The notes under the pieces are model-generated. The model did not search any database. It was not told where the DNA came from and saw only the letters and a program-made list of their open reading frames with translations. Positions 1 to 64,000 of a DNA stretch of 64,000 bases are shown here, in pieces; position 1 is the first letter of the stretch; each line of letters starts with the position of its first letter. Source of the stretch: Dethiobacter alkaliphilus AHT 1 (GTDB taxonomy: Bacteria > Bacillota > Dethiobacteria > Dethiobacterales > Dethiobacteraceae); the NCBI RefSeq assembly GCF_000174415.1, contig NZ_ACJM01000001.1, forward strand, positions 1 through 64,000. Direction: 5' to 3'. A program made the translations under genes and the position numbers.

Positions 1-76
1 ATTTGCCAGATCCAGAGAAAACTACAGGGAAAAATAACAATATTTCTTAATAATTCTACAATACGTAGGAGAATGA

Positions 77-105
77 TTGTGAAATAGGTCTTTTTCATGT
101 ATAAT
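77..105 (+). promoter_or_regulatory. Sigma-A type promoter of the two-component operon
   Basis: TTGTGA at 77-82, a 17-base spacer and a perfect TATAAT at 100-105, 35 bases upstream of the response-regulator start. No other gene lies between, so it most likely drives the regulator-kinase pair. Confidence 0.65.
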
Positions 106-139
106 AACCTCATGAGCCTAGAGGAAAGTAGGGAGTGCC

Positions 140-835
140 TTGAGTGAAGGTCTGATTCTAATCGTAGATGATGAAGAACATATTCGTGAGTTGGTGCGTC
201 TGTACCTGGAAAAGGAAGGCTTTACCGTTGCCCTGGCTGCAGACGGAGAGGAAGCCGTGCAAAAAGCGAAATCAACCACTCCTCAGTTGATTATTCTTGA
301 TTTAATGCTTCCCAAGCTGGACGGTTGGGATGTTTGCCGTGAAGTGCGCAAGTTTTCCGAAGTGCCCATAATTATGCTAACTGCCAAAGGCGAAGAATTT
401 GATAAGGTTCTGGGCCTGGAGCTGGGAGCAGACGATTATTTAACCAAGCCCTTTTCTCCCCGTGAGCTGGTAGCCAGAGTAAAAGCAATTCTGCGCAGAG
501 CTACACCGGAGGAGCAGACTGACACCGAAGATGTGTTGACATTTCCGGGTTTGGCCATCAACCATTCTTCCCGGGAGGTCCATGTGGATGACCGGGAAGT
601 TACGCTGACGCCAAAAGAATTTGATTTGTTGTGGTTTTTGGCCACACACCCCGGAAAAGTCTTTACCCGCGAGCAGTTGCTGACTGCGGTTTGGGGTTAT
701 GACTACTATGGTGACCTGCGTACAGTGGATACCCATATTAAGCGACTTAGGGAAAAGGTGGAGCGGGACGGCAACACCCCCCACGTTAAAACTATCTGGG
801 GAGTTGGCTATAAGTTCGAGGTGCAGGAAAAATGA
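140..835 (+). CDS. OmpR/PhoP-family response regulator
   Basis: DNA-binding response regulator of 231 residues, presumably activated by the kinase encoded immediately downstream. The N-terminal receiver domain (about 1-120) has the acidic pair D10/D11, the phospho-acceptor D54 in ILDLMLP, T81 and the conserved K103 in TKPFSP. The C-terminal winged helix (about 130-228) has the usual ending with VDTHIKRLREK and VWGVGYKF-like motifs. The start is TTG at 140, preceded by a GGGAG ribosome site at 131-135. The stop overlaps the kinase start by four bases, so the two are translationally coupled. The architecture matches PhoP/WalR-like regulators; the stimulus cannot be read from sequence, so no gene symbol is assigned. 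Confidence 0.93.
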   Translation: MSEGLILIVDDEEHIRELVRLYLEKEGFTVALAADGEEAVQKAKSTTPQLIILDLMLPKLDGWDVCREVRKFSEVPIIMLTAKGEEFDKVLGLELGADDYLTKPFSPRELVARVKAILRRATPEEQTDTEDVLTFPGLAINHSSREVHVDDREVTLTPKEFDLLWFLATHPGKVFTREQLLTAVWGYDYYGDLRTVDTHIKRLREKVERDGNTPHVKTIWGVGYKFEVQEK

Positions 836-2595
836 AATCCAACATCTTCAGCAAACTGCTAACGACATATTTGGTGATCATTCTGATCACCTTATTTGTT
901 GTTAGCCTTTTTCTTACCCAGCTTTTTCAGACATACTTTTATAATGCCCGGGAAAGGGAACTGCGCATCCAGGGTGAACAGGTTTCCGGAATTATTGCCA
1001 ATGAAATTGCTGGTTTTCAGGATCCCCGGATTACTAATTATCTTATGTTAAGTCTGCAGAGTTTTCTCGACGCAGAGCTGCATTATTTGTGGCGAGAAGA
1101 ACTGCTTCTGGCCTCTTGTCCAGGTTTTGAAGAAACCGGTTTGCGTGTGCGCCTCACCGATGATGAGTTGTCGCAGGTTATGCAGGGCCAGTCTATCTCT
1201 AAAAGAATATTTTTGCCCGGCACAAATGAGCAGGTGGTTACGGTAGCTGTTCCCACAATGGTTATGAACGAAGTGGTGGGCGGTATTTTTCTTAACGCGC
1301 CTTTAACCGGAATTTCCGATACGGTGGGTCAGATGCGCCAGATGATTCTGTATGCGGGGGCACTGGCTACCCTACTGTCCATGATTGTGGGCTTCTTTAT
1401 GTCCAAATCAATTTCATTGCCTCTGCAGCAGATGAACCGGGCTGCACTGGAGGTGGCGGATGGAAATTACCAGCAGCAGGTTGAGGTTGCCTCCAGCGAT
1501 GAAGTGGGTCAGCTGGCCCACACCTTTAACTATATGTCCTCTACACTGCAGCAAACGGTAGAGGATTTGTCCCACGAAAAGTCTAAACTGGAAAACATCA
1601 TGCTAAGTATGAATGAAGGTGTAATGGCCATTGACGGGCAGGGAAAAGTTATTCTGGCCAACCCCCAGGCCCGCTCGCTTCTCAAGCTGAGTGAAACAGA
1701 TCTGACCGGCAAAGAGATAAGCTCTTTATTGCCTCAGGAAGAAATGAATCAGTTATTTATGGATGTAATTGCCAGCAGTGAAGTTCACTCCGCTGAATAC
1801 CAGGTGTTTGGCGGCAAGGTCCTTTCCCTGCAAATAGCCCCTCTGTACCGGAATAATCAGACCTGGGGTGCGGTGGGTATTCTGCAGGACGTAACGGAAG
1901 TGCGTCACTTAGAACAAATGCGGCGTGATTTTGTGGCCAATGTTTCCCATGAGTTAAGGACGCCCATGACCTCTATTCAGGGCTTTGTGGAGGCGCTGCT
2001 TGACGGATTGGCTGAGGATAAAGAAAGTCAGGACCGCTACCTTAATGTAATCTTGGATGAAACGGTACGGTTAAACCGATTAGTCAGTGACCTCTTAGAT
2101 CTCTCCCGCCTGGAGAAAGGGGAGGTGGGATGGCCCATGGAAACCATTGAGCTCAAGCCGTTGTTTGCCGATGTGGCATCTAAGCTGCAGCCCCAGGTTG
2201 CCAAACAGGAATTGTCGGTGGACATCGATACACCTGAAAACATTTCTGCGGTAACAGGAAACCGTGACCGGATTCAGCAGGTACTAATTAACCTGCTGGG
2301 TAACGCCATATCCTTTACACCTCCCGGTGGAAAAATAACCCTGTCTGCCAAAGATGTGGGCGATAAGGTTGAAGTTCAGGTAACCGACACCGGCATGGGT
2401 ATACCTCCGGAGGAGCAGGATAAAATCTGGGAACGCTTCCATAAGGTTGATAAGGCCCGTACACGCAGCTTTGGCGGGACCGGCCTGGGATTATCCATTG
2501 TAAAACAAATTGTGGATGCCCACGGCGGCGACGTAGGACTGGAGAGTACACCCGGCAAAGGCTCCACCTTCTATTTCACTCTTAAAAAAGCATAA
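832..2595 (+). CDS. PhoR/WalK-like sensor histidine kinase
   Basis: Membrane sensor kinase of 587 residues, partner of the preceding regulator. Visible order: a first membrane helix at about 9-30, an extracytoplasmic domain to about 165, a second helix at about 168-190, HAMP (about 192-245), PAS (about 255-350), HisKA with the phospho-acceptor H373 in VSHELRTP, and HATPase_c with the N box (INLLGNAISFTPPGG), DTGMGIP and GGTGLGLSIV. All catalytic boxes are intact. The HAMP-PAS-HisKA layout is that of PhoR and WalK of Firmicutes, but the linked genes are not phosphate or wall genes, so the signal is unknown. A strong terminator follows the stop. Confidence 0.93.
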   Translation: MKSNIFSKLLTTYLVIILITLFVVSLFLTQLFQTYFYNARERELRIQGEQVSGIIANEIAGFQDPRITNYLMLSLQSFLDAELHYLWREELLLASCPGFEETGLRVRLTDDELSQVMQGQSISKRIFLPGTNEQVVTVAVPTMVMNEVVGGIFLNAPLTGISDTVGQMRQMILYAGALATLLSMIVGFFMSKSISLPLQQMNRAALEVADGNYQQQVEVASSDEVGQLAHTFNYMSSTLQQTVEDLSHEKSKLENIMLSMNEGVMAIDGQGKVILANPQARSLLKLSETDLTGKEISSLLPQEEMNQLFMDVIASSEVHSAEYQVFGGKVLSLQIAPLYRNNQTWGAVGILQDVTEVRHLEQMRRDFVANVSHELRTPMTSIQGFVEALLDGLAEDKESQDRYLNVILDETVRLNRLVSDLLDLSRLEKGEVGWPMETIELKPLFADVASKLQPQVAKQELSVDIDTPENISAVTGNRDRIQQVLINLLGNAISFTPPGGKITLSAKDVGDKVEVQVTDTGMGIPPEEQDKIWERFHKVDKARTRSFGGTGLGLSIVKQIVDAHGGDVGLESTPGKGSTFYFTLKKA

Positions 2596-2600
2596 AAGAA

Positions 2601-2630
2601 GCCCTGCCGCATGCGGCAGGGCCTTTTTTT
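2601..2630 (+). terminator. Intrinsic terminator of the two-component operon
   Basis: Perfect 10-bp stem (GCCCTGCCGC / GCGGCAGGGC) with a two-base centre, followed by seven T residues, starting five bases after the kinase stop. Confidence 0.9.
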
Positions 2631-3024
2631 CATAGTGCCAGAAAATTATAACGCTTTGCAGATAGCGAAGCGTTATAGGTAAAAAAAAGCAACGTTTGCC
2701 ACAACGTTGCCTTGCGCTTCTTGCCACACAACCCACAATTGCGTGGCTTATAACTTATTATAACAAGCAAATGTGTCATGTTCGTGAACAAAGGATGAAC
2801 TCTTTCTTACATGCAAGAGATGAAATATTCACACTTTAACATAACTCTACCCCACAAATATGAGCAATTTGTGAATAAAAAATGAATTTTATGTTGCTTT
2901 TTTTTCCGATAAAGGTTTTTAGGTGCAGATAGCGAAATGTATTATCACTGCTTTAAAGGAACTATAAAGTATTTGCTTTTCTGGCATGGAAAAGCGCGCG
3001 TTCAAAGAGAAATGGGGGAGCGGC
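2631..3024. other. Intergenic region with hairpins upstream of the dGTPase-like gene
   Basis: No convincing gene. It holds repeat copy A, a perfect 8-bp hairpin GCAACGTT/AACGTTGC at 2689-2710, a GCCAC/GTGGC pair shortly after, and a further fragment GCAGATAGCGAA near 2927 that matches the core of the dispersed repeat. The remainder is AT-rich, and I see no clean promoter for the next gene. Confidence 0.5.
2644..2678 (+). repeat. Dispersed intergenic repeat, copy A (first hairpin only)
   Basis: Contains ATAACGCTTTGCAGATAGCG followed by AAGCGTTAT, a nearly perfect 12-bp hairpin around AGATA. It matches the first stem-loop of the longer repeats at 7751, 17317, 18610, 45298 and (inverted) 62337. 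The second hairpin is missing here. Confidence 0.6.
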
Positions 3025-4023
3025 ATGCTGCTGAGAAAAGAAGCGGAAGCCTGGGAAGAAAAGCTCCTGTGCCCCGGGGCGGCACGAAGTAATGATGCGG
3101 GTCGGGCCAGGCCGGAAGCTGAGTGTGATGTGCGTACAGCTTTTCAGCGTGACCGCGACAGAATAATTCATTCTAAAGCATTTCGGCGTTTGAAACATAA
3201 AACACAGGTTTTTATTGCTCCTGAAGGAGACCATTACAGAACCAGGTTAACTCATACTCTGGAAGTCTGTCAGATTGCCCGGACCGTTGCCCGAGCCCTT
3301 AAGCTAAATGAAGACCTGACGGAGGCCATTGCTTTAGGCCACGATCTGGGGCATACGCCTTTTGGCCACGCCGGTGAAGATATCCTCGATGCCACGCATG
3401 CCGGTGGCTTTAAGCACAATGAACAAAGCCTGCGTGTAGTAGATGTGTTGGAAAGGGATAAGGGGTTAAACCTTACAGAACAGGTTCGTGATGGAATTTT
3501 GCATCACACCGGTCCCTTTGTTCCGGCCACGCTGGAAGGACAGTTGGTAAAAATCTGTGACCGTGTTGCATATATTAATCATGACATTGATGATGCCCTG
3601 CGGGCCGGCATTTTAAACTTCAGCGATATGCCGGTGGCAGAAATCAGGATCTTAGGTGAGAACTCCTCTGTGCGTATTAACAGGATGGTCAAAGCAATGA
3701 TAGAAAATTCCTGGCAAAAAGAAGCCATTACCATTGGTGAGGAAATGACTGAAGCCATGAACAGCCTGCGTGATTTTATGTTCCGCTGTGTTTATATTGG
3801 CTCCAATGCCAAGAGGGAGGAGCATCGTGCCCGGCATGTAATTGAATCAGTATATAACTACTTGCTTGCCGAACCTGACTTTTTGCCGGAAGATTCCAAG
3901 CGCCGTATAGAGTCGGAAGGATTGCCGCAAACTGTTTGCGATTATGTGGCAGGCATGACCGATCGCTACATTTTAGCACGATATCATGAGTTTTTTTTGC
4001 CAAAGCCCTGGAAAAGTGCTTAA
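3025..4023 (+). CDS. Deoxyguanosinetriphosphate triphosphohydrolase-like protein (HD family)
   Basis: Predicted dNTP triphosphohydrolase of 332 residues that splits dNTPs into deoxynucleoside and triphosphate. The HD metal site is visible: H77 in THTLEV, the H106-D107 pair in GHDLGHTPFGH and the conserved acidic residue in INHDIDDALRAG. The N-terminus (MLLRKEAEAWEEKLL) and the RDRDRIIHSKAFRRL segment are typical of the clostridial dGTPase-like group. The ATG at 3025 is chosen over an in-frame ATG at 2986 because GGGGGAG precedes it at the right distance and the family starts here. In many Clostridia this gene lies just upstream of dnaG, as it does here. Substrate preference is not determinable. 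Confidence 0.9.
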   Translation: MLLRKEAEAWEEKLLCPGAARSNDAGRARPEAECDVRTAFQRDRDRIIHSKAFRRLKHKTQVFIAPEGDHYRTRLTHTLEVCQIARTVARALKLNEDLTEAIALGHDLGHTPFGHAGEDILDATHAGGFKHNEQSLRVVDVLERDKGLNLTEQVRDGILHHTGPFVPATLEGQLVKICDRVAYINHDIDDALRAGILNFSDMPVAEIRILGENSSVRINRMVKAMIENSWQKEAITIGEEMTEAMNSLRDFMFRCVYIGSNAKREEHRARHVIESVYNYLLAEPDFLPEDSKRRIESEGLPQTVCDYVAGMTDRYILARYHEFFLPKPWKSA

Positions 4024-4393
4024 AACGCAGTAATTAAGCAGAAAATCGTATAATAAGCAGGAAATGGTATATAATAAAGCACGTTAAATTATTTTATATT
4101 TATAAGTAAATGATAGGATTAATGTGAAAAAGAAGGAATCAAACAAGTGATGTAGAATAAAATGGTAAAGTTTGACGAACCAAAAAGGTTGTCAGGCAAA
4201 GGAGGAAACAGGCAGTCATTATGCTGTAAAGAGAGGCAAAGCAGGCTTTCACAGCCCAACAACCACCTCGTCTCTCTGCTTAGGGATGAGGTCTTTTATT
4301 GAAATTTATGACGGGAAAATTTTTGCAGGAATTTGCCGCATTTTGGCGAATAAATATGCCTCGACTGCCGTCAGGAATACGCAGGTGATATAA
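4024..4393 (+). other. Unexplained 370-base leader region upstream of dnaG
   Basis: Contains two TATAAT hexamers (4049-4054 and 4070-4075), neither with a good -35. An AT-rich stretch follows. Then comes a G/C-richer segment (about 4180-4300) with a hairpin ACCTCGTC...GATGAGGT followed by CTTTTATT, which resembles a weak attenuator. A 73-codon open frame (TTG at 4172) ends exactly at 4393 but has no ribosome site and no recognisable family, so it is not called as a gene. Confidence 0.4.
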
Positions 4394-6208
4394 ATGGAAG
4401 GGAATATCCCCAATGAGTTTGTTGATGAAGTCAGAACCCGCTTTGATGTGGTGGAACTGATTTCTGAATATGTTCAGCTAAAAAGGTCGGGCCGTAACTA
4501 TTTTGGACTTTGCCCGTTCCATGGCGAAAAAACTCCTTCCTTCAGTGTATCACAGGACAAACAAATTTTTCACTGCTTTGGCTGCGGCGAAGGAGGCAAT
4601 GTATTTTCCTTTCTGATGAAAATGGAAGGGATTCCCTTTCCCGAAGCAGTGAAAGAACTGGCCCGGCGTGCCGGCATGCAGTTGCCCAGCACGGTAAGTT
4701 CAGTGGCAGCACAGCGGGCCGAGCAGAAAAAAAGTCGATTACGCGAAGCCATGGCCTGGGCGGATAAATACTATCGTTACTGGTTGCAGCATCAGGATGG
4801 CGCAAAAGCACTGCACTATCTGGAGAAGCGCGGCCTGACCCGGGAGATTATAGAAAGTTTTGGTTTGGGCTTTGCCCCTAACCGCTGGGAAGCGGTTAAG
4901 CAATTTTTGAGAAAAAAAGACTTTACTGAACGCGAGCTGCTGGATGCAGGACTGTTAAGTGACAATCCTAAAAAAACTTATGACCGCTTTAGAAATCGCA
5001 TTACTTTTCCCATTTGCAGCCCACGGGGTGAAACAATCGCTTTTGGCGGCCGGATCCTTGATGATGGTGAGCCTAAGTATCTCAACTCCCCGGAAACGCC
5101 ATTATTTGATAAAGGCAAAAATCTTTACGCCATCCACCTGGCACGCGAAGCGATTCGTCGTGAAAAGCAGGCAATAATATTTGAAGGATATATGGATGTC
5201 ATTGCAGCGCATCAGGCAGGAGTGACCAATGCTGTGGCTTCCCTGGGCACATCTTTGACAGAAGCCCAGGCCAGGCTGTTGCGCAGCCAGGCTGAGGAAG
5301 TGGTTATTGTTTATGATGCTGATGCCGCCGGCCAGGCTGCCACGTGGCGCGGACTGCAAATTCTTAAATCAGCAGGCTGTCTGGTGAAAGTTGGCCGCTT
5401 ACCTGCCGGGATGGATCCCGATGATTATATCCGCCGCCATGGTGGGGATGCCTTTCGCAAAGATATTATCGGAGAGGCACTGCTTCTTGTAGACTACCAG
5501 ATGGCCAGTTTGGCCCAGCAGTATTCTTTGGACAAAGATGAAGACAGAATTCGCCTGTTCAATAAAATCAGTGAAATTTTGGCTTCTGTGGATAATGCCA
5601 TGGAACGGGAAGACTATGTAACAAAGGCTGCAGCCATGCTTAAGCTTCCTGCCACTGCAGTTCGCGAAGAGTTAAACAAAAAGAAACAGTCAGCCTCCAG
5701 GCCACACAGTCAGACCCGCAAATCCTCAACTATTAAACCTTCTTTGCAAAGAGAAACCGCGGCCCAAAAGGCGCCCATGCAAATCATTGCTTTGTGGGGC
5801 CGGTTCCCCTCACTGATTGAAGAATCTGCCGGACAACTGGAAGAAGAAGATTTTCCGGCCGAACTTATACCCGCCTTTTTAGAAGCACAGAAAGAAAAAG
5901 CAAGTTTTTCGGCAGCACGGCTGCTTGATTCCCTGCAAGAGGAAAAACACCGGCAAACTCTTAGCCGTTTGTTAATACATGAAGAATATGACGAAAAAAT
6001 CGCTAAAAAAGCGATCGACGATTGTATCAGACTTTTGAAATGTGTCCGTATCGCCCGCCAACGCAAGGAACTGGAAGCGCAAATGGCGAGTTTGGACCCC
6101 GTCGCTGCGAAAGGGGAAATAAACGAGTTGTCAAAAAAATGGTTGGAACTACGCAAGCTGGAAGAAACAATTAATCATCCCAGGGAAGGAGGGAAAGGTG
6201 TTGGCTAA
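4394..6208 (+). CDS. dnaG: DNA primase
   Basis: Replicative primase of 604 residues that makes RNA primers at the fork together with DnaB. The N-terminal CHC2 zinc finger is complete (C40, H43, C61, C64), followed by the RNA polymerase core and the Toprim domain with E264 in FEGYMD and D308/D310 in YDADAAGQ. The C-terminal helicase-binding region is less conserved and charged. The start is the ATG at 4394. The ribosome site is not obvious beyond CAGGTGATA just upstream. The gene runs directly into rpoD with an 11-base overlap, the classical macromolecular-synthesis operon order in Firmicutes. Length is normal for the family. Confidence 0.97.
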
Positions 6209-7319
6209 AGGTTTGGAAAAAGCAGAGCAGCTCAAATTGATTCAGGATGAACTCGTACAGCGCGGTAAAAAACGCGGCCTGCTCACATATAAAGAAATCA
6301 TTGAGCCGCTGCAGGAAATGGATTTATCTGCCGAAGAAATTGATGAGTTTTACGATCACCTCTCCCGCCTCGGTGTGGACGTTGTGGATGACGTGGCCGA
6401 ACTGGAAACGCTGGATGTGGATGAAGAAACCATCAAGGAAGAAGAAGATACACCCGAAGAAGAAATCGATTTGACCGTACCTGAGGGCATTGGCGTTAAC
6501 GATCCCGTCCGCATGTATCTCAAGGAAATCGGTAAAATCCCCCTGCTTAGCTCCGATGAAGAAATAGCGCTGGCTAAGCGAATGGAAGCAGGGGATGAAG
6601 AAGCAAAGCGCCGCCTGGCCGAAGCTAACCTTCGCCTGGTCGTTAGTATTGCCAAAAAATATGTGGGCCGCGGTATGCTGTTTTTGGACTTAATCCAGGA
6701 AGGTAACCTGGGCCTGATTAAAGCGGTAGAGAAGTTTGACTACCGTAAAGGTTATAAATTCAGTACCTATGCCACCTGGTGGATTCGGCAGGCCATAACC
6801 CGCGCCATCGCAGACCAGGCGCGGACCATCCGCATTCCCGTTCATATGGTGGAAACCATCAATAAACTTATCCGCGTTTCCCGGCAATTGGTGCAGGAGT
6901 TGGGCCGCGAGCCTGCTCCCGATGAAATAGCCCATGTTATGAATATCTCTGAGGAGCGCGTCCGGGAGATTTTAAAAATTGCTCAGGAGCCGGTTTCCCT
7001 GGAAACGCCTATTGGTGAGGAAGACGATTCCCATTTGGGCGACTTTATTGAAGATCAGGATGTGCAGGCTCCCGCCGAAGCAGCAGCCTTTGAACTTTTA
7101 AAAGAACAGCTGGATGATGTTTTGGAGACTCTTACACCACGGGAGAAAAAAGTGCTGACCCTGCGGTTCGGGCTGGAAGACGGCCGCTCCCGTACCCTTG
7201 AAGAAGTAGGCCAGGTATTTGGCGTAACCCGGGAACGTATCCGGCAGATTGAAGCCAAAGCTTTACGCAAATTGCGTCATCCCATGCGCAGTAAGCGCCT
7301 GAAAGATTACCTGGAATAA
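6198..7319 (+). CDS. rpoD: RNA polymerase principal sigma factor (sigma-70/SigA)
   Basis: Housekeeping sigma factor of 373 residues. Region 1.1 lies at about 10-70, followed by an acidic linker. Region 1.2 ([14 protein letters not shown]) comes next, then region 2 with the -10-binding helix ([17 protein letters not shown]), region 3, and region 4 with the helix-turn-helix ([19 protein letters not shown]). The GTG at 6198 is used; it overlaps the end of dnaG and follows GGAAGGAGGGAAA, and a TTG three bases later is possible. Region 4.2 and 2.4 are standard, which agrees with the TTGACA/TATAAT promoters seen in this window. Length is typical of the short Firmicutes SigA. Confidence 0.97.
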
Positions 7320-7348
7320 CTTCCAGAAATTATTAGTCATATATGGGG

Positions 7349-7377
7349 TTGACGAACAGCAAATATTTCGCTATAAT
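7349..7377 (+). promoter_or_regulatory. Strong sigma-A promoter of the tRNA cluster
   Basis: TTGACG at 7349-7354, 17-base spacer, TATAAT at 7372-7377. It lies 75 bases upstream of the first tRNA and downstream of rpoD, so it is most likely a dedicated stable-RNA promoter. Confidence 0.85.
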
Positions 7378-7451
7378 AGGCAATGCACTACTGAACAAGC
7401 TTCAAGCGGTAGCGCACGTAACCTGGTGGATTTTGTCTACTCGGTAAGCCT

Positions 7452-7527
7452 GGGCCCATAGCTCAACGGTTAGAGCTCCCGGCTCATAACCGGTCGGTTC
7501 TAGGTTCGAATCCTAGTGGGCCCACCA
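7452..7527 (+). tRNA. tRNA with CAU anticodon (Met elongator or lysidine-type Ile)
   Basis: 76-base cloverleaf with acceptor stem GGGCCCA/TGGGCCC, anticodon loop CTCATAA, TTCGAAT T-loop and encoded CCA. The CAU anticodon could be elongator Met or the Ile2 species modified by TilS. It lacks the initiator features (three G-C pairs closing the anticodon stem and an unpaired acceptor end). The CTCATAA loop with a CGG/CCG stem leans to Ile2, but I cannot settle it by eye. Confidence 0.93.
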
Positions 7528-7541
7528 AAATATCTTAATAT

Positions 7542-7616
7542 GGCCCCTTGGTCAAGCGGTCAAGACACCGGCCTTTCACGCCGGTAACACGGGTTCGATT
7601 CCCGTAGGGGTCACCA
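7542..7616 (+). tRNA. tRNA-Glu (UUC)
   Basis: 75-base cloverleaf starting GGCCCCTTGGTC, anticodon stem CCGGC/GCCGG around CTTTCAC, GTTCGATTC T-arm and encoded CCA. The anticodon TTC specifies glutamate. Confidence 0.96.
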
Positions 7617-7619
7617 TTA

Positions 7620-7695
<76 letters not shown>

Positions 7696-7704
7696 TGTAA
7701 ACAC

Positions 7705-7743
7705 AGCAGTCATCAGTTGAACACTGATGACTGCTTTTTTTTT
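7705..7743 (+). terminator. Intrinsic terminator of the tRNA operon
   Basis: Stem AGCAGTCATCAGT / ACTGATGACTGCT with a TGAAC loop and a run of nine T residues, ten bases after the last tRNA. Confidence 0.9.
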
Positions 7744-7750
7744 ACTGCTG

Positions 7751-7834
7751 AAATTATAACGCTTCGCAGATAGCGAAGTTGCTAATGTAAGCAGTACGCG
7801 CTGAGGAAACCGAAAGAGCGCGCTTTTCTTGTTA
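7751..7834 (+). repeat. Dispersed two-hairpin intergenic repeat, copy B
   Basis: First hairpin ATAACGCTTCGCAGATAGCG.AAG, then TGCTAATGTAAGCAGTA, then a second stem CGCGC/GCGCG around TGAGGAAACCGAAAGA and the tail CTTTTCTTGTT. Nearly identical to copy C at 17317. It lies directly after the tRNA terminator. Confidence 0.75.
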
Positions 7835-7885
7835 CGGGCAGGATTTGCGACCCATTTGTTGTATTAGTATGGAAACTAATTTTAC

Positions 7886-7914
7886 TTGACAAGCGAACAC
7901 CTGTTTGCTATGGT
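7886..7914 (+). promoter_or_regulatory. Sigma-A promoter of the coiled-coil gene
   Basis: TTGACA at 7886-7891, 17-base spacer and TATGGT at 7909-7914, 36 bases before the start codon. Confidence 0.7.
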
Positions 7915-7949
7915 CTGGTTAGGAAATAAATGCAATTGGAGGTGACAAG

Positions 7950-8378
7950 GTGAATACCGAAAACTTTCAGGAAATGGTATTGGAGCAACTGCAGACTCTA
8001 ACCCAATTGCAGCATGAAAACAAAGCAGAATTAGGTGTACTAAAGTCCGACGTCAGCGAGCTAAGAGGCGATGTAGGCGTACTAAAGTCCGATGTCAGCG
8101 AGCTAAGAGGCGATGTAGGTGTACTAAAGTCCGACGTCAACGGTCTAAAGGGGGATGTAAGTACACTTCAGACCGGCCTCAACAACTTGGAAAAAGGACA
8201 GGCGTATTTGCAAAAACAGTTGGATGCGGTTAAACAACAGTTGTCACGTAACACAGAGATGCTGTACAATGTGGCCACCAAGGATGACATCAAAGCACTG
8301 AACAAGCGAATCGACTTTACTCTGGATAAGATACAAAAAACTGAAGAAGAAGTATATATGTTGGCCCATGAAAGTTAA
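7950..8378 (+). CDS. Coiled-coil protein with 14-residue internal repeats
   Basis: Protein of 142 residues of no recognised function. It is almost entirely helical and charged. Residues about 28-72 contain three copies of a 14-residue unit of the type LKSDVSELRGDVGV (the third diverged), with leucine/valine at heptad-like spacing, so a long coiled coil or oligomerisation rod is likely. There is no signal peptide, membrane segment or cysteine. GTG start at 7950 with GGAGGTGA upstream, own promoter at 7886 and own terminator at 8388, so it is monocistronic. Similar repeat-bearing coiled-coil proteins occur in other Firmicutes without assigned function. Confidence 0.8.
   Translation: MNTENFQEMVLEQLQTLTQLQHENKAELGVLKSDVSELRGDVGVLKSDVSELRGDVGVLKSDVNGLKGDVSTLQTGLNNLEKGQAYLQKQLDAVKQQLSRNTEMLYNVATKDDIKALNKRIDFTLDKIQKTEEEVYMLAHES
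8037..8162 (+). repeat. 42-bp tandem repeat inside the coiled-coil gene
   Basis: Three units with period 42 (starts at 8037, 8079, 8121), each beginning GTACTAAAGTCCGA. The first two are nearly identical in DNA and the third is diverged in its second half. The near identity points to recent in-frame duplication. Confidence 0.85.
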
Positions 8379-8387
8379 AATCTTTTT

Positions 8388-8424
8388 AGAACGGCAGGAG
8401 GTAGACTCCGGCCGTTCTTTTTTT
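8388..8424 (+). terminator. Intrinsic terminator after the coiled-coil gene
   Basis: AGAACGGC...GCCGTTCT stem with a 15-base loop, followed by a T run. Confidence 0.8.
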
Positions 8425-8430
8425 AGGCCG

Positions 8431-8452
8431 AAAATTATAACGCTTTCCTTAT
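8431..8452 (+). repeat. Fragment of the dispersed repeat
   Basis: AAAATTATAACGCTTTCC matches the left end of the dispersed two-hairpin repeat and then diverges, so it looks like a truncated copy directly after a terminator. Confidence 0.45.
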
Positions 8453-8559
8453 GTTTCCTGAGAGAAGGGAAATAATAAATTCATGTGGAAGTACTTTCCT
8501 GTCGGACATTCGTGTCATAATTCGCTGCAAATTACCTGATGGGAAAAGGAGGTATTACA

Positions 8560-8895
8560 ATGACAGAAAAAATTAATACCGATGACGCTAATTTTGTGGA
8601 AGACCCCCGCTATAAACAGTGCAACAGGGAAGCATTGCTGGGCCTTGGCCTGGGGATTGCCAACTTTATCTGGTGGTTTGCCTGGGGCTATGGCTTTGGC
8701 TCTCAACCGGTGGAGGGATATACTTATATTTTAGGATTTCCCCTCTGGTTTTTCATGAGCTCAATTGTAGGGGCCATTTTGTTTACCGTTCTGGCCATAA
8801 TTATGGTAAGAAAATACTTCCGGGACATGCCTCTTGGCCCTCTCGAAGAAGACGATCTAAAGGAGTTGCAGGAGGGGGGAAGAGAGCATGGCTGA
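8560..8895 (+). CDS. YhdT/DUF997 family small membrane protein
   Basis: Membrane protein of 111 residues with two predicted helices (about 27-47 and 66-90) in the arrangement of the DUF997/YhdT family, which is regularly encoded next to the sodium/pantothenate symporter PanF. The ATG at 8560 follows AAAGGAGGT with good spacing; an in-frame ATG at 8539 would place the start before this ribosome site. The stop overlaps the panF start by eight bases, so the pair is coupled. A helper role for the symporter is inferred from conserved neighbourhood only. Confidence 0.85.
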   Translation: MTEKINTDDANFVEDPRYKQCNREALLGLGLGIANFIWWFAWGYGFGSQPVEGYTYILGFPLWFFMSSIVGAILFTVLAIIMVRKYFRDMPLGPLEEDDLKELQEGGREHG

Positions 8896-10360
8896 TGCCA
8901 GGATGGATGTGCTGATTCCACTTATTCTCTACTTTATTGTGATTTATGCCCTGGGTTTCTACAGCATGAGGTTTGTCACCAGAGCCAGTCACAGAGAGGG
9001 AACCGGTTTTCTCCATGAGTACCTCATCGGTGACCGCAATATGGGCGGCTTTGTCCTGGCCATGACTCTGGTAGCTACCTATCTGAGTGCCGGTAGCTTT
9101 ATCGGCGGGCCCGGTGCCGCATACGCCAATGGGCTGTCCTGGGTCTTTCTGGCCATGTCGCAAATGCCCACCGGCTATTTTACTCTGGCGGTTTTGGGTA
9201 AGAAGTTTGCAATAGTTGCCCGCAAGATTAATGCCGTGACCGTTACTGATTTTCTAAAAGAGCGCTATGATAACACGCTGTTGGTTGTGGTGGTGTCTTT
9301 GGCTGTAGTCTTCTTTTTTATAGCCGCCATGAGTGCGCAGTTCATAGGCGCCGCCCGCCTGATTCAGGGCTCCGTTGGTGTTCCTTACGAAACGGCCCTG
9401 GCGTTTTTCGGTATTTCTGTGCTAATCTATACCATTATCGGCGGTTTTCGGGCCGTTATTCTCACCGATACGCTGCAGGGGATTGTCATGACTATCGGCA
9501 CCACCATGGTGCTGGTGGCGGTAATTGTTGCCGGCGGAGGGGTGCCAAGTATCATTCAGGGAATGTTAGAGATTGACCCCGGATTAATTTCCCCGTATGG
9601 ACCGAACCCGGAACTCACCAGTATGGCTTGGGTAGCTTCCTTTTGGATCCTTGTTGGTTTTGCCATTGTTGGTTTGCCTCAGGTTGCAACCCGGGCCATG
9701 GGCTACAAAGACAGCACCAGCCTGAAAAACGGGATTATATATGGTACTGTGGTCTCCATGATTCTCCTGTTGGGCATGCATTTACTGGGCGCATTTGGCC
9801 GCACAATGGTTGCGGATTTGACCGGGGACCTGGTGGTTCCTACAGTAACCACCACGTTGTTTCCCAACTGGGTTGCCGGTATTATTTTGGCCGGGCCGCT
9901 GGCCGCTGTAATGTCCACGGTGGATTCTCAGCTTCTTCTGGCGGTGGGTGCCATTGTCAATGATATTTACGCCAACCTGATAAATACCAAAGTCAAGAAT
10001 ACAGCAAAAATCACTTTTATCAGTTCCATTGTAATCGGAGCCATTGTTTTTATCGCCTCCTTTGACCCACCGGAACTGATGGTCTGGCTAAACCTGTACG
10101 CCAACGCCGGCCTGATCTCAACGTTTCTGTGGCCGGTAATACTGGGGCTGTACTGGAAGCGGGCCAACACCGCCGGTGCTTTTGCCTCCATCGTTACCGG
10201 CATCGGCTCCTACATTGCCTTTGATATGTACTGGGCGAGGCCGCTGGGCTTTCATACCATTGTCTTACCCCTGATATTGTCTCTGGCTGCTTTTGTTATC
10301 GCCACCTATGCAACGCCAAAACCAGATCAGCGTATAATAAAAAAATTCTGGGGAATCTAG
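8888..10360 (+). CDS. panF: Sodium/pantothenate symporter (SSS family)
   Basis: Sodium:solute symporter of 490 residues with about 13 hydrophobic segments, expected to take up pantothenate (coenzyme A precursor) with Na+. The SSS fold is supported by the LATYLSAGSFIGGPG-like region in helix 3, GGFRAVILTDTLQG, and the conserved GPLAAVMSTVDSQLL segment. Gene order YhdT-PanF strengthens the substrate assignment, which otherwise rests on resemblance. ATG at 8888 after AGGAGGGGGG. The gene ends in a GC-rich hairpin. Confidence 0.85.
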   Translation: MADARMDVLIPLILYFIVIYALGFYSMRFVTRASHREGTGFLHEYLIGDRNMGGFVLAMTLVATYLSAGSFIGGPGAAYANGLSWVFLAMSQMPTGYFTLAVLGKKFAIVARKINAVTVTDFLKERYDNTLLVVVVSLAVVFFFIAAMSAQFIGAARLIQGSVGVPYETALAFFGISVLIYTIIGGFRAVILTDTLQGIVMTIGTTMVLVAVIVAGGGVPSIIQGMLEIDPGLISPYGPNPELTSMAWVASFWILVGFAIVGLPQVATRAMGYKDSTSLKNGIIYGTVVSMILLLGMHLLGAFGRTMVADLTGDLVVPTVTTTLFPNWVAGIILAGPLAAVMSTVDSQLLLAVGAIVNDIYANLINTKVKNTAKITFISSIVIGAIVFIASFDPPELMVWLNLYANAGLISTFLWPVILGLYWKRANTAGAFASIVTGIGSYIAFDMYWARPLGFHTIVLPLILSLAAFVIATYATPKPDQRIIKKFWGI

Positions 10361-10370
10361 CCTGGAAAGC

Positions 10371-10400
10371 AGAAGAACGACCGCTTAGGTCGTTCTTCTT
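10371..10400 (+). terminator. Hairpin after panF
   Basis: 12-bp stem AGAAGAACGACC / GGTCGTTCTTCT with a GCTTA loop. The T tract within the 3' arm is modest, so termination efficiency is uncertain. Confidence 0.65.
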
Positions 10401-10469
10401 AAGTTATGGGGTAGTTCGCCTCTAAAAATTTTAGAATAGGTTTTAAAATTTAGTGGAGGGAAAAGAGGA

Positions 10470-10535
10470 ATGAGTCGTTTTTTAGCGAATACAAATCACC
10501 GCGGTAAAGCGTTAACGGAAAAGAAGCTTTGTTAA
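10470..10535 (+). CDS. Possible 21-codon small ORF upstream of the SSS symporter
   Basis: ATG at 10470 preceded by GTGGAGGGAAAAGAGGA, a very good ribosome site, reading 21 codons to TAA at 10533-10535. The peptide (MSRFLANTNHRGKALTEKKL-C) is basic and resembles nothing I know. It sits in the leader of the symporter gene at 10608, so it could be a leader peptide. It may equally be chance, as a second ribosome-like site GGTGGAGGTGG follows without a credible gene. Confidence 0.3.
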   Translation: MSRFLANTNHRGKALTEKKLC

Positions 10536-10607
10536 AAACAGGTGGAGGTGGTTTGCTAAAAAGTTTAGGCTTACTGTGCCAGGAAATATTTTTTAGGGAG
10601 GGTAATA

Positions 10608-12032
10608 ATGGACAACATACGACTTATTATTGTAATTGGTTATTTTGCTATTATTTTCGGCATCGGTTTTTATGCTTCTCGTTTTGTTAAATCTTCCACC
10701 GACTTTTTGTTGGCAGGCAGAAAACTTGGACTCTTACTTACAACGGCAACACTGGCGGCCACACACTTCGGTGGCGGTTTTGTAATGGGCGGGGGGCAGG
10801 ATGGCTACAATTTTGGCCTCTCCGGGATTTATTACGCAGCCGGTACCGGCCTGGGCCTAATCTTTTTGGGCCTCATTGCGGCCAAACCGCTCCGTAAACT
10901 TTCTTTATTTACCATTACAGATTACCTGGAGATGCGCTATAACAGTAAAATTGTCCGGGTGATGGGTGCACTTCTTTCCCTGGTGGCCATTGTGGGTATC
11001 GTGGCTGCTCAGGTTGGTGCCACCCGTGGTGCGTTAACTATTCTTGGCGTTTCTCCGGAAGCGGGCGCCGTGGTTGCCACCATTTTATTTATTGCTTACA
11101 CCGCGTTTGCCGGTATGTGGGGGGTTACCCTTACCGACAGCATTCAGTTAATTATTATTTTTATCGGTCTTCCTGTAGCTGCGGTACTGGGGATGCAGCA
11201 AGCCGGCGGCTGGGCCGCAATGCAGCAAACCATTGCCGCTTTACCGATAGAGGGCGGTGCCGATGCGTACTTTAGTTTTGGTGGTCGGGGCATTCCCATT
11301 ATGCTGGGCGTTATTACCCCGGTAATTATGTACGACCTGATTGGCCAGGACTTTTATCAGCGGCTTTTTTCCGCCAAGGATGAAAACACTGCGCGCAATG
11401 GTGCTTTACTGGCCGGCGTGCTGCTGTTGGTTTTCGGTATTTTCCCTGTTATGGGTGGTATGGCGGCACGGGCCATCTTTGGTGAAATACCGGCAACCGC
11501 TTCCGCATTGCCCATGCTGATTTCCGAAGTATTGCCGGTGGGCCTAGGCGCCATCGTGGTGGCGGCCATTCTGGCCGCAGTGATGTCTACCGCCGACTCC
11601 CTGTTGATTGCAGGCACATCCCACGTTACCAATGACTTCTACGTTAAGCTGATTAACCCCGAAATCGCCGACGATACCAAAAAGATTTTGGCCATTTCCC
11701 GCCTTTGGACTGTAATTCTTGGTATTGCCGCACTGTTTTTTGCTTTGGCCATGCCCGGTATCATCAGCGTCCTGATTTTCTCCTATACCATGTACGCTTC
11801 CGGTGTTTTTGTTCCGGTTGTATTGGGTATTCTGTGGAAAGGCGGCACCGAAATGGGTGCCATCACAGCCATTATTGCCGGCTCCATTGCCGGACTGGCC
11901 GGCCTTCAGGGCTGGGTCTCCTACGGTGACGTTCCCAATATCGCCGCTGCAGGGGCAATCTCGTTGGTGGTCTATGTAGTGGTCTCCCTTTTTACACCAA
12001 AACCGGAGATCCCGGAAGAACTAAAAGCATAG
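10608..12032 (+). CDS. Sodium:solute symporter family protein
   Basis: Second SSS-family transporter, 474 residues, about 13 membrane helices. SSS hallmarks include an early FLLAGRKLG segment, ATLAATHFGGG, MWGVTLTDSIQ and the helix containing AAILAAVMSTADSLL. Substrate not determinable from sequence; the convergent gene is a lactate racemase homologue, so a carboxylate is one possibility (inference). ATG at 10608 after AGGGAGGG. Separated from panF by 247 bases with a hairpin, so it is probably transcribed independently. Confidence 0.88.
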   Translation: MDNIRLIIVIGYFAIIFGIGFYASRFVKSSTDFLLAGRKLGLLLTTATLAATHFGGGFVMGGGQDGYNFGLSGIYYAAGTGLGLIFLGLIAAKPLRKLSLFTITDYLEMRYNSKIVRVMGALLSLVAIVGIVAAQVGATRGALTILGVSPEAGAVVATILFIAYTAFAGMWGVTLTDSIQLIIIFIGLPVAAVLGMQQAGGWAAMQQTIAALPIEGGADAYFSFGGRGIPIMLGVITPVIMYDLIGQDFYQRLFSAKDENTARNGALLAGVLLLVFGIFPVMGGMAARAIFGEIPATASALPMLISEVLPVGLGAIVVAAILAAVMSTADSLLIAGTSHVTNDFYVKLINPEIADDTKKILAISRLWTVILGIAALFFALAMPGIISVLIFSYTMYASGVFVPVVLGILWKGGTEMGAITAIIAGSIAGLAGLQGWVSYGDVPNIAAAGAISLVVYVVVSLFTPKPEIPEELKA

Positions 12033-12039
12033 CAACAGC

Positions 12040-12068
12040 AAAAGACCAGACACCGTGTCTGGTCTTTT
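12040..12068. terminator. Bidirectional terminator between the SSS gene and larA
   Basis: AAAAGACCAGACAC / TGTCTGGTCTTTT with a two-base centre; A and T runs on the two sides serve both convergent genes. Confidence 0.85.
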
Positions 12069-12113
12069 CATTATCATGCTGTTATCAAAATGTCGATATG
12101 TCGGACCTGGCCC

Positions 12114-13397
12114 CTATTTCAGCATGGGGAAGGTGGTGGCGCCTTCCGGCATAATGTAGGCTTTGTAATGGTCACCCAGCCATTCTTGGGCCAGGGTTAG
12201 TGCTTCCTCCAGGGTGTTAACCGGCGTCATGCCCATACAGCGAATCTGCTCATCGGGCAGATCAGAGATGGCGATAAAGCGGTTCTGTTGGGTCCAAACC
12301 AGTTGGGTGTAGCCGGCAAATTTGGCGATATCATAGGCATTGCTTAAATGCTGTTCCCGGGCCTGGTTGTCGGCAAAATCGGTACAGATATTGTAGAACA
12401 AATCACTGCCGATGCCGTCGCAGCACTGGGAGACCAAGATGCCCACACCGCCTTTTTTCATGGCATGGACCATATTATGACTGGCTTTATAGGTCTGGTA
12501 CATATTGATGTCCTTGGGATAACCGCCGCAGGAGGCGATTACCAGGTCCGCCTTCTCCCGGATGGGTACGCCGTAATATTCATCGGCCAGAGCACAGCCT
12601 TTTTCATGTGCTTCCACCAGATCTCCTGCCACCGCCAAGGCGATTTTGTGCTGGTCGTTAATCAGGATGTTTACAATAAAATCCACTCCCAGCATCCTGC
12701 CTGCTTCCACCATGTCTTCTGAGAGGGGATTGCCCTGCAGTTTGCCGGCCCGCACATCCGGATTAAGTCCGGGACCATTGGGGTTTAGTGAATGTTTATG
12801 GTTGGCCATAATCCCCTCCCGGGAAGAGACACCGGGAAGAACCGATTTTTTGCCGCCACCGTAGCCGGCCAGGTAGTGATGCACAATTCCGCCGGTAAGT
12901 ATAACCCGGTCTGCTTCCACCACGTGGCGGTTTAGGCGAACCGGTGTATTTCGTGAGGTATGTCCCAGGTCCACCAAATCTTCTGCGCTCCCGGTATGTT
13001 CAATGACCGGTATCCGCCGGTAAATATCATCACCCACCAGCATTTTAATCTCTTCAGTGGTTTGGTTGCGGTGGGAACCCCGGGCAGAAATTATGGTTAT
13101 CTGCTCATCGGCAATCCCGCTGTTGTTTAGCTCCTCAAGCAGTACTTTGACAATAACGTGATGACGGATCCATAACCGGGTTATATCGCCAATGACAATA
13201 CAGACGGTTTCATTGGCATTTATTATCTCAGTTAACCTGGACGTGCCTATGGGATTGGCCATTGCCTCCCTAATCAGAGCTTCCTCATTTTCAGGGGAGG
13301 GTAACTCCTTGGAGCGGAGCACATCGATTATTTTTTCTTCCTCTAATTCCAATGTAACTGCGTTTTTGCCATAGGCCAGTGTGTACTCTTTTTTCAT
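12114..13397 (-). CDS. larA: Nickel-pincer lactate racemase family protein (LarA)
   Basis: LarA-family 2-hydroxyacid racemase/epimerase of 427 residues; characterised members interconvert D- and L-lactate with a nickel-pincer nucleotide (NPN) bound to a lysine. The key residues line up at H109, H174, K184 (in GGGKKSVLPG) and H200, practically the numbering of the characterised enzyme. No larB/larC/larE cofactor genes are visible in this window, so NPN would have to come from elsewhere or the substrate may differ. ATG start with a weak AGCAGGG ribosome site. Transcribed opposite to the small gene at 13545, with a 147-base divergent region between them. Confidence 0.9.
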   Translation of the reverse strand: MKKEYTLAYGKNAVTLELEEEKIIDVLRSKELPSPENEEALIREAMANPIGTSRLTEIINANETVCIVIGDITRLWIRHHVIVKVLLEELNNSGIADEQITIISARGSHRNQTTEEIKMLVGDDIYRRIPVIEHTGSAEDLVDLGHTSRNTPVRLNRHVVEADRVILTGGIVHHYLAGYGGGKKSVLPGVSSREGIMANHKHSLNPNGPGLNPDVRAGKLQGNPLSEDMVEAGRMLGVDFIVNILINDQHKIALAVAGDLVEAHEKGCALADEYYGVPIREKADLVIASCGGYPKDINMYQTYKASHNMVHAMKKGGVGILVSQCCDGIGSDLFYNICTDFADNQAREQHLSNAYDIAKFAGYTQLVWTQQNRFIAISDLPDEQIRCMGMTPVNTLEEALTLAQEWLGDHYKAYIMPEGATTFPMLK

Positions 13398-13544
13398 TTA
13401 TAACCCTGCTTTCTTACTGACTGGTTTTATGCTTCGACATTATATTCTAATATATCACTTTTTTTATCAGTAGTTAATGTTTTTTTAATCTTCCCTGCTT
13501 ATAATATACACATAGTCGATGCAGATCAAAGGAGCGAGTTAACC

Positions 13545-13805
13545 GTGGTAAAGAAAGAAATAAAACTACTGCGCAGAGGAGTCCCCCGACAGGAATATCT
13601 TGATTATTTTCTTGCTTTAGGTAAAGAGGTTGAACCGGGCCGGATAGTAGGGCCGGACTGGGAAGTGGTTGTGGGGCAGGAGAGAGAAGCAAAAATACTT
13701 AACTGTTTCATTGAAGAATCGGAAGTGATTTTCCGTGGTGAAGAAGATGTGGTAAATGAGCTGATAAACGATTTCCGTTTGAAATTTTTACGTGCCGGCG
13801 GATAA
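13545..13805 (+). CDS. Conserved small protein of unknown function
   Basis: Soluble acidic protein of 86 residues with no signal peptide, membrane segment or cysteine pair. I do not recognise the family. The predicted fold is mixed alpha/beta with a basic first 15 residues. GTG start at 13545 preceded by AAAGGAGC, and a TATAAT-like -10 lies near 13499, so it looks expressed. It is followed by a perfect 17-bp hairpin and then the uracil-permease-type gene. Confidence 0.65.
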   Translation: MVKKEIKLLRRGVPRQEYLDYFLALGKEVEPGRIVGPDWEVVVGQEREAKILNCFIEESEVIFRGEEDVVNELINDFRLKFLRAGG

Positions 13806-13843
13806 TTGGTAGATTTTTCGCAGGGACAATGAGGTGGAGTAGA

Positions 13844-13883
13844 GAATATATCCCTCAAACGACATAGTTTGAGGGATATATTC
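13844..13883 (+). terminator. Perfect 17-bp hairpin between the small gene and the permease
   Basis: GAATATATCCCTCAAAC at 13844-13860, loop GACATA, then its exact complement to 13883, followed by TTGTT. The U tract is short, so this may be a terminator or a processing/regulatory stem for the downstream permease. Confidence 0.6.
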
Positions 13884-13986
13884 TTGTTCCGACAAGATGG
13901 GGGGTGTTATAGGCAGGGCCAAGGGAGAAAATAATTGTAATATAGGCTGTATTAACAAATCCGGTAAGATTGGAGAGATTAGTCGC

Positions 13987-15417
13987 ATGAGTGAACAACG
14001 ACGTATTTTGTATGGATTAGACGACGTACCAAAGCCTTTTCCCAAAGCGCTGGGGCTTGGCATCCAGCACGTGCTGACCATGTTTGGCGCCACAGTGGCC
14101 GTGCCGCTGCTTTTAGCAGGTGCCATGGAAATGACTGCCCAGGAAACTTCTGTGCTGGTGGCAGCGGCCATGCTGGCCGCCGGAGTGGCCACCCTGCTGC
14201 AGGTTAACCTGGGAACGCGGCTGCCCCTGGTACAGGGCATGTCCTTTGCTTTCCTGGGCCCGTTTTTTGCCATTATCGGTACAATATCCGGCCGGGGCGG
14301 AGATCCGGCCACCATCATGACTTATATTGCCGGCGCAATTATCCTTGGTTCCTTTGTAGAGATGTTTGTCGGCTTCTCCGGCTTGATTGGTAAAATCCAA
14401 AATGTGCTTACCCCGGTGGTTATCGGCCCGGTCATTGCCCTTATTGGGTTGGCTCTTTTTGGTGCCGGTGCTCCTATGGCCGGCGAGAATTGGCTTTTGT
14501 CCGGCATAGTTATTGTATCTATTTTTTATTTAACCTTGGTGTTGGGACGTAAAAAGCCCATGATTTCCGTTTTCAGCATCCTGATGTCAGTGGCCATTGC
14601 TTATGGGGTGGCGGTGATTCTTACTGTAACCGGCGTGTACGGAGCGACAACACCCGGCGCCGTGGATTTTTCACCCATTGCCGATGCTGATTTCATCCGT
14701 ACCGGTTTAATCTTCCCCTGGGGATTGCCCCGCTTTGATCTTGGCTTCTTTCTGGCTGTTATGGCTGCTTATCTGGCCTCGCTTATTGAATCATACGGAG
14801 ATTACCATGCCGTAAATCAAGCTGCCAAAGGACCTGAGCTAACGGAAAAACAGGTAAGCCGCGGTATCGGCATGGAAGGGGTGGGTTGCTTCTTTGCCGG
14901 CATGTTTGGCGGGCTGGCCAATACCAGTTATACTGAAAATATAGGCTTGGTGGGACTGACCGGAGTAGCCAGCAGGTATGTTGTCAACATTGGCGCTGTT
15001 GTCTTAATCTTTCTGGGGATTTTCGGCAAGTTCGGCGGCGCTGTGGCCACCATTCCTTCACCCATTGTGGGCGGACTGTACACAGCCCTGTTTGGCCTGA
15101 TTGCTGCAATTGGTATCAGTAACACTGCCAAAGCGGATCTGTCCTCCATCCGCAATATGATGATTATCGGCTTTATTCTTTTTATGGGCCTTAGTGTCCC
15201 CGCCTATTTCCAGGGCCTGGAGGCCGCCGGGATCACCTTCGCTCCCTCCTGGCCCCAGTGGCTGGCAGAGATTGTCTCCACCATCGGGCAGACCAGTATG
15301 GCTGTAGCAGCTATTCTGGGCTTGATTTTGGATAACGTAATTCCCGGCACCCCGGAGGAGAGAGGCATTTCGCCCAAGTCCACTGAGAAACTTATTTCAG
15401 AAAAAGATCGCTGTTAA
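13987..15417 (+). CDS. NCS2-family nucleobase permease (uracil/xanthine type)
   Basis: Membrane carrier of 476 residues of the nucleobase/ascorbate (NCS2) family, about 12-14 helices. The family start (LYGLDDVPKPFPKALGLGIQHVLTMFG) is followed by the GMSFAFLGPF motif of helix 3 and the ESYGDYHAV-region with its substrate-binding Glu, plus GLANTSYTENIG. Motifs resemble UraA (uracil) more than purine carriers, but the substrate is not certain. The ATG at 13987 (after GGAGAG) is preferred to an ATG 90 bases upstream because it matches the conserved N-terminus. Confidence 0.88.
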   Translation: MSEQRRILYGLDDVPKPFPKALGLGIQHVLTMFGATVAVPLLLAGAMEMTAQETSVLVAAAMLAAGVATLLQVNLGTRLPLVQGMSFAFLGPFFAIIGTISGRGGDPATIMTYIAGAIILGSFVEMFVGFSGLIGKIQNVLTPVVIGPVIALIGLALFGAGAPMAGENWLLSGIVIVSIFYLTLVLGRKKPMISVFSILMSVAIAYGVAVILTVTGVYGATTPGAVDFSPIADADFIRTGLIFPWGLPRFDLGFFLAVMAAYLASLIESYGDYHAVNQAAKGPELTEKQVSRGIGMEGVGCFFAGMFGGLANTSYTENIGLVGLTGVASRYVVNIGAVVLIFLGIFGKFGGAVATIPSPIVGGLYTALFGLIAAIGISNTAKADLSSIRNMMIIGFILFMGLSVPAYFQGLEAAGITFAPSWPQWLAEIVSTIGQTSMAVAAILGLILDNVIPGTPEERGISPKSTEKLISEKDRC

Positions 15418-15476
15418 GCAGGATTTTCATAATTTAAGGTAGAACTGGAAATTCTACATAGCGGAGGTGTACCCTT

Positions 15477-16190
15477 ATGAAACTCACCCCGCGCCTACAG
15501 GCAATCGCGGAACTAATAGAGCCCGGCAGTGTGGTGGCCGACATTGGCACAGATCACGGCTATCTGCCAGTTTATTTGCTACTGGAACAAATAAGTCAGC
15601 GTATCGTTGCTGCCGATGTAAATCCTCATCCCCTGCAGCAGGCCAGGGAAACGGTGGCCGCCTTTAATTGTCTGCATAAAATTGAACTGCGTCTGGGCGA
15701 CGGACTGGGTGCTCTGCGTGAAGAGGACAATGTGGATACCGTCGTTATTGCCGGCTTAGGCGGGAGAACCATCGCCTCTATTCTGGCCGACGGACGCGAC
15801 AAGCTAAAAACCGTTCGCCATCTGATTTTACAGCCCATGAACGAAGCAGGCTTTTTACGTCTGTTTTTGGCAGAAAACGGTTTTGCCCTGGTTCATGAAA
15901 GCCTGGTGATGGAAGGCCGGCGTCTGTATGAAATTATTCTGGCCAAGCCCGGCATGGAGCAGGAAAAAGACCCATTTCGCCTTTCCCTCGGCCCCCGGCT
16001 GTTGGAAAAAAAACCGCCGCTTTTTGATGTGTTGCTTAAAGAGAAAATCCGCAAACTGCGGATAATGTATAACAGCCTGCAAAAAGCCAGGCAGAAAGAT
16101 TTAAGCGGGAAAATCCGGGAAGTGGAGAAAGAATTGCAATGCCTTGAGGAGGTGCTTTCAGGTGCAGTTGAACGCGCAGACACTGATTAG
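15477..16190 (+). CDS. trmK: tRNA (adenine(22)-N1)-methyltransferase
   Basis: SAM-dependent methyltransferase of 237 residues that methylates A22 in the tRNA D-loop. The SAM motif is VADIGTDHGYLP (about 20-31), followed by the catalytic-region VIAGLGGRTIASIL and LILQPMNEAGFLR motifs typical of TrmK/YqfN, and a C-terminal helical coiled-coil. ATG at 15477 after GGAGGT. It overlaps the Nif3-like gene by about 30 bases; trmK-yqfO adjacency after rpoD is conserved in Firmicutes, and here the order is kept though other genes intervene. Confidence 0.93.
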   Translation: MKLTPRLQAIAELIEPGSVVADIGTDHGYLPVYLLLEQISQRIVAADVNPHPLQQARETVAAFNCLHKIELRLGDGLGALREEDNVDTVVIAGLGGRTIASILADGRDKLKTVRHLILQPMNEAGFLRLFLAENGFALVHESLVMEGRRLYEIILAKPGMEQEKDPFRLSLGPRLLEKKPPLFDVLLKEKIRKLRIMYNSLQKARQKDLSGKIREVEKELQCLEEVLSGAVERADTD

Positions 16191-17280
16191 TTATCTGGAG
16201 GAATTGGCGCCTAAGCGCCTGGCTTTTGATTGGGATAACGTGGGCCTGCAGCTTGGCAGTCCGCAGGGTACTGTAAACAAAATTCTTCTTACCTTGGATG
16301 TAAATTCTGCAGTTTTGCAAGAAGCAAAGGATGAGGGTGTCGACTTTATCGTCACCCATCATCCTTTCATTTTCCGCCCCGTTTCCGCCCTGCGCACCGA
16401 TTTGCCCCTGGGGTCCATGATTAAAACGGCGCTTAACGATAATATTCGCATTTATGCCGCTCATACCAATCTTGATGTGGCGGCCGGCGGCGTAAATGAT
16501 GCCTTGGCCGCCAGGCTTGGTTTAACGGACACAAAGGTTTTGCGCATCAGCGGCCGGCAACAGTATGAAAAAATTGTGGTTTTTGTTCCCCAGGGCTACC
16601 AGGACAATGTACGGGACGCACTGTCTGCGGCTGGGGCCGGCTGGATCGGTAATTATAGCCACTGCACCTTCCAGTCCCAGGGCACCGGCACATTTATGCC
16701 CCGGGAAGGGACCAATCCGTTCAGCGGCCAGCAGGGTAAGCTGGAATACGCCGATGAATTGAGGCTGGAAACCATCGTGCCTTCTTCCATGCGTAACCGG
16801 GTGGTCAGAGCTATGAAAAAAGCCCACCCCTACGAGGAAGTGGCCTACGATGTGTATCCCCTGCTAAATGAAGGCGAACCTTACGGCCTGGGCCGTGTGG
16901 GCAAACTCCAGGAAGCCTGTACGCTGCAGGAGTTTGCTTCATATACAAAAAAACAACTTCAGGCAGATACCCTGCGTATCACCGGAGATTACACCAAAAC
17001 TATCAATAAGGTGGCAGTCTGCGGCGGTGCCGGCGGTGATATGATTCATGCCGCCTCTTTTGCCGGAGCGGATGTGTTGGTAACGGGAGATTTAAAATAT
17101 CATGAAGCGCAAGAGGCAGAGACTGTGGGTTTAGCAATAATTGATGCCGGCCATGATGCCACGGAGCGGGTAGTTGTTCCCGCACTGCGCACTTATTTGG
17201 AAGAAAAGCTCAGAGCTAATGGCTACAGTACTACAATTATGGAATCGGCCGTAGAAACGGCTCCCTGGAGGTACTTTTAG
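16162..17280 (+). CDS. Nif3-like dinuclear metal centre hexameric protein
   Basis: Nif3/YqfO-family protein of 372 residues. The family binds two metal ions; the histidines of VTHHPF (H66, H67), the AAHTNLD segment and the C-terminal IDAGHDATE motif are the expected ligands. Residues about 130-240 form the inserted PII-like (CutA-like) domain of the longer Firmicutes version. A GTG at 16162 is preferred to the TTG at 16144, because GAGGAGG lies between them. Proposed roles for the family (GTP cyclohydrolase I type 2-like, metal handling) are not settled, so function is left open. Confidence 0.9.
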   Translation: MQLNAQTLISYLEELAPKRLAFDWDNVGLQLGSPQGTVNKILLTLDVNSAVLQEAKDEGVDFIVTHHPFIFRPVSALRTDLPLGSMIKTALNDNIRIYAAHTNLDVAAGGVNDALAARLGLTDTKVLRISGRQQYEKIVVFVPQGYQDNVRDALSAAGAGWIGNYSHCTFQSQGTGTFMPREGTNPFSGQQGKLEYADELRLETIVPSSMRNRVVRAMKKAHPYEEVAYDVYPLLNEGEPYGLGRVGKLQEACTLQEFASYTKKQLQADTLRITGDYTKTINKVAVCGGAGGDMIHAASFAGADVLVTGDLKYHEAQEAETVGLAIIDAGHDATERVVVPALRTYLEEKLRANGYSTTIMESAVETAPWRYF

Positions 17281-17304
17281 ACGGGTGTTTTCACCTGTCT
17301 TTTT
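17280..17304 (+). terminator. Terminator after the Nif3-like gene
   Basis: GACGGGTG TTTT CACCTGTC followed by five T residues; the first base belongs to the stop codon. Confidence 0.75.
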
Positions 17305-17316
17305 CTTACTGCTAGC

Positions 17317-17409
17317 AAATTATAACGCTTCGCAGATAGCGAAGCTGCTAAGGTAAGCAGTACTGAAAAGTGCGCGCTAAGGAAACCGAAAGAGCGCGCC
17401 TTTCTTGTT
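17317..17409 (+). repeat. Dispersed two-hairpin intergenic repeat, copy C
   Basis: Hairpin 1 AACGCTTCGCAGATAGCGAAGC, linker with GCTAAGGTAAGCAGTACTGAAAAG, then second stem GCGCGC/GCGCGC around TAAGGAAACCGAAAGA and tail CTTTCTTGTT. It directly follows the terminator at 17280 and precedes the zinc-ribbon gene. Confidence 0.75.
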
Positions 17410-17430
17410 TTAACAAAAAGGAGGGAAAAC

Positions 17431-18138
17431 ATGAATGAACTGCAAAGTCTGTTTGAGCTGCAGCAGATTGAAGAAAAGCTGGACCAGCTGGAGAAGCAAT
17501 TAAAAAAGCTTCCTGTGTTTGCGGAGTTTAAAGCTCTGCAGGTAAAGGCCGCCGATGCCAAAGAAGCACATGGGTGGGCGGATACCAAGCTGGCAGAACA
17601 TCGCAAAAGGGTAAAGCGGCTGGATGAAGACCTGCAAAAGGCAGAGCAGAAGCATAAAGAGCTGCAGTCCAATTTGTATGCCGGAGATCAGAGCGCCAAA
17701 GAGCTGGAGCAGTTAGAGCGTAAAGCAGCAACGCTGCAGCAGGAGAAGGAAGAGCATGAGGAAACAGTTATCGCTGCCATGGAAGGGACAGAAGAGCTGG
17801 AAAAAGCCCTGGAAAAGTCAAAGGTGGAATATACGGATATCAGTAAAGAACTGCGTGTCCTGCAAAAGAGCGGCAATCAAAAGATAAATGAATTAAAGAA
17901 GGAAATTTTGGCGAACCGGGAAAAGCGCGACCAGCTTGCTTCACAAATCAGTGAGCCACTGCTGAACGAATACCGTGCAAAACGCAAAGAATTCAACGGG
18001 CGTCCCCTTGCCCGGGTGGAGAGAGAGCTTTGCGGCGGTTGCCGTGTTTCCGTCTCCTCAACCGTCCAGTCCAGTCTGCACATTCCGGACTGTAAAGTTA
18101 GCTGTGAAAATTGTGGCCGTATTTTGGTAAAGCTATAA
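17431..18138 (+). CDS. C4 zinc-ribbon coiled-coil protein
   Basis: Protein of 235 residues of the C4-type zinc ribbon family (COG1579-like). Residues about 5-180 are a long antiparallel coiled coil rich in Lys/Glu/Gln. The C-terminus carries a zinc ribbon with C201/C204 and C225/C228 (LCGGCR...CENCGR). Such proteins bind nucleic acid or ribosomes; the exact role is not established. ATG at 17431 after AAGGAGGG. In Firmicutes this gene usually follows the yqfO (nif3-like) gene and precedes rnpB, exactly as here. Confidence 0.9.
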   Translation: MNELQSLFELQQIEEKLDQLEKQLKKLPVFAEFKALQVKAADAKEAHGWADTKLAEHRKRVKRLDEDLQKAEQKHKELQSNLYAGDQSAKELEQLERKAATLQQEKEEHEETVIAAMEGTEELEKALEKSKVEYTDISKELRVLQKSGNQKINELKKEILANREKRDQLASQISEPLLNEYRAKRKEFNGRPLARVERELCGGCRVSVSSTVQSSLHIPDCKVSCENCGRILVKL

Positions 18139-18159
18139 TATCTCTTCCGGTTATTGCCT

Positions 18160-18188
18160 TTGACATGGATATTTTCAGGTGTTATAAT
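18160..18188 (+). promoter_or_regulatory. Sigma-A promoter of rnpB
   Basis: TTGACA at 18160-18165, 17-base spacer, TATAAT at 18183-18188, about 25 bases upstream of the RNA 5' end. Confidence 0.88.
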
Positions 18189-18212
18189 AATAGTCCTGAA
18201 GACAAAAGAATA

Positions 18213-18561
<349 letters not shown>

Positions 18562-18571
18562 TAGAAATCCC

Positions 18572-18602
18572 AAAACACCGCGCATAAGCGCGGTGTTTTT
18601 TT
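18572..18602 (+). terminator. Terminator of rnpB
   Basis: AAAACACCGCGC ATAA GCGCGGTGTTTT with further T residues. Confidence 0.92.
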
Positions 18603-18609
18603 GTGCCGG

Positions 18610-18699
18610 TAGGAACGCTTCGCAATTTGCAAAGCTGCTAAGGAAACCGGTATCGAAAAGCACGCGTTGAGGAAACTGAATAAGCGTGCTTTTCTTATT
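18610..18699 (+). repeat. Dispersed two-hairpin intergenic repeat, copy D
   Basis: TAGGAACGCTTCGCAATTTGC, GCTGCTAAGGAAACCGGTATCGAAAAG, then stem CACGC/GCGTG around GTTGAGGAAACTGAATAA and CTTTTCTTATT. The second stem is CACGC/GCGTG, where copies B and C have GCGCGC-type pairs, so paired positions have changed together. Confidence 0.75.
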
Positions 18700-18778
18700 A
18701 TGGGGCTACAATGCAAATCCATAAGCCGAGCAAGTCGAGCTAATAGAACGAGTTTTAGTTGTAACTCTATTCAAAAAT

Positions 18779-19984
18779 TCAGATTTTAAATTTGACAATA
18801 AATGTGGTTCCGTTTTTGCTGGTTTGACAATCAATTACGGCATCATGTTTTCTGGCGATGGTTTGGCAAACAGGCAGGCCAAGCCCTGTTCCCGACTCTT
18901 TTGTAGTAAAGAAGGGCTTAGAGATTTTTTCCATATTTTGTGGCGGAATGCCTTTCCCCTGATCTGCAACAGATAAGATCACTTCGCTTCCGGTGGTATA
19001 GGTGCTGATTGTCAGCACACCCCCATCGTCCATTGCTTCAAGGCCGTTGTGTACTAAGTTTAACAAAAGTTGAGTTATCAATTTAGCATCTAATTTGAGC
19101 AAGGGTAAAAGATCTAATTCTGTTTTTAAGGTAACATCAGACATAATGCATCTGGCTTCCATCAGTGGAAACTGAGAGGTTATAATGGTGTTTAGGTTGC
19201 AATCCTTTAATTCACTGGTCTTAGTTTGTGCGATGGATAGAAATTCGGTAATGATATCGTTAGCACGGTCTAGCTCATCTATCATGATTTCGAAGATGGC
19301 ATTTGTGTCTGTAGTGGTCTGATTATTAAGAAGCAGTTGCAGATAGCCACGGACGGTGGTCATGGGGTTTCTGATTTCGTGTCCGATACTGCCGGCCAAC
19401 TCGCCCATCAGATCCAAGCGGCTCAAGCGGGCAAATTGTGATTGCATCTCTAAGAGCGCTTCTGTCCTTTCTCTGACAATGTCCTCCAGGTTTTTGTTTT
19501 TTTCCTGCAGCTCATGATTTTTATTTTCCAGGGGGGTAATATCTTTAGTTGTGCATATGGCTCCGATAATTTTTCCTTCCCTGTTTAGCAAAGGACGGCT
19601 GCTGGCCTGGATGTGTTTGGTAACACCATCGGGCCAACGAATCATAAACTCCATATCATCAACATTTTCCCCTTTCCAGGCGGCTCTCTGCAGTGGCATT
19701 TGCTCTGCTACCAGCAGTTTATTATTTTGGTAAGCGCCAACGGGAGGGTGTTTAGGATTGGCAAATGACGTGGAGTGCCATCCGGGAATGCGAAATATCT
19801 CTGCCGATGCGGGGTTATGGATGATTTCCTGGCAGCTGGAATCTGTTGCTACAGCAATACCAATGGGAATCATAGCAAAGATAGAACGTTCCCGTTCCTG
19901 TTCATTTTTCAGATCCTCCAGGAGTTTCTCGCTTTTTCTGCCAAGTTCTAGCTTGTCAATGATGTTGCCTTCTATCGGTCTCAC
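18779..19984 (-). CDS. PAS-domain sensor histidine kinase, sporulation-kinase type
   Basis: Cytosolic histidine kinase of 401 residues, no membrane segment. A PAS domain spans about 37-155, then a short coiled coil, then the dimerisation/phospho-acceptor domain with H202 in SIGHEIRNPMTTVRGYLQLL, then HATPase_c with NLVHNGLEAM, DQGKGIP and GTGLGLPVC. The HEIRNPMT box is that of the KinA/KinB-like kinases feeding the Spo0F/Spo0A system. No response regulator gene is adjacent, which suits such an orphan role (inference). GTG start at 19984 with a poor ribosome site; an ATG at codon 38 would cut into the PAS domain. Confidence 0.88.
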   Translation of the reverse strand: MRPIEGNIIDKLELGRKSEKLLEDLKNEQERERSIFAMIPIGIAVATDSSCQEIIHNPASAEIFRIPGWHSTSFANPKHPPVGAYQNNKLLVAEQMPLQRAAWKGENVDDMEFMIRWPDGVTKHIQASSRPLLNREGKIIGAICTTKDITPLENKNHELQEKNKNLEDIVRERTEALLEMQSQFARLSRLDLMGELAGSIGHEIRNPMTTVRGYLQLLLNNQTTTDTNAIFEIMIDELDRANDIITEFLSIAQTKTSELKDCNLNTIITSQFPLMEARCIMSDVTLKTELDLLPLLKLDAKLITQLLLNLVHNGLEAMDDGGVLTISTYTTGSEVILSVADQGKGIPPQNMEKISKPFFTTKESGTGLGLPVCQTIARKHDAVIDCQTSKNGTTFIVKFKI

Positions 19985-20177
19985 CTCTGTAATTTTTTAA
20001 GGAAATGCTTAAGATTATTGTTTATTCTATTTTATTCCAGCAATTCCTTTTTATTAGATAATATTACCTGGCGGGTTGGTTGATATTGCCAGTGATATTT
20101 AAAACATTAATTATACCATAATAATGGGTGTATGATAAAGAGTTTTCTGAAAGTTTTAATTTTTCTGTTCTAAGGTC

Positions 20178-20206
20178 TTGAATAAAGTTAACTCTTATCG
20201 TATAAT
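20178..20206 (+). promoter_or_regulatory. Sigma-A promoter of the MpsC-family gene
   Basis: TTGAAT at 20178-20183, 17-base spacer and TATAAT at 20201-20206, 27 bases before the start codon. Confidence 0.75.
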
Positions 20207-20232
20207 AAACAATAAAAATTGAGGTAATGGAT

Positions 20233-20583
20233 GTGGCATATTCCAAAGGTCAAATGGAAGATGAAATTACAAAGGCAATGATTCACTGGGAACGGGAGTA
20301 CAAGGGACGGGGTCCAACGGAAGCGAAAACTGATATTCTCCGTAATATGGTAATTGTCCAGTTAAGAGGAATTCTGACACCGGCTGAATGTCACCTGGCA
20401 CAAAATAAGGACGGGATGGTGCTAATCAAAAAGTTGCGACAGCAATTAGTTGAGCAGGGGCGTCCCCAACTTGAAGAAATTGTAAAAAAGGTGACATCTG
20501 CCAATGTAATTAGTTTGCATACAGACATCAGCACAAAGACGGGAGAACGCCTTTTTGTGTTTATGCTGGATAAAGAAATATAG
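20233..20583 (+). CDS. DUF2294 / MpsC-family protein
   Basis: Soluble protein of 116 residues with the DUF2294 (MpsC-like) domain spanning nearly the whole length, including the conserved GRGP segment, a RNMVIVQLRGILTPAE-like stretch and HTDISTKTGE. The family name comes from association with Na+-translocating, membrane-potential-generating systems, but the molecular role is unclear. The GTG at 20233 is preferred over the ATG at 20227, because the ribosome site GAGGT (20221-20225) sits 7 bases from the GTG and only 1 from the ATG. It has its own promoter and is followed by an attenuator-like element. Confidence 0.8.
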   Translation: MAYSKGQMEDEITKAMIHWEREYKGRGPTEAKTDILRNMVIVQLRGILTPAECHLAQNKDGMVLIKKLRQQLVEQGRPQLEEIVKKVTSANVISLHTDISTKTGERLFVFMLDKEI

Positions 20584-20584
20584 C

Positions 20585-20665
20585 GTTGGAAGTTAGCTTA
20601 AGGGTAGTTTTTACCGTTAAATAAAGTCCGACACCAAGCCTTATTTGGTGCTGGGCTTTTTTATA
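20585..20665 (+). promoter_or_regulatory. Candidate riboswitch-like attenuator, copy 1
   Basis: GTTGGA (20585-20590) can pair with TCCGAC (20627-20632) across AG/AG internal loops and a TTA/TAA extension, enclosing AAGGGTA...TACC and GTTA. Alternatively AAGTCCGACACCAA pairs with TTGGTGCTGGGCTT (ending about 20660) to form a terminator with T6. The two folds share TCCGAC and are mutually exclusive. Copies 2 (26282) and 3 (28737) have the same plan. It sits 33 bases upstream of the 2-oxoacid oxidoreductase locus. Confidence 0.6.
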
Positions 20666-20697
20666 TACAAAAAAAGAGAAAAAAGCTGGAGGGATGA

Positions 20698-21285
20698 GTG
20701 TTGTTAGAAAGTAAATACCAAGTACTTACAGGTCCGGAGGGTTATCTGCCGCCCGCTGCCGCTTCCAAGGGCGTCACACTGCCGGACGAGGGGCTGGCCC
20801 TGGTGGAGGGCACAATCGTGCCGGAAAAGGACGCTATTGAGAAAATTGCTGAAAAGATTCTCCAGGCAAAAAATCCTTTCTTTTTTCCCGGACCGCTGCT
20901 GTTATGGGACTGGAAAGAGGGGGTAGCCCAAAAGGCTGCTTTGGTGAAAAAGCTGGCGGAAGTGGCGGGGATTAAGATTATACCCATGCCTGATTACCGT
21001 CCCAAATATCCGATGATTAACCCGGATATAGAGATTAATCCCAATCACCCTAACCTGACTATCTGGCATAATAAAATTGATCTTTGCTTGTTTATTGGGG
21101 TTCACTGCCATTATGCCAATGTGGCTTTAAAGATTATTCGCGGTGGAACTGATTGTTACACCATTGCTTTGTGTGGTGAGGCCGGTCATGAAGATGCCAT
21201 GATTTCTTTGCGCGATGTTGGGCTGGCTCAGCTGGAAGCTTTGATCGAAGCTGTTACTCGCCTGAAAGGAGTTGCTAATTCATGA
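20698..21285 (+). CDS. CODH/ACS epsilon-subunit-like protein (CdhB family)
   Basis: Protein of 195 residues resembling the epsilon subunit of archaeal CO dehydrogenase/acetyl-CoA synthase, which has a DHS-like nucleotide-binding fold. Supporting segments are AKNPFFFPGPLLLWDW near residue 60, and DLCLFIGVHCHYANVALK near 125-142, which corresponds to the DLVLFVGVHYYY-type motif of CdhB. The stop overlaps the next gene's ATG (ATGA), so it is part of the oxidoreductase operon. No CODH catalytic subunit is nearby; it may serve the 2-oxoacid oxidoreductase instead (inference). Start is GTG 20698 or TTG 20701, both after GGAGGG. Confidence 0.72.
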   Translation: MLLESKYQVLTGPEGYLPPAAASKGVTLPDEGLALVEGTIVPEKDAIEKIAEKILQAKNPFFFPGPLLLWDWKEGVAQKAALVKKLAEVAGIKIIPMPDYRPKYPMINPDIEINPNHPNLTIWHNKIDLCLFIGVHCHYANVALKIIRGGTDCYTIALCGEAGHEDAMISLRDVGLAQLEALIEAVTRLKGVANS

Positions 21286-22427
21286 TTGAGCAAAAGGTAG
21301 TAGCGCCGGAGCAGCTTTTTTCTGAGGCTGAGCGTGAAGAGCAATTTATTACAGGCAGTGAAGCAGTGAGGGAAGCGATAAAAAGGGCTAATGTGGATAT
21401 GGCCATCTCTTATCCCATTACACCGCAGTCTGAAAGCATGCATCTGGTGGGCGATATCTTTGCCGAAGGATATATTAAGGAATATTTTCGTGGTGAAAAC
21501 GAATTTGCTGTTATGTCTTCCGTTTCCGGTGCTGCCATGGCCGGTGTGCGTGTGTTTACAGCTACCGGGGGGCCGGGAACACTTCGTGCTTTCGAAACAT
21601 TTCCCACCTGGTCCGGTGCACGGTTGCCAATAGTCTGTGCATTTCTGACCCGGGGTCTTAATTCTCCTTTGACCATTCAGCCTGATACGCTGGAGATGGC
21701 TTATATGTTGGATACCGGCATTCTTATGCTACATGCCGAGAATGCTCAGGACTTATACGACATGCTTTTAAAGGCCTTTATTATTGCCGAGCAGCCCGAG
21801 GTGCATATTCCTGTAGGGGTGTTTGCCGACGGTTTCTTTGTGACCCATACCCGCGACAATGTAAAAATTGCTGCGGAAGATATTAAACTGCCTCCTTATG
21901 ATCCCAATATGTCTCCGGTTCCGGCCATGGATATGGAGACCGTCCCGGTCCGTCAGATGCGTGATCCCTTCGTAATGAAGAGTAACTTTATCAGCTACGC
22001 CGCTCATGCTTCCTGGCAGCAGGAAGTCCTGGCTGCCGGTGAAAGATCCCGTAAACATATTGACCGGCTGCTTGGCGGCCTGATTGAAGTGGAAAACGAA
22101 GATGCCGATATCCTGATTATGGCTTCAGGAACAGCAGTTTCTCAGAGCAGAGAAGCGATTGCACTGGCTCAGGCAGAGGGGCTGAACGTGGGGCTGGTTA
22201 AAATCAAGAGCCTTCGTCCCTTCCCGGCGGAGCAATTAAGAAGACTGGCAGCTGGAGCCAAAGCCATTATCGTTCCCGAGTTTAACCGGGTAGGCTGGCT
22301 CAGCCGTGAAGTTATGACAGCAGTGGAGGACACCACCAAGGTAGTAGGTGCTCCCAGAGTGTTCGGCGGCATGACCATGCCACCACAACTGATACTGGAG
22401 GAAATCAGGAGGTGCGCCAGTGAGTAA
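21282..22427 (+). CDS. 2-oxoacid:ferredoxin oxidoreductase, alpha subunit (first copy)
   Basis: Alpha subunit of 381 residues of a pyruvate:ferredoxin-type oxidoreductase (OFOR), which converts 2-oxoacid plus CoA to acyl-CoA, CO2 and reduced ferredoxin, or runs in reverse as a carboxylating synthase. Domain I (about 20-250) has TGSEAVREAIKRANVDMAISYPITPQ-like features: the YPITPQSE motif, GENEFAVMS, and TATGGPGTL. Domain II (about 265-375) has the transketolase C-terminal fold with GLVKIKSLRPFP. The substrate is uncertain; resemblance is closest to pyruvate or phenylglyoxylate-type enzymes. It overlaps the beta gene by 8 bases. AAAGGAG precedes the ATG. Confidence 0.9.
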   Translation: MIEQKVVAPEQLFSEAEREEQFITGSEAVREAIKRANVDMAISYPITPQSESMHLVGDIFAEGYIKEYFRGENEFAVMSSVSGAAMAGVRVFTATGGPGTLRAFETFPTWSGARLPIVCAFLTRGLNSPLTIQPDTLEMAYMLDTGILMLHAENAQDLYDMLLKAFIIAEQPEVHIPVGVFADGFFVTHTRDNVKIAAEDIKLPPYDPNMSPVPAMDMETVPVRQMRDPFVMKSNFISYAAHASWQQEVLAAGERSRKHIDRLLGGLIEVENEDADILIMASGTAVSQSREAIALAQAEGLNVGLVKIKSLRPFPAEQLRRLAAGAKAIIVPEFNRVGWLSREVMTAVEDTTKVVGAPRVFGGMTMPPQLILEEIRRCASE

Positions 22428-23283
22428 AAACATTTTTCGTATTTCTCCCGGCTTTGAAGATATTATGCCGGATGAATATAAGGAACTGGTGGAATCGGGC
22501 CCGTACGGTAAAGATTTGGGTGTTTCGGACATGGGCACATTTAAGGAACTGCTTGAGGAACATCCCCTTTGTGCAGGCTGCGGCCTGGCATTGTCGCTGC
22601 GCTTAATACTTGCTTCTTTGCCAAATCCTGAGGATACCGTCATTGTGGGATCCACCGGCTGCAGTGCTCTGGCCTTTCCGCAGGTGGCCGTGCATAATAT
22701 TCACTCCTTGTTTGGTAACCAAAACGCGGTAGCTTCCGGTTTAAAACGTGCCCTTAAGCTTAGATTTCCCGACAAAGTCAAGGATGTGGTTGTGATTGCC
22801 GGTGACGGTGCAACAGCGGATATCGGGCTGGATATGGTAATGCAGTCTTGGTTCCGTTCTGAAAGCATCACCACCATCATGCTTGATAACGAAGCCTATG
22901 CCAACACCGGCGGCCAGGAAAGCGGCATGACCCAACAAGGTGCAGTAATGAACATGGCCCCCAAGGGTAAGAATTTCCCCAAGATTTCCTTGCCGGAAAT
23001 AGCGCGCGAAGCCGGTTGCTCCTATGTGGCTTCCATTTCGCCGGCGCAGCCCAAGCGATTGGAAAAAATGGTCCGGCGGGCGATTTTAACAGCCCGTGAA
23101 GTAGGGCCCTCCTATGTGCAGATTTTTTCTCCCTGCCCTACCAATTACAAGTTTAAGCCGCAGGAAACTGTTTCCAGGATTAAACAGCATCAGAAGGAAG
23201 GCCATTATCAAACAAAGGAATATATAAACACCGCAGCACAGGAATACCTGGCAAGTATTGAGGAGGGCAAAAAGAATGAGTAA
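22420..23283 (+). CDS. 2-oxoacid:ferredoxin oxidoreductase, beta subunit (first copy)
   Basis: Thiamine-diphosphate-binding beta subunit, 287 residues. The ThDP/Mg2+ motif is GDGATADIGLD (from residue 128) with the distal NEAYANTGGQ (about 157-166). Cysteines C51, C54 (HPLCAGCG) and C81 (STGCSA) fit the proximal [4Fe-4S] cluster set of OFOR beta subunits, with a further Cys near 224 (FSPCPTN). GTG start at 22420 inside the alpha gene end. It overlaps the gamma gene by 8 bases, so alpha, beta and gamma are translationally coupled. Confidence 0.92.
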   Translation: MSKNIFRISPGFEDIMPDEYKELVESGPYGKDLGVSDMGTFKELLEEHPLCAGCGLALSLRLILASLPNPEDTVIVGSTGCSALAFPQVAVHNIHSLFGNQNAVASGLKRALKLRFPDKVKDVVVIAGDGATADIGLDMVMQSWFRSESITTIMLDNEAYANTGGQESGMTQQGAVMNMAPKGKNFPKISLPEIAREAGCSYVASISPAQPKRLEKMVRRAILTAREVGPSYVQIFSPCPTNYKFKPQETVSRIKQHQKEGHYQTKEYINTAAQEYLASIEEGKKNE

Positions 23284-23941
23284 TAAACATAGTATTCGTA
23301 TGTCTGGCCTTGGTGGTCAAGGAGTTGTTACCGCTGCCCACATTTTAGGTAATGCTGCCACCAAGGATGGTCTGGTTAGTACTGTAAACCCCTTCTTTGG
23401 AGCAGAAAAAAGGCTGGCACCTGCAGAGAGTTATGTCCGCATTGATTCGGAAAGTATTCATGAGCGTGGAGAGGTGCTTTACCCGGATATTATTATGATC
23501 TTTCACCCCCACGTAATCACCATGGGCAAATGCTATACCATGCCGTTCTTTGACGGTTTGCAGGAAAACGGTATAATTTTGGCTAATTCAGAAGAATTCC
23601 CACAGCTTAGTGAGGACGAACTGCAGAAGTTAGCCCAATTAAACGCTAAACTCTATTATTTTTCCGCTACCCAGGTGGCGCTGGATGTGGGTGGTACAGA
23701 GTTAGCTACAAACATGGCCATGCTGGGGGGACTGCTTGGTGTAAAGCAGCTTGTCTCAAGCGAATCTCTCAAAGATGCTCTGACGGAAAGGTTCGGCGGC
23801 GGTAAGTTTGTAGCTTCCGGGACCACAGCCGCTCTTGATGATGCTCTAAAGGGCAAATATGAAAAAATCACACAGTTAATTGATCAAAATATGGAAGTTA
23901 TGGAAGCGGCCAAATCCGCTGTAAAAGAGTTTGTTATTTAG
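23276..23941 (+). CDS. 2-oxoacid:ferredoxin oxidoreductase, gamma subunit
   Basis: Gamma subunit of 221 residues with the CoA-proximal domain of OFOR. It begins with the diagnostic SGLGGQGVVTAAHIL motif, followed by NPFFGAEKRLAPAESYVR and a helical C-terminal part. The ATG at 23276 follows GAGGAGGG and lies inside the end of the beta gene; an in-frame TTG at 23258 is less likely. Only one gamma gene is present for two alpha/beta pairs, so both enzymes may share it, as described for archaeal POR/VOR (inference). Confidence 0.9.
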   Translation: MSNKHSIRMSGLGGQGVVTAAHILGNAATKDGLVSTVNPFFGAEKRLAPAESYVRIDSESIHERGEVLYPDIIMIFHPHVITMGKCYTMPFFDGLQENGIILANSEEFPQLSEDELQKLAQLNAKLYYFSATQVALDVGGTELATNMAMLGGLLGVKQLVSSESLKDALTERFGGGKFVASGTTAALDDALKGKYEKITQLIDQNMEVMEAAKSAVKEFVI

Positions 23942-23956
23942 AAGGAGGAGAGTTCT

Positions 23957-24148
23957 ATGTATGTAGCTGCCAGGGTTGATAATGATAAATGCAGCGGATG
24001 TAAGGTGTGCATCTTTACCTGTCCCGACCCCAATGTAATTAAACTAAACAAAGAAGCAAAAATAGTTGCTATAAATGAAGCACGCTGCAAAGGCTGCGGC
24101 CTGTGCGTCGTAGCTTGTCCAAAGAAAGCACTTAATGTTAGTAGCTAG
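23957..24148 (+). CDS. 2-oxoacid:ferredoxin oxidoreductase, delta subunit (2[4Fe-4S] ferredoxin)
   Basis: Ferredoxin-like protein of 63 residues with two complete CxxCxxCxxxCP motifs (CSGCKVCIFTCP and CKGCGLCVVACP), so it holds two [4Fe-4S] clusters and should carry electrons from the beta-subunit cluster to soluble ferredoxin. The first motif is followed by DPNVIKLN rather than the usual EAI. AAGGAGGAG ribosome site. Position between the two alpha/beta pairs supports a shared electron-transfer module. Confidence 0.92.
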   Translation: MYVAARVDNDKCSGCKVCIFTCPDPNVIKLNKEAKIVAINEARCKGCGLCVVACPKKALNVSS

Positions 24149-24165
24149 AAAGCAGGTGATGTGTA

Positions 24166-25330
24166 ATGGACAAAGTACAAAATGCTGTAGACGCCACAGA
24201 GTTATTGTTTGAAGCAGAAAGGTCCTCTGCATTTATCACCGGCAGTGAGGCGGTAATGGAAGCTATTAAAAGAGCCAATGTAGATATGGCCATTGCCTAT
24301 CCCATTACACCTCAGAGTGAAAGCATGCATCTTATTGGTGATCTCTATAAACAAGGCTATCTCAAAGATTACTATCGGGGGGAAAATGAGTTTTGCCGTC
24401 ATGGCTGCTGTCCATGGCGCAGCTCTGGGCGGTGGTCGGGTTTTTACCGCCACCAGTGGTCCCGGTACATTAAGGGCCATGGAAATGTTTCCGGTCTGGG
24501 CCGGTTCACGCCAGCCCATTGTCAGCGCCTTTATGTGTCGGGGAGTGTCTCTACCCCCTTCAATTCAGCCGGAAAACATTGAAATGAGTATGCTGTTGGA
24601 TACCGGCATGCTAATGTTTCATGCCGAGAATGCCCAGGACTTTTTTGACATGCTGCTAAAAGCTTATGTAATTGCGGAAAAACCGGAAGTACACCTGCCC
24701 GTAGGCGTATTTGTAGATGGTTTTTTCGTTACCCATACCCGGGATACTGTACTTCTTCCCCCGGAGGATCTGAAACTTGCATCCTATGATGCTAATAATT
24801 CACCGGTTCCCGTTTTTGATATGGAGACACCGCCCATCAGGATTACCCGTGATCCGCTCTTAAACAAAAGTAATTTTATAAGTTACGCTGCCAATGCCAG
24901 CTGGCATCAGGAAGTGCTGGCTGCGGCAGAAAGAGCACGTAAACATATTCACCAGTACCTGGGCGGGCTTTTAGAAGTGGAGAACCCTGATGCCAAAATC
25001 TTTATAGCCGCCTCCGGCACCGCTGTTTCACAGGGCCGTGAAGCGCTAAAAGATATGCGGGCTGAAGGCTTGGACGTGGGCTTAATCAAAATTAAATCAA
25101 TCCGTCCTTTCCCCACAGAAGAGCTGGCGGAAGTAACAGCAAACGCAGAACTAATCGTTGTTCCAGAATTTAACGCCGGCGGCTGGTTGGCCAGGGAAAT
25201 CAAAGCAACTCTTAATGAAAACCACAGAGTTGTGGCAGGCCCCCGTGTGTTTGGCGGAATGACCATACCAAAAGAACTAATCATCGACGAAGTCCGCAAG
25301 GCTTTGAGAAGCCAAAGCGGCGGCCAATAA
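24166..25330 (+). pseudogene. Second OFOR alpha subunit, interrupted by a +1 frameshift
   Basis: A near-paralogue of the alpha subunit at 21282, split between two frames. The first frame gives codons 1-76 up to YYRGENEF. The match to the first copy then continues with AVMAAVHGAALGGG in the next frame, through to the stop at 25330. The expected reading is GAG TTT GCC, but the DNA has GAGTTTTGCC, one extra T in the T run at 24391-24394 (or an extra G in the GGGGGG at about 24377-24382). All downstream motifs (TATSGPGTL, GLIKIKSIRPFP) are intact. It may be a recent lesion, a sequencing error, or programmed slippage. If restored, the protein would be about 387 residues and pair with the beta copy at 25345. 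Confidence 0.85.
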
Positions 25331-25344
25331 AGGAGGCAGGATAT

Positions 25345-26187
25345 ATGTCTTTGAAAATATTAAAGCCTACCGCCGAATTTGCCCATTTGCTGCCTCAGGA
25401 ATATAAGGATCTGGTTGAAAATGGCCCGTTCTCAGGGGATAAAGGGGTTTCGGACCTGGGAACATTTAAGGAAATCATTGAAGAGCACCCCCATTGTGCC
25501 GGCTGCGGAGTGGCTCTTGGCGTACGTTTGGTGGGCGCTTCCCTGCCTGCACCGGCAGATACGCTGATAATCGGCACTCCCGGATGCTCCTTCTTTGGTC
25601 TGGCCCAGACCGCAGTTAACTACTCCAATACAGCCTTTGGTAACCAAAACGCTGTGGCTTCCGGCTTAAAAAGGATGCTTCAGATTCGCTATCCGGATCA
25701 GCACAAGGATGTGGTGGTTTTGGTAGGTGACGGCGGTATTGCTGACATTGGCCTGGATATGACACTGCACTCCTGGTTGCGCCGGGAAAAGATCACCACC
25801 ATTATGGTGGATAACGAGGTTTATGGTAATACAGGAGGTCAGGAAAGCGGCATGACAAAGGAAGGGGAAGTCTTAAATATGGCTCCCGACGGGAAAAAAT
25901 TCCCCAAAATCCCTGTCTTTGATTTGGCCCGTTCTTCCGGCTGTGCCTATGGAGCCCGGGTCACAGTAGCCAGCCCGAAGAAAATTGGGCAGGTAGTGAA
26001 AAAAGCTATCCTGGTGGCCCGTGAAGTCGGCCCCTCTTATGTACAAATCTATACGCCTTGTCCCACAAACCTGAAGTTTTCTCCGGATCAAACCGTTAAA
26101 GTGGCCAAGGAAGCAGAAGCGGACTATTATTCTTTTGAAGAGTTTATCAGTCCCGAAGCTGAGAAATTTCTTAACAGTATTGAGTAG
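25345..26187 (+). CDS. 2-oxoacid:ferredoxin oxidoreductase, beta subunit (second copy)
   Basis: Second ThDP-binding beta subunit, 280 residues, clearly paralogous to 22420-23283. It has the HPHCAGCG cysteines (C51, C54), GTPGCSFFG, the ThDP motif GDGGIADIGLD and NEVYGNTGGQ. All catalytic features look intact, so selection still appears to act on it even though the alpha gene upstream is frameshifted. Ribosome site AAAGGAGG. The run of paralogous alpha/beta pairs suggests duplication to give a second substrate specificity. Confidence 0.92.
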   Translation: MSLKILKPTAEFAHLLPQEYKDLVENGPFSGDKGVSDLGTFKEIIEEHPHCAGCGVALGVRLVGASLPAPADTLIIGTPGCSFFGLAQTAVNYSNTAFGNQNAVASGLKRMLQIRYPDQHKDVVVLVGDGGIADIGLDMTLHSWLRREKITTIMVDNEVYGNTGGQESGMTKEGEVLNMAPDGKKFPKIPVFDLARSSGCAYGARVTVASPKKIGQVVKKAILVAREVGPSYVQIYTPCPTNLKFSPDQTVKVAKEAEADYYSFEEFISPEAEKFLNSIE

Positions 26188-26281
26188 GCAAATATGCCGC
26201 AGATAAGCTTTATAGGGATACACCTAATTAAATAGTTGCTATGCAATTGGTTAAAAAGGAGTATCCAATAAAATAAAAAAC

Positions 26282-26364
26282 CGGAAGGCATGTGAAGGGT
26301 ATTAATATCAGTTATATGCAGTCCGACGTTGTGTTTAATTACACATGCGTCGGACTTTTTTTTT
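26282..26364 (+). promoter_or_regulatory. Candidate riboswitch-like attenuator, copy 2
   Basis: CGGA (26282-26285) pairs with TCCG (26322-26325), across AG/AG internal loops, with GCATGT (26288-26293) pairing ATATGC (26314-26319). Inside is AAGGGTATTAATATCAGTTA. The alternative fold is a long terminator, AGTCCGACG...CGTCGGACT, plus nine T residues (to about 26364). It lies 22 bases before the DUF1275 gene, whose start codon is behind the terminator. The shared TCCG makes the folds exclusive. Confidence 0.65.
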
Positions 26365-26385
26365 CCAGGAAAGGATGAGCAGAAA

Positions 26386-27114
26386 ATGGGTACAGATGAC
26401 TTGTCGGTTAAATTTGACTGGGAAATATTGTGTAAAAACAAGGTCTTATGTACCGTAGGTTGGTGGCTTACGTTCTGGGCAGGCGCTATGAATGCTCTGA
26501 CAACATCTGCAGTCCTGTTTATGAGGATAGCCCATCTGACAGGACCGGTTACAGATCAGGCCAAGTATGTGCTAACCAATCCTGCAATGGCTATACTAGT
26601 AACCATTATCATCATCTCTTTTATTACCGGTTCTTTCTCTGCCACTAAAGCACTGCCCCAACTTGGTATGACTTATGGTTTACTTATGCCGGTTTTGCCG
26701 GTCTTGCTGGCCGCCGGATTTGTATATGTGGGATTCTATGTTACGGGTATATACGAAATATCCGCGGGACGCTATGTTTTAGCCATGTTACTGGCTTTTT
26801 CCACCGGTTGGCAAAACAGTATTACATCACAGGGACGGATAGGGAGGACTACCCATCTTACCGGGGACCTTACAGATTTGGGAATAGCCCTGGCAGCGGG
26901 CAAAAAAAAGCATGCAGTCTTTCTTTTAATTAAGTATTCCGGCTTTCTTATCGGTGGTATAATCGGTTACGTAGGCGGGCAGGCTGCTCCTGTATTAACA
27001 ATGGTTGGTATAGCCACAGGATACGGAACCACAGTGCTTGTCTTTCACTTCAGAAACGCCTGGTCAACCCGTACTGTCAGAAAAGAGCAAGTAGCCTACA
27101 ACAGAATACAGTAA
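26386..27114 (+). CDS. DUF1275 (YoaK-like) membrane protein
   Basis: Integral membrane protein of 242 residues with about six hydrophobic helices. It carries the DUF1275 signature: a GWQNSI segment followed by RTTHLTGDLTDLGIALA around residues 145-170. The family's transported substrate or function is not known. The ATG at 26386 with AGGAAAGGA upstream is chosen; a TTG 57 bases upstream would lie inside the terminator hairpin of the leader. The leader suggests the gene is controlled by premature termination. Confidence 0.82.
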   Translation: MGTDDLSVKFDWEILCKNKVLCTVGWWLTFWAGAMNALTTSAVLFMRIAHLTGPVTDQAKYVLTNPAMAILVTIIIISFITGSFSATKALPQLGMTYGLLMPVLPVLLAAGFVYVGFYVTGIYEISAGRYVLAMLLAFSTGWQNSITSQGRIGRTTHLTGDLTDLGIALAAGKKKHAVFLLIKYSGFLIGGIIGYVGGQAAPVLTMVGIATGYGTTVLVFHFRNAWSTRTVRKEQVAYNRIQ

Positions 27115-27241
27115 TCCTGTTTCTCTTGCTAAGTCCGGTAGAAATCTGTTATCCTACATAAAAGATTACTTTCTTTACGGGGGAGTATTAAATAACGAAT
27201 GCAGCTTGATATTTTGTAAAAAACTAGGTGGTGGGTACACG

Positions 27242-28228
27242 TTGTCGGTGGATTTAGTTTTACAGAATATAATTTCTCCTCCCATTTTATTTTTTGCTCT
27301 CGGTGTGCTGGCTACCCTTTTAAACTCAGACCTTAAAATACCTGATGCAGCGGGGGCGGCAATTGCTGTCTTTGTACTTATTTCTATCGGTTTACGGGCC
27401 GGTGTTTCAGTAAATCAGGTAGGTGTCGGTGCAGTAGCTTTACCTGCATTGCTTGCGGTTATTACCGGGATATTGCTGGCGATACTGGTTTACAGTGTTT
27501 TTACCGGAATTGTCAGACTGGATAAAGCAAATGCTGCATCCCTGGCAGGTCATTATGGGGCGGTAAGCAGTATTACGCTGGCGTTGTCTCTGGTTTATCT
27601 GGACAACATAGGAGCAAGCTTTGAACAATTTGTTCCTGCGCTGTATCCGTTCATGGACATAGCCGCCCTGATTACCGCAGTGGTTTTGGGCCGTATTGGT
27701 GGGGCTGGTCAAAACGGTAAGAACAAGACTGAGCTCCGGCTGATTTATGAGGCAATTGTCTCCAAGCCTTCGCTTTTGCTGTTAGGGGGCTTTATCATCG
27801 GTTTTGCCAATGGAGCAGAGGGAACAGAAGCAATTATGCCCTTTTATGCCCTGATCTTTCCCGGTGTATTGACTCTCTTTATGCTGGATGTTGGTTTGCT
27901 GGCGGGCAGCCGTCTACCTGGTTTGTTAGCTGTGGATAAAAAAGTATTTGCGGTAGGATTGATTCTACCTGCGGTTCATGGACTTATTGCTGTTATTCTT
28001 GCCACCGTTATAGGGCTTAGCCCGGGTGGAGCTACAATTTTTGCTGCCCTTGCCGCAGGAGCTTCATATATCTCCGCTCCATCTGTAATGCGTACTGCTA
28101 TCCCCAAAGCTAACCCTTCACTTTCCCTGGCTATGGCGCTGGGTTTGGTGTTTCCGTTTAATGTTACTGTGGGTATTCCACTTTACTATCAGGCGGCGCA
28201 GCTGGTTTCAATGCTCTTCACCAGATAA
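27242..28228 (+). CDS. sbtA: Sodium-dependent bicarbonate transporter, SbtA family
   Basis: Membrane protein of about 328 residues with about ten helices, DUF897/SbtA family; cyanobacterial SbtA is a high-affinity Na+/HCO3- symporter. Conserved family features include GLRAGVSVNQ, ASLAGHYGAVSSITLAL and AALAAGASYISAPSVMR. The start is uncertain: TTG at 27242 after AGGTGGTGGG is used, with TTG 27206 upstream and GTG 27248 as alternatives. Followed after 17 bases by its PII-like partner gene. Bicarbonate supply would suit the carboxylating potential of the neighbouring oxidoreductases (inference). Confidence 0.85.
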   Translation: MSVDLVLQNIISPPILFFALGVLATLLNSDLKIPDAAGAAIAVFVLISIGLRAGVSVNQVGVGAVALPALLAVITGILLAILVYSVFTGIVRLDKANAASLAGHYGAVSSITLALSLVYLDNIGASFEQFVPALYPFMDIAALITAVVLGRIGGAGQNGKNKTELRLIYEAIVSKPSLLLLGGFIIGFANGAEGTEAIMPFYALIFPGVLTLFMLDVGLLAGSRLPGLLAVDKKVFAVGLILPAVHGLIAVILATVIGLSPGGATIFAALAAGASYISAPSVMRTAIPKANPSLSLAMALGLVFPFNVTVGIPLYYQAAQLVSMLFTR

Positions 28229-28245
28229 AAACAGGGGGCTTGAAA

Positions 28246-28572
28246 ATGGAACTCAAAAATGCCAAGTTAGTTGTGATTATTACTGAAGCGGCAATAGAAA
28301 GCAATATAATCAGCTTGATTAAGTCAATGGGTATCAAGGGCTACACCATATATCATGGTGTGACGGGGGAAGGTGACAGGGGTGTGCGTTTCGGTTCCGG
28401 TGGACTTGGTGGTTTTGGCGAGAATGTCAGAATTGAGACGGTGATTTCCAGTGAAGAAAAAGCGGAGAAGGTAATGCGTGAGGTGTGCGAGCAGTATCTA
28501 AACAACTATGCCGGAATTGTTTATGCCACAGATGTCCGGGTTATCCGTATTGAAAAGTTTTCAAAAAAATAG
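28246..28572 (+). CDS. sbtB: PII-like regulator of the bicarbonate transporter (SbtB type)
   Basis: PII-like protein of 108 residues encoded directly behind sbtA, the arrangement in which SbtB binds adenine nucleotides and gates SbtA. A ferredoxin-like fold is suggested by beta strands around LVVIITE, GYTIYHG and GIVYATDVRVIRI. The flexible loop with GDRGVRFGSGGLGGFGENV corresponds to the T-loop region. The redox CGPxGC tail of cyanobacterial SbtB is absent. ATG 28246 after AGGGGG; a TTG six bases upstream is less likely. Confidence 0.82.
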   Translation: MELKNAKLVVIITEAAIESNIISLIKSMGIKGYTIYHGVTGEGDRGVRFGSGGLGGFGENVRIETVISSEEKAEKVMREVCEQYLNNYAGIVYATDVRVIRIEKFSKK

Positions 28573-28736
28573 ATAAAGTATTACCAAAATATGTACTTGC
28601 TTTTTTAGTACTGATAGCGTATTATTTTTATTACTGAGATAAATATTTAGGATGGCTCAGCTAAAAAGGTTGCTTACGCAATCGGTTTGGCGAGGTATCC
28701 ACTGTTAACCATAGTCTTTGTAAAAACTTAATAGCC

Positions 28737-28814
28737 CGGAAGGCATTTAAAGGGTTTAGTATCAGTTAATTGCAGTCCGACGTTTGCGAAATATGCGCAT
28801 ACGTCGGACTTTTG
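28737..28814 (+). promoter_or_regulatory. Candidate riboswitch-like attenuator, copy 3
   Basis: CGGA (28737-28740) pairs TCCG (28776-28779) through AG/AG loops, and GCA/TGC continue the stem, enclosing AAAGGGTTTAGTATCAGTTA. The alternative terminator is AGTCCGACGT...ACGTCGGACT with only four T residues. The apical part of the terminator differs from copy 2 but is still paired. About 235 bases separate it from the next gene. Confidence 0.6.
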
Positions 28815-28851
28815 TGTTATTGCCCACTGAGTAATGCCACGTTGTTCACTT

Positions 28852-28950
28852 TGCGTGCGGAGCTGCAGATCCAATTTCGCTGTTATCGCCACCGGCGGGT
28901 TGGCCCACCCAGCTTCTGGCAACGGCCGGTTCCGGCACGCATTTTTTTTT
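28852..28950 (+). ncRNA. Candidate structured RNA with terminal T9
   Basis: TGCGTGC (28852-28858) plus GGA pair with TCC and GCACGCA (28935-28941, one bulged G). Inside, AGCTG (28861) can pair with CAGCT (28910-28914), and ACCGGC (28891) with GCCGGT (28925-28930). A tract of nine T residues follows. The nested and competing pairings suggest a regulated terminator or small RNA, but I recognise no known family. Confidence 0.35.
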
Positions 28951-28954
28951 CAGA

Positions 28955-28985
28955 ACAAAGCACCGCATAGCGCGGTGCTTTGTTT
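28955..28985 (+). terminator. Hairpin before the ACR3-like carrier gene
   Basis: CAAAGCACCGC ATAGC GCGGTGCTTTG followed by TTT, about 64 bases upstream of the next start codon. Confidence 0.6.
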
Positions 28986-29048
28986 GCGCTTGCAGCATTT
29001 AACTGCCCCATGTATACTGATTAAGTAGAACCTTGCCAAGGAGATAAT

Positions 29049-30017
29049 ATGAATATATTTGAAAGGTTTCAGGTGTTTTTTATTCTGGCAGCCGTTGCTT
29101 TGGGGCTCCTGCTGGGTAATTTAAACTGGGTTGCCGCAAATGCCTCATTATTTATCACCCCATTTTTAATGGCCATGTTATTTGGTGTTTTTCTACAAGT
29201 GCCACTCAATCATCTGGGAACGGCTCTGAAGGACTTTCGTTTTACCGGATTGAGTATGGCCATGAACTTTATCTGGACTCCTGCTTTGGCCTTTCTCTTG
29301 GGCTATCTTTTTCTCGGAGGGGCCCCTGATCTCTGGGTCGGCCTGATTATGCTCATGGTAACGCCCTGTACCGATTGGTACATTGTTTTTACCAATATAG
29401 CCTGCGGAAATGTGCCTCTGGCCACGGTCCAACTGCCGTGGAAGTTGTTACTGCAGCTTTTGCTCTTGCCTATATATCTGTTACTTCTGGCCGGGGCTAT
29501 TGTGGAAATTAATACTGCCATTCTTTTTACCAGTCTGGTTCAGGTCCTGGTTGTTCCCTTTATTCTGGCCTTAATTACCCGCCGGCTCTTGCTGCTTAAA
29601 AAGAATGAAAGCTGGCTGGAGGCGCAGGTCTTGCCCAAAGTATCCATCATGCAGTTTGTTTTTCTTGCGCTCACCATTATGGCCATGTTTGCTTCCCAGG
29701 GGGAAATACTGCTACAAAATCCCGCCATCGTTCTTAGGCTGCTGCCTCCGATTATACTATTTTTTGCTATTAACTTTCTGCTGGGCCAGGGGATTGGACG
29801 TTTATTTAAGTTCTCCTATGAGAACGTGGCCTGCTTTAATTTCACTACCCTGGCACGAAACTCTCCGCTGGCGTTGGCCATTGCTGTTTCCGCCTTCCCG
29901 GACAGGCCCTTAATTGCCCTGGTATTAATTATTGGGCCTCTAATTGAACTACCGGTATTGACGGTAATCGCCCAGGTACTGTTATTTTTACGCAAAAAGG
30001 AATTTTGGCCTAATTAA
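29049..30017 (+). CDS. ACR3/BASS-superfamily carrier (arsenic resistance protein-like)
   Basis: Membrane protein of 322 residues with about ten helices. It belongs to the bile acid:sodium symporter/ACR3 superfamily: the LMVTPCTDWYIVFTNIACGN segment in the middle corresponds to the conserved PC(T/C) motif of ACR3 arsenite carriers, and LARNSPLALAIAVSAFP to the second half-motif. Arsenite export is one possibility; no arsR or arsC is near, so the substrate is open. ATG at 29049 after AAGGAGA. Its long leader holds an attenuator-like element and two further terminator-like folds. Confidence 0.8.
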   Translation: MNIFERFQVFFILAAVALGLLLGNLNWVAANASLFITPFLMAMLFGVFLQVPLNHLGTALKDFRFTGLSMAMNFIWTPALAFLLGYLFLGGAPDLWVGLIMLMVTPCTDWYIVFTNIACGNVPLATVQLPWKLLLQLLLLPIYLLLLAGAIVEINTAILFTSLVQVLVVPFILALITRRLLLLKKNESWLEAQVLPKVSIMQFVFLALTIMAMFASQGEILLQNPAIVLRLLPPIILFFAINFLLGQGIGRLFKFSYENVACFNFTTLARNSPLALAIAVSAFPDRPLIALVLIIGPLIELPVLTVIAQVLLFLRKKEFWPN

Positions 30018-30090
30018 CCTCATAGGTCAGCTGCTGTGCAGGATTTTTGCGCTGTTAAGCAGAAACGATAGCAGAGCAGGGGGTAAAGCG

Positions 30091-30861
30091 ATGCTTGGAG
30101 CAATTATCGGTGATATCATCGGCTCAGTTTATGAGTTTAATAATATAAAGAGTCTGGATTTCCCACTGTTCACTCAGCAAAGCCGCTTTACCGACGATAC
30201 GGTGCTTACGGTGGCCACCGCAGACGTGCTGCTAAACAGCAGGCCGTTTCGTCAGGTGTACCAGGATTACTACCACCGTTATCCCCAGGCGGGGTATGGT
30301 GGCAACTTTGCCCGCTGGGCAAAGGGGAGAGTGAGGGAGCCATACGGCAGTTTCGGCAACGGCTCTGCCATGAGAGTAGGCCCTGTGGGTTTTGCCTGCA
30401 ACACATTGGAAGCAGTGTTGGCAAAAGCGGCCGAAAGCGCCGCCGTGAGCCATAATCATCCTGAAGGCATCAATGGGGCAAAGGCGGTGGGAGCCGCTGT
30501 TTTTATGAGTCAAAACGGTGCCGGAAAAGATGAGATTGCAACCTTTATAACCAAAGAGTTTGGTTATGACCTTACTCAATCTCTTGACAGTGTGCGTCGC
30601 TGGTACTCTTTCGATGTATCCTGCCAGGGCTCTGTTCCCCATGCCATCCGGGCCTTTCTGGAGAGCAGGGATTTTACACACGCCATACGCCTGGCGGTGT
30701 CTATCGGCGGTGACAGCGATACACTGGCTTGTATGGCAGGAGCCATGGCAGAGGCTTATTACAAAGAAATTCCTCCAAAGTTGGAGGTTGAAGCGTTAAG
30801 CCGGTTGCCGGCCGATTTAAAGAAAACCATCCGGGAATTTTACCAGAGATATATGGGATGA
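30091..30861 (+). CDS. ADP-ribosylglycohydrolase family protein
   Basis: Protein of 256 residues with the ADP-ribosyl-glycohydrolase (DraG-like) all-alpha fold. The N-terminal GAIIGDIIGSVYEF and FTDDT motif (D35, D36) and the C-terminal GGDSDTLACMAGAMA motif supply the dinuclear Mg2+/Mn2+ ligands, so it should remove ADP-ribose from proteins or small molecules. It lacks neighbours such as dinitrogenase reductase or an ADP-ribosyltransferase, so the target is unknown. ATG at 30091 after GCAGGGGG. The HD-domain gene follows at a distance of 24 bases, probably in the same transcript. Confidence 0.9.
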   Translation: MLGAIIGDIIGSVYEFNNIKSLDFPLFTQQSRFTDDTVLTVATADVLLNSRPFRQVYQDYYHRYPQAGYGGNFARWAKGRVREPYGSFGNGSAMRVGPVGFACNTLEAVLAKAAESAAVSHNHPEGINGAKAVGAAVFMSQNGAGKDEIATFITKEFGYDLTQSLDSVRRWYSFDVSCQGSVPHAIRAFLESRDFTHAIRLAVSIGGDSDTLACMAGAMAEAYYKEIPPKLEVEALSRLPADLKKTIREFYQRYMG

Positions 30862-30885
30862 AGAGAAGAAAGCGGGGCGGTGCAG

Positions 30886-32088
30886 ATGATCAAAAAGGAA
30901 CTGTTGGAATTATTGTTTGAAGCGGCCAGCATCCAGCGCTGGAATGACCATATCCGGCCGCACAAGGGCTTTGCTGAGCTGGACAAGCAGGCCCACAAGA
31001 TGGTCTTTGCTTATGTGCTCACCAAGTTTGAGGAGTCGGACCGGGGCGCAGAGGTGGACTGGGTAAAGCTCATTGAAGGTGGATTTTTTGAATTTCTCCA
31101 CCGTATTGTCCTTACCGATATCAAGCCGCCCATCTTTCATAAACTGATGCTGGAAAAAGGAGAGCTTTTAAATACCTGGGTACTGGAACAATTGCGGGAC
31201 CGCATTGGGCCGGTGGAAGGCGGGCTGCTGGATAAGTTCCACGCCTACTTTTTTGACCCCGAATACAGTATGCAGGAGAAGAAAATTCTTAAAGCGGCAC
31301 ATTATCTGGCTACTAACTGGGAGTTTCAGATAATCTATAATTTAAATGCCAATCTGTACGGCCTGGATGAGACGCGAAAAAAAATAGCCGATGAAATAGA
31401 AGAACATTACCATTTGGCCGGGGTACAGAAGCTGCAGTTAGGCAAAAAAACCAGCCATTTCATGGATCTGGTGGGGCAGCTGCGTTTTCAGCAGCGTTGG
31501 GCGCAGACGCCCCGTATTCCGGAAACTTCCGTATTGGGCCATACCTTGATTGTAGCTATGCTATCTTACTTATGCAGCAAGGAACTGGACGCCTGCCCAA
31601 AACGGACGGCAAATAATTATTTCGCCGGACTCTTTCATGATTTGCCGGAAGTGCTGACCAGGGACATTGTGTCCCCTGTGAAACGGTCTGTAGAAGGGCT
31701 TGATGAGTTAATTAAGGAAATTGAAAACCGCCAGGTGGAGGAACTGCTTCTGCCCCTTTTGCCGGCGGCCTGGCATAAAGAACTTCGTTATTTTACCGAA
31801 GAGGAATTTGCCAATAAAATCTGTCAAAACGGGCGCGTAGAAATTGTAGATACAATAGGCGAAAAGTACAACGAAGACCGATACTCGCCCATTGACGGGG
31901 AGCTGATTCGGGTCTGCGACCATTTTGCCGCTTATATGGAAGCTTATCTTTCCATTTCGCACGGAATCAGATCCCACTATCTGGCCGAAGGTTACAGGGG
32001 GCTCTACGCCCAGTACCGGAATCATAGTGTGGCCGGTTTCGACTTTGGGCTGTGGTTTGCTTACTTTAAACCTGGCATGGGAGATTAA
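30886..32088 (+). CDS. HD-domain hydrolase (YfbR-like)
   Basis: Soluble protein of 400 residues with an HD-type phosphohydrolase domain in its second half. The metal site is suggested by a conserved His in SVLGHTLIVAML (about 216), FHDLPEVLTRDIVSP (HD about 252-253) and the late RVCDHFAAYMEAY. The ETSVLGHT...HDLPE pattern is that of YfbR/YedJ-like HD nucleotidases. The N-terminal 180 residues are helical and not recognised. Start is ATG 30886 or GTG 30880, both with a weak ribosome site. It probably forms an operon with the ADP-ribosylglycohydrolase and the sortase. Confidence 0.82.
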   Translation: MIKKELLELLFEAASIQRWNDHIRPHKGFAELDKQAHKMVFAYVLTKFEESDRGAEVDWVKLIEGGFFEFLHRIVLTDIKPPIFHKLMLEKGELLNTWVLEQLRDRIGPVEGGLLDKFHAYFFDPEYSMQEKKILKAAHYLATNWEFQIIYNLNANLYGLDETRKKIADEIEEHYHLAGVQKLQLGKKTSHFMDLVGQLRFQQRWAQTPRIPETSVLGHTLIVAMLSYLCSKELDACPKRTANNYFAGLFHDLPEVLTRDIVSPVKRSVEGLDELIKEIENRQVEELLLPLLPAAWHKELRYFTEEEFANKICQNGRVEIVDTIGEKYNEDRYSPIDGELIRVCDHFAAYMEAYLSISHGIRSHYLAEGYRGLYAQYRNHSVAGFDFGLWFAYFKPGMGD

Positions 32089-32092
32089 AGTT

Positions 32093-32659
32093 TTGAAAAC
32101 TAAAGGAAAAGTGTTGGAGAAAAAGAATAAGCTCAGGCGCTGGTTCGGTATCCTGTTAATCTTTGCCGGCCTGCTTATTGCCGCTTCCATGCTTTATCCC
32201 CAGGTCTACGCCAGATTTGCTCCGAGCCCACTCATGAATCCGGAGGTGGTGGCAGCCGGCTCCTTTTGGCTTGTCATTCCGGAAATAAATGTGGATTCAG
32301 TGGTGTTGGGAGAGGTGTCCCGACATACGCTGAACCAGGCTGTAGCCCATCTGCCGGGAAGCGGTTTCCCCGGGGAGGGGACCAACATAATTATTGTGGG
32401 ACACCAGTATAACCCGGCTACTGCACATCGTCCTCAAAGCAGCTTCGGTTTACTGGATTCCCTCAACCAGGGAGACCCCATTTACCTTGCGTATCAGGAG
32501 CAGGTCTACACATACCTGGTGGAGGGAAAGGAAACTCTGGATGCAGACGATCCCCAACTGTACATACTAACCGGCCATGAACAACTGACACTGTTAACCT
32601 GTGCTCCCATGTTCCATGAAACAAAAAGGCTTAAAGTTACCGCTTTGCCGGCACAATAG
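32093..32659 (+). CDS. Sortase family cysteine transpeptidase
   Basis: Membrane-anchored sortase of about 188 residues. One N-terminal transmembrane helix (after a basic KKNKLRRW patch) is followed by the catalytic beta-barrel. H in IIIVGHQY, the TLLTC cysteine, and the R in ETKRLKV are the catalytic triad. Class D/E-like by size and lack of insertions. The start is unclear: TTG 32093, GTG 32111 and TTG 32114 all have usable ribosome sites. No LPxTG protein is seen in this window, so substrates lie elsewhere. Confidence 0.85.
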   Translation: MKTKGKVLEKKNKLRRWFGILLIFAGLLIAASMLYPQVYARFAPSPLMNPEVVAAGSFWLVIPEINVDSVVLGEVSRHTLNQAVAHLPGSGFPGEGTNIIIVGHQYNPATAHRPQSSFGLLDSLNQGDPIYLAYQEQVYTYLVEGKETLDADDPQLYILTGHEQLTLLTCAPMFHETKRLKVTALPAQ

Positions 32660-32692
32660 AATCTCCCGCCCAAACCGGACGGGAGATTTTTT
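32660..32692. terminator. Bidirectional terminator between sortase gene and clpB
   Basis: AATCTCCCG...CGGGAGATT stem with T and A tracts on opposite sides, between the two convergent stops. Confidence 0.85.
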
Positions 32693-32693
32693 G

Positions 32694-35270
32694 TTAAATT
32701 CTAAAAATCAGCTGGTTCTCGTCTGCGTCTACTGTAATATGGCTGTGATCGGCGATTTCCCCGGCAATAAGTTTCCGGGCCAGCACCGTCTCCACCTGGC
32801 GTTGCAGGTAGCGCTTCAGAGGACGGGCACCGTAAACCGGGTCATAACCGGCACGGGCCACATGCTCTTTGGCCGCCTCGGTCATTTCCAGAGTAATGTA
32901 GCGTTCGGCCAGCCGTTTGTACAGAAGTTCCAGCTGCAGGTCGATGATCTGCTTTGTTTCTTCCAGAGTTAAAGGCTTAAAGAGCACAATTTCATCAACC
33001 CGGTTTAAAAACTCGGGACGGAAATGACTGCGCAACTCCGCCATTACTTTATCTTTGACGCTTTCGGCAATGTCGCCGCTTTCACCGGCATTTTCCAAAA
33101 GATGCATGCTGCCCAGATTGGATGTCATGATAATGATGGTGTTTTTAAAGTCCACTGTACGGCCGTGACTGTCGGTGAGGCGGCCGTCATCGAGAATCTG
33201 CAGCAGGACGTTGAACACATCATAATGGGCTTTTTCTATTTCATCAAAAAGAAGAACGCTGTATGGTTTGCGGCGAACCGCCTCGGTGAGCTGGCCACCT
33301 TCATCGTAACCCACATAACCGGGAGGGGCCCCGATAAGCCTGGCCACCGTGTGTTTTTCCATGTACTCACTCATATCGATACGGATCATGTTCTCTTCAC
33401 TGTCAAAAAGCGATTCTGCCAGGGCACGGGCCAGTTCCGTTTTGCCCACACCGGTGGGACCCAGGAAGATGAATGAGCCGATGGGACGTTTGGGGTCTTT
33501 TAGACCGGAGCGGGCGCGAATCACCGCATCTGTAACGGCGTTGACCGCTTCGTCCTGGCCAATGACCCGTTCGTGTAATATATCGTCCAGACGCAGCAGT
33601 TTTTCCTTTTCTCCTTCCAGCAAACGGGAAAGGGGAATCCCGGTCCAGCGGGAAACCACCTCCGCCACTTCCTCAGGGGTCACATCTTCCTTAATCAGCT
33701 TGGCTTCGTCACTGCCCAGCCGTTCTTCTGCTTCCTTTAGTTTTTTCTCAAGCGCCGGAATCCGTCCGTACTGATATTCCGCCACTTTATTTAAATCGTA
33801 TTCACGCTGGGCCTGCTCCATTTCATGCCGGGCTTTTTCCAGCTCTTCACGAATGGAGCCCAAGCCGCCAATGGTGGACTTTTCTTCCTCCCACTGGGCA
33901 CGCATGGTATCCCGCTCGGATCGCAGCTCAGCCACTTCTTTTTCCAGGGCATTCAGCCGTTCCTGAGAGGCCTGGTCTTTTTCTTTGCGCAACGCCTCCC
34001 GCTCAATCTCCAGCTGCATCAGACGCCGCTCCAGGTTTTCCAGCTCTTCTGGCATGCTTTCCATTTCGGTGCGCAGTTTGGCCGCTGCTTCGTCAATCAG
34101 GTCAATGGCTTTGTCAGGCAGGAAGCGATCGGAGATATAGCGGTGACTAAGGGTTGCGGCCGAGACCAGCGCCGCATCCTGGATGCGTACACCATGGTGC
34201 AGTTCATAACGCTCCCGCAGACCCCGCAGAATGGAGATGGTATTCTCCACGGTGGGTTCAGCCACAATTACCGGTTGGAAGCGCCGCTCCAATGCGGCAT
34301 CTTTTTCAATATGCTGCCGGTACTCATCCATTGTTGTGGCCCCGATGCAATGCAATTCGCCCCGGGCCAGCATGGGTTTTAGCATATTACCCGCATCCAT
34401 GGAGCCTTCGGTTTTGCCTGCGCCAACCACTGTGTGTAGCTCGTCAATAAAGAGGATAATCCGGCCTGCAGACTGGGTTACTTCCTGCAGTACTGCTTTT
34501 AGCCGTTCCTCAAATTCACCGCGGTATTTGGCACCGGCCACCAGAGCCCCCATATCCAGCGAGACAATCCGCCGGTCTTTTAAGCTGTCCGGTACATCAC
34601 CGGCCACAATCCGCCGGGCAAGTCCCTCAGCAATGGCTGTTTTGCCCACCCCCGGCTCACCTATGAGAACCGGGTTATTCTTGGTTCTGCGGGATAAAAC
34701 CTGAATAACACGTCGTATTTCCGTATCCCGACCAATGACCGGGTCCAGTTTGTTCTGCTCCGCCATTTCCGTTAAGTCGCGGCCGTACTTTTCCAGCGCT
34801 TCGTAGGTATCTTCCGGATTGGCACTGGTAATACGCTGGTTGCCCCGTACCTGGGTCATGGCTTCCATAAATGAAGCGCGGGTGACACCACTTTCCGACA
34901 GTAATTTACTGATGGTAGTATCTTCAAACATGGCCAGAACCAAATGTTCAACACTGACATATTCATCGGTCAGGTTTTTGGCTTCATCCTGAGCACGGAC
35001 CAGAATCTGATTCATACGCTGTGTCATGTATGTGGAACCTGCACCGCTAACTGCAGGTATTTTATCCAGAGACTGATTAAGGCGGGAGGAAAGCGTTTCA
35101 ATATTACCTCCTGCTTTGCTTAACAGTTTGGGAACAAGACCGTTTTCCTGTTCCAAAAGAGACTGGAGAAGATGTTCCGCATCCACAGTCTGGTGGCTTT
35201 TACGCACAGATATATCCTGAGCTTCTTTTAAGGCTACCTGAGCTTTTTCCGTGAACTTGCTGATATCCAT
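32694..35270 (-). CDS. clpB: ATP-dependent chaperone ClpB
   Basis: Hsp100 disaggregase of 858 residues, working with DnaK to resolubilise aggregates. The N domain (1-145) has two Clp repeats. NBD1 has Walker [15 protein letters not shown] (about 203) and Walker B. The middle coiled-coil domain (about 405-525) identifies ClpB rather than ClpC. NBD2 has Walker [15 protein letters not shown] (about 603) and the [12 protein letters not shown] pore segment. ATG start at 35270 after AAGGAGGGG. I see no CIRCE or CtsR operator upstream. Monocistronic, ending in the shared terminator with the sortase gene. Confidence 0.98.
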
Positions 35271-35677
35271 TAGATGCCCCTCCTTGCAGAGACTTTTTAA
35301 ACTAATCCTAAAGTATTATTCCACATCATGTCAATTAATAAAAAAGAAACAGATGTACAAAATATATTGAAGTAGAAACAACTTCATTTTCTCAATTTGC
35401 TCAGGTGAACTCTAAGAGTGCAGAACCACCGGCCTATACCAGCTATGACATGAATAAAATCTGTTGAGGTTATCTCCATACTCTGTCTTGCCGGTGGAAT
35501 TTTCTTAGTAAGTAAAGAAAAGAAGGTAATATATCAATAAACCGTGCAACCGCGCGGTTATTTCTTTTTTCAACAAAAACAACCAAAAATAGTGACGAAA
35601 TACGCGACTGTTTTCTTGGGAGTTTTTCCCGATAACATGATAGGCTGATAAAGGATACCGTTCGGGGGGGCGATTCT
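35271..35677. other. 407-base divergent intergenic region
   Basis: Between clpB (minus) and the secreted protein gene (plus). It holds a CCACCGGC (35426-35433) / GCCGGTGG (35490-35497) inverted repeat enclosing 56 bases, and the palindrome AACCGCGCGGTT near 35550 followed by a T-rich stretch. On the minus strand TTGACA (about 35334) is a possible clpB -35. No gene is evident. Confidence 0.45.
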
Positions 35678-37303
35678 TTGTCAGTTAAAAAAGTAAGTTC
35701 TGTATTTTTATTTGTGATAATTGTCGCAATCGCATTTGGACAACCGGCCAGTGCATCGTCAGATTTGGCCACAAACCTCCATGTGAGTGATAAGGGTCAC
35801 TTGGAAAGGCCCAATAGCATTGTCCGTTATGTCTCCATGTTGGGTGAAGGAACAGAAGAAAATCCGTTTTTATTATGGTATGAGGATCAGTCCGTTGCAG
35901 GTGGGACGGTTAAATTTGCGCAATCATCATCAGGACAGGATAACTTTGATGATGGATTACCAATTATAGTAGAAGGAAGGCACAATTACCAACAAAACAT
36001 TCGCAGACCTGCTGTGTTTATAAAGCCGGATGGGGAGTTTGCGATGTACTTTTTGGAAAACGGAGGGCTAAGTTACACTTATAGCGATGACGGAAAGAAC
36101 TGGAATAACCCGGTAAGGGTTGAGGGTCTTCCTGATTCGGTAAAGGGCGTTGTAGATACACTGGTGGTGGATAATCAGGTATGGCTTTATTGGATCGACG
36201 AGGCAAGCGATAATGCCGTTAAGCGCTCTCTTTCCAAGGGAGATGGCTTTACAGAGTTTAACGGGACAGCTAATGTAGTGCTAAACAAGCATTCTTACCG
36301 GCCTACTGGGCAGGTCATACCATATTACGACGGTTATTATCTTTTCTTTTTGGCGGATCAGGAAGATGACAAGACGCCTGCTTACGCCGGTCTGGCGTAT
36401 TCTGAAGATGGTATCGATAACTGGACAGTGGTCCGTGGTGCAGATAATCCTATTTTAGAAAATAGTAGTGACATTCGGTACAATTTAAATGACCTTACTG
36501 TAGGAAATGGATCACACGTATTTAAAATGTTTTATACGGCTCATTTTAAAAGTGACGGCATGATGTCAATGTTTTCTGAAACAGACAGCCTGGTAGGATA
36601 TTCTGTGGGCAAACCGGAGACTGTTCACGTGAACAAAGAATTTTCAGATCCCAGACACGGGTACGTAAATACCGTAGCCGAGGCATTGGATATTATATCT
36701 GCCAATCAAAACTCGAAAGTTCTAATCTATCCGGGTACTTACTCTGAAAAGAACCTGGTTGTGGATAACCCTATTACAGTGGCGGCTAAGGAAAGTGATG
36801 TGCCATTGCCTGTGTTGGATTTTAGTGGTGGCAGTTTTGCTTTTCATATCAAACATGATCGGGCTCATCTGGTTATAGCGGATTTAATTTTTTTTGGGAA
36901 TGGTGGAACGGCTTTAAAAATTGAGGGGGATAGGAAGGCTGTAAAGAATGTTACCGTACAGGGTATTACAGTAAGTAATCCCGGAGGGTCAGCAGTAACA
37001 ATTTTGGATGACGTTAGCAATATTAGGATTAACCAGAGTCAATTTTTAGAATATGGCGACTTTGCTCTGCATAGCAATGCATCACAAACCATTGATGCAA
37101 CAAATAACTGGTGGGGAACACAGACTCCCGGCGATGTAATTGAGGGAGATGTGGACTACAGCCCCTGGGCAGCCAATTCCTCCTTGGATACCTGGATTAC
37201 GATGCCGCCTGCTTACGAAAGTTATGGCATGAATACTAATTTATTGTGGATGATGGTAATTAGCTGTTGTGCCGGGGGATGGTTTGTATCAAGAAAAGAA
37301 TAG
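35678..37303 (+). CDS. Secreted protein: beta-propeller-like plus parallel beta-helix
   Basis: Exported protein of 541 residues. The signal peptide (about 1-27, VSSVFLFVIIVAIAFG then PASAS) is clear. Residues about 45-310 contain repeated aromatic/Asp-rich strands (FLLWYEDQ, YTYSDDGKNWN, AYSEDGIDNWTV) like five-bladed propellers of the GH43/GH32-type sialidase superfamily. Residues about 320-515 show parallel beta-helix character ending with DATNNWWGT, common in NosD-like/pectate-lyase-type helices. A hydrophobic C-terminal segment (LLWMMVISCCAGGW) with RKE tail may anchor it; no LPxTG is present. No catalytic motif is assigned. TTG start after GGGGGGCG. Confidence 0.78.
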   Translation: MSVKKVSSVFLFVIIVAIAFGQPASASSDLATNLHVSDKGHLERPNSIVRYVSMLGEGTEENPFLLWYEDQSVAGGTVKFAQSSSGQDNFDDGLPIIVEGRHNYQQNIRRPAVFIKPDGEFAMYFLENGGLSYTYSDDGKNWNNPVRVEGLPDSVKGVVDTLVVDNQVWLYWIDEASDNAVKRSLSKGDGFTEFNGTANVVLNKHSYRPTGQVIPYYDGYYLFFLADQEDDKTPAYAGLAYSEDGIDNWTVVRGADNPILENSSDIRYNLNDLTVGNGSHVFKMFYTAHFKSDGMMSMFSETDSLVGYSVGKPETVHVNKEFSDPRHGYVNTVAEALDIISANQNSKVLIYPGTYSEKNLVVDNPITVAAKESDVPLPVLDFSGGSFAFHIKHDRAHLVIADLIFFGNGGTALKIEGDRKAVKNVTVQGITVSNPGGSAVTILDDVSNIRINQSQFLEYGDFALHSNASQTIDATNNWWGTQTPGDVIEGDVDYSPWAANSSLDTWITMPPAYESYGMNTNLLWMMVISCCAGGWFVSRKE

Positions 37304-37306
37304 GAA

Positions 37307-37333
37307 AGAGCCCACGTTGCCGTGGGCTCTTGT
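37307..37333. terminator. Bidirectional terminator between the secreted protein and nucleoside kinase genes
   Basis: AAGAGCCCACG TTG CGTGGGCTCTT, placed between two convergent stop codons. Confidence 0.8.
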
Positions 37334-39012
37334 TATATCCGGAAAAAGCATGACTCGCCGATGAACTCGCGTAGGATGGAGTTTGAAGGGACGTCGTGGG
37401 AATCTAAGGGGACAAAGCCGGAGAGGAACAGGCGTAGGCGTTTGGCGTCCACGTATTCCGGCTCTGTTTGTTCGATTTTTTCCAGGAGCGGTTCGGCGTG
37501 TTGTTTAAGGATGGCCAGTTCGTAAACCAGTGCGGAGTTAAACATGATATCTGCTTCCTCCTGGAGATGGAAGATGTTGCGGTCTTCGCCGCGGCGTACT
37601 GAGGGCCAGCGGCGGATAGTGGTGAGCGCATCGGTGCCGCGGAACTGATTGTCGCGGACTATGCGGCGCAGGAGCCGGGTATCTGTGGTATGGATGCGGG
37701 TATGCTGATCCACGTTTAAAGCGGTGAGGGCGGAGACATAGATTTTAAATTTACGGTTACGGGGAATAGATTGGGTCAGCCGTTCGTTTAGGCCATGAAT
37801 CCCTTCGATGATCAGCGGTTGGTTTTTCTCCAGTTTGATCCGTTTACCGTTGTATTCACGTGTACCGGTGGAAAAATTGAAGGTGGGGATATCCACTTCC
37901 CCGCCGTTAATCAGATCGATGAGGTGTTTGTTGAAGAGGTCTAAATCAATGGCTTCAATATGCTCAAAATCCGGTTTGTTTGATTCGTCTAAGGGCGTAT
38001 TGTCCCGATCCACAAAATAGTCGTCCAAAGAGATGGGGAAGGGACGGATGCCGTTTACCAAGAGCTGTGTGCGGAGACGTTGTGCAAAGGTGGTTTTGCC
38101 TGAGGAAGAGGGCCCGGCGATGAGGATGACACAGATTTCGTCTTCCCGTTCTGTAATCATATCGGCAATTTGGGCAATTTTCTTTTCATGCAACGCTTCA
38201 TTGATGCGGATAATGTCTGCACCTTGGCCTTCTTCAATCACGTCGTTTAATACCCCTACTGTGCTTACGCCCAGAATGCGGGCCCAGCGCTCCGATTCAC
38301 GGAAGATGTCAAAGAGCTTATTTTGCTCCACAAAGCGGGGAATGGAAAACGGATCTTTTTCGTCGGGGAAGCGCAGGATAACGCCGGGTTCGTAATATTC
38401 CAGGCTGAAGAGCTGTAAAACACCGGTGCTTGGCACCATATAGCCGTGGAGTGAGTCATGGAAACTGTTTATGCCGTAGAGAGTAAGGGTTTCTTTGGGC
38501 CAGCGCTTATAGAGGCGGACTTTATCTTCAAACCCCTCTTTGCGGAAAATCTCAATGGCTTCGTCCACAGGTACTTTGTTCTTCACAATGGGCAGGTCCT
38601 GGTTTACCACTTCCCACATTTTTTGTTCTATGGCAGCCACCTCGTCGGCGGTGAGTTTGGAGTTTTTGTCAATCTCACAGTAGAGACCTTTACCCAACGA
38701 ATGTTCCACTTTTACTTCGGCTTTGGGGAATAGAACGTGTGTGGCATAGAGCAAAAGGAAGGTCAGGCTACGCTGGTAAATGCGCGCTCCTTCTTTAGTA
38801 TACAGGTCCAGAAATTTTATCACCGAAGGCGTGTCAACCACCGTTTCCAGGTCCCGGACTTTTTCATCCACCAGTGCTGCCACGATGGTGGAGGGGAAGT
38901 GTTCTGCCACATCACGCCTGATTTCCAGCAAAGAGCGGTTTCCCGGCAGTTCAATAATTTCATTGTCGGGGAGAAGAATATCAACGGTTAACTCTTTTTT
39001 ATTATTTGTCAA
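37333..39012 (-). CDS. Nucleoside kinase (uridine kinase-like) with TGS/ThrRS-like N-terminus
   Basis: Protein of 559 residues. A TGS domain (about 8-70) and a threonyl-tRNA synthetase second-additional-domain-like segment (about 75-250, with EHSLGKGLYCEID) are fused to a P-loop uridine/phosphoribulokinase domain whose Walker A is AGPSSSGKTTFAQRL (about 290) followed by DDYFVDR and EGIHGLN. This architecture is widespread in Clostridia and Thermotoga as a putative nucleoside kinase; the substrate is unproven. TTG start at 39012 with AGAGGG upstream. Convergent with the secreted protein gene. Confidence 0.88.
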   Translation of the reverse strand: MTNNKKELTVDILLPDNEIIELPGNRSLLEIRRDVAEHFPSTIVAALVDEKVRDLETVVDTPSVIKFLDLYTKEGARIYQRSLTFLLLYATHVLFPKAEVKVEHSLGKGLYCEIDKNSKLTADEVAAIEQKMWEVVNQDLPIVKNKVPVDEAIEIFRKEGFEDKVRLYKRWPKETLTLYGINSFHDSLHGYMVPSTGVLQLFSLEYYEPGVILRFPDEKDPFSIPRFVEQNKLFDIFRESERWARILGVSTVGVLNDVIEEGQGADIIRINEALHEKKIAQIADMITEREDEICVILIAGPSSSGKTTFAQRLRTQLLVNGIRPFPISLDDYFVDRDNTPLDESNKPDFEHIEAIDLDLFNKHLIDLINGGEVDIPTFNFSTGTREYNGKRIKLEKNQPLIIEGIHGLNERLTQSIPRNRKFKIYVSALTALNVDQHTRIHTTDTRLLRRIVRDNQFRGTDALTTIRRWPSVRRGEDRNIFHLQEEADIMFNSALVYELAILKQHAEPLLEKIEQTEPEYVDAKRLRLFLSGFVPLDSHDVPSNSILREFIGESCFFRI

Positions 39013-39126
39013 TGCTCATCCCTCTTTCACAGCATTATGCATGCTCTCTTTATTGTGCCCTTGTAAAAAGGGGGTAATAAACATTATATGCTAAGATAAC
39101 AGGGTAAATTGATAATAATTTCTTAA

Positions 39127-39180
39127 CAAGGCGCGCTTATTCGCGGTAGCGCAGTGCAGGTTATAAAAAGCACGCCGCAG
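39127..39180 (-). repeat. Possible diverged fragment of the dispersed repeat
   Basis: Read on the minus strand it contains TTATAACC and then GCGAATAAGCGCGCCTTGTTAAG, resembling the right end of the dispersed repeat (GAAAGAGCGCGCCTTTCTTGTT). Adjacent GCACGCCGCAGCGTGC is a separate small palindrome. Weak evidence. Confidence 0.3.
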
Positions 39181-39186
39181 CGTGCC

Positions 39187-40131
39187 TTAAAAGAGATTCT
39201 CCGTCAACAGGCAGTCGGGTCTGCGCCTTTTGCAACGTTCAGCACAGAATAAATCGGTGGACATATACTTATCACCGCGGTCTGGAATAATGGCAACCAC
39301 AAAGCCTGAGGTGAGTTTATTGGCCACACTGATTGCTGCATGCATGGCTGCTCCTGCAGAAATTCCGGCAAAGATTCCTTCTTCCCGGGTGAGACGGAAG
39401 GCCATTTCAAAAGCATCTTCATCGCTGACATTTATTTTTTCATCCAGTCGTTTGGAATCATATATGGCCGGTTTAATGGCCTCTTCCATGTTCTTGAGTC
39501 CCTGGATTTTATGGTTCATATAAGGCTCTACACCGATAATCTTAATGTCGGGATTCAGTTCTTTGAGGCGTCTAGAAGCGCCCATTAATGTGCCGGTGGT
39601 CCCCATACCGGCCACAAAGTGTGTTACCTTATTATCGGTTTGTCGCCAGATTTCTTCAGCGGTTGTTTCATAGTGTACCATATAGTTGTTTTCATTGGCA
39701 AATTGGTTAGGCATATAGTAGCGGTCCGGGTCCTTGGCTATCATTTCCCGGGCCTTCATAATGGCACCATCGGTGCCCAACTCGCCTGGAGTCAGTACTA
39801 ATTCGGCGCCAAACACCTCCAGCATTTTGCGTCGCTCACTGCTCATCTTTTCAGACATGGTCACCACCAGGCGATAGCCCATCACCGAGGCAGCCATGGC
39901 CAGGCCGATGCCGGTGTTGCCGCTGGTGGGCTCCAGGATAATTTTATTTTTGGTCAGTTCACCTTTTTCTTCAGCTTTTCGCAGCATGTAGTAGGCAATC
40001 CGGTCCTTAACACTTCCGCCCGGATTGTTGCCCTCCAGCTTTACAGCCAGGGTAACCTGTGGATTGGTATGTAAACGATTGATTCGTACCAAAGGCGTTT
40101 CGCCAATGGCTTCCAGAATATTAGCTTTCAT
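39187..40131 (-). CDS. cysK: Cysteine synthase (O-acetylserine sulfhydrylase family)
   Basis: PLP-dependent fold-II enzyme of 314 residues forming cysteine from O-acetylserine and sulfide. The Schiff-base lysine is K42 in NNPGGSVKDR; the phosphate-binding loop PTSGNTGIGLA (about 69-79) and GMGTTGTLMG are intact. The ATG at 40131 (after GGAGGA) is chosen over an ATG 35 codons upstream, because the family begins at KANILEAIGETPLV. The C-terminus is unusual: CAERCKRRRPDC adds three cysteines after the usual end. CysK and CysM types cannot be cleanly separated by eye. Monocistronic. Confidence 0.9.
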   Translation of the reverse strand: MKANILEAIGETPLVRINRLHTNPQVTLAVKLEGNNPGGSVKDRIAYYMLRKAEEKGELTKNKIILEPTSGNTGIGLAMAASVMGYRLVVTMSEKMSSERRKMLEVFGAELVLTPGELGTDGAIMKAREMIAKDPDRYYMPNQFANENNYMVHYETTAEEIWRQTDNKVTHFVAGMGTTGTLMGASRRLKELNPDIKIIGVEPYMNHKIQGLKNMEEAIKPAIYDSKRLDEKINVSDEDAFEMAFRLTREEGIFAGISAGAAMHAAISVANKLTSGFVVAIIPDRGDKYMSTDLFCAERCKRRRPDCLLTENLF

Positions 40132-40311
40132 CTCAGTCCTCCCCGGATTAGCCATGACGTTAACATTCGCGCTCCACAGATTTATTTCCTGCAGTTTGGC
40201 AGAAAAATCTGACCTGATAAGTCGGGTTAAGGACAAGTTTAAGATTCTGATAAGATAAGAAAGAGAGAGAAATGCTAAGATATATGAAAATATGCAAAAG
40301 AGGTGAGAGGT

Positions 40312-40797
40312 ATGGACGAGTTAAACATTTTAAGAACAGCCATACTGAATGAAGTGGAAGGCTATCAGTTCTACAGTCTGGCTGCCATGCGCGCCGAAGA
40401 TGAATCTGTAAAAGACGCCTTTAATCATCTGGCCAAGGAGGAGCAGCAGCATGAATCCTGGTTGCGGAAAATGTATCGGCAGCTTTCGGATAACCAGACT
40501 CCCACTTTGGAGGGCCTGGATGTGACCGAGGCTCCGTCACCCAGGATATTCAGGCCGGGCAATGTAGGTACGGAATCCGGTTCTCTGGAAATCTCAGTTT
40601 ATAAAATTGGTATATTGATGGAGAAAGAATCCATGGTCTTTTACCGCAATGCCGCCAAGGAAGCCCAAACTCCTGAACTCAAAGAGTTACTGCAGCGATT
40701 GGCCGAATGGGAGGACAGTCATCTGGAGTCTTTGCAGAACATTTATGACACCCTAAAAGAAGAATGGTGGGGGCAGCAGGGTTTTTCCCCGGCCTAG
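40312..40797 (+). CDS. Ferritin-like/rubrerythrin-fold protein
   Basis: Four-helix-bundle protein of 161 residues with two ExxH-type iron ligand sets: E...EGYQFYSLA and EEQQHESWLRK in the first half, EKESMVFYRNAA and EWEDSHLESL in the second. This is the COG1633 ferritin-like domain without a rubredoxin part, probably a peroxide-scavenging or iron-storage di-iron protein. ATG at 40312 after AAGAGGTGAG; a GTG nine bases earlier is less likely. Divergently transcribed from cysK. Confidence 0.88.
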   Translation: MDELNILRTAILNEVEGYQFYSLAAMRAEDESVKDAFNHLAKEEQQHESWLRKMYRQLSDNQTPTLEGLDVTEAPSPRIFRPGNVGTESGSLEISVYKIGILMEKESMVFYRNAAKEAQTPELKELLQRLAEWEDSHLESLQNIYDTLKEEWWGQQGFSPA

Positions 40798-40812
40798 ACT
40801 TAGTCATAAGAG

Positions 40813-40841
40813 AAAGCCGCGCAATTTTTGCGCGGCTTTAT
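40813..40841. terminator. Bidirectional terminator between ferritin-like and GTPase genes
   Basis: AAAGCCGCGCAA TTT TTGCGCGGCTTT, between convergent stops. Confidence 0.88.
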
Positions 40842-41800
40842 TGAATTACCAGCTCAACTATGTCCTTGTCGTGTAATACATAATCTTTGGCCACCGCCTG
40901 GCCGTCAAAACGGGCTGAGCCCCAAACCAGGGCGCTTTTTAATTTATCCGGAAAATCACGGTGGACCGTGTATGCCAGATCCAGGACCGTGGAACCGGAT
41001 TTAAGAATAAAGGGCCTTTCCAGCTGTGCCTTTTTGCCCGGAGTTTTGCCGTAAATGCGGATAACATCCAGTATTTTGAAAATGGTTTCCTGCAGATTGG
41101 TCAAATCCTGATGGATGGAGACGGGAGTCAGCTCCAGCTGTGGATACAGCTCTTTTAACACTTCCAGATTAGCATCGGCGTCAGGATGGTCTGCTTTCAT
41201 TCCCAGCAGGAGAAAGGGCAGAGCCACCGGGTTTTCGCCTTCTCTGTCAATTACGCCGCGCTCCTCCAGGAGGGTAAAAGAAGTTTCCACCTGATCAAGG
41301 CAGTCGCCTGAACTAAGATCAATGGTAAGCAGAATCATATCTGCGTTACGAAATGTGCCTATCAGGCCCGGTGGGGCACCGTCTTCGGTAAAAGGCGGCG
41401 TATCCACCAACTGAATCATGATATCTTCATAGGGCATCATACCGGTAGCGGGAATGGAAGTGGTAAAGGGGAAATCCGCAACTTTTACCTTGGCCCGGGT
41501 CAGGGTGGATATCAGTGCCGATTTTCCTGTATTGGGGCAGCCGGCAAGGGCCACCTGTCCCGCGCCTTGCTTTTCCACATGAAACGGGTTGTAGCCGCCC
41601 TTTTGTTTTTTCTTCTGTTGGCTTTCCTCGCGCAATTGAGCCAGGCGCTTTTTGATATCGGCCTGTAGTTTTTCGGTGCCCTTGTGTTTAGGCATAATGG
41701 AGAGCATTTCCTGCAGGGCATCCATTTTGTCTTCAGGGGTGCTGGCTTTTTTATATCTTGCTTCTGCCTCATAATATTGCGGTGTGAGATTTGCCGGCAT
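40838..41800 (-). CDS. TGS-domain GTPase (Obg/DRG-like)
   Basis: GTP-binding protein of 320 residues. After a helical N-terminus (about 1-85, Lys/Gln rich) come the G1 loop AGCPNTGKSALIS, G3 VDTPPF, G4-like LLGMKAD and a C-terminal TGS domain (about 250-320) ending KDIVELVIQ. The G3 box reads DTPPF, not DTPG, a departure from the DRG/Obg norm, and G4 lacks the canonical NKxD (GMKAD). The long upstream open frame is ignored because it runs through the aconitase promoter. ATG at 41800. Function unknown beyond GTPase fold. Confidence 0.82.
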   Translation of the reverse strand: MPANLTPQYYEAEARYKKASTPEDKMDALQEMLSIMPKHKGTEKLQADIKKRLAQLREESQQKKKQKGGYNPFHVEKQGAGQVALAGCPNTGKSALISTLTRAKVKVADFPFTTSIPATGMMPYEDIMIQLVDTPPFTEDGAPPGLIGTFRNADMILLTIDLSSGDCLDQVETSFTLLEERGVIDREGENPVALPFLLLGMKADHPDADANLEVLKELYPQLELTPVSIHQDLTNLQETIFKILDVIRIYGKTPGKKAQLERPFILKSGSTVLDLAYTVHRDFPDKLKSALVWGSARFDGQAVAKDYVLHDKDIVELVIQ

Positions 41801-41880
41801 GTTGGTCACCACGCTTTCAAAAAAGTGGGTTATTTTTCTTTTTCTCCCTGAGAGGCTGTTTTTCCTTCCCGGTGGTTTCG

Positions 41881-41910
41881 TTGACAGAAAAAGTGTTTTT
41901 ATGATACATT
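41881..41910 (+). promoter_or_regulatory. Probable promoter of the aconitase gene
   Basis: TTGACA at 41881-41886 and an extended -10, TGATACATT (-10 hexamer TACATT at 41905-41910), with 18-base spacing, about 33 bases before the start codon. Confidence 0.5.
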
Positions 41911-41942
41911 CAAGTGTAGACATGACAGGAGGAATGCGAAAT

Positions 41943-43871
41943 ATGGGCAAAAATCTGACAAGAAAAATCATCGCTGAGCACCTTGTCTCAGGGGAAATGA
42001 AGACAGGCAGTGAAATAGCCATAAGAATTGACCAGACTCTGACACAGGATGCTACCGGTACCATGGCTTATCTGCAGTTTGAGGCCATGGGTGTTCCGCA
42101 GGTGCAGACGGAACTATCCGTATCTTATATCGATCATAACACATTGCAGTCCGGTTTTGAAAACGCAGACGATCACCGCTTTCTGCAATCGGTGGCTGCC
42201 AAATACGGGATTTACTTTTCCCGGCCCGGCAACGGTATCTGCCACCAGGTGCATTTGGAGCGCTTTGGGGTGCCGGGGAAAACTCTTTTAGGTTCCGACA
42301 GCCATACCCCCACCGGCGGCGGCATCGGCATGCTGGCCATGGGTGCCGGCGGCCTGGATGTGGCTGTGGCCATGGGTGGAGGCCCGTTTTATCTCACCAT
42401 GCCCAAAGTGGTGAAGGTGGAATTGCAGGGAGAACTGCAGCCCTGGGTTTCTGCCAAAGATGTGATTTTGGAAGTGTTGCGCCGCCTTTCGGTAAAAGGT
42501 GGTGTGGGTAAGGTTATTGAATATACCGGACCTGGTGTAAAAAGCCTTACAGTTCCTGAGCGGGCTACCATTACCAATATGGGGGCTGAGTTGGGCGCAA
42601 CCACTTCGGTATTCCCCAGTGATGAAATTACCCGTGCCTTCCTAAAAGCCCAGGATCGGGAGGACCAGTGGACTGAACTGCTGCCCGATGCGGACGCCAC
42701 CTATGATGAGGAAGTTATCATTGACTTGGACAAGCTGGAACCGTTGGTAGCCGCACCGCACAGCCCGGATGCCGTAGAGACGGTGAGCAGCCTGGGCCAT
42801 ATTAAAGTGGATCAGGTGGCCATCGGCAGCTGCACCAACTCTTCATACGCCGACTTAATGCAGGTGGCCAATATCCTCCGTGGTAAAAAAGTAAATGACC
42901 AAGTGAGTCTGGTTATCTCGCCTGGCTCAAAGCAGGTCTTTGAAATGTTAGCCCGTAACGGTGCCCTGGGAGACCTGATTGCCGCCGGAGCCAGGATTTT
43001 GGAGGCAACCTGTGGACCCTGCATCGGTATGGGGCAGTCACCGCCATCCGGCGCCGTATCCGTTCGAACCTTTAACCGTAACTTCCCCGGTCGTTCCGGC
43101 ACAGCCGATGCCGGCGTATATCTGGCCAGCCCGGAAGTGGCAGCCGCTTCGGCTCTGACAGGCAAGCTGGCAGATCCCCGTACGCTGGGAGAATATAAGC
43201 CGGTTGAATTGCCGGAGAAATTCCTCATCGACGACAGCATGATTATTGCTCCGGCAAAGGATCCCGATGCTGTGGAAGTTGTGCGCGGTCCCAATATTAA
43301 GCCGCTGCCGGTTAATGAGGAGTTGCCTGAAACTTTAACCGTTGATGTGCTGTTAAAAGTTGAAGACAATATTACTACGGACCATATTATGCCGGCAGGA
43401 GCAAAGATTCTGCCACTGCGTTCCAATATTCCCGCCATCAGCGAGTATGTGTTTTCCGGTGTAGATGCGGAGTTTTCCACTCGAGCCAAGGATTCCAAAG
43501 CCGGCATTGTGGTGGGTGGTCATAACTATGGCCAGGGCTCCAGCCGGGAACATGCGGCACTGGCTCCCATGTATCTGGGTGTAAAAGCTCTGCTGGCCAA
43601 ATCTTTTGCCCGTATTCATCGTGCTAACCTGGTGAATTTCGGTATCTTGCCCCTTACCTTTGTGAAGGAAGAAGATTATGAAAAAATCAGTCAGGGCGAT
43701 GTGCTGGAAATTACCAATCTCCGTCAACAGTTGGAGCGGGGCGATGAATTGACGGTCGCAAACCGCAACAGCGGAGCTACTTTTACCGTGGAACACGGCC
43801 TTACAGCGCGACAGATTGCCATTATTAAAGACGGTGGCCTGTTAAACCACACCAAAAAACAGAATCAGTAA
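41943..43871 (+). CDS. Aconitate hydratase (aconitase)
   Basis: [4Fe-4S] hydro-lyase of 642 residues interconverting citrate and isocitrate. Cluster cysteines are in GSCTNSSYAD and the CGPCIGMG motif. Other conserved elements are SDSHTPTGGGIGMLAMG, and in the swivel domain NYGQGSSREHAALAP. The roughly 640-residue size and domain order match the anaerobe/archaeal single-chain aconitase rather than AcnB. The ATG at 41943 follows AGGAGG at 9 bases. Monocistronic, with a strong terminator. It gives the organism at least part of a citrate branch leading to 2-oxoglutarate. Confidence 0.93.
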   Translation: MGKNLTRKIIAEHLVSGEMKTGSEIAIRIDQTLTQDATGTMAYLQFEAMGVPQVQTELSVSYIDHNTLQSGFENADDHRFLQSVAAKYGIYFSRPGNGICHQVHLERFGVPGKTLLGSDSHTPTGGGIGMLAMGAGGLDVAVAMGGGPFYLTMPKVVKVELQGELQPWVSAKDVILEVLRRLSVKGGVGKVIEYTGPGVKSLTVPERATITNMGAELGATTSVFPSDEITRAFLKAQDREDQWTELLPDADATYDEEVIIDLDKLEPLVAAPHSPDAVETVSSLGHIKVDQVAIGSCTNSSYADLMQVANILRGKKVNDQVSLVISPGSKQVFEMLARNGALGDLIAAGARILEATCGPCIGMGQSPPSGAVSVRTFNRNFPGRSGTADAGVYLASPEVAAASALTGKLADPRTLGEYKPVELPEKFLIDDSMIIAPAKDPDAVEVVRGPNIKPLPVNEELPETLTVDVLLKVEDNITTDHIMPAGAKILPLRSNIPAISEYVFSGVDAEFSTRAKDSKAGIVVGGHNYGQGSSREHAALAPMYLGVKALLAKSFARIHRANLVNFGILPLTFVKEEDYEKISQGDVLEITNLRQQLERGDELTVANRNSGATFTVEHGLTARQIAIIKDGGLLNHTKKQNQ

Positions 43872-43875
43872 AATA

Positions 43876-43909
43876 ATGCCCGCAAACCGTACAGTTTGCG
43901 GGCATTTTT
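43876..43909. terminator. Terminator after aconitase, shared with the convergent repeat-protein gene
   Basis: TGCCCGCAAAC CGTACA GTTTGCGGGCA followed by TTTTT; the complementary A run serves the other strand. Confidence 0.88.
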
Positions 43910-44474
43910 AGCGACCACCCTTGGCCGCCCTGGAGCGCTCCAGATAAATTTTGTACACCACACAGGCTAAAACAGCCGCCACAAGGGGTGGGAAGTCCAC
44001 TAAGTCCAGGTTTACGTCGGCCCCCACAAAGGTTCCGCCCAGGCGGCCCTGCAGCCGGCCTTCTGCGGCTATGAATTTAAGGTTGCAGTCAAACCCTACG
44101 ATGGAGCCGCCCACTCTGCCGCTGATTTGCTCATGGCCCTCCAGGGAAATGTCATCTCCGATGGTTTCTCCGCCTAAGCGGCCGAAGGCCCGGCCCGGCT
44201 CCAGTGCCATATTCAGGTCCTTGCCAATCACCTCACCGCCGACTCTTCCCCAAAGATGGTTGCCTTCTGCCGATATTTCCAGGTTGATGTCGTTTCCACT
44301 AACTTTTCCTCCCAGGCGGCCGTGAAAAATATTGCCCTCACGGGTGCATTCAATGCTGTAGCCGCCAAAGGCACCGCCGATCCTGCCAGCTGCTTTTCCC
44401 AACCAATCTCCCCCATTATTAATCAGTTTAACCGCTTGCCGGCAAAGGCATAATACGCGGTTGCAAGTTACCAT
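43908..44474 (-). CDS. Glycine-rich repeat protein with C-terminal membrane segment
   Basis: Protein of 188 residues I do not recognise. Residues about 48-160 contain five repeats of 21-24 residues built on (G)R(L/V)GGxxxGxD(I/L/V)NL, for example GRLGGKVSGNDINLE and GRVGGEVIGKDLNMA, which should fold as a small beta-solenoid. A hydrophobic segment near 163-177 (PPLVAAVLACVVYKIYL) is followed by basic residues, so it may be tail-anchored. The N-terminus has three cysteines (TCNRVLCLCRQ). ATG with AGGAAATTG upstream. Convergent with aconitase. Confidence 0.72.
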   Translation of the reverse strand: MVTCNRVLCLCRQAVKLINNGGDWLGKAAGRIGGAFGGYSIECTREGNIFHGRLGGKVSGNDINLEISAEGNHLWGRVGGEVIGKDLNMALEPGRAFGRLGGETIGDDISLEGHEQISGRVGGSIVGFDCNLKFIAAEGRLQGRLGGTFVGADVNLDLVDFPPLVAAVLACVVYKIYLERSRAAKGGR

Positions 44475-44720
44475 TCGACAATTTCCTGGCCAATCCCTCC
44501 AAGTTAAATATACTCTGGATGATTGCTCAAAAAAGATGCTGCTATCTGTTAATTGGAAAGCTCAATCATAAACATCAGGTTAAAAGGTAAACATATTCAA
44601 TAGTTCCTGCGGGTAGAATCTTACATTTTTATAAACACAAATTAGTTTTGAAGGAAAAGAACAGAAATTGAGCAAATTGTTAGTTAGAAGAAGATATTTA
44701 AAATTGGAGGTGTTGCATAA

Positions 44721-45239
44721 ATGTTTAGTCCATATCGTTGTCAGATTTGCGGTGAAACATATCTCGGCAGTGATGCTCCTGATCGCTGTCCCTATTGCGG
44801 TGCACACGGCCGTTGGATGATGGGTGCTGCCGAATGGGTTAAAACCGGTAAAGTTGAAATGAGTGAGCAAAGTTACGAGGATTGTATGAAAGCCATCCAG
44901 CTGGAAGTGGGCAACGCCGCTTTTTATAAATGTGCCCAGAAAAATGCTCAGACACAGGTTACCCAGGCAATCTTTAAGCGCCTGCAGAAGCAGGAGGCGG
45001 AACATGCCGAGTTGCTGGCGGAAATGGCAGGAGTGGAGGAGCCGGATCTGCCGGATGAAGATTGTGCCGGAAATGATGACGCACAAAATCTGGCCGATGC
45101 CCATGACCGTGAGCAGCGTGCCATTCAGTTTTACCTGCAGGTGGCTGACCGGGCTCCCGAAAAACGAGTACAGGAAGTCTTTCGCGCTCTGGCTGATATT
45201 GAATCGGAGCATCTGAAGATATCAAATATTTACCGGTAA
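44721..45239 (+). CDS. Rubrerythrin with N-terminal rubredoxin domain (reverse rubrerythrin)
   Basis: Protein of 172 residues with the rubredoxin-type iron site first (C7, C10, C23, C26), then a ferritin-like four-helix bundle with E/H ligands (QLEVGNAAFYKCA, KQEAEHAELL, REQRAIQFYL, DIESEHLKI). Reverse rubrerythrins are NADH-rubredoxin-linked peroxide reductases that protect anaerobes from oxygen. ATG at 44721 after GGAGGTG. Monocistronic with its own terminator. A 246-base intergenic stretch precedes it, in which I see no clear promoter. Confidence 0.92.
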   Translation: MFSPYRCQICGETYLGSDAPDRCPYCGAHGRWMMGAAEWVKTGKVEMSEQSYEDCMKAIQLEVGNAAFYKCAQKNAQTQVTQAIFKRLQKQEAEHAELLAEMAGVEEPDLPDEDCAGNDDAQNLADAHDREQRAIQFYLQVADRAPEKRVQEVFRALADIESEHLKISNIYR

Positions 45240-45260
45240 ATTAATCTAGCCAGAAAGAAA

Positions 45261-45290
45261 AAAGAAAAGGCGGGCAACCGCCTTTTCTTT
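45261..45290 (+). terminator. Terminator after the rubrerythrin gene
   Basis: Perfect 13-bp stem AAAGAAAAGGCGG GCAA CCGCCTTTTCTTT. Confidence 0.85.
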
Positions 45291-45297
45291 GTATTGG

Positions 45298-45366
45298 TAG
45301 GAAATTAACGCTTCGCAGTTTGCGAAGCTGCTAAAGGAAACCGATTTGAAGTGCTTTTCTTATTAT
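45298..45366 (+). repeat. Dispersed intergenic repeat, copy E (shortened)
   Basis: TAGGAAATTAACGCTTCGCAG then TTTGCGAAGCTGCTAAAGGAAACCGATTTGAAGTGCTTTTCTTATT. The first hairpin GCTTCGCA/TGCGAAGC is complete; the second hairpin is deleted but the CTTTTCTTATT tail remains. It abuts the 3' end of the convergent MCP-like gene. Confidence 0.65.
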
Positions 45367-46217
45367 TGAAGTTTTAATAAGTCGGCAGATAATTTTTGCA
45401 GTCTTTGGGAAACATCCGCCAGGGATTCCAGTGCAGCCAGAGTCTCTTCGGTAGCTGCCGCCTGGCTTTGGGCAATAAGGCCTGATTCTTTGATGCCGTT
45501 GTTGATGGTCGACATATAGTCTTTAACTGTTGAGGTAATGGTGCCGATTTCTTTGGTGGATACGCTGGTGTTTTCCGCAAGCTTGCGGATCTCCGTGGCA
45601 ACAACGGAAAAACCCTGTCCGGCCTGTCCCACCCGTGCTGCCTCAATGGCAGCGTTTAGTCCTATAATATTGGTCTGCTTGGCAATATCCTCGATTATCT
45701 TTAAAATCTGCTGCGTTTTTTCTGCTTCTGTTGTGGCAGTCTGTGATGTTTCGGTCAGTGTTTCGCCATAGTTGGCCAGTTTTTCCGCTTCCCCGGCCAA
45801 CTGTTCCATGCTGGCCCGGATTTGCCCTGCCGACTCATTTAATTGCTCTATGTAGCGTGCCAACTCTTCGGCATTGGCATAAATCTTTTTAAACAGCTCT
45901 TCCCGGCTTTGCACAATGGTAATCAATAGTTTTGCTGCAGAGGCATCCATTTGTGCTACTTCTTCCGGGATATTTGCTTTTACCAGATCCTTTACTTTTT
46001 CCACGCCGGTAACTTCGATAACCATCTGCAGGTTGGGTTCAGTTAATTTGGGAATAAAGTCGGTCACAGCACCAATGCCCAGTTCACGGGCTTTGGCCAG
46101 TGCCGGTGCATCGGCCTGAACGTCTGCAACCCAGAGTACCCTGACGCTATCAATGGTCATCAGCAAATTCAGGATAGCCAAACCGCCGCGTCCGCCGCCG
46201 ATAATGCCAATATTCAT
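45363..46217 (-). CDS. Rossmann-fold/methyl-accepting signalling domain fusion
   Basis: Cytosolic protein of 284 residues with an unusual fusion. The N-terminus (1-85) is a Rossmann nucleotide-binding domain: [21 protein letters not shown] and VIEVTG, as in NAD(P)-dependent dehydrogenases. After a helical linker, residues about 115-284 form an MCP signalling domain with the hairpin tip motif [21 protein letters not shown]-like sequence and long coiled-coil arms. There is no membrane segment. It may couple a nucleotide or redox state to CheA/CheW chemotaxis (inference). ATG after GAGGTGAG. Convergent with rubrerythrin. Confidence 0.85.
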
Positions 46218-46326
46218 TTACTCACCTCTCCATAGTGCTAAAGTTATATGTTTAACAAGTATTTCTTTTGTCAAGTCGTAAATCCTGCTTTTTTGACAAT
46301 ATATATCATTTATTTTTTCTGTCCGT

Positions 46327-46340
46327 TTGATATACATCAC
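46327..46340 (+). promoter_or_regulatory. Candidate CRP/FNR-family operator
   Basis: TTGATATACATCAC matches the FNR/CRP-type palindrome TTGAT-N4-ATCAA except for the last base. It lies 33 bases upstream of a TATACT -10 at 46373-46378 in front of the ferredoxin-type gene. A weaker related site TTGACAATATATATCA lies at about 46293. Confidence 0.45.
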
Positions 46341-46406
46341 ATTCAACAGGCAAATACCGTGCTATACTGTGTCTAACGCTAAGACATTAAGAGGAGGAAA
46401 TTTCTC

Positions 46407-47147
46407 ATGAAAAGACAAATAGTTCGTATTGATGAAAACAAGTGTGATGGCTGCGGCCAATGTATCCCCGCATGTGCTGAAGGAGCACTGCAAATTGTTA
46501 ACGGTAAAGCCCGCCTGATTGAAGATAAGCTTTGTGACGGCCTGGGTGAGTGTCTGGGTAATTGCCCCCAGGATGCACTGATTATCGAAGAACGGGATGC
46601 AGATGCTTTTGACGAAGAAGCGGTGGAAAAGCACCTGGAAGAACAGAAAAAGACACAGGCTCAGGAACAACAGCCTCTGGGCTGCGGTTGCCCCGGCACC
46701 ATGGCCAGAACAATGGCACCGAAAAAAGATGCCAAGCCGGTAACAGCGGAAGGGGAAACTCCCTCCGAACTGGGCCAGTGGCCTGTACAGCTTAAACTGG
46801 TGAACCCTGCAGCTTCCTACTTTAAGAATGCCGACCTGCTGGTAGCAGCCGACTGTGCGCCCTTTGCTTATGCAGACTTCCACAAAGACTTCCTCAGCGG
46901 CCGTGCCTTGGCCATTGGCTGCCCCAAACTGGATGATGCCATGTCATATGTGGAAAAACTGGCTGAAATTATTCGTGTGAACAACTTAAACAGCATTACC
47001 GTGGCCCACATGGAAGTTCCCTGCTGCAGCGGCTTAATCAGCATCGTACGTGAAGCAGTAAAACGTGCCGGTGTGGACATCCCGGTACAAACAGTAAAAA
47101 TCTCTTTAGACGGAACCGCAAACCAGCCCCAAAAACTCTCCGCCTAA
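46407..47147 (+). CDS. Iron-sulfur protein with ferredoxin domain
   Basis: Protein of 246 residues. The N-terminal ferredoxin domain has one complete CDGCGQCIPACA motif and a second set CDGLGECLGNCP in which the second cysteine is Leu, so the second cluster may be [3Fe-4S] or differently ligated. A Gln/Lys/Glu linker and CGCPG motif follow, then a C-terminal domain (about 120-230) with VAADCAPFAYADFH, AIGCPKLDD and VPCCSG cysteines. Such proteins are common in strict anaerobes and often lie near hybrid-cluster or other redox genes. A possible FNR-like site precedes it. ATG after AGGAGG. Confidence 0.85.
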   Translation: MKRQIVRIDENKCDGCGQCIPACAEGALQIVNGKARLIEDKLCDGLGECLGNCPQDALIIEERDADAFDEEAVEKHLEEQKKTQAQEQQPLGCGCPGTMARTMAPKKDAKPVTAEGETPSELGQWPVQLKLVNPAASYFKNADLLVAADCAPFAYADFHKDFLSGRALAIGCPKLDDAMSYVEKLAEIIRVNNLNSITVAHMEVPCCSGLISIVREAVKRAGVDIPVQTVKISLDGTANQPQKLSA

Positions 47148-47150
47148 CAC

Positions 47151-47183
47151 AAAACCACCGGATCACTTGATTCGGTGGTTTTC
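47151..47183. terminator. Bidirectional terminator
   Basis: AAAACCACCG...CGGTGGTTTT around a GATCACTTGATT centre, between convergent genes. Confidence 0.75.
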
Positions 47184-47195
47184 TTGTCCCACTTT

Positions 47196-47876
47196 CTATT
47201 CCAGGTATTGACGGGTGCCATCAGGCAGCAAGGTGAAAAAGCGGTTTTGTGGGACATCGCATATCACTGCCCGCATGCTGCCGTGCTCGTTAAAGAGGTC
47301 AATTAATTCCTCAGTCTGTCCGCTGTCGGCAATGGCCCAGATATCAAAAGGAGCTTCATAAAGTGCCAAATCATCGGTTAGCGGCAGGCCGATAAAACTG
47401 CCGTCTTCCATATAGTAGAGCATGTTATAGGCCCGGTAAAAAGGCGCCTCCGGCAAATGTGCCGGTTCCAGTTCCTTGACGCTGCACGGAGAAGCGGTGG
47501 TGCCAAATACCCGACAGATTAAAGGGCGGTGTGTATAAATTGCACAGTGTTCTTTTTCTCGCTCGTCCCTCACAAATGGGCAAAGCAGTTTCCCCTCTTC
47601 TTCCAGGACACCAAGGCGCTCGGCAAACAATTGCTCCAGTTCTTCCGGGCTGTAGCGTTCCCGCAGGCATTTTAAAATTCCCACATACTCCACATAAGAC
47701 ATTAGAATCGAGCCGTGGCAGCAATCGTTGCAGGATGCAGGGCAGGTGTAATCAGGCATGTCTTTTAAAACCTTTTGCACTGCATCCATTTGTGTGCAGG
47801 CGTATTGGGTCATATCCTCGGGCTTGTCTAAAATGTGTTCCCTGATTTCCTTAAAACCAAAGGCCATTTTTTTCAT
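47196..47876 (-). CDS. YkgJ-family cysteine cluster protein
   Basis: Protein of 226 residues of the YkgJ/CxxCxxCC (UPF0153) family, a putative Fe-S or zinc cluster protein. The CPASCNDCCHG motif (about residues 40-50) and the downstream CPFVRDEREKEHCAIYTHRPLICR segment carry the cysteines that define the family. Reported members include flagellin lysine N-methylase-like and uncharacterised proteins; here the role is unknown. ATG start with CAGGAGTTG upstream. Confidence 0.82.
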   Translation of the reverse strand: MKKMAFGFKEIREHILDKPEDMTQYACTQMDAVQKVLKDMPDYTCPASCNDCCHGSILMSYVEYVGILKCLRERYSPEELEQLFAERLGVLEEEGKLLCPFVRDEREKEHCAIYTHRPLICRVFGTTASPCSVKELEPAHLPEAPFYRAYNMLYYMEDGSFIGLPLTDDLALYEAPFDIWAIADSGQTEELIDLFNEHGSMRAVICDVPQNRFFTLLPDGTRQYLE

Positions 47877-48043
47877 TGTATCAACTCCTGCGGTATTGTT
47901 CGACTATTTTTATATTAATCCCTGCTTTAAGTGCTAAATTCGGATTTGCCAGACAAGAAAGAACGGGGTTCCCCTGTTCTAAGCCATAAAAATGGGTGCT
48001 TGTGGTATACTATAGGGAACACCGTGGCGACGGGAGGATAAGT

Positions 48044-49114
48044 ATGACGTTATCTGTTTGGGAGAGGTCAAAGGATAGAGCTGTTATTTTTCCCTATATT
48101 TTTCGTGTTTTTCCCATGGTTGAGCACGATTTGAAGTTGTGGCGTGTGAAGGCTTCGGCCATTCCTGATGAAGAGCTGCGCCGGCAGGCTTTGGCCAGTA
48201 TGAAAATGAAGCGGTTTCACTGTCAGGGTGGAGCTATTTTTTCTCTCTATACCGGTGGCAAGACCCGGGAGATGGTGCGTTTTATTGTGGCGCTGCAGAC
48301 CATCAGTGATTATCTGGATAACCTTTGTGACCGGGTGGAAGGAGCCGATGACACCACATTCCGCACCCTCCACCAGGCCATGCGGGCGGCAGTTGATACC
48401 GATTTGCCGCTTACCCATTGGTATGATAGTTATCCCCACCAAAATGACGGTGGGTATTTGGATTTGCTGGTAAAGGTATGCCGGGAAACGGTGGCTGCTT
48501 TTCCCGGTTATGGCGATATTAAGGCTGATTTGGTGGGGCTTGTCAGTTTGTACTCTGACTTGCAGGTTTATAAGCACATGGAGAAGAGACTGAGGGTAGA
48601 GCAGTTGGTTTCCTGGTTTGAGCGGGAAAAAGATCCGACCCTGCAGTTGTATTGGTGGGAGTTTGCCGCTGCAACCGGTTCAACTTTGGCAATGTTTGCC
48701 CTGGCGGCCATGGCTTCGGCTGGTCCGGTGTCTTCGGAGCAAAGAAGGGAGCTGTTGGCATGCTACTTTCCCTGGGTTTGCGGCCTGCATATTCTGCTGG
48801 ATTACTTTATTGATCTGGATGAAGACCGTGAATTTGGTGATTTAAATTTCGTTTCGTTTTACCCCACACAAATGGCCATGGAAGAAGGTTTAAAGCAGTT
48901 TGCCCAGGAGGCGATGCAGCGGGTAGAGACTATGCCGCGCTCCGGGTTTCACCGCACCGTAGCCATTGGTCTTTTGGCCATGTATTTGTCAGATCCCAAA
49001 GCGTCCCAGTCGGGCCGTAATAAAATATCGCAGCAGTTGCTGCGATATGGTGGAACGGAAACATTTTGGCTGTATAAAGTCTGTCTGGCTTTACGCAGTA
49101 AGGGTATTATCTGA
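48044..49114 (+). CDS. Tetraprenyl-beta-curcumene synthase family protein (YtpB/DUF2600)
   Basis: Terpene-cyclase-like protein of 356 residues. In Bacillus, YtpB converts tetraprenyl diphosphate to tetraprenyl-beta-curcumene, the precursor of C35 sesquarterpenes (baciterpenols) found in spores. Visible motifs are SDYLDNLCDRV and LDYFIDLDEDREFGDLNFV, which would bind Mg2+-diphosphate, and the conserved KRFHCQGGAIF at about 50. ATG 48044 after GGGAGG; upstream in-frame codons are ignored. Convergent with a polyprenyl synthase gene only a few bases away, which could supply the substrate. Confidence 0.88.
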   Translation: MTLSVWERSKDRAVIFPYIFRVFPMVEHDLKLWRVKASAIPDEELRRQALASMKMKRFHCQGGAIFSLYTGGKTREMVRFIVALQTISDYLDNLCDRVEGADDTTFRTLHQAMRAAVDTDLPLTHWYDSYPHQNDGGYLDLLVKVCRETVAAFPGYGDIKADLVGLVSLYSDLQVYKHMEKRLRVEQLVSWFEREKDPTLQLYWWEFAAATGSTLAMFALAAMASAGPVSSEQRRELLACYFPWVCGLHILLDYFIDLDEDREFGDLNFVSFYPTQMAMEEGLKQFAQEAMQRVETMPRSGFHRTVAIGLLAMYLSDPKASQSGRNKISQQLLRYGGTETFWLYKVCLALRSKGII

Positions 49115-49117
49115 TTG

Positions 49118-50092
49118 TTAACATGTGCGCCGCACCACATAATCGGCCAGACGGGACAGGATGATCTTTGGTGGTTTTTGGGGCAGCTTCTCCAGGTTTC
49201 GCTTGGCCCGGTCAATCAATGTTCTCGCTCTTTCCTGGGTTTGTTGCAAAATTCCGCACTCCTGGAGAGCTCTGGAGATAAATTCCATATTGTTGGCGGT
49301 GAAGTCACGGTTTTCAATAATCTTGCGGACATGGAGTGCAAAGCGTGGTTCCTTAAGCAGGCGAATAACAGGAAGGGTCAGGTACCCTTCTTTTAAATCC
49401 TGTAGCGTCGGTTTGCCTAAAGCTCCCGGGTTTGCAGTGTAATCCAATAAGTCATCTATCATCTGAAACGCATACCCCAGCTGCAGGCCGAAGGTGGCCA
49501 GCGCCTTTTTTTCCGCAGGCGGCATGTCACATGCTTCTGCCCCGGCCAGGCAGCAGGCGGAAATAAAATAGGCAGTTTTCTTATGGATGTAGGAAATGTA
49601 ATCTGCTTCTGTTACATTGGGGTTAAACCGTGAAGCGGCCTGCTCGATTTCACCTTCGCACATCAGGCTGATGGCACGGGTCATATTTTCCAGGACTCCT
49701 ACCTGGCCATGTTTGGTCAGGAGGGAAAAGGCACGGGCAAAAAGAAAATCACCGTAGAGCACCGCCTGGTGGTCTCCCCACTTGGCGGAAACGGTGGGGT
49801 GGCCGCGCCGGGAAGCGGCATGGTCTATGACATCGTCATGAACAAGGGAAGCGGTATGAATCAATTCAATGGCTGTTGCCATATCCACAAGTTCAGTTTG
49901 CGGAGATGCATAAAAGGACCCGCAAAGTAAAACCATGGCGGGACGCAGTCGCTTGCCGCCGCGAATAACGGAGTCGGAAAACAAAGGGGTCCAGGAATCC
50001 TCACCGCGACTAAGCTCCCGTAACCTTGCTTCCACCTGTTTTAAGCCGGGCAAAGACTGAAGTTCCCAAATCGGCATCTGGTATACGTTCAA
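49118..50092 (-). CDS. Long-chain polyprenyl diphosphate synthase (HepT-like)
   Basis: Trans-isoprenyl diphosphate synthase of 324 residues. The first aspartate-rich motif is LVHDDVIDHA (D86-D90) and the second is QMIDDLLDYT, with GGKRLRP near the start for substrate phosphate. By analogy with HepT it would make a C30-C35 chain for menaquinone or, with the convergent YtpB-like cyclase, sesquarterpenes. TTG start at 50092 after AGGTGATG. A HepS partner is not visible in this window. The stop lies three bases from the convergent cyclase gene stop, leaving no room for a separate terminator. Confidence 0.9.
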   Translation of the reverse strand: MNVYQMPIWELQSLPGLKQVEARLRELSRGEDSWTPLFSDSVIRGGKRLRPAMVLLCGSFYASPQTELVDMATAIELIHTASLVHDDVIDHAASRRGHPTVSAKWGDHQAVLYGDFLFARAFSLLTKHGQVGVLENMTRAISLMCEGEIEQAASRFNPNVTEADYISYIHKKTAYFISACCLAGAEACDMPPAEKKALATFGLQLGYAFQMIDDLLDYTANPGALGKPTLQDLKEGYLTLPVIRLLKEPRFALHVRKIIENRDFTANNMEFISRALQECGILQQTQERARTLIDRAKRNLEKLPQKPPKIILSRLADYVVRRTC

Positions 50093-50246
50093 AATAGCAT
50101 CACCTGCAAATGTTTAATACCCATAGCGTCACCGAAAAGCGGGAAAATATTCCCTGACAATGCTTACAAAAAGATAACGACGCGTTTTTGTTGCAGGAAA
50201 GCTACATTGAGCGCCGAATACAAAGAGCACGGAGGTGAGTTTTTAT

Positions 50247-51608
50247 ATGCAGCATCCTTTAGTTATAATCGGTGGGGTAGCCGCCGGCATGAGTGCCGCA
50301 TCAAAAGCGAGACGCCTGCAGCCGGATTTGCCTGTGGTGGTTTTTGAAAAATCCGAATATGTTTCCTACGGAGCATGCGGAATCCCTTATTATCTCTCTG
50401 ATGTGATTCCTGACCATAATAAGATGGTGATTCGTACACCACAATATTATGATGAACGACTGGGAATTGCGGTGTTGACCAAACATGAAGTTCTTTCCAT
50501 TGATACCGAAGCCAAAGAACTACAGGTTAAAGATCTGGATAGCGGTGAAATCAAAAAACAGCCCTACAGTAAGCTGATTTATGCCACCGGCGCCCGGGCA
50601 ATTGTTCCGAATCTGCCGGGAGTTGATCTCCCCGGAGTTTATACCTTACGCACCTTAAACGACGGCCTAAAAGTTAAGGATGCTTTGGCATCTCCCTCTG
50701 TTAAACGGGTTGTTATTGTGGGGGCCGGGTATATCGGGTTGGAAGTGGCTGAAAACCTGCGCCTGTTAGGCAAAGAGGTGCAAGTTATAGAAAAAGCAGA
50801 ACGATTGCTGGTTAATTTTGATTCCGAATTTTCTCAAATCGTTTCTGATGAGTTGGAAAGAAATCAGGTACATGTTCATACCGGGGAAGGACTGGTGGCT
50901 TTCCGGGGAAATGAGCGGGTTGAAGCAGTGGTTACGGAGAAAGGTGAATATCCCTGTGATCTGGCAATTTTGAGTATCGGCGTGAGGCCAAACTGTGAGT
51001 TGGCTCATAATGCCGGCATCAAAGTGGGTTTCAAGGGAGCTGTGGTGGTGGACCGTCAGATGCGTACCAACGTGCCCGATGTTTTTGCTGCCGGTGACTG
51101 CGCTGAAACATACCATCGCCTGCTGCATAAAAATGTTTATATCCCACTGGGTACCACGGCCAACCGTCAGGGCCGGTTGGCAGGCCAGAATGCCTGCGGT
51201 GCGCCGGAGGAATTTGCCGGTGTACTGGGCACATCGGTGGCTAAAATTTTTGATTTAGCTGTGTCCATTACCGGTCTTACCGAGGAAACAGCCCGCGATT
51301 TCGGTTTTGATGTGCTGTCAACCACGGTAACTACTCTGGATCATGCCATTTATTATCCCAATCCCAGAAAGATCCGTATCAAGCTGGTCTATGACAGAAA
51401 GACTGCCACGTTGTTGGGCGGTCAGATTGTGGGGCATGAAGGGGTTGCCCACCGGGCGGATATTTTGGCTACCGCCATCACCAATGGTATGACATTAGGA
51501 GAGTTTGCTGAAGTGGACATGTGTTATGCGCCACCGTACAAAGGAGTGTGGGAAGCGCTGACCGTGGCGGCAAATGTAGCGGAAACTGAGTGGCAGCAAC
51601 AAAAATGA
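50247..51608 (+). CDS. CoA-disulfide reductase-like FAD/NAD(P) oxidoreductase
   Basis: Pyridine nucleotide-disulfide oxidoreductase of 453 residues (CoADR/Nox/NSR group). FAD motif IIGGVAAGMSAASKARR at the N-terminus, single active cysteine C44 in YGACGIPYYL, NAD(P) motif VIVGAGYIGLEVAENL and FAVGDCAE-like FAAGDCAET motif. Members reduce CoA disulfide, CoA persulfide or polysulfide with NAD(P)H; a sulfur-related role suits the rhodanese genes nearby (inference). The ATG at 50247 follows GGAGGTGAG; the GTG at 50235 is part of that ribosome site. Confidence 0.9.
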   Translation: MQHPLVIIGGVAAGMSAASKARRLQPDLPVVVFEKSEYVSYGACGIPYYLSDVIPDHNKMVIRTPQYYDERLGIAVLTKHEVLSIDTEAKELQVKDLDSGEIKKQPYSKLIYATGARAIVPNLPGVDLPGVYTLRTLNDGLKVKDALASPSVKRVVIVGAGYIGLEVAENLRLLGKEVQVIEKAERLLVNFDSEFSQIVSDELERNQVHVHTGEGLVAFRGNERVEAVVTEKGEYPCDLAILSIGVRPNCELAHNAGIKVGFKGAVVVDRQMRTNVPDVFAAGDCAETYHRLLHKNVYIPLGTTANRQGRLAGQNACGAPEEFAGVLGTSVAKIFDLAVSITGLTEETARDFGFDVLSTTVTTLDHAIYYPNPRKIRIKLVYDRKTATLLGGQIVGHEGVAHRADILATAITNGMTLGEFAEVDMCYAPPYKGVWEALTVAANVAETEWQQQK

Positions 51609-51620
51609 GTCGCTAAAAAC

Positions 51621-51660
51621 TAAACGGAACGGATGCCAAAAAAAGCATCCGTTCCGTTTT
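51621..51660. terminator. Bidirectional terminator
   Basis: 15-bp stem AAACGGAACGGATGC / GCATCCGTTCCGTTT with an A-rich loop and T run, between convergent genes. Confidence 0.9.
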
Positions 51661-51667
51661 TTGCTCT

Positions 51668-51937
51668 CTACAGGCGACGTGTTCCCCAAAAAATTAAAAA
51701 TACCCCGGCATAAATCATCAGCATTCTGCCCAGCGGTAAACGGTCGGAAAGGCCCATTACCCCTAAGGTGATTCCCAAAAGCAGGATTGTGGGCCCTATA
51801 ACAGCTAAAACGCCGTTTACGCGCAGCGCCGTTTCAATTTTATTGAAACGGAGAATAATAAGCGCAGCGCCTACCTCCAGCAGGCCGGACAGAATCCGCA
51901 GTGCCGCCATGGTGAAAACCGTATGTTCTTTTAGCAT
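51668..51937 (-). CDS. YqhV-family (DUF2619) membrane protein
   Basis: Small membrane protein of 89 residues with three hydrophobic segments (about 8-27, 40-62, 70-86). It matches YqhV/DUF2619: RILSGLLEVGAALIILRFNKIETALRVNG is followed by GPTILL. In Bacillus, yqhV lies beside the spoIIIA operon, so the family is linked to sporulators, but function is unknown. Here it is separated from other sporulation genes. ATG with AAGGAGGC upstream. Confidence 0.82.
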   Translation of the reverse strand: MLKEHTVFTMAALRILSGLLEVGAALIILRFNKIETALRVNGVLAVIGPTILLLGITLGVMGLSDRLPLGRMLMIYAGVFLIFWGTRRL

Positions 51938-52042
51938 GGCGCCTCCTTTATAAAGGACTTTTTAAAGTATACGTGCCAGGGCTGTTAAATTGACTAAAGA
52001 AAATGTTCACAAAAAGTTCAAATATTAATTAAAGGGATATGC

Positions 52043-52048
52043 TATAAT
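52043..52048 (+). promoter_or_regulatory. Extended -10 promoter of the TPR-protein gene
   Basis: TGC-TATAAT (hexamer 52043-52048) without a clear -35, 55 bases before the start codon. The same TGCTATAAT form occurs at 52913-52921 ahead of the MetE-like gene. Confidence 0.55.
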
Positions 52049-52102
52049 AAAGCGAATAGGTTAAATGTTTGACCATCTATGCACAATCCGGGAGGTTGTA
52101 AT

Positions 52103-52846
52103 ATGGGAAAGAAGAAAAGTGCTATTCGTAGGCTTGATAAGAAGATGGTTAAGATTGTGGTGATTCTGGCAGCAGCCGGCATGCTATTTTCTGTTGTTGC
52201 TATTGGATTAGCGGGAGGATTTATGACACCTCCGGCGGCTAGAGGTAATTTAGCCGGCACCATTGAAGATTTGGAATTCCAAATCCGTCAGTATGAAAAC
52301 AGTTTGGAGTCATCCCCGGATAATGCCGCTCTGTGGACACAGTTGGGCAACAGTTATTATCAGTTAGCCCTTGTATACAGTGAAATGGATGATGCGGAAA
52401 AAACTGCCGAAAATTTTGCTAATGCAATTGAACCTTACGGCAAGGCGCTGGAAATTGAACCGGATGACGTTAATGTCCGTGTTGACCGGGCGGTCTCGGC
52501 CTTCTACTCCGACAGTTATGATTTGGCTGAAGAGCAGTTTGAAAAGGCCATCGAAACTGATCCTACCCATGTACAGGCACGTTATAATTACGGCATCTTC
52601 CAATACTTCGGCCGCAATAATGCCACTGCCGCCATTGAGCAGTGGAATGAAGTACTGGAGTTAAACCCCTCCGACCAACAGCAGTTGGTAGCCAACGCCC
52701 GCGGCTTCATTGCCCAGGCAGAAGCGGAGATGAATCAACTGATTGGTGATCCCAGCCAGTTTGAAGAGAACTCCACAGAGGATGAGGCGGATGCCCAAAC
52801 CGATGATGAAGAAACAACAGAAGATGATGAAACTGAAGAAAACTAA
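52103..52846 (+). CDS. Membrane-anchored TPR-repeat protein
   Basis: Protein of 247 residues: a basic N-terminus, one membrane helix (about 18-42, KIVVILAAAGMLFSVVAIGLAG) and three to four TPR units at about 72-205 (ALWTQLGNSYYQLALVYSEM, PYGKALEIEPDDVNVRV, AEEQFEKAIETDPTHVQARYNYG, AIEQWNEVLELNPS), then a highly acidic Glu/Asp/Thr tail. It likely acts as an outside-facing or inner-face scaffold for protein partners that are unknown. The ATG at 52103 after GGGAGG is chosen over an ATG 24 bases upstream. Confidence 0.85.
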   Translation: MGKKKSAIRRLDKKMVKIVVILAAAGMLFSVVAIGLAGGFMTPPAARGNLAGTIEDLEFQIRQYENSLESSPDNAALWTQLGNSYYQLALVYSEMDDAEKTAENFANAIEPYGKALEIEPDDVNVRVDRAVSAFYSDSYDLAEEQFEKAIETDPTHVQARYNYGIFQYFGRNNATAAIEQWNEVLELNPSDQQQLVANARGFIAQAEAEMNQLIGDPSQFEENSTEDEADAQTDDEETTEDDETEEN

Positions 52847-52867
52847 CCTGCGGGTTTAGTTTTTTTT
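52839..52867 (+). terminator. Terminator overlapping the end of the TPR gene
   Basis: AAAACTAACC TGC GGGTTTAGTTTT with a small bulge, followed by T residues; the 5' arm includes the last codons. Confidence 0.6.
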
Positions 52868-52950
52868 GCCCTTAGACCTTAATTCATTGTTAATACCTCG
52901 TTTTTTGACGCATGCTATAATGAGAGAAAGTGCTGGAAAGGAGAAATGGC

Positions 52951-53970
52951 ATGCAAGTTATTGGAGGTTGCGCTACATCGGCGATGGGAATTCTCCCCCA
53001 TAAAGACGTGGACAAAGCTTTAGAAATGGCCTTTTCCCTGGATATACCCTTTTGGCCACAGCTGCCCCACGTCTCATATTATGAAGATATGTATGTTCAG
53101 TTTTCTGAACATTTTCCCGGAATAAAAATTGATGAAGAACAGCGCATCACGCTGGATACAGCTCTCTTTTACGAGGAGTTGCCGGCATACCTGGAAAAAA
53201 GTGCGGATCCGGATACTTTCGCTTTATCTGAGAAATATGCCTATGTGTTTCATCGTTTCCTGGAACATGATTTGAGCAAGTACCCGGCCATTAAGGGGCA
53301 GGTGATGGGGCCCATCTCATTTGGCCTGCGGATCACCGATGAAGACCGCAAGCCCATAATTTTTCATGATGATGTCCGCATGGTCCTCTTTGAATTCACC
53401 CGTGAAAAAATAAATCATCAGTATCGCGTCTTGCGGCAGCATAATCCCAACCCCATTATCTTTTTTGATGAACCGGGCCTGGAGTTTGTGTTTAACAGTA
53501 TTTCCGGCTATACCAGTGATATGGCCAAGCGCGACCTGGCCGATCTTTTGGCAGGGATTGACGGTATTAAAGGTGTCCACCTCTGCGGTAATCCGGACTG
53601 GGATTTCTTACTCAATGCCGATATCGACGTCCTTTCCTTTGATGCCTACAATCGTGGTGATGTTATTGTCCGCTATGAAAGTGTGCAGCGCTTTATTGAG
53701 GAAGGAAAGGTCTTGGCTTGGGGCATCGTTCCCTCCCATATAGAGCAAATCGAAAACGAGACGGAAGATTCCATTATAGACCGCCTGGAAGGACTCTGGG
53801 ATACTTTGGTAGCCAAGGGTGCAGATAAGGAAAAAGTAGTGCAGAATGCCCAGTTGGCACCGGCCACATGTAATTTGGTTGGTCCCAGAAATGAAGAAGC
53901 GGTGGAGCAGGCCTATGAACTTTTGCAGCGTGTGGCTGCCCGTTTAAAAGAGAAGTACCGTCTGGATTGA
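52951..53970 (+). CDS. MetE/UROD-superfamily methyltransferase-like protein
   Basis: TIM-barrel protein of 339 residues related to the cobalamin-independent methionine synthase C-terminal domain and uroporphyrinogen decarboxylase/corrinoid methyltransferases. Supporting features are the N-terminal CATSAMGILPHKDVDKA, a GPISFGLRI segment, FDEPGLEFV and the zinc-type VHLCGNPDWDFLL (H-x-C). An acceptor role in methyl transfer (methionine or corrinoid) is plausible, but no partner corrinoid protein is adjacent. Short core-MetE-like proteins in anaerobes have this size. The ATG at 52951 follows AAAGGAGA. Confidence 0.78.
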   Translation: MQVIGGCATSAMGILPHKDVDKALEMAFSLDIPFWPQLPHVSYYEDMYVQFSEHFPGIKIDEEQRITLDTALFYEELPAYLEKSADPDTFALSEKYAYVFHRFLEHDLSKYPAIKGQVMGPISFGLRITDEDRKPIIFHDDVRMVLFEFTREKINHQYRVLRQHNPNPIIFFDEPGLEFVFNSISGYTSDMAKRDLADLLAGIDGIKGVHLCGNPDWDFLLNADIDVLSFDAYNRGDVIVRYESVQRFIEEGKVLAWGIVPSHIEQIENETEDSIIDRLEGLWDTLVAKGADKEKVVQNAQLAPATCNLVGPRNEEAVEQAYELLQRVAARLKEKYRLD

Positions 53971-54025
53971 TTTTTCCGGGCGTTTTAACTATACTATATA
54001 CAGATAAAAAAAGGAGTGTGACAAA

Positions 54026-54226
54026 ATGGCTAACAAAATCAAGCCTGATATGACAATCGCGCAGGTTCTCACTGACTACCCTGCCACTGCCCAAGTGTTT
54101 ATGGGTCTTGGCATCCATTGTTTGGGTTGTCCGTCAGCCACCAACGAGACGGTGCATGAGGCGGCCCTCAAGCATGGACAGGATCCCACCGACTTGTTAA
54201 ACAAGTTAAATGCTGCCGCCGAGTAA
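54026..54226 (+). CDS. DUF1858 redox-disulfide protein
   Basis: Small protein of 66 residues with the DUF1858 domain (hybrid-cluster-associated redox disulfide type). The CLGCP motif has C32 and C35 as a CxxC pair after MGLGIHCLGCP. Typically a helical four-strand scaffold that presents a reactive dithiol. It sits directly before the MBL-rhodanese gene, consistent with a sulfur- or nitrosative-stress role (inference). ATG after AAAGGAGTG; own terminator downstream. Confidence 0.88.
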   Translation: MANKIKPDMTIAQVLTDYPATAQVFMGLGIHCLGCPSATNETVHEAALKHGQDPTDLLNKLNAAAE

Positions 54227-54251
54227 AAAGTACATAAAATTTTAGCACCAC

Positions 54252-54286
54252 GAAAACAGGGTTTCCATACCCTGTTTTTGTCTTAA
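54252..54286 (+). terminator. Terminator after the DUF1858 gene
   Basis: AAAACAGGGT TTCCAT ACCCTGTTTTT. Confidence 0.85.
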
Positions 54287-54311
54287 AACTTAGCAAAAAG
54301 GAGAGAGGGAA

Positions 54312-55673
54312 TTGCTTTTTTCGCGTATTGAATCGGAAGGGCTTTCTCATTATTCTTATCTTTTTGGCACCAGGGGAGAAGCCGCGGTAATTGATCCCAG
54401 GCGGGACTGTGAAGAATATATTGAACAGGCCACCAGAGCCGGGATGCGTATTACCCATATCTTTGAAACGCACAGAAACGAAGACTATTGTATCGGTTCG
54501 GTGGAGTTGGCCGCCCGCACCGGCGCACAAATCTGGCACGCCGATTCTCAATTGGAGTATGGATACGGCAAACCGGTAACCGACGGAGCTACATGGCAAA
54601 TCGGCTCTTTGCGGCTGCGCGCCATGCACACCCCCGGCCATACCCCCGGCTCTGTCAGCTATGTCCTTGATGACAAAGAAGGCTCACCCTGGGCCGTCTT
54701 TACCGGTGATACGCTGTTTGCCGGAGATGTGGGCCGGGTGGACTTGTTGGGCAAAGAGCAGAGTGAAGAGCTGGCCGGACAGCTATATGACTCACTGTAC
54801 AACAAGATCCTTCCTTTGGGTGATGGTATACTGGTTTGCCCGGCACACGGGCCCGGTTCGGTCTGCGGCACAGCCATTGCCGACCGTCCCTGGACCACAA
54901 TCGGCCAGGAGAAGGATAAAAACCCGCGGCTTAAGTTTGCAAGCAGGGATGAATTTATTGTAAATACCGCAATGATGCTGGAGCGTCCGCCCTATTTTCT
55001 GCAAATGGAAAAGCTAAATGTGGAAGGTGCGCCCCTGTTAAGTACCGTGCCACAGCTTAAACATTATGACCCGCAAGCTTTTCGTAAAGCCCGGGAAAAT
55101 GCGGTGGTTTTAGATGTGCGCAGTGACATAAGCTTTAGCGGTGCCCATGTCCCCGGTGCCATTTCTATCTGGATGGGGGGCCTGTCCGGTTTTGCCGGTT
55201 GGTTTTTGCCCTACGATAAACCTATTTTATTAATTGCCGAGCAGCATGACCTGGAAATTGCCGTCAGGCAATTAATCCGCATGGGTTTTGACAATGTACT
55301 GGGTACGTTGTCGGGAGGTATGCTTGGCTGGCATACTGCAGGTTTTGCCAGTGAATCTGTGGACACCATCATCGTCCAGCAGCTCTGCCGTAGTCTGGAT
55401 GACGGACTTGAACCCTGGATTCTTGATGTGCGCACAAAAGAGGAGCTAGACCGGGACGGGCGCATCCCCGGAGCGCACCATGTGCACCTTACTCAGCTTC
55501 CCCGGCATCTAAAGGAGATACCCCAAAACCGTGAAGTCTATATCTTCTGCGCCAGCGGCCTGCGGTCCATGGTGGCCGCCAGCCTGCTAAAGCGTGAAGG
55601 TATGGAGAACATCGTTGTGGTATTGGGCGGCCTGGCCGGCTGGAGTTCCACCACCTGTCCCATCGAAAAATAA
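54312..55673 (+). CDS. Metallo-beta-lactamase/double rhodanese protein
   Basis: Protein of 453 residues. The MBL domain (about 1-240) has the variant ETHRNEDYCIGS in place of HxHxDH, then MHTPGHTPGSVSY and GDTLFAGDVGRVDL. Two rhodanese domains follow: the first (about 255-345) lacks a catalytic Cys, and the second (about 360-453) has the active cysteine in FCASGLRS. The fold is that of persulfide dioxygenase-like (ETHE1/CstB-type) sulfur transferases, but the altered metal motif occurs in a large group of unknown chemistry. TTG start after GGAGAGAGGG. It may process persulfides with the CoADR-like enzyme upstream. Confidence 0.86.
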   Translation: MLFSRIESEGLSHYSYLFGTRGEAAVIDPRRDCEEYIEQATRAGMRITHIFETHRNEDYCIGSVELAARTGAQIWHADSQLEYGYGKPVTDGATWQIGSLRLRAMHTPGHTPGSVSYVLDDKEGSPWAVFTGDTLFAGDVGRVDLLGKEQSEELAGQLYDSLYNKILPLGDGILVCPAHGPGSVCGTAIADRPWTTIGQEKDKNPRLKFASRDEFIVNTAMMLERPPYFLQMEKLNVEGAPLLSTVPQLKHYDPQAFRKARENAVVLDVRSDISFSGAHVPGAISIWMGGLSGFAGWFLPYDKPILLIAEQHDLEIAVRQLIRMGFDNVLGTLSGGMLGWHTAGFASESVDTIIVQQLCRSLDDGLEPWILDVRTKEELDRDGRIPGAHHVHLTQLPRHLKEIPQNREVYIFCASGLRSMVAASLLKREGMENIVVVLGGLAGWSSTTCPIEK

Positions 55674-55681
55674 GTATTTAT

Positions 55682-55710
55682 GCCATCCAAAAAGGATGGT
55701 TTTTTTTTAG
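55682..55710 (+). terminator. Terminator before the spoVA operon
   Basis: CCATCC AAAAA GGATGG followed by a long T run. Confidence 0.82.
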
Positions 55711-55779
55711 GCTTTTTGCATTGTAGCAAGTTAGTTTGGTGAAAAATAAGAGGGAGTCTTATTAAGTGAGGTGAGGCAA

Positions 55780-55983
55780 ATGACAGTCGGTTCGCAATTA
55801 AAGCAGACCATTGTCAGCCTGAAAGGCATACAGGGAACGGCTAAAGTCTATGCAACTCAGGCGCAGCATGAGAAAACTCGCCGGGCTTTCTCCCAGGCTT
55901 CAGATAAGCTGGAACAGATTCTGTCTGATCTGGAAGGCCGGTTGCAGACTCTGGAATTTGAGGAGCCACAATACAAGGGATGA
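55780..55983 (+). CDS. DUF1657 protein (first of the spoVA operon)
   Basis: Small helical protein of 67 residues, DUF1657. It starts MTVGSQLKQTIVSLKGIQGT and ends with a short acidic tail. DUF1657 proteins are encoded almost only beside spoVA genes in spore formers, especially in mobile spoVA(2mob)-type operons that confer high spore heat resistance. The ATG at 55780 follows AGTGAGGTGAG; a GTG nine bases earlier is unlikely. Another DUF1657 gene closes the operon at 58733. Confidence 0.85.
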   Translation: MTVGSQLKQTIVSLKGIQGTAKVYATQAQHEKTRRAFSQASDKLEQILSDLEGRLQTLEFEEPQYKG

Positions 55984-55995
55984 GGTGAGTAGTAA

Positions 55996-56853
55996 ATGCC
56001 TGAATGGCTGTTGTTTTTATTCCGTTCCCTGGGGCTGTTTGTAATTATCTTCTTTTTCATGCGTGTTATGGGCAAGAAGCACCCCACCACATCGCCATTT
56101 CGCTTTGTGGCAAATGTAGTGATTGCCGTTCTTGCCGCCCTGATAATTATGGAAGTTGTGGAAAACCTGGCTTTGGGCCTGGTGGCACTGGGCGTGTGGT
56201 TGGTTCTGCCTCTTTTGTTTGACTATCTGGCACTGCGCAGTAAAGCTGTCCATGATCTTTTGCACGGCAAAGAGACAGTACTGATTAAACAGGGCAAAAT
56301 CATGGAGGAAAACCTGGAAAAGGTCCGGCTTACCGGTGAAGATTTGCTAAAAGATTTACGGGCCAAGGATGTTTTCAGTGTGGCCGATGTAGAGTTTGCG
56401 GTGCTTGAAACCTCCGGGGATATCAATGTGATGTTAAAGTCGGATAAGAAGCCCATCACCGCCTTTGATATGGAATGGAAAGTGATGCCCCAGACCGAAC
56501 CGCAGACCGTAATCTTAGACGGCAACGTTCTCCATGACCCGCTGACAGAATTGGGCCTGACCAGAAGCTGGATACAAACGCAGTTGGAAAGTAGTGGTGT
56601 TTCCCTGGATAATGTTTTTTTGGGTCAGGTTAACTCTGCAGGGGAGCTATACCTTGATGTTTTCGACGATTCCATGCAGCTAGCTAATCCCTCTGTCAGG
56701 GAGATGCTCTTTGCCAACCTGCAAAAAGCAGAGGCAGACCTGGAAAAGTATGCTTATGAAACACAGGACCAACAGGCAAGGGATATGTTTAGTGAAAATG
56801 CGCAGAGGATACATAGTCTGACAGAAGAGTTGCGTCCGTATCTGTTGCGTTAG
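55996..56853 (+). CDS. DUF421 (YetF-like) membrane protein with DUF1657-like tail
   Basis: Protein of 285 residues. Two or three N-terminal helices (about 8-80) and a cytosolic DUF421/YcaP domain (about 90-215, TVLIKQGKIMEENLEKVRLT, FSVADVEFAVLETSGDINV). The last ~60 residues (from LFANLQKAEADLEKYAYETQ) resemble the neighbouring DUF1657 proteins in pattern, so this looks like a fusion of the two operon components. DUF421 proteins occur in spoVA(2mob) operons. Expression presumably in the forespore, although I could not find a sigma-G promoter with confidence. Confidence 0.85.
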   Translation: MPEWLLFLFRSLGLFVIIFFFMRVMGKKHPTTSPFRFVANVVIAVLAALIIMEVVENLALGLVALGVWLVLPLLFDYLALRSKAVHDLLHGKETVLIKQGKIMEENLEKVRLTGEDLLKDLRAKDVFSVADVEFAVLETSGDINVMLKSDKKPITAFDMEWKVMPQTEPQTVILDGNVLHDPLTELGLTRSWIQTQLESSGVSLDNVFLGQVNSAGELYLDVFDDSMQLANPSVREMLFANLQKAEADLEKYAYETQDQQARDMFSENAQRIHSLTEELRPYLLR

Positions 56854-56864
56854 GGGGTAAGTAA

Positions 56865-57344
56865 ATGTCCAATAAAAAGTTCAAAAAAGCGCCACCGCCA
56901 CAACAGGAGTTTCAGTTTCTGGCCAAGGCACGCGAGCCAAAACGGCCGGTACTTACCAATTGCCTGCGTGCTTTTCTGGTAGGAGGCTTAATTTCCACCA
57001 TAGGCCAGTTTTTTCACTGGTTTTATATGACCTATTTCAACTTTACCGAAGTCTCGGCCAGCAATCCCACGGTAGCCACCATGATTATGATCGCAGCTTT
57101 GCTGACCGGTCTGGGAGTTTATGACCATATCGCCCAATATGCCGGCGCAGGCACCATTATTCCGGTAACGGGTTTTGCCAACACGGTGGCCTCTGCCGCC
57201 ATTGAACACCGCAGCGAAGGATACGTATTGGGTGTAGGCGGCAACATGTTTAAAATTGCCGGACCAGTTATCACCTTTGGCGTCTTCTCTGCTTTTGTTT
57301 TGGCCATCATCCGCATAACCATTGAAAAGTTAGGTGGAATGTAA
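56865..57344 (+). CDS. spoVAC: Stage V sporulation protein AC
   Basis: Membrane protein of 159 residues with about four helices, SpoVAC/SpoVAEb family (CLR-AFLVGGLISTIGQ near 38-50, GAGTIIPVTGFANTVASAAIEHRSEG near 100-125). SpoVAC forms part of the forespore inner-membrane channel for dipicolinic acid uptake and release. Directly followed by spoVAD with a one-base overlap. ATG at 56865. Confidence 0.93.
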   Translation: MSNKKFKKAPPPQQEFQFLAKAREPKRPVLTNCLRAFLVGGLISTIGQFFHWFYMTYFNFTEVSASNPTVATMIMIAALLTGLGVYDHIAQYAGAGTIIPVTGFANTVASAAIEHRSEGYVLGVGGNMFKIAGPVITFGVFSAFVLAIIRITIEKLGGM

Positions 57345-58345
57345 TGCTAAAAGGACACCAGTCTTGGGTATTTGAAAATAAGCCGGTAATCCTTGGTGCC
57401 GCAGCGGTGGGCGGCCCTTTTGAAGCAAACGGTGCAGTGGCCGATGATTTTGATATTTTACATGATGACATGTGGCTGGGTGAAAAAAGTTTTGAAAAGG
57501 CGGAAAAAAAGCTCCTGGAGCAGGCCTGTGAAAAGGCTATTGATAAAGCGGGCCTGAAAAAAGAAGATATTCACTTCTTCTTTAGCGGTGACCTGATGAA
57601 TCAGATTATTTCTTCCAGCTTTGCTGCCAGGACTTTGGGAATTCCCTACTTAGGCATCTTTGGTGCCTGCTCCAGCGCCATGGAGGGACTGGCCTTGGCC
57701 TCCTTTGTAACCAATGCCGGCGGCGCCCAATATACTCTGGCAGGCACCTCCAGCCATAACGGGTCTGTAAATAAACAGTTTCGCTATCCCACTGAATACG
57801 GAGCACAGTTGCCCCCCACCGCCCAGTGGACGGTAACCGGCGCCGGTGCCGCTGTGGTAGGACGAAGCGGCGAAGGCCCAAAAGTGACTGCTGCCACCAT
57901 TGGCCGTGTGGTGGATTTGGGTATCTCCGACCCCTTCAACATGGGGACCGCCATGGCTCCCGCCGCAGTGGATACCATTGAATCACATTTTCGCGACCTG
58001 GGTGTTGACGCTTCCCACTACGATTTGATTGCCACGGGAGACCTGGGTAAAGTGGGGCATCAGATAGCTGTGGATTTATTCAAAAAACATGGCACAGACA
58101 TCCCTGAAGAAAAGCTAACGGACTGCGGCCTGATCATCTATAAAGATGACCAACCGGTGATTGCCGGCGCCAGCGGCTGTGCCTGTTCCGCCACAGTAAC
58201 CTATGGCCACTTTCTTAAACGCATGCAAAAAGGTGAGCTGAACAAAATTCTGGTGGTAGCCACAGGGGCTCTTCTATCTCCACTTTCTTTCCAGCAAAAA
58301 GAAAGCATTCCCGGTGTGGCGCACGCCGTAGTCATTGAAAGATAA
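57344..58345 (+). CDS. spoVAD: Stage V sporulation protein AD
   Basis: Thiolase-fold protein of 333 residues that binds dipicolinic acid on the outer face of the spore inner membrane. Family motifs: GPFEANGAVADDFD near 24-37, GACSSAMEGLALA around 108-120, GTAMAPAA near 205 and ASGCACSATVTYGHFLK near 272-288. Complete and of usual length. Start immediately at the last base of spoVAC stop (TAATG). Confidence 0.94.
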   Translation: MLKGHQSWVFENKPVILGAAAVGGPFEANGAVADDFDILHDDMWLGEKSFEKAEKKLLEQACEKAIDKAGLKKEDIHFFFSGDLMNQIISSSFAARTLGIPYLGIFGACSSAMEGLALASFVTNAGGAQYTLAGTSSHNGSVNKQFRYPTEYGAQLPPTAQWTVTGAGAAVVGRSGEGPKVTAATIGRVVDLGISDPFNMGTAMAPAAVDTIESHFRDLGVDASHYDLIATGDLGKVGHQIAVDLFKKHGTDIPEEKLTDCGLIIYKDDQPVIAGASGCACSATVTYGHFLKRMQKGELNKILVVATGALLSPLSFQQKESIPGVAHAVVIER

Positions 58346-58360
58346 AGGAGACAGGAATCT

Positions 58361-58711
58361 ATGGATTTTCTCATAGCCTTTGTGGTTGGCGGTCTGTTTT
58401 GTGTTGTGGGACAAATATTGTTGGATATCTTTAAACTTACACCGGCCCATACCACCGTAACGCTGGTGGTAACCGGCGCCGTATTAGGCGCTTTGGGGCT
58501 TTATGAGCCCCTGATTCAGTTTGCCGGGGCCGGCGCCTCCATTCCCATCAGCAGCTTCGGTAATGCCCTGGTAAGCGGTGCTCTCGGTGAAGCGGAGAGA
58601 AACGGCCTGGTGGGCGTTCTAACCGGAATCTTTGAAGTTACCAGTGCCGGTATCTCCGCCGCCATCATCTTTGGCTTCATAGCTTCCCTGATTTTTAAAC
58701 CCAAGGGATAA
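58361..58711 (+). CDS. spoVAE: Stage V sporulation protein AE (AEb type)
   Basis: Membrane protein of 116 residues with four hydrophobic helices, related to SpoVAC. LIAFVVGGLFCVVGQILLD at the start, then GAGASIPISSFGNALVSGALGEAERNG and a conserved final GGI...helix. It forms the channel with SpoVAC and SpoVAD. Ribosome site AAAGGAGAC. Follows spoVAD by 15 bases. Confidence 0.93.
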   Translation: MDFLIAFVVGGLFCVVGQILLDIFKLTPAHTTVTLVVTGAVLGALGLYEPLIQFAGAGASIPISSFGNALVSGALGEAERNGLVGVLTGIFEVTSAGISAAIIFGFIASLIFKPKG

Positions 58712-58732
58712 TCAGCATAGGAGGTGAGATAT

Positions 58733-58939
58733 GTGACAGTAGGTACTCAACTGCAGCAGGCTATCTCCGGCGTGCAAAGTGCTGCCGCCACCATGAAATC
58801 ATTTGCATTGGAAACCCAGGATCCCGAGGCGAAGAAAACTTTTGAGCAGCTGGCTCAAAACATGGACAACGCCCTGCAAACATTGCAGCAGCGCCAGCAG
58901 TATATCCAGCAGCAGGAACCCAAATACAAACAACAATAA
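58733..58939 (+). CDS. DUF1657 protein (last of the spoVA operon)
   Basis: Small protein of 68 residues paralogous to the gene at 55780 (VTVGTQLQQAISGVQSAAATM...QQQEPKYKQQ). The GTG at 58733 is the start, since the ATG at 58731 reads ATG TGA, and GGAGGTGAG lies just upstream. Its presence at both ends mirrors the DUF1657-bracketed spoVA(2mob)-type operons. Confidence 0.85.
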   Translation: MTVGTQLQQAISGVQSAAATMKSFALETQDPEAKKTFEQLAQNMDNALQTLQQRQQYIQQQEPKYKQQ

Positions 58940-58948
58940 ACGAAAGTA

Positions 58949-58989
58949 AAGAGGCTGTAAGCATATCAAACATGCTGGCAGCCTCTTTT
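58949..58989 (+). terminator. Terminator of the spoVA operon
   Basis: AGAGGCTG...CAGCCTCT with inner pairs around TATCAAA, followed by TTTTT. Confidence 0.75.
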
Positions 58990-58991
58990 TG

Positions 58992-59142
58992 TGGACAGAG
59001 GGACAGGTTAAAGTGTCCACGAATCAAAGGGGACAGGTGATTTTATCTCAAATTCGCCGTTGAAATTGAGGCAATTGACTTGCCCGTCATTGCAGAGTCC
59101 TCCGTGTTCCTGTGGGACAAATGAACCTGTCCCTTTTGTCCA
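58992..59142. repeat. REPIN-like inverted pair of short palindromes
   Basis: Left end TGGACAGAGGGACAGGTT and right end AACCTGTCCCTTTTGTCCA are inverted copies (about 18 of 19 positions). Each contains a REP-like hairpin of the form GGGACAGGTT...TGTCC (left 59000-59018, right about 59114-59133). The 151-bp pair has no coding capacity and resembles non-autonomous REP elements mobilised by IS200/IS605-type (RAYT) transposases. Confidence 0.6.
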
Positions 59143-59229
59143 TGTTAAAATGGGGGTAGGAACCTTGTTTTATGTGTCGTATAATCTTTATAGGACTTAA
59201 TAAATACTCGGATGGCGGAAGGGGTTAAT

Positions 59230-59463
59230 ATGAAAGTCATCAGGGTTTTTTTACACAACTTTTTGGATACGTATTCGGGCCAAGGGCCTGAGACAGAGCT
59301 TGAGATTTTGGACGGGTGGCAAGTAAGGGACGTGCTGGCGGCCATAGGCATTGAGCCGGAAATTATTGGTGTTGTTTTAGTAAACAAAAAGCTTGCCGAT
59401 AAAGATACTGAGATTAAGGCCAATGATCGGGTAGATTTGTACCCGCTGTTTGGCGGCGGTTAA
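59230..59463 (+). CDS. MoaD/ThiS-like ubiquitin-fold protein
   Basis: Protein of 77 residues with a beta-grasp fold and a C-terminal LFGGG tail (diglycine), typical of MoaD/ThiS sulfur carriers. It lies 16 bases before a tungsten-type aldehyde:ferredoxin oxidoreductase gene, the common arrangement for MoaD-like proteins that deliver sulfur for pterin (MPT) synthesis. The ATG at 59230 with AAGGGG upstream is preferred to an ATG at 59212. No moaE or other moa genes are in the window. Confidence 0.85.
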   Translation: MKVIRVFLHNFLDTYSGQGPETELEILDGWQVRDVLAAIGIEPEIIGVVLVNKKLADKDTEIKANDRVDLYPLFGGG

Positions 59464-59479
59464 TGAGAGGAGGATGCAG

Positions 59480-61360
59480 ATGAGTTACGGTTATACCGGG
59501 AAGATTTTGGAGATTGATTTGACTGCCGGTACCCATAATGTTCTGAAGATGGGTGAGGATTTTTACAGAAAGTATCTGGGTGGGCCGGGTATTGCCACCT
59601 ATTTTGCACTAAAGAATATTACTCCCCACACCGAACCGTTGTCTCCGGATAACGTGCTTATTTTTGCCACAGGAATTCTTACCGGTTCTTTTGGCCCCGC
59701 TGTTCCCCGCTATACTGTTTGCGCCAAGTCTCCGCTGACAGATACCATCGGCAAGTCGGAGGCCGGTGGCTTTTGGGGGCCTGAGTTAAAAAAAGCAGGT
59801 TATGATGCTATTATTGTCAGGGGAAAAGCAAAAGACCCTGTTTATGTAAATATTGCAGATGGTGCAGTGAAGATAAAAAGCGCGGCGGCTGTCTGGGGTA
59901 AAGATACGCTGGAAACACAAAATGCTTTGGAGCAGGCTGAAGGAGAAGGTACCCGGGTGTTACAAATCGGCCCCGGTGGAGAAAACCAGGTGCTTATGGC
60001 TAACATCGTAAACGAGTTAGGACATTTCAACGGCCGCAATGGTTTGGGGGCTGTGATGGGTTCCAAAAACCTTAAAGCCATTGTGGTTAAGGGAAGTGAA
60101 AATGTTCCTTGTTACGATAAGGAGTTTCCCAAAGATTTGTCACGTTGGGTAGCAAAAAACTTAAAAGACCACGCGCTGGCCTATGGCCTTTACTGGAACG
60201 GTACACCAGGCGGTATCACAACCATGAACGCCAATGGTTCATTACCAACAAAGAACTGGCAAGAGAGTGTTTTTGACCGGGCAGAAGAAATAGGTGCCCA
60301 GAGCCTGGAAAAGATTTTGATTAAACGTAAAGGTTGTTTTTCCTGCCCCGTGCGCTGCAAGCGGGTAGTGGAGAGCAAGGACAGTGAGATGCCCATCAAC
60401 CCCGCATTGGGCGGCCCCGAATATGAAACTCTGGTATGTCTGGGTTCCAATCTGGGGATTGGTGATATCAAACTGGTGTCTAAGGCAAATGAGCTGTGCA
60501 ACCGTTATACGCTGGATACCATGAGCCTGGGAATGACCATTTCCTTTGCCATGGAGTGCTATGAAAAAGGCTTTTTGACAAAAGAAGATACCGGGGGTAT
60601 AGAACTAACCTTCGGTAATGAAGATATTTTACTGGATTTGATACGCATGACCGCCTTCAAGGAAGGTTTTGGTAAGGACCTGGCACTGGGCTCATACCGT
60701 CTGGCGCAGCAACTGGGTAAAGAAACAGAAAATTTTCTGCTGCAGGTAAAAAAACAGGAACTTCCAGCCCATGACCCCAGGGTAAAGGCAGGCCTGGCGC
60801 TACAATATGCCATTTCCAGCCATGGCGCAGACCACTGGTTTGCCCAACACGACACGCTATATACTGAAAAAGGCTCCAGCGGTATGCAGTCCATTGCTCA
60901 ACTGGGAGTTGCTGAGCCGGTACCGGCCGATGAGCTTTCGGCTCAGAAGGCAAAACTTATCTACTATACACATTTAATGACCATAATGTATGACTGCCTG
61001 GGCGTATGTATCTTTGGTTATGCTTCACGAAGTATTGTGTCGCTGGAAAAACTGGCACAGCTGGTTGAAGCGGTAACCGGCTGGAACATCAGTATGTGGG
61101 AGATGCTTAAAGCAGGTGAAAGGGCATCGGTGATGATGAGGTCTTTCAACGGACGGGAAGGATTCACCTCCAGCGACGATGTACTGCCGCCGAGGGTTTA
61201 CGACGGTATTACAAACGGACCCCGCAGGGGCGAAAAGCTTAATGAAGCCGTATTTACCCAAGCCAGAGAGGTCTACTATCAGATGGCCGGATTAAATGAA
61301 CAGGGCCTGCCCACCATCAGTAAGCTTGCTGAGTTGGAGATTGACTGGCTGGCAGAATAA
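59480..61360 (+). CDS. Aldehyde:ferredoxin oxidoreductase, tungsten-type
   Basis: AOR-family enzyme of 626 residues that oxidises aldehydes to acids with ferredoxin, using a tungsten bis-pyranopterin and one [4Fe-4S] cluster. N-terminal domain: GYTGKILEIDLTAG, KYLGGPGIATY, KSPLTDTIGKSEAGGFWG, and GRNGLGAVMGSKNLKAI. Cluster cysteines CFSCPVRC near residue 290, and the later cysteine in DCLGVC near 510. ATG at 59480 after AGGAGG. Followed by a terminator. In reverse, such enzymes can reduce carboxylic acids; substrate is not known. Confidence 0.93.
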   Translation: MSYGYTGKILEIDLTAGTHNVLKMGEDFYRKYLGGPGIATYFALKNITPHTEPLSPDNVLIFATGILTGSFGPAVPRYTVCAKSPLTDTIGKSEAGGFWGPELKKAGYDAIIVRGKAKDPVYVNIADGAVKIKSAAAVWGKDTLETQNALEQAEGEGTRVLQIGPGGENQVLMANIVNELGHFNGRNGLGAVMGSKNLKAIVVKGSENVPCYDKEFPKDLSRWVAKNLKDHALAYGLYWNGTPGGITTMNANGSLPTKNWQESVFDRAEEIGAQSLEKILIKRKGCFSCPVRCKRVVESKDSEMPINPALGGPEYETLVCLGSNLGIGDIKLVSKANELCNRYTLDTMSLGMTISFAMECYEKGFLTKEDTGGIELTFGNEDILLDLIRMTAFKEGFGKDLALGSYRLAQQLGKETENFLLQVKKQELPAHDPRVKAGLALQYAISSHGADHWFAQHDTLYTEKGSSGMQSIAQLGVAEPVPADELSAQKAKLIYYTHLMTIMYDCLGVCIFGYASRSIVSLEKLAQLVEAVTGWNISMWEMLKAGERASVMMRSFNGREGFTSSDDVLPPRVYDGITNGPRRGEKLNEAVFTQAREVYYQMAGLNEQGLPTISKLAELEIDWLAE

Positions 61361-61379
61361 TATTGTTGCAGAGGATCAG

Positions 61380-61416
61380 AAAAAAACGAAGCCCGCATAA
61401 TGCGAGCTTCGTTTTT
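61380..61416. terminator. Bidirectional terminator
   Basis: AAAACGAAGC...GCTTCGTTTT with inner CGCAT/ATGCG pairs, between convergent AOR and DUF421 genes. Confidence 0.8.
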
Positions 61417-61433
61417 CAGATAAGAGCGTCTTC

Positions 61434-62171
61434 CTACATATCAGGATCGTTGCCTTGCCGCTTATCTTTGCCCTCACCCACAAAAAATGCTTTAAAGGGG
61501 TTAAGGGGAGGCTGCTCTGCAATATAGAGGCTGCCGTCGGTATCCAGCAGCAGAAGGAGTACCGCATCCGTTCCCCGTATCCCTCTTTTTGTCAACTCTG
61601 CTTTTAGCCAGTTTTCATCAAGCCCGGCGCCAAACAGGTTTTGCCGCAGCACCTGACCTTCCACCACCAACGGGGTGGCAATTCCCTCATAAACGGTGCT
61701 AATTTGCAAATCTTTGGGAGTAACCGGCCGCACCTGTGACTTTGGTATCACCGACAGCTGGCCGTTTGGTTCCAGAATAGCAAACTCGATATCATGAATA
61801 CGCCTGTACCCCTGATTGCGAAGGGCTGCCATCAGTTGTTCCACGTTAATGGCATTTTTAATTAAATTTTGTTTGACGATTCTCCCGTTACGAATAGCCA
61901 GATCGGGCCGGCCGCCGATAAACCCTTTTAGTAGATTGTTTAGTGTGCTAAGGCTAATTACAGTATGCATAATTGCCAGCACACCCAAAGCAGCCAGCGC
62001 ATTAATCAACGGTACGTCCCGGTTAACAATCAGCGCTGCCGAGGCAGAACCAATGAGCATCATCACCACAAAATCGTAGGGTTTTTGCTGAAAAGTCAGC
62101 CCTTTACCCATCAGGCGCAAAAGAATTAAAGACCAGGCATAGACGATAATAGCACGGTTTACAACTTCCAT
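61434..62171 (-). CDS. DUF421 (YetF/YcaP-like) membrane protein
   Basis: Protein of 245 residues with three N-terminal helices (about 5-75: WSLILLRLMGKGL, FVVMMLIGSASAALIVN, ALAALGVLAIMHTVISL), then the DUF421 domain with GRPDLAIRNGRIVKQNL and IHDIEFAILEPNGQLSVIPKS. Standard DUF421 with normal order, without the DUF1657-like tail of the spoVA-operon member. The ATG at 62171 after AAAGGAG is preferred to an ORF start 27 codons upstream. A dispersed repeat in the same orientation lies upstream. Confidence 0.85.
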   Translation of the reverse strand: MEVVNRAIIVYAWSLILLRLMGKGLTFQQKPYDFVVMMLIGSASAALIVNRDVPLINALAALGVLAIMHTVISLSTLNNLLKGFIGGRPDLAIRNGRIVKQNLIKNAINVEQLMAALRNQGYRRIHDIEFAILEPNGQLSVIPKSQVRPVTPKDLQISTVYEGIATPLVVEGQVLRQNLFGAGLDENWLKAELTKRGIRGTDAVLLLLLDTDGSLYIAEQPPLNPFKAFFVGEGKDKRQGNDPDM

Positions 62172-62336
62172 ATGGACTCCTTTCCGCTTACGGAATAAAA
62201 TGGCAGATACTTCTACTGCACTATCATATCCACAACGATAAAAGAGATTCATTTCACTTTTTCTAAAGTTCTTTACATCACTTGGCAGGAATAATTAAAC
62301 AATGGTCGAATAATGTTAAAACGTAAGAAAGTCACG

Positions 62337-62425
62337 CCTATTCGGTTTCCGCAATGCGTGCCTTTCCATACCGGTTTCCTTAGCAGCTTCGCAAACTGCG
62401 AAGCGTTATAAGTTCCTACCGGTAG
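62337..62425 (-). repeat. Dispersed two-hairpin intergenic repeat, copy F (inverted)
   Basis: On the minus strand: AACTTATAACGCTTCGCAGTT, TGCGAAGCTGCTAAGGAAACCGGTATGGAAAGGCACGC, then GCATTGCGGAAACCGAATAGGCGTG and a CTTTCTTAC-like tail (to about 62322). Same plan as copies B-D, here in opposite orientation. Second stem CACGC/GCGTG as in copy D. Confidence 0.7.
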
Positions 62426-62445
62426 AACTGAATAAGGATAAATAG

Positions 62446-62603
62446 AAGCAAGTGACCTGAGTTCAAATCAGGTTAAAGGGAAACCGGTTAGAATCCGGTG
62501 CGGTGCCGCCACTGTAAAGGCGAGTTTTCTTCCATCAGGCCACTGGCCCCAAAGGCTGGGAAGGCGGAAGAAAACGATGAACCTAAGCCAGTAGACCTGC
62601 TTG
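62446..62603 (+). promoter_or_regulatory. Cobalamin riboswitch
   Basis: Adenosylcobalamin-type aptamer. P1 pairs AAGCA (62446-62450) with TGCTT (62598-62602). Diagnostic elements are TTAAAGGGAA, CCGGTTAGAATCCGGTGCGGT, the B12 box GCCGCCACTGTAA, GGCCACTGG, GGGAAGGCGGAAGAA and GCCAGTAGACCTGC. Ligand binding should repress the downstream CbiM/CbiQ transporter through the terminator at 62680. Confidence 0.95.
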
Positions 62604-62679
62604 TTTCGTTTAGCCACTGGACCTACGCGCATAGGGGGTGTCTTACGAAGCGGGAAGTATGTTTTGCCTGCCACTAAAG

Positions 62680-62709
62680 CCTTAACCAACCTATGGTTAA
62701 GGTTTTACT
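62680..62709 (+). terminator. Expression-platform terminator of the cobalamin riboswitch
   Basis: CCTTAACC AACCTAT GGTTAAGG followed by TTTTACTTTT, 77 bases after the aptamer and before the cbiM start. Confidence 0.8.
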
Positions 62710-62835
62710 TTTGTTCGCAGGAATTTATCACCCCTGACCCCTGCACCCAGCAAAGCCCTAGTTGCTTTGTGCTAAAAAAGGTCCGTCCCCAATTTGTTCC
62801 AGGTTTTGCAAAGCTTTTTGGAAGGAATGGTTTAT

Positions 62836-63459
62836 ATGCATATTACTGATGGAGTAGTAAGTTTGCCGGTGGCCGGTGCGGCGGCAGCTGCTGCCGGGGT
62901 CAGCCTGGTTTATGCGGTAAAAAACACCAAAGAAGAAGAGATCCCTCGGCTTAGCCTTTTATCCGGTGCATTTTTTGTCTTTTCCCTCATCAGTGTGCCG
63001 GTAGGGCCTACGTCGGTTCATCCGCTTTTAGCGGGCCTTTTAGGTATTATGCTTGGTGTTAAAGCACCCATTGCCATTTTTATCGGCTTATTATTGCAAG
63101 CATTATTATTTAATCACGGGGGCCTAACCACTCTGGGGGTTAACCTGATTTTAGTAGCTGTGCCGGCATTAATTGCCGCTAAACTGTTTTATGTCCTTAA
63201 GCGCCTGTCGGTTTTTACCCGCGCTGCCCTGGTAGGTGGGATAGGCGTTATGGCCTGTGTTTTGCTGTTAGTCCTTTTATTGCTTATTACAGATCAGTTA
63301 TTTGCAGAGGGCCAGTTTTCTGTTGTAAATATTCTGCTCATAGGATATACACCGCTAATGATTGTGGAAGCAGTAGTTACCGGATTTGCCATTAACTTTC
63401 TTTATCGGTCCAGGCCGGGTTTATTGGGCCTTGCAGACAACAAAGCCCAGTCAGGCTAA
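62836..63459 (+). CDS. cbiM: Energy-coupling factor transporter S-type component (CbiM family)
   Basis: Membrane component of 207 residues for cobalt (or corrinoid-related nickel) uptake. The mature N-terminus must be MHITDG-: the His at position 2 belongs to the ATCUN-like metal site of CbiM. The start at 62836 is therefore chosen over in-frame ATGs upstream (62827, 62794). Five or six hydrophobic segments; central FVFSLISVPVGPTSVHPLLAGLLG and NHGGLTTLGVNL motifs are CbiM-typical. A cobalamin riboswitch precedes it, which supports cobalt for B12. Confidence 0.9.
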   Translation: MHITDGVVSLPVAGAAAAAAGVSLVYAVKNTKEEEIPRLSLLSGAFFVFSLISVPVGPTSVHPLLAGLLGIMLGVKAPIAIFIGLLLQALLFNHGGLTTLGVNLILVAVPALIAAKLFYVLKRLSVFTRAALVGGIGVMACVLLLVLLLLITDQLFAEGQFSVVNILLIGYTPLMIVEAVVTGFAINFLYRSRPGLLGLADNKAQSG

Positions 63460-63474
63460 AGGAGATTTTAAATT

Positions 63475-64000
63475 ATGGGAACCAACCATGGAAAATGTGC
63501 TGACTTCTCACAGGGAAGCTCATGGGCGCATCACTGGGAACCGCGGACAAAGACGTTGGCAGCCATACTTTTTGTCTTCAGTGTGGTAAGTGTGCAATCA
63601 TTGCCTTTACTTATTTTGCTCTACACCCTGGTGCTTTTGGCCACCATTAGTGCAGGCCTGCCGCTGCGTACCTTATTGTGCCGCATGATGTGGGCTGTGC
63701 CGTTCTTGCTGTTAATGGCTGCACCGGTGGCTTTGGGAGGAGGCCTTCCCCCTGATCCGGAGCGGGTAACCTTTGCCGGTCTTATTGTCTTTAAAACGCT
63801 CACTTCCATTGCCGTAATGTCGGTGCTTCTGGGAACCCAGTCGGTACAAAGCTATTTTAACGGCCTGGCCCATATGCGCCTGCCGGCGGTGATGGTGTCG
63901 GTTCTCTTTTTAGCCTACCGTTATGTGTTTCTTTTTAAAAAGCAGGTAGCCAATACACAACGGGCTCTGGCATCAAGAATTTTTCAACCTAAACTAAGTA
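63475..64000 (+). CDS. cbiQ: CbiQ-type ECF transporter T component (cut by window end)
   Basis: First 175 codons of a membrane protein running off the end. ATG at 63475 after AAAGGAG. After a polar N-terminus come hydrophobic helices (TLAAILFVFSVVSVQ, LILLYTLVLLATISAGL, MMWAVPFLLLMAAPVALGG, AVMSVLLGTQSVQ). The segment with GLAHMRLPAVMVSVLFLAYRYVFLF is the T-component pattern that precedes the coupling motif. It follows cbiM by 15 bases. The coupling ATPase is expected beyond the window. Symbol by context. Confidence 0.85.
   Translation, partial: MGTNHGKCADFSQGSSWAHHWEPRTKTLAAILFVFSVVSVQSLPLLILLYTLVLLATISAGLPLRTLLCRMMWAVPFLLLMAAPVALGGGLPPDPERVTFAGLIVFKTLTSIAVMSVLLGTQSVQSYFNGLAHMRLPAVMVSVLFLAYRYVFLFKKQVANTQRALASRIFQPKLS

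Follow-up and report, generated by a model that had tools for sequence, protein, structure and literature searches.

A Rossmann-type input domain on a soluble chemoreceptor of Dethiobacter alkaliphilus: a candidate reader of the intracellular NAD(H) pool

PAS, globin and Cache domains are among the familiar input domains of chemoreceptors. Soluble receptors of the HemAT and TlpD type carry a globin, PAS or CZB domain on an MCP hairpin. Rex, the NADH/NAD+-responsive repressor, has an N-terminal DNA-binding winged helix. The E. coli energy-taxis receptor Aer binds its FAD through a PAS domain, and it also possesses a transmembrane part and a HAMP domain (PMC12540587). Our literature search, which was limited to open-licence papers, found no description of a Rossmann-MCP fusion. 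The soluble chemoreceptor is the known part of the system reported here, and the Rossmann input domain, in an unusual and widespread layout that we did not find described, appears to be the new part. Our analysis indicates that the protein is probably a cytosolic chemoreceptor whose Rossmann-type input senses a small molecule inside the cell, NAD(H) being the likeliest, and reports redox or metabolic state to the chemotaxis kinase.

The gene lies within positions 1 to 64,000 of contig NZ_ACJM01000001.1 (assembly GCF_000174415.1), and this whole stretch of 64,000 nucleotides is called the window below. The genome report describes D. alkaliphilus AHT1 as motile and its draft as 34 contigs of 3.12 Mbp (PMC5609068); these contigs (3,112,004 bases) hold one fusion gene and seven other MCP-type matches to its hairpin. 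The initial annotation had read positions 45363-46217 as a nucleotide-binding Rossmann domain fused to a chemotaxis signalling domain, and the fusion of a Rossmann-type domain to an MCP hairpin is confirmed, with the following features:

45363..46217, (-) strand: Rossmann-MCP gene, soluble chemoreceptor, an ORF of 284 aa with ATG start
46223..46231, (-) strand: Shine-Dalgarno-like GGAGAGGTG, just 5' of the ATG, from sequence
45261..45290, (-) strand: terminator-like hairpin of 13 pairs, 3' of the Rossmann-MCP gene
45942..46217, (-) strand: N-terminal Rossmann-type domain, residues 1-92, from AlphaFold model, PDB matches and conservation
46182..46199, (-) strand: GGGRGG, residues 7-12, GxGxxG dinucleotide loop (G7 98%, G9 100%, G12 97%)
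46122..46124, (-) strand: Asp32, end of beta-2 (99% weighted), paired with an Asp in the PDB match 4mio, inositol dehydrogenase
46005..46016, (-) strand: E68-V-T-G71 loop after beta-4 (E68 85%, T70 99%, G71 96%, weighted)
45366..45941, (-) strand: MCP signalling hairpin (residues 93-284), which continues the last Rossmann helix and has no match to HAMP
45627..45656, (-) strand: hairpin tip, residues 188-197, 8 of 10 positions invariant in 17 sequences
45432..45461, (-) strand: methylation-site consensus match, residues 253-262; 11 of the 17 sequences have the strict form at 253 or 254

The Rossmann-type domain (about residues 1-92) runs directly into a short soluble MCP hairpin. MCPsignal is the sole Pfam family above its cut-off in the full protein (residues 158-276, E 1.5e-27, 96.9 bits, cut-off 34.6), and neither a PAS nor a HAMP family is among the Pfam matches. 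By hydropathy, the protein has no transmembrane stretch, which agrees with the cytosolic location proposed for it: the highest 19-residue Kyte-Doolittle mean is 1.69, and this maximum begins at residue 13, within the Rossmann domain. Terminator-like sites number four in the region (mean of 1.7 in shuffled sequence). The promoter scan of the region gave three weak sigma70-like sites (mean of 1.8 in shuffles), none of which we claim. A gene for a 4Fe-4S protein with Fer4 domains (46407-47147, (+) strand) is oriented divergently from the receptor gene, possibly sharing a common promoter region with it, and this divergent pair recurs in three further genomes (G002, G016 and G007) and in two MAG loci (L009 and L010). 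Elsewhere in the window are a 188-residue ORF with repeated G-R-x-G-G units and no Pfam match at E <= 1e-4 (43908-44474, (-) strand) and an aldehyde ferredoxin oxidoreductase gene (59450-61360, (+) strand).

Rossmann enzymes bind NAD at three places, namely the GxGxxG loop, the end of strand beta-2 and the loop that follows beta-4. An Asp that ends beta-2 usually favours NAD over NADP, and its combination with GxGxxG is the customary fingerprint of NAD binding. GxGxxG and an acidic residue ending beta-2, the mark of NAD-binding Rossmann domains, are both present in the window protein, and the GGGRGG and ADV motifs singled out in the initial annotation proved to be real, with the glycines and the Asp conserved as listed above. 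The conservation figures derive from a weighted alignment of 126 N-domains (127 rows minus one second-domain duplicate) from MCP, sigma54 and HD-GYP architectures, with an effective number of 71.9, and they are somewhat biased because the HMM was made from motif-bearing sequences. The top-conserved positions among these 126 sequences are G9, A43, T70, D32, G7, G12, G71, V75 and P38, most of which map to the three places where Rossmann enzymes bind NAD. Asp32 would be predicted to contact the adenosine ribose of NAD, and the E68-V-T-G71 loop presumably forms the remainder of the putative pocket. The possible loss of GxGxxG in homologues, raised earlier as a point against dinucleotide binding, was found in none of the MCP fusions and in a few sigma54-type relatives of the class (L031-L033). 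Judged by fold and fingerprint, the N-domain is predicted to bind NAD(H), with NADP(H), also among the options of the initial annotation, disfavoured as the cofactor because of the conserved Asp32.

Pfam NAD-binding models recognize the window N-domain weakly (NAD_binding_3, 17.3 bits, cut-off 24), and on the full protein the top NAD-type hit, again NAD_binding_3, has an E of 0.072. Among 11 scanned homologues of mixed architecture, five (L008, L083, L091, L097 and L098) pass the cut-off of GFO_IDH_MocA, DapB_N or NAD_binding_3, and six fall below all three. When a profile of 18 N-domains was compared with the PDB, the best-scoring relatives were NAD-dependent Gfo/Idh enzymes: the first match was inositol dehydrogenase 4mio (E 0.0026), whose Asp lines up with D32, and the second was acetaldehyde dehydrogenase 4lrs (E 0.044). 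The resemblance to Gfo/Idh-type proteins, a comparison suggested in the initial annotation, extends to the cofactor half and fails for the rest, since the catalytic C-terminal domain of Gfo/Idh/MocA proteins or of homoserine dehydrogenase is absent and the remainder of the protein is the MCP hairpin.

The AlphaFold model of residues 1-122, built from 4 sequences and of intermediate confidence (pLDDT 64.1, pTM 0.51), has the elements E-H-E-H-H-E-H-E-H in a Rossmann-like order, with beta-3 not formed; a full-length model from the single sequence was poor (47.9) and was set aside. Foldseek returned no match to the N-domain model at E <= 0.001, its first matches being acetaldehyde and semialdehyde dehydrogenases at E of about 0.04. 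Structural comparison with VIA gave Z of 9.0 for precorrin-2 dehydrogenase and 8.0 for the NADH sensor Rex (rmsd 7.0). Nucleotide-sugar formyltransferases, which are non-NAD enzymes, are on par with the NAD proteins (Z 8.9), GAR synthetases are also among the matches, and the majority of the Z values lie close to the common-fold background. These matches, none of them strong, speak for the predicted fold rather than for a ligand.

The hairpin tip (residues 188-197) is presumably the CheA/CheW contact region, as in MCPs generally, and the stretch at 253-262, which matches the methylation-site consensus of MCPs, is a candidate site of methylation. The last Rossmann helix of the N-domain model (residues 92-120) extends toward the hairpin. 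We measured the spacing between the T-G loop and the Glu of the tip in 91 MCP-type ORFs, comprising 62 full-size, 15 short and 14 insert-bearing forms. Among the full-size fusions, 48 have a spacing of 121 residues and 14 deviate from it (118 in eight, 120 in three, 130 in two and 124 in one). The short fusions have a spacing of 114, i.e., one heptad less, in 10 of 15 cases, 87 in three and 88 in one, and a C-terminally cut ORF of this form (L022) has 121; the insert-bearing fusions range from 330 to 335. Direct helical coupling between the two domains would call for just such a seven-residue step, though common descent could account for part of the pattern.

The initial annotation had suggested a search for the fusion in other Firmicutes, and it is indeed found there. 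An N-terminal query matched 22 of 59 genomes of the class (own genome included), 18 with the chemoreceptor fusion and four with the sigma54 form only. Beyond this set, a sample of 398 genomes of one phylum was covered: the profile of 18 N-domains matched 121 of them at E <= 0.001 and 104 at E <= 1e-11, and the 17 genomes whose best E lies above 1e-11 probably hold mostly other Rossmann proteins. The N-domain is fused to MCP hairpins, to PAS-containing sigma54 activators and, once, to a PAS-GAF-HD-GYP protein. A motif-rule census of 131 distinct fetched ORFs yielded 91 MCP, 34 sigma54, 1 HD-GYP and 5 unsorted ORFs, proportions that should not be taken as those of the phylum because the loci were fetched mainly from the strongest matches. 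On reading, the unsorted ORFs comprised an MCP (L146), two sigma54 activators (L041 and L032), a truncated ORF of about 140 aa (L077) and an enzyme-like protein with a weak match (L162). The HD-GYP protein (L100, 516-2669, (+) strand) carries the N-domain followed by PAS, GAF, PAS and an HD-GYP-type HD domain, a possible link to cyclic-di-GMP turnover.

The MCP fusions come in three layouts: one of about 285 residues, to which the window protein belongs, one of about 490 residues, and one of 215-273 residues with a shortened hairpin. The second of these has about 210 additional residues between the Rossmann domain and the hairpin, which look PAS-like and to which Pfam gave no name (L083). In four very short proteins of about 215-232 residues (L094, L095, L096 and L099), the hairpin reaches barely beyond the signalling tip. 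On a tree of the 126 N-domains, the output labels switch 3 times, compared with a mean of 31 and a minimum of 26 in 200 shuffles, and the few switches suggest that the fusions were few and old. No relative of the N-domain was confirmed in viral contigs and none was found in plasmids; assembled genome contigs gave three MAG loci, including Dethiobacter MAGs.

Feeding into the chemotaxis pathway, as the initial annotation had proposed, is well supported by conservation, by co-occurrence with CheW and by some che or flagellar neighbourhoods. Every one of the 18 class genomes that carry the fusion has CheW, as do 20 of the 41 that lack it (Fisher 5e-5, relatedness ignored). In the phylum sample, CheW is found in each of the 68 genomes with a fusion of MCP type and in 268 of 330 others (Fisher 3e-6, relatedness ignored); these 68 were picked manually from the sorted N-domain matches and compared with the CheW list by eye. 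Such a trend would be expected to accompany any MCP. The own genome has a che cluster on contig C16 (L043) with CheR, CheB, CheD, CheY, CheA and CheW, which were assigned by similarity to the Che proteins of locus L042 and, for CheW, by the Pfam model. We inspected 54 fusion neighbourhoods (14 of the 18 class fusion genomes and 40 other phylum loci), some of them cut by contig ends and five of them counted with the fusion ORF itself uncalled because of its start. Che or flagellar genes occur near 9 fusion genes (7/14 in the own class, 2/40 in the rest of the phylum) and were absent from the other 45 neighbourhoods, including that of the window's own fusion gene. The clearest case is G009, where the fusion stands between a cheY/cheA/cheW side and a flaG, fliS, flgK side in a neighbourhood with cheY-cheA-cheW-cheR-cheB-cheD and fliS-flgK. 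In G008 and G014, the fusion is flanked by flagellar and che genes; it adjoins flgM-flgN-flgK-flgL in G051, G036 and G039 and flgK-flgL in G056; it lies immediately 5' of cheB in G184, and in G285 it precedes cheB with one small ORF in between. These data support the assignment of the Rossmann-MCP fusion to the CheA/CheW flagellar system, and the CheW co-occurrence together with the che and flagellar neighbourhoods makes an MCP unrelated to the flagellar pathway unlikely.

The remaining neighbours differ from group to group: no fixed partner gene is present in all 54 neighbourhoods, the commonest neighbour families occurring in 8. The own family has the divergent 4Fe-4S gene, and eight loci outside the class have one common setting. 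In these loci (L106, L108, L111, L115, L117, L125, L130 and L132), the receptor gene lies between two conserved gene groups, which by the look of their sequences resemble spore-maturation genes and a gene for a pseudouridine synthase; L132 has two further genes in between. A cupin-type glucose-6-phosphate isomerase gene, assigned by Pfam GPI for L046 and by clustering for L047, L049 and L054, lies directly upstream of the receptor gene in these four genomes of two families.

The second N-domain protein of the own genome is a 569-residue activator with PAS, sigma54-type AAA+ and Fis-type HTH domains, and its N-terminus passes the GFO_IDH_MocA model (26.3 bits, cut-off 24). We examined a chosen set of 16 loci of such sigma54 cousins (L183-L198), in two of which (L185 and L190) the activator was called from an inner start; neighbours were checked by Pfam for ten representatives and by clustering for the remainder. 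The cousins lie by genes for succinyl-CoA synthetase and methylmalonyl-CoA mutase in five loci (own genome included), by fumarase, fumarate reductase or malic enzyme genes in four, by FAD-dependent oxidoreductases in four, and by phosphate acetyl/butyryltransferase in three, two of these also with a Glu/Leu/Phe/Val dehydrogenase. None of the 16 neighbourhoods contains che or flagellar genes; two CheY matches (L194 and L195) belong to longer proteins of 261 and 235 aa and were discounted. Regulation of the operons by the cousins is predicted, and their PAS domains could supply a specific signal. The form with two PAS domains resembles, we presume, BkdR. A Bacillus survey gives BkdR two PAS/PAC domains (PMC4428206), the available input-domain list of a Clostridiales survey of sigma54 activators is without a Rossmann domain (PMC6615313), and the accessible portions of two papers describe a propionate gene cluster without naming a regulator with a Rossmann N-domain (PMC6046458, PMC10308238).

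With four kinds of catabolic operon lying beside cousins that share one near-invariant pocket, a common cofactor fits better than a pathway-specific substrate, and among shared cofactors NAD(H) is favoured. NAD(H) would then occupy the Rossmann pocket of the receptor, and altered NADH/NAD+ occupancy would move the last Rossmann helix, which is also the first coiled-coil helix. The locked register would carry this shift to the hairpin tip and change CheA activity, CheR and CheB would modify the hairpin for adaptation, and the resulting behaviour would be energy or redox taxis.

The alternative that survives best, which we consider unlikely, is that the domain binds another nucleotide-like or carboxylate metabolite, for instance one of the CoA esters or 2-oxo acids, and that the Asp and the glycine loop serve that ligand. 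The sigma54 cousins do adjoin CoA and organic-acid operons, one of them scores 19.6 bits against CoA_binding, short of the cut-off of 22.3, and the formyltransferases and GAR synthetases named above are among the structural matches; against this, the pocket residues stay constant though the operons vary widely, and D32 with GxGxxG is generally the signature of NAD. It is quite improbable that NAD(H) is held constitutively as a structural cofactor, or that the domain is a dimerisation or docking module reading a partner protein, e.g., a dehydrogenase. A second domain normally closes over the nicotinamide, and the lone half-domain of the model is without such a substrate domain, which counts against the favoured reading and would suit this idea, as would a review entitled "Protein Activity Sensing in Bacteria in Regulating Metabolism and Motility", as far as its available part goes (PMC6978683), but a common partner gene is lacking in the 54 neighbourhoods. 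A chance fusion, a mis-called ORF or a decayed, functionless enzyme might be suspected from the weak Pfam score of the single window protein, and is hardly credible given that length and motif are retained in the window protein, in the 16 orthologues aligned with it over their full length (17 sequences), and widely among the sampled phylum genomes.

Beyond NAD(H) sensing by the receptor itself, we advance more tentatively, and at slightly worse than even chances, that this is an undescribed NAD(H)-reading input domain common, within a single phylum, to chemotaxis (three MCP layouts), sigma54 activators of catabolic operons and one HD-GYP protein. If so, one cofactor ratio would set both swimming direction and catabolic gene expression, and these MCPs would be a class of chemoreceptors that reads NADH/NAD+ directly. 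A receptor for the NAD(H) pool would give anaerobes, which gain little from sensing oxygen respiration, a direct link between central metabolism and behaviour. With its conserved pocket and direct coupling, the idea can be tested on a small soluble protein. The sigma54-borne N-domain is likewise a candidate input for regulators whose extreme N-terminus is unassigned in the available parts of the two surveys (PMC6615313, PMC4428206).

Compared with the known systems, the window protein is like the Firmicutes PAS-containing sigma54 activators in its homologous N-terminal Rossmann domain, whereas their output is AAA+ and HTH. Gfo/Idh/MocA proteins and homoserine and acetaldehyde dehydrogenases have the NAD-binding half closest to it by sequence profile and Pfam, and the fusion does without the catalytic domain of Gfo/Idh/MocA and homoserine dehydrogenase. 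Rex, which is among the structural matches, uses a Rossmann NAD domain as a sensor, as the window protein is predicted to do, but its output is transcription, and the window protein has no N-terminal winged helix, its Rossmann domain starting from residue 1. Like Aer (PMC12540587), the window protein would signal to CheA how reduced the cell is, but through a GxGxxG Rossmann domain coupled directly to the hairpin. Finally, it shares with HemAT and TlpD the absence of a membrane segment and an N-terminal or separate input domain set on an MCP hairpin with a CheA/CheW tip, and differs from them in that this input is a Rossmann domain.
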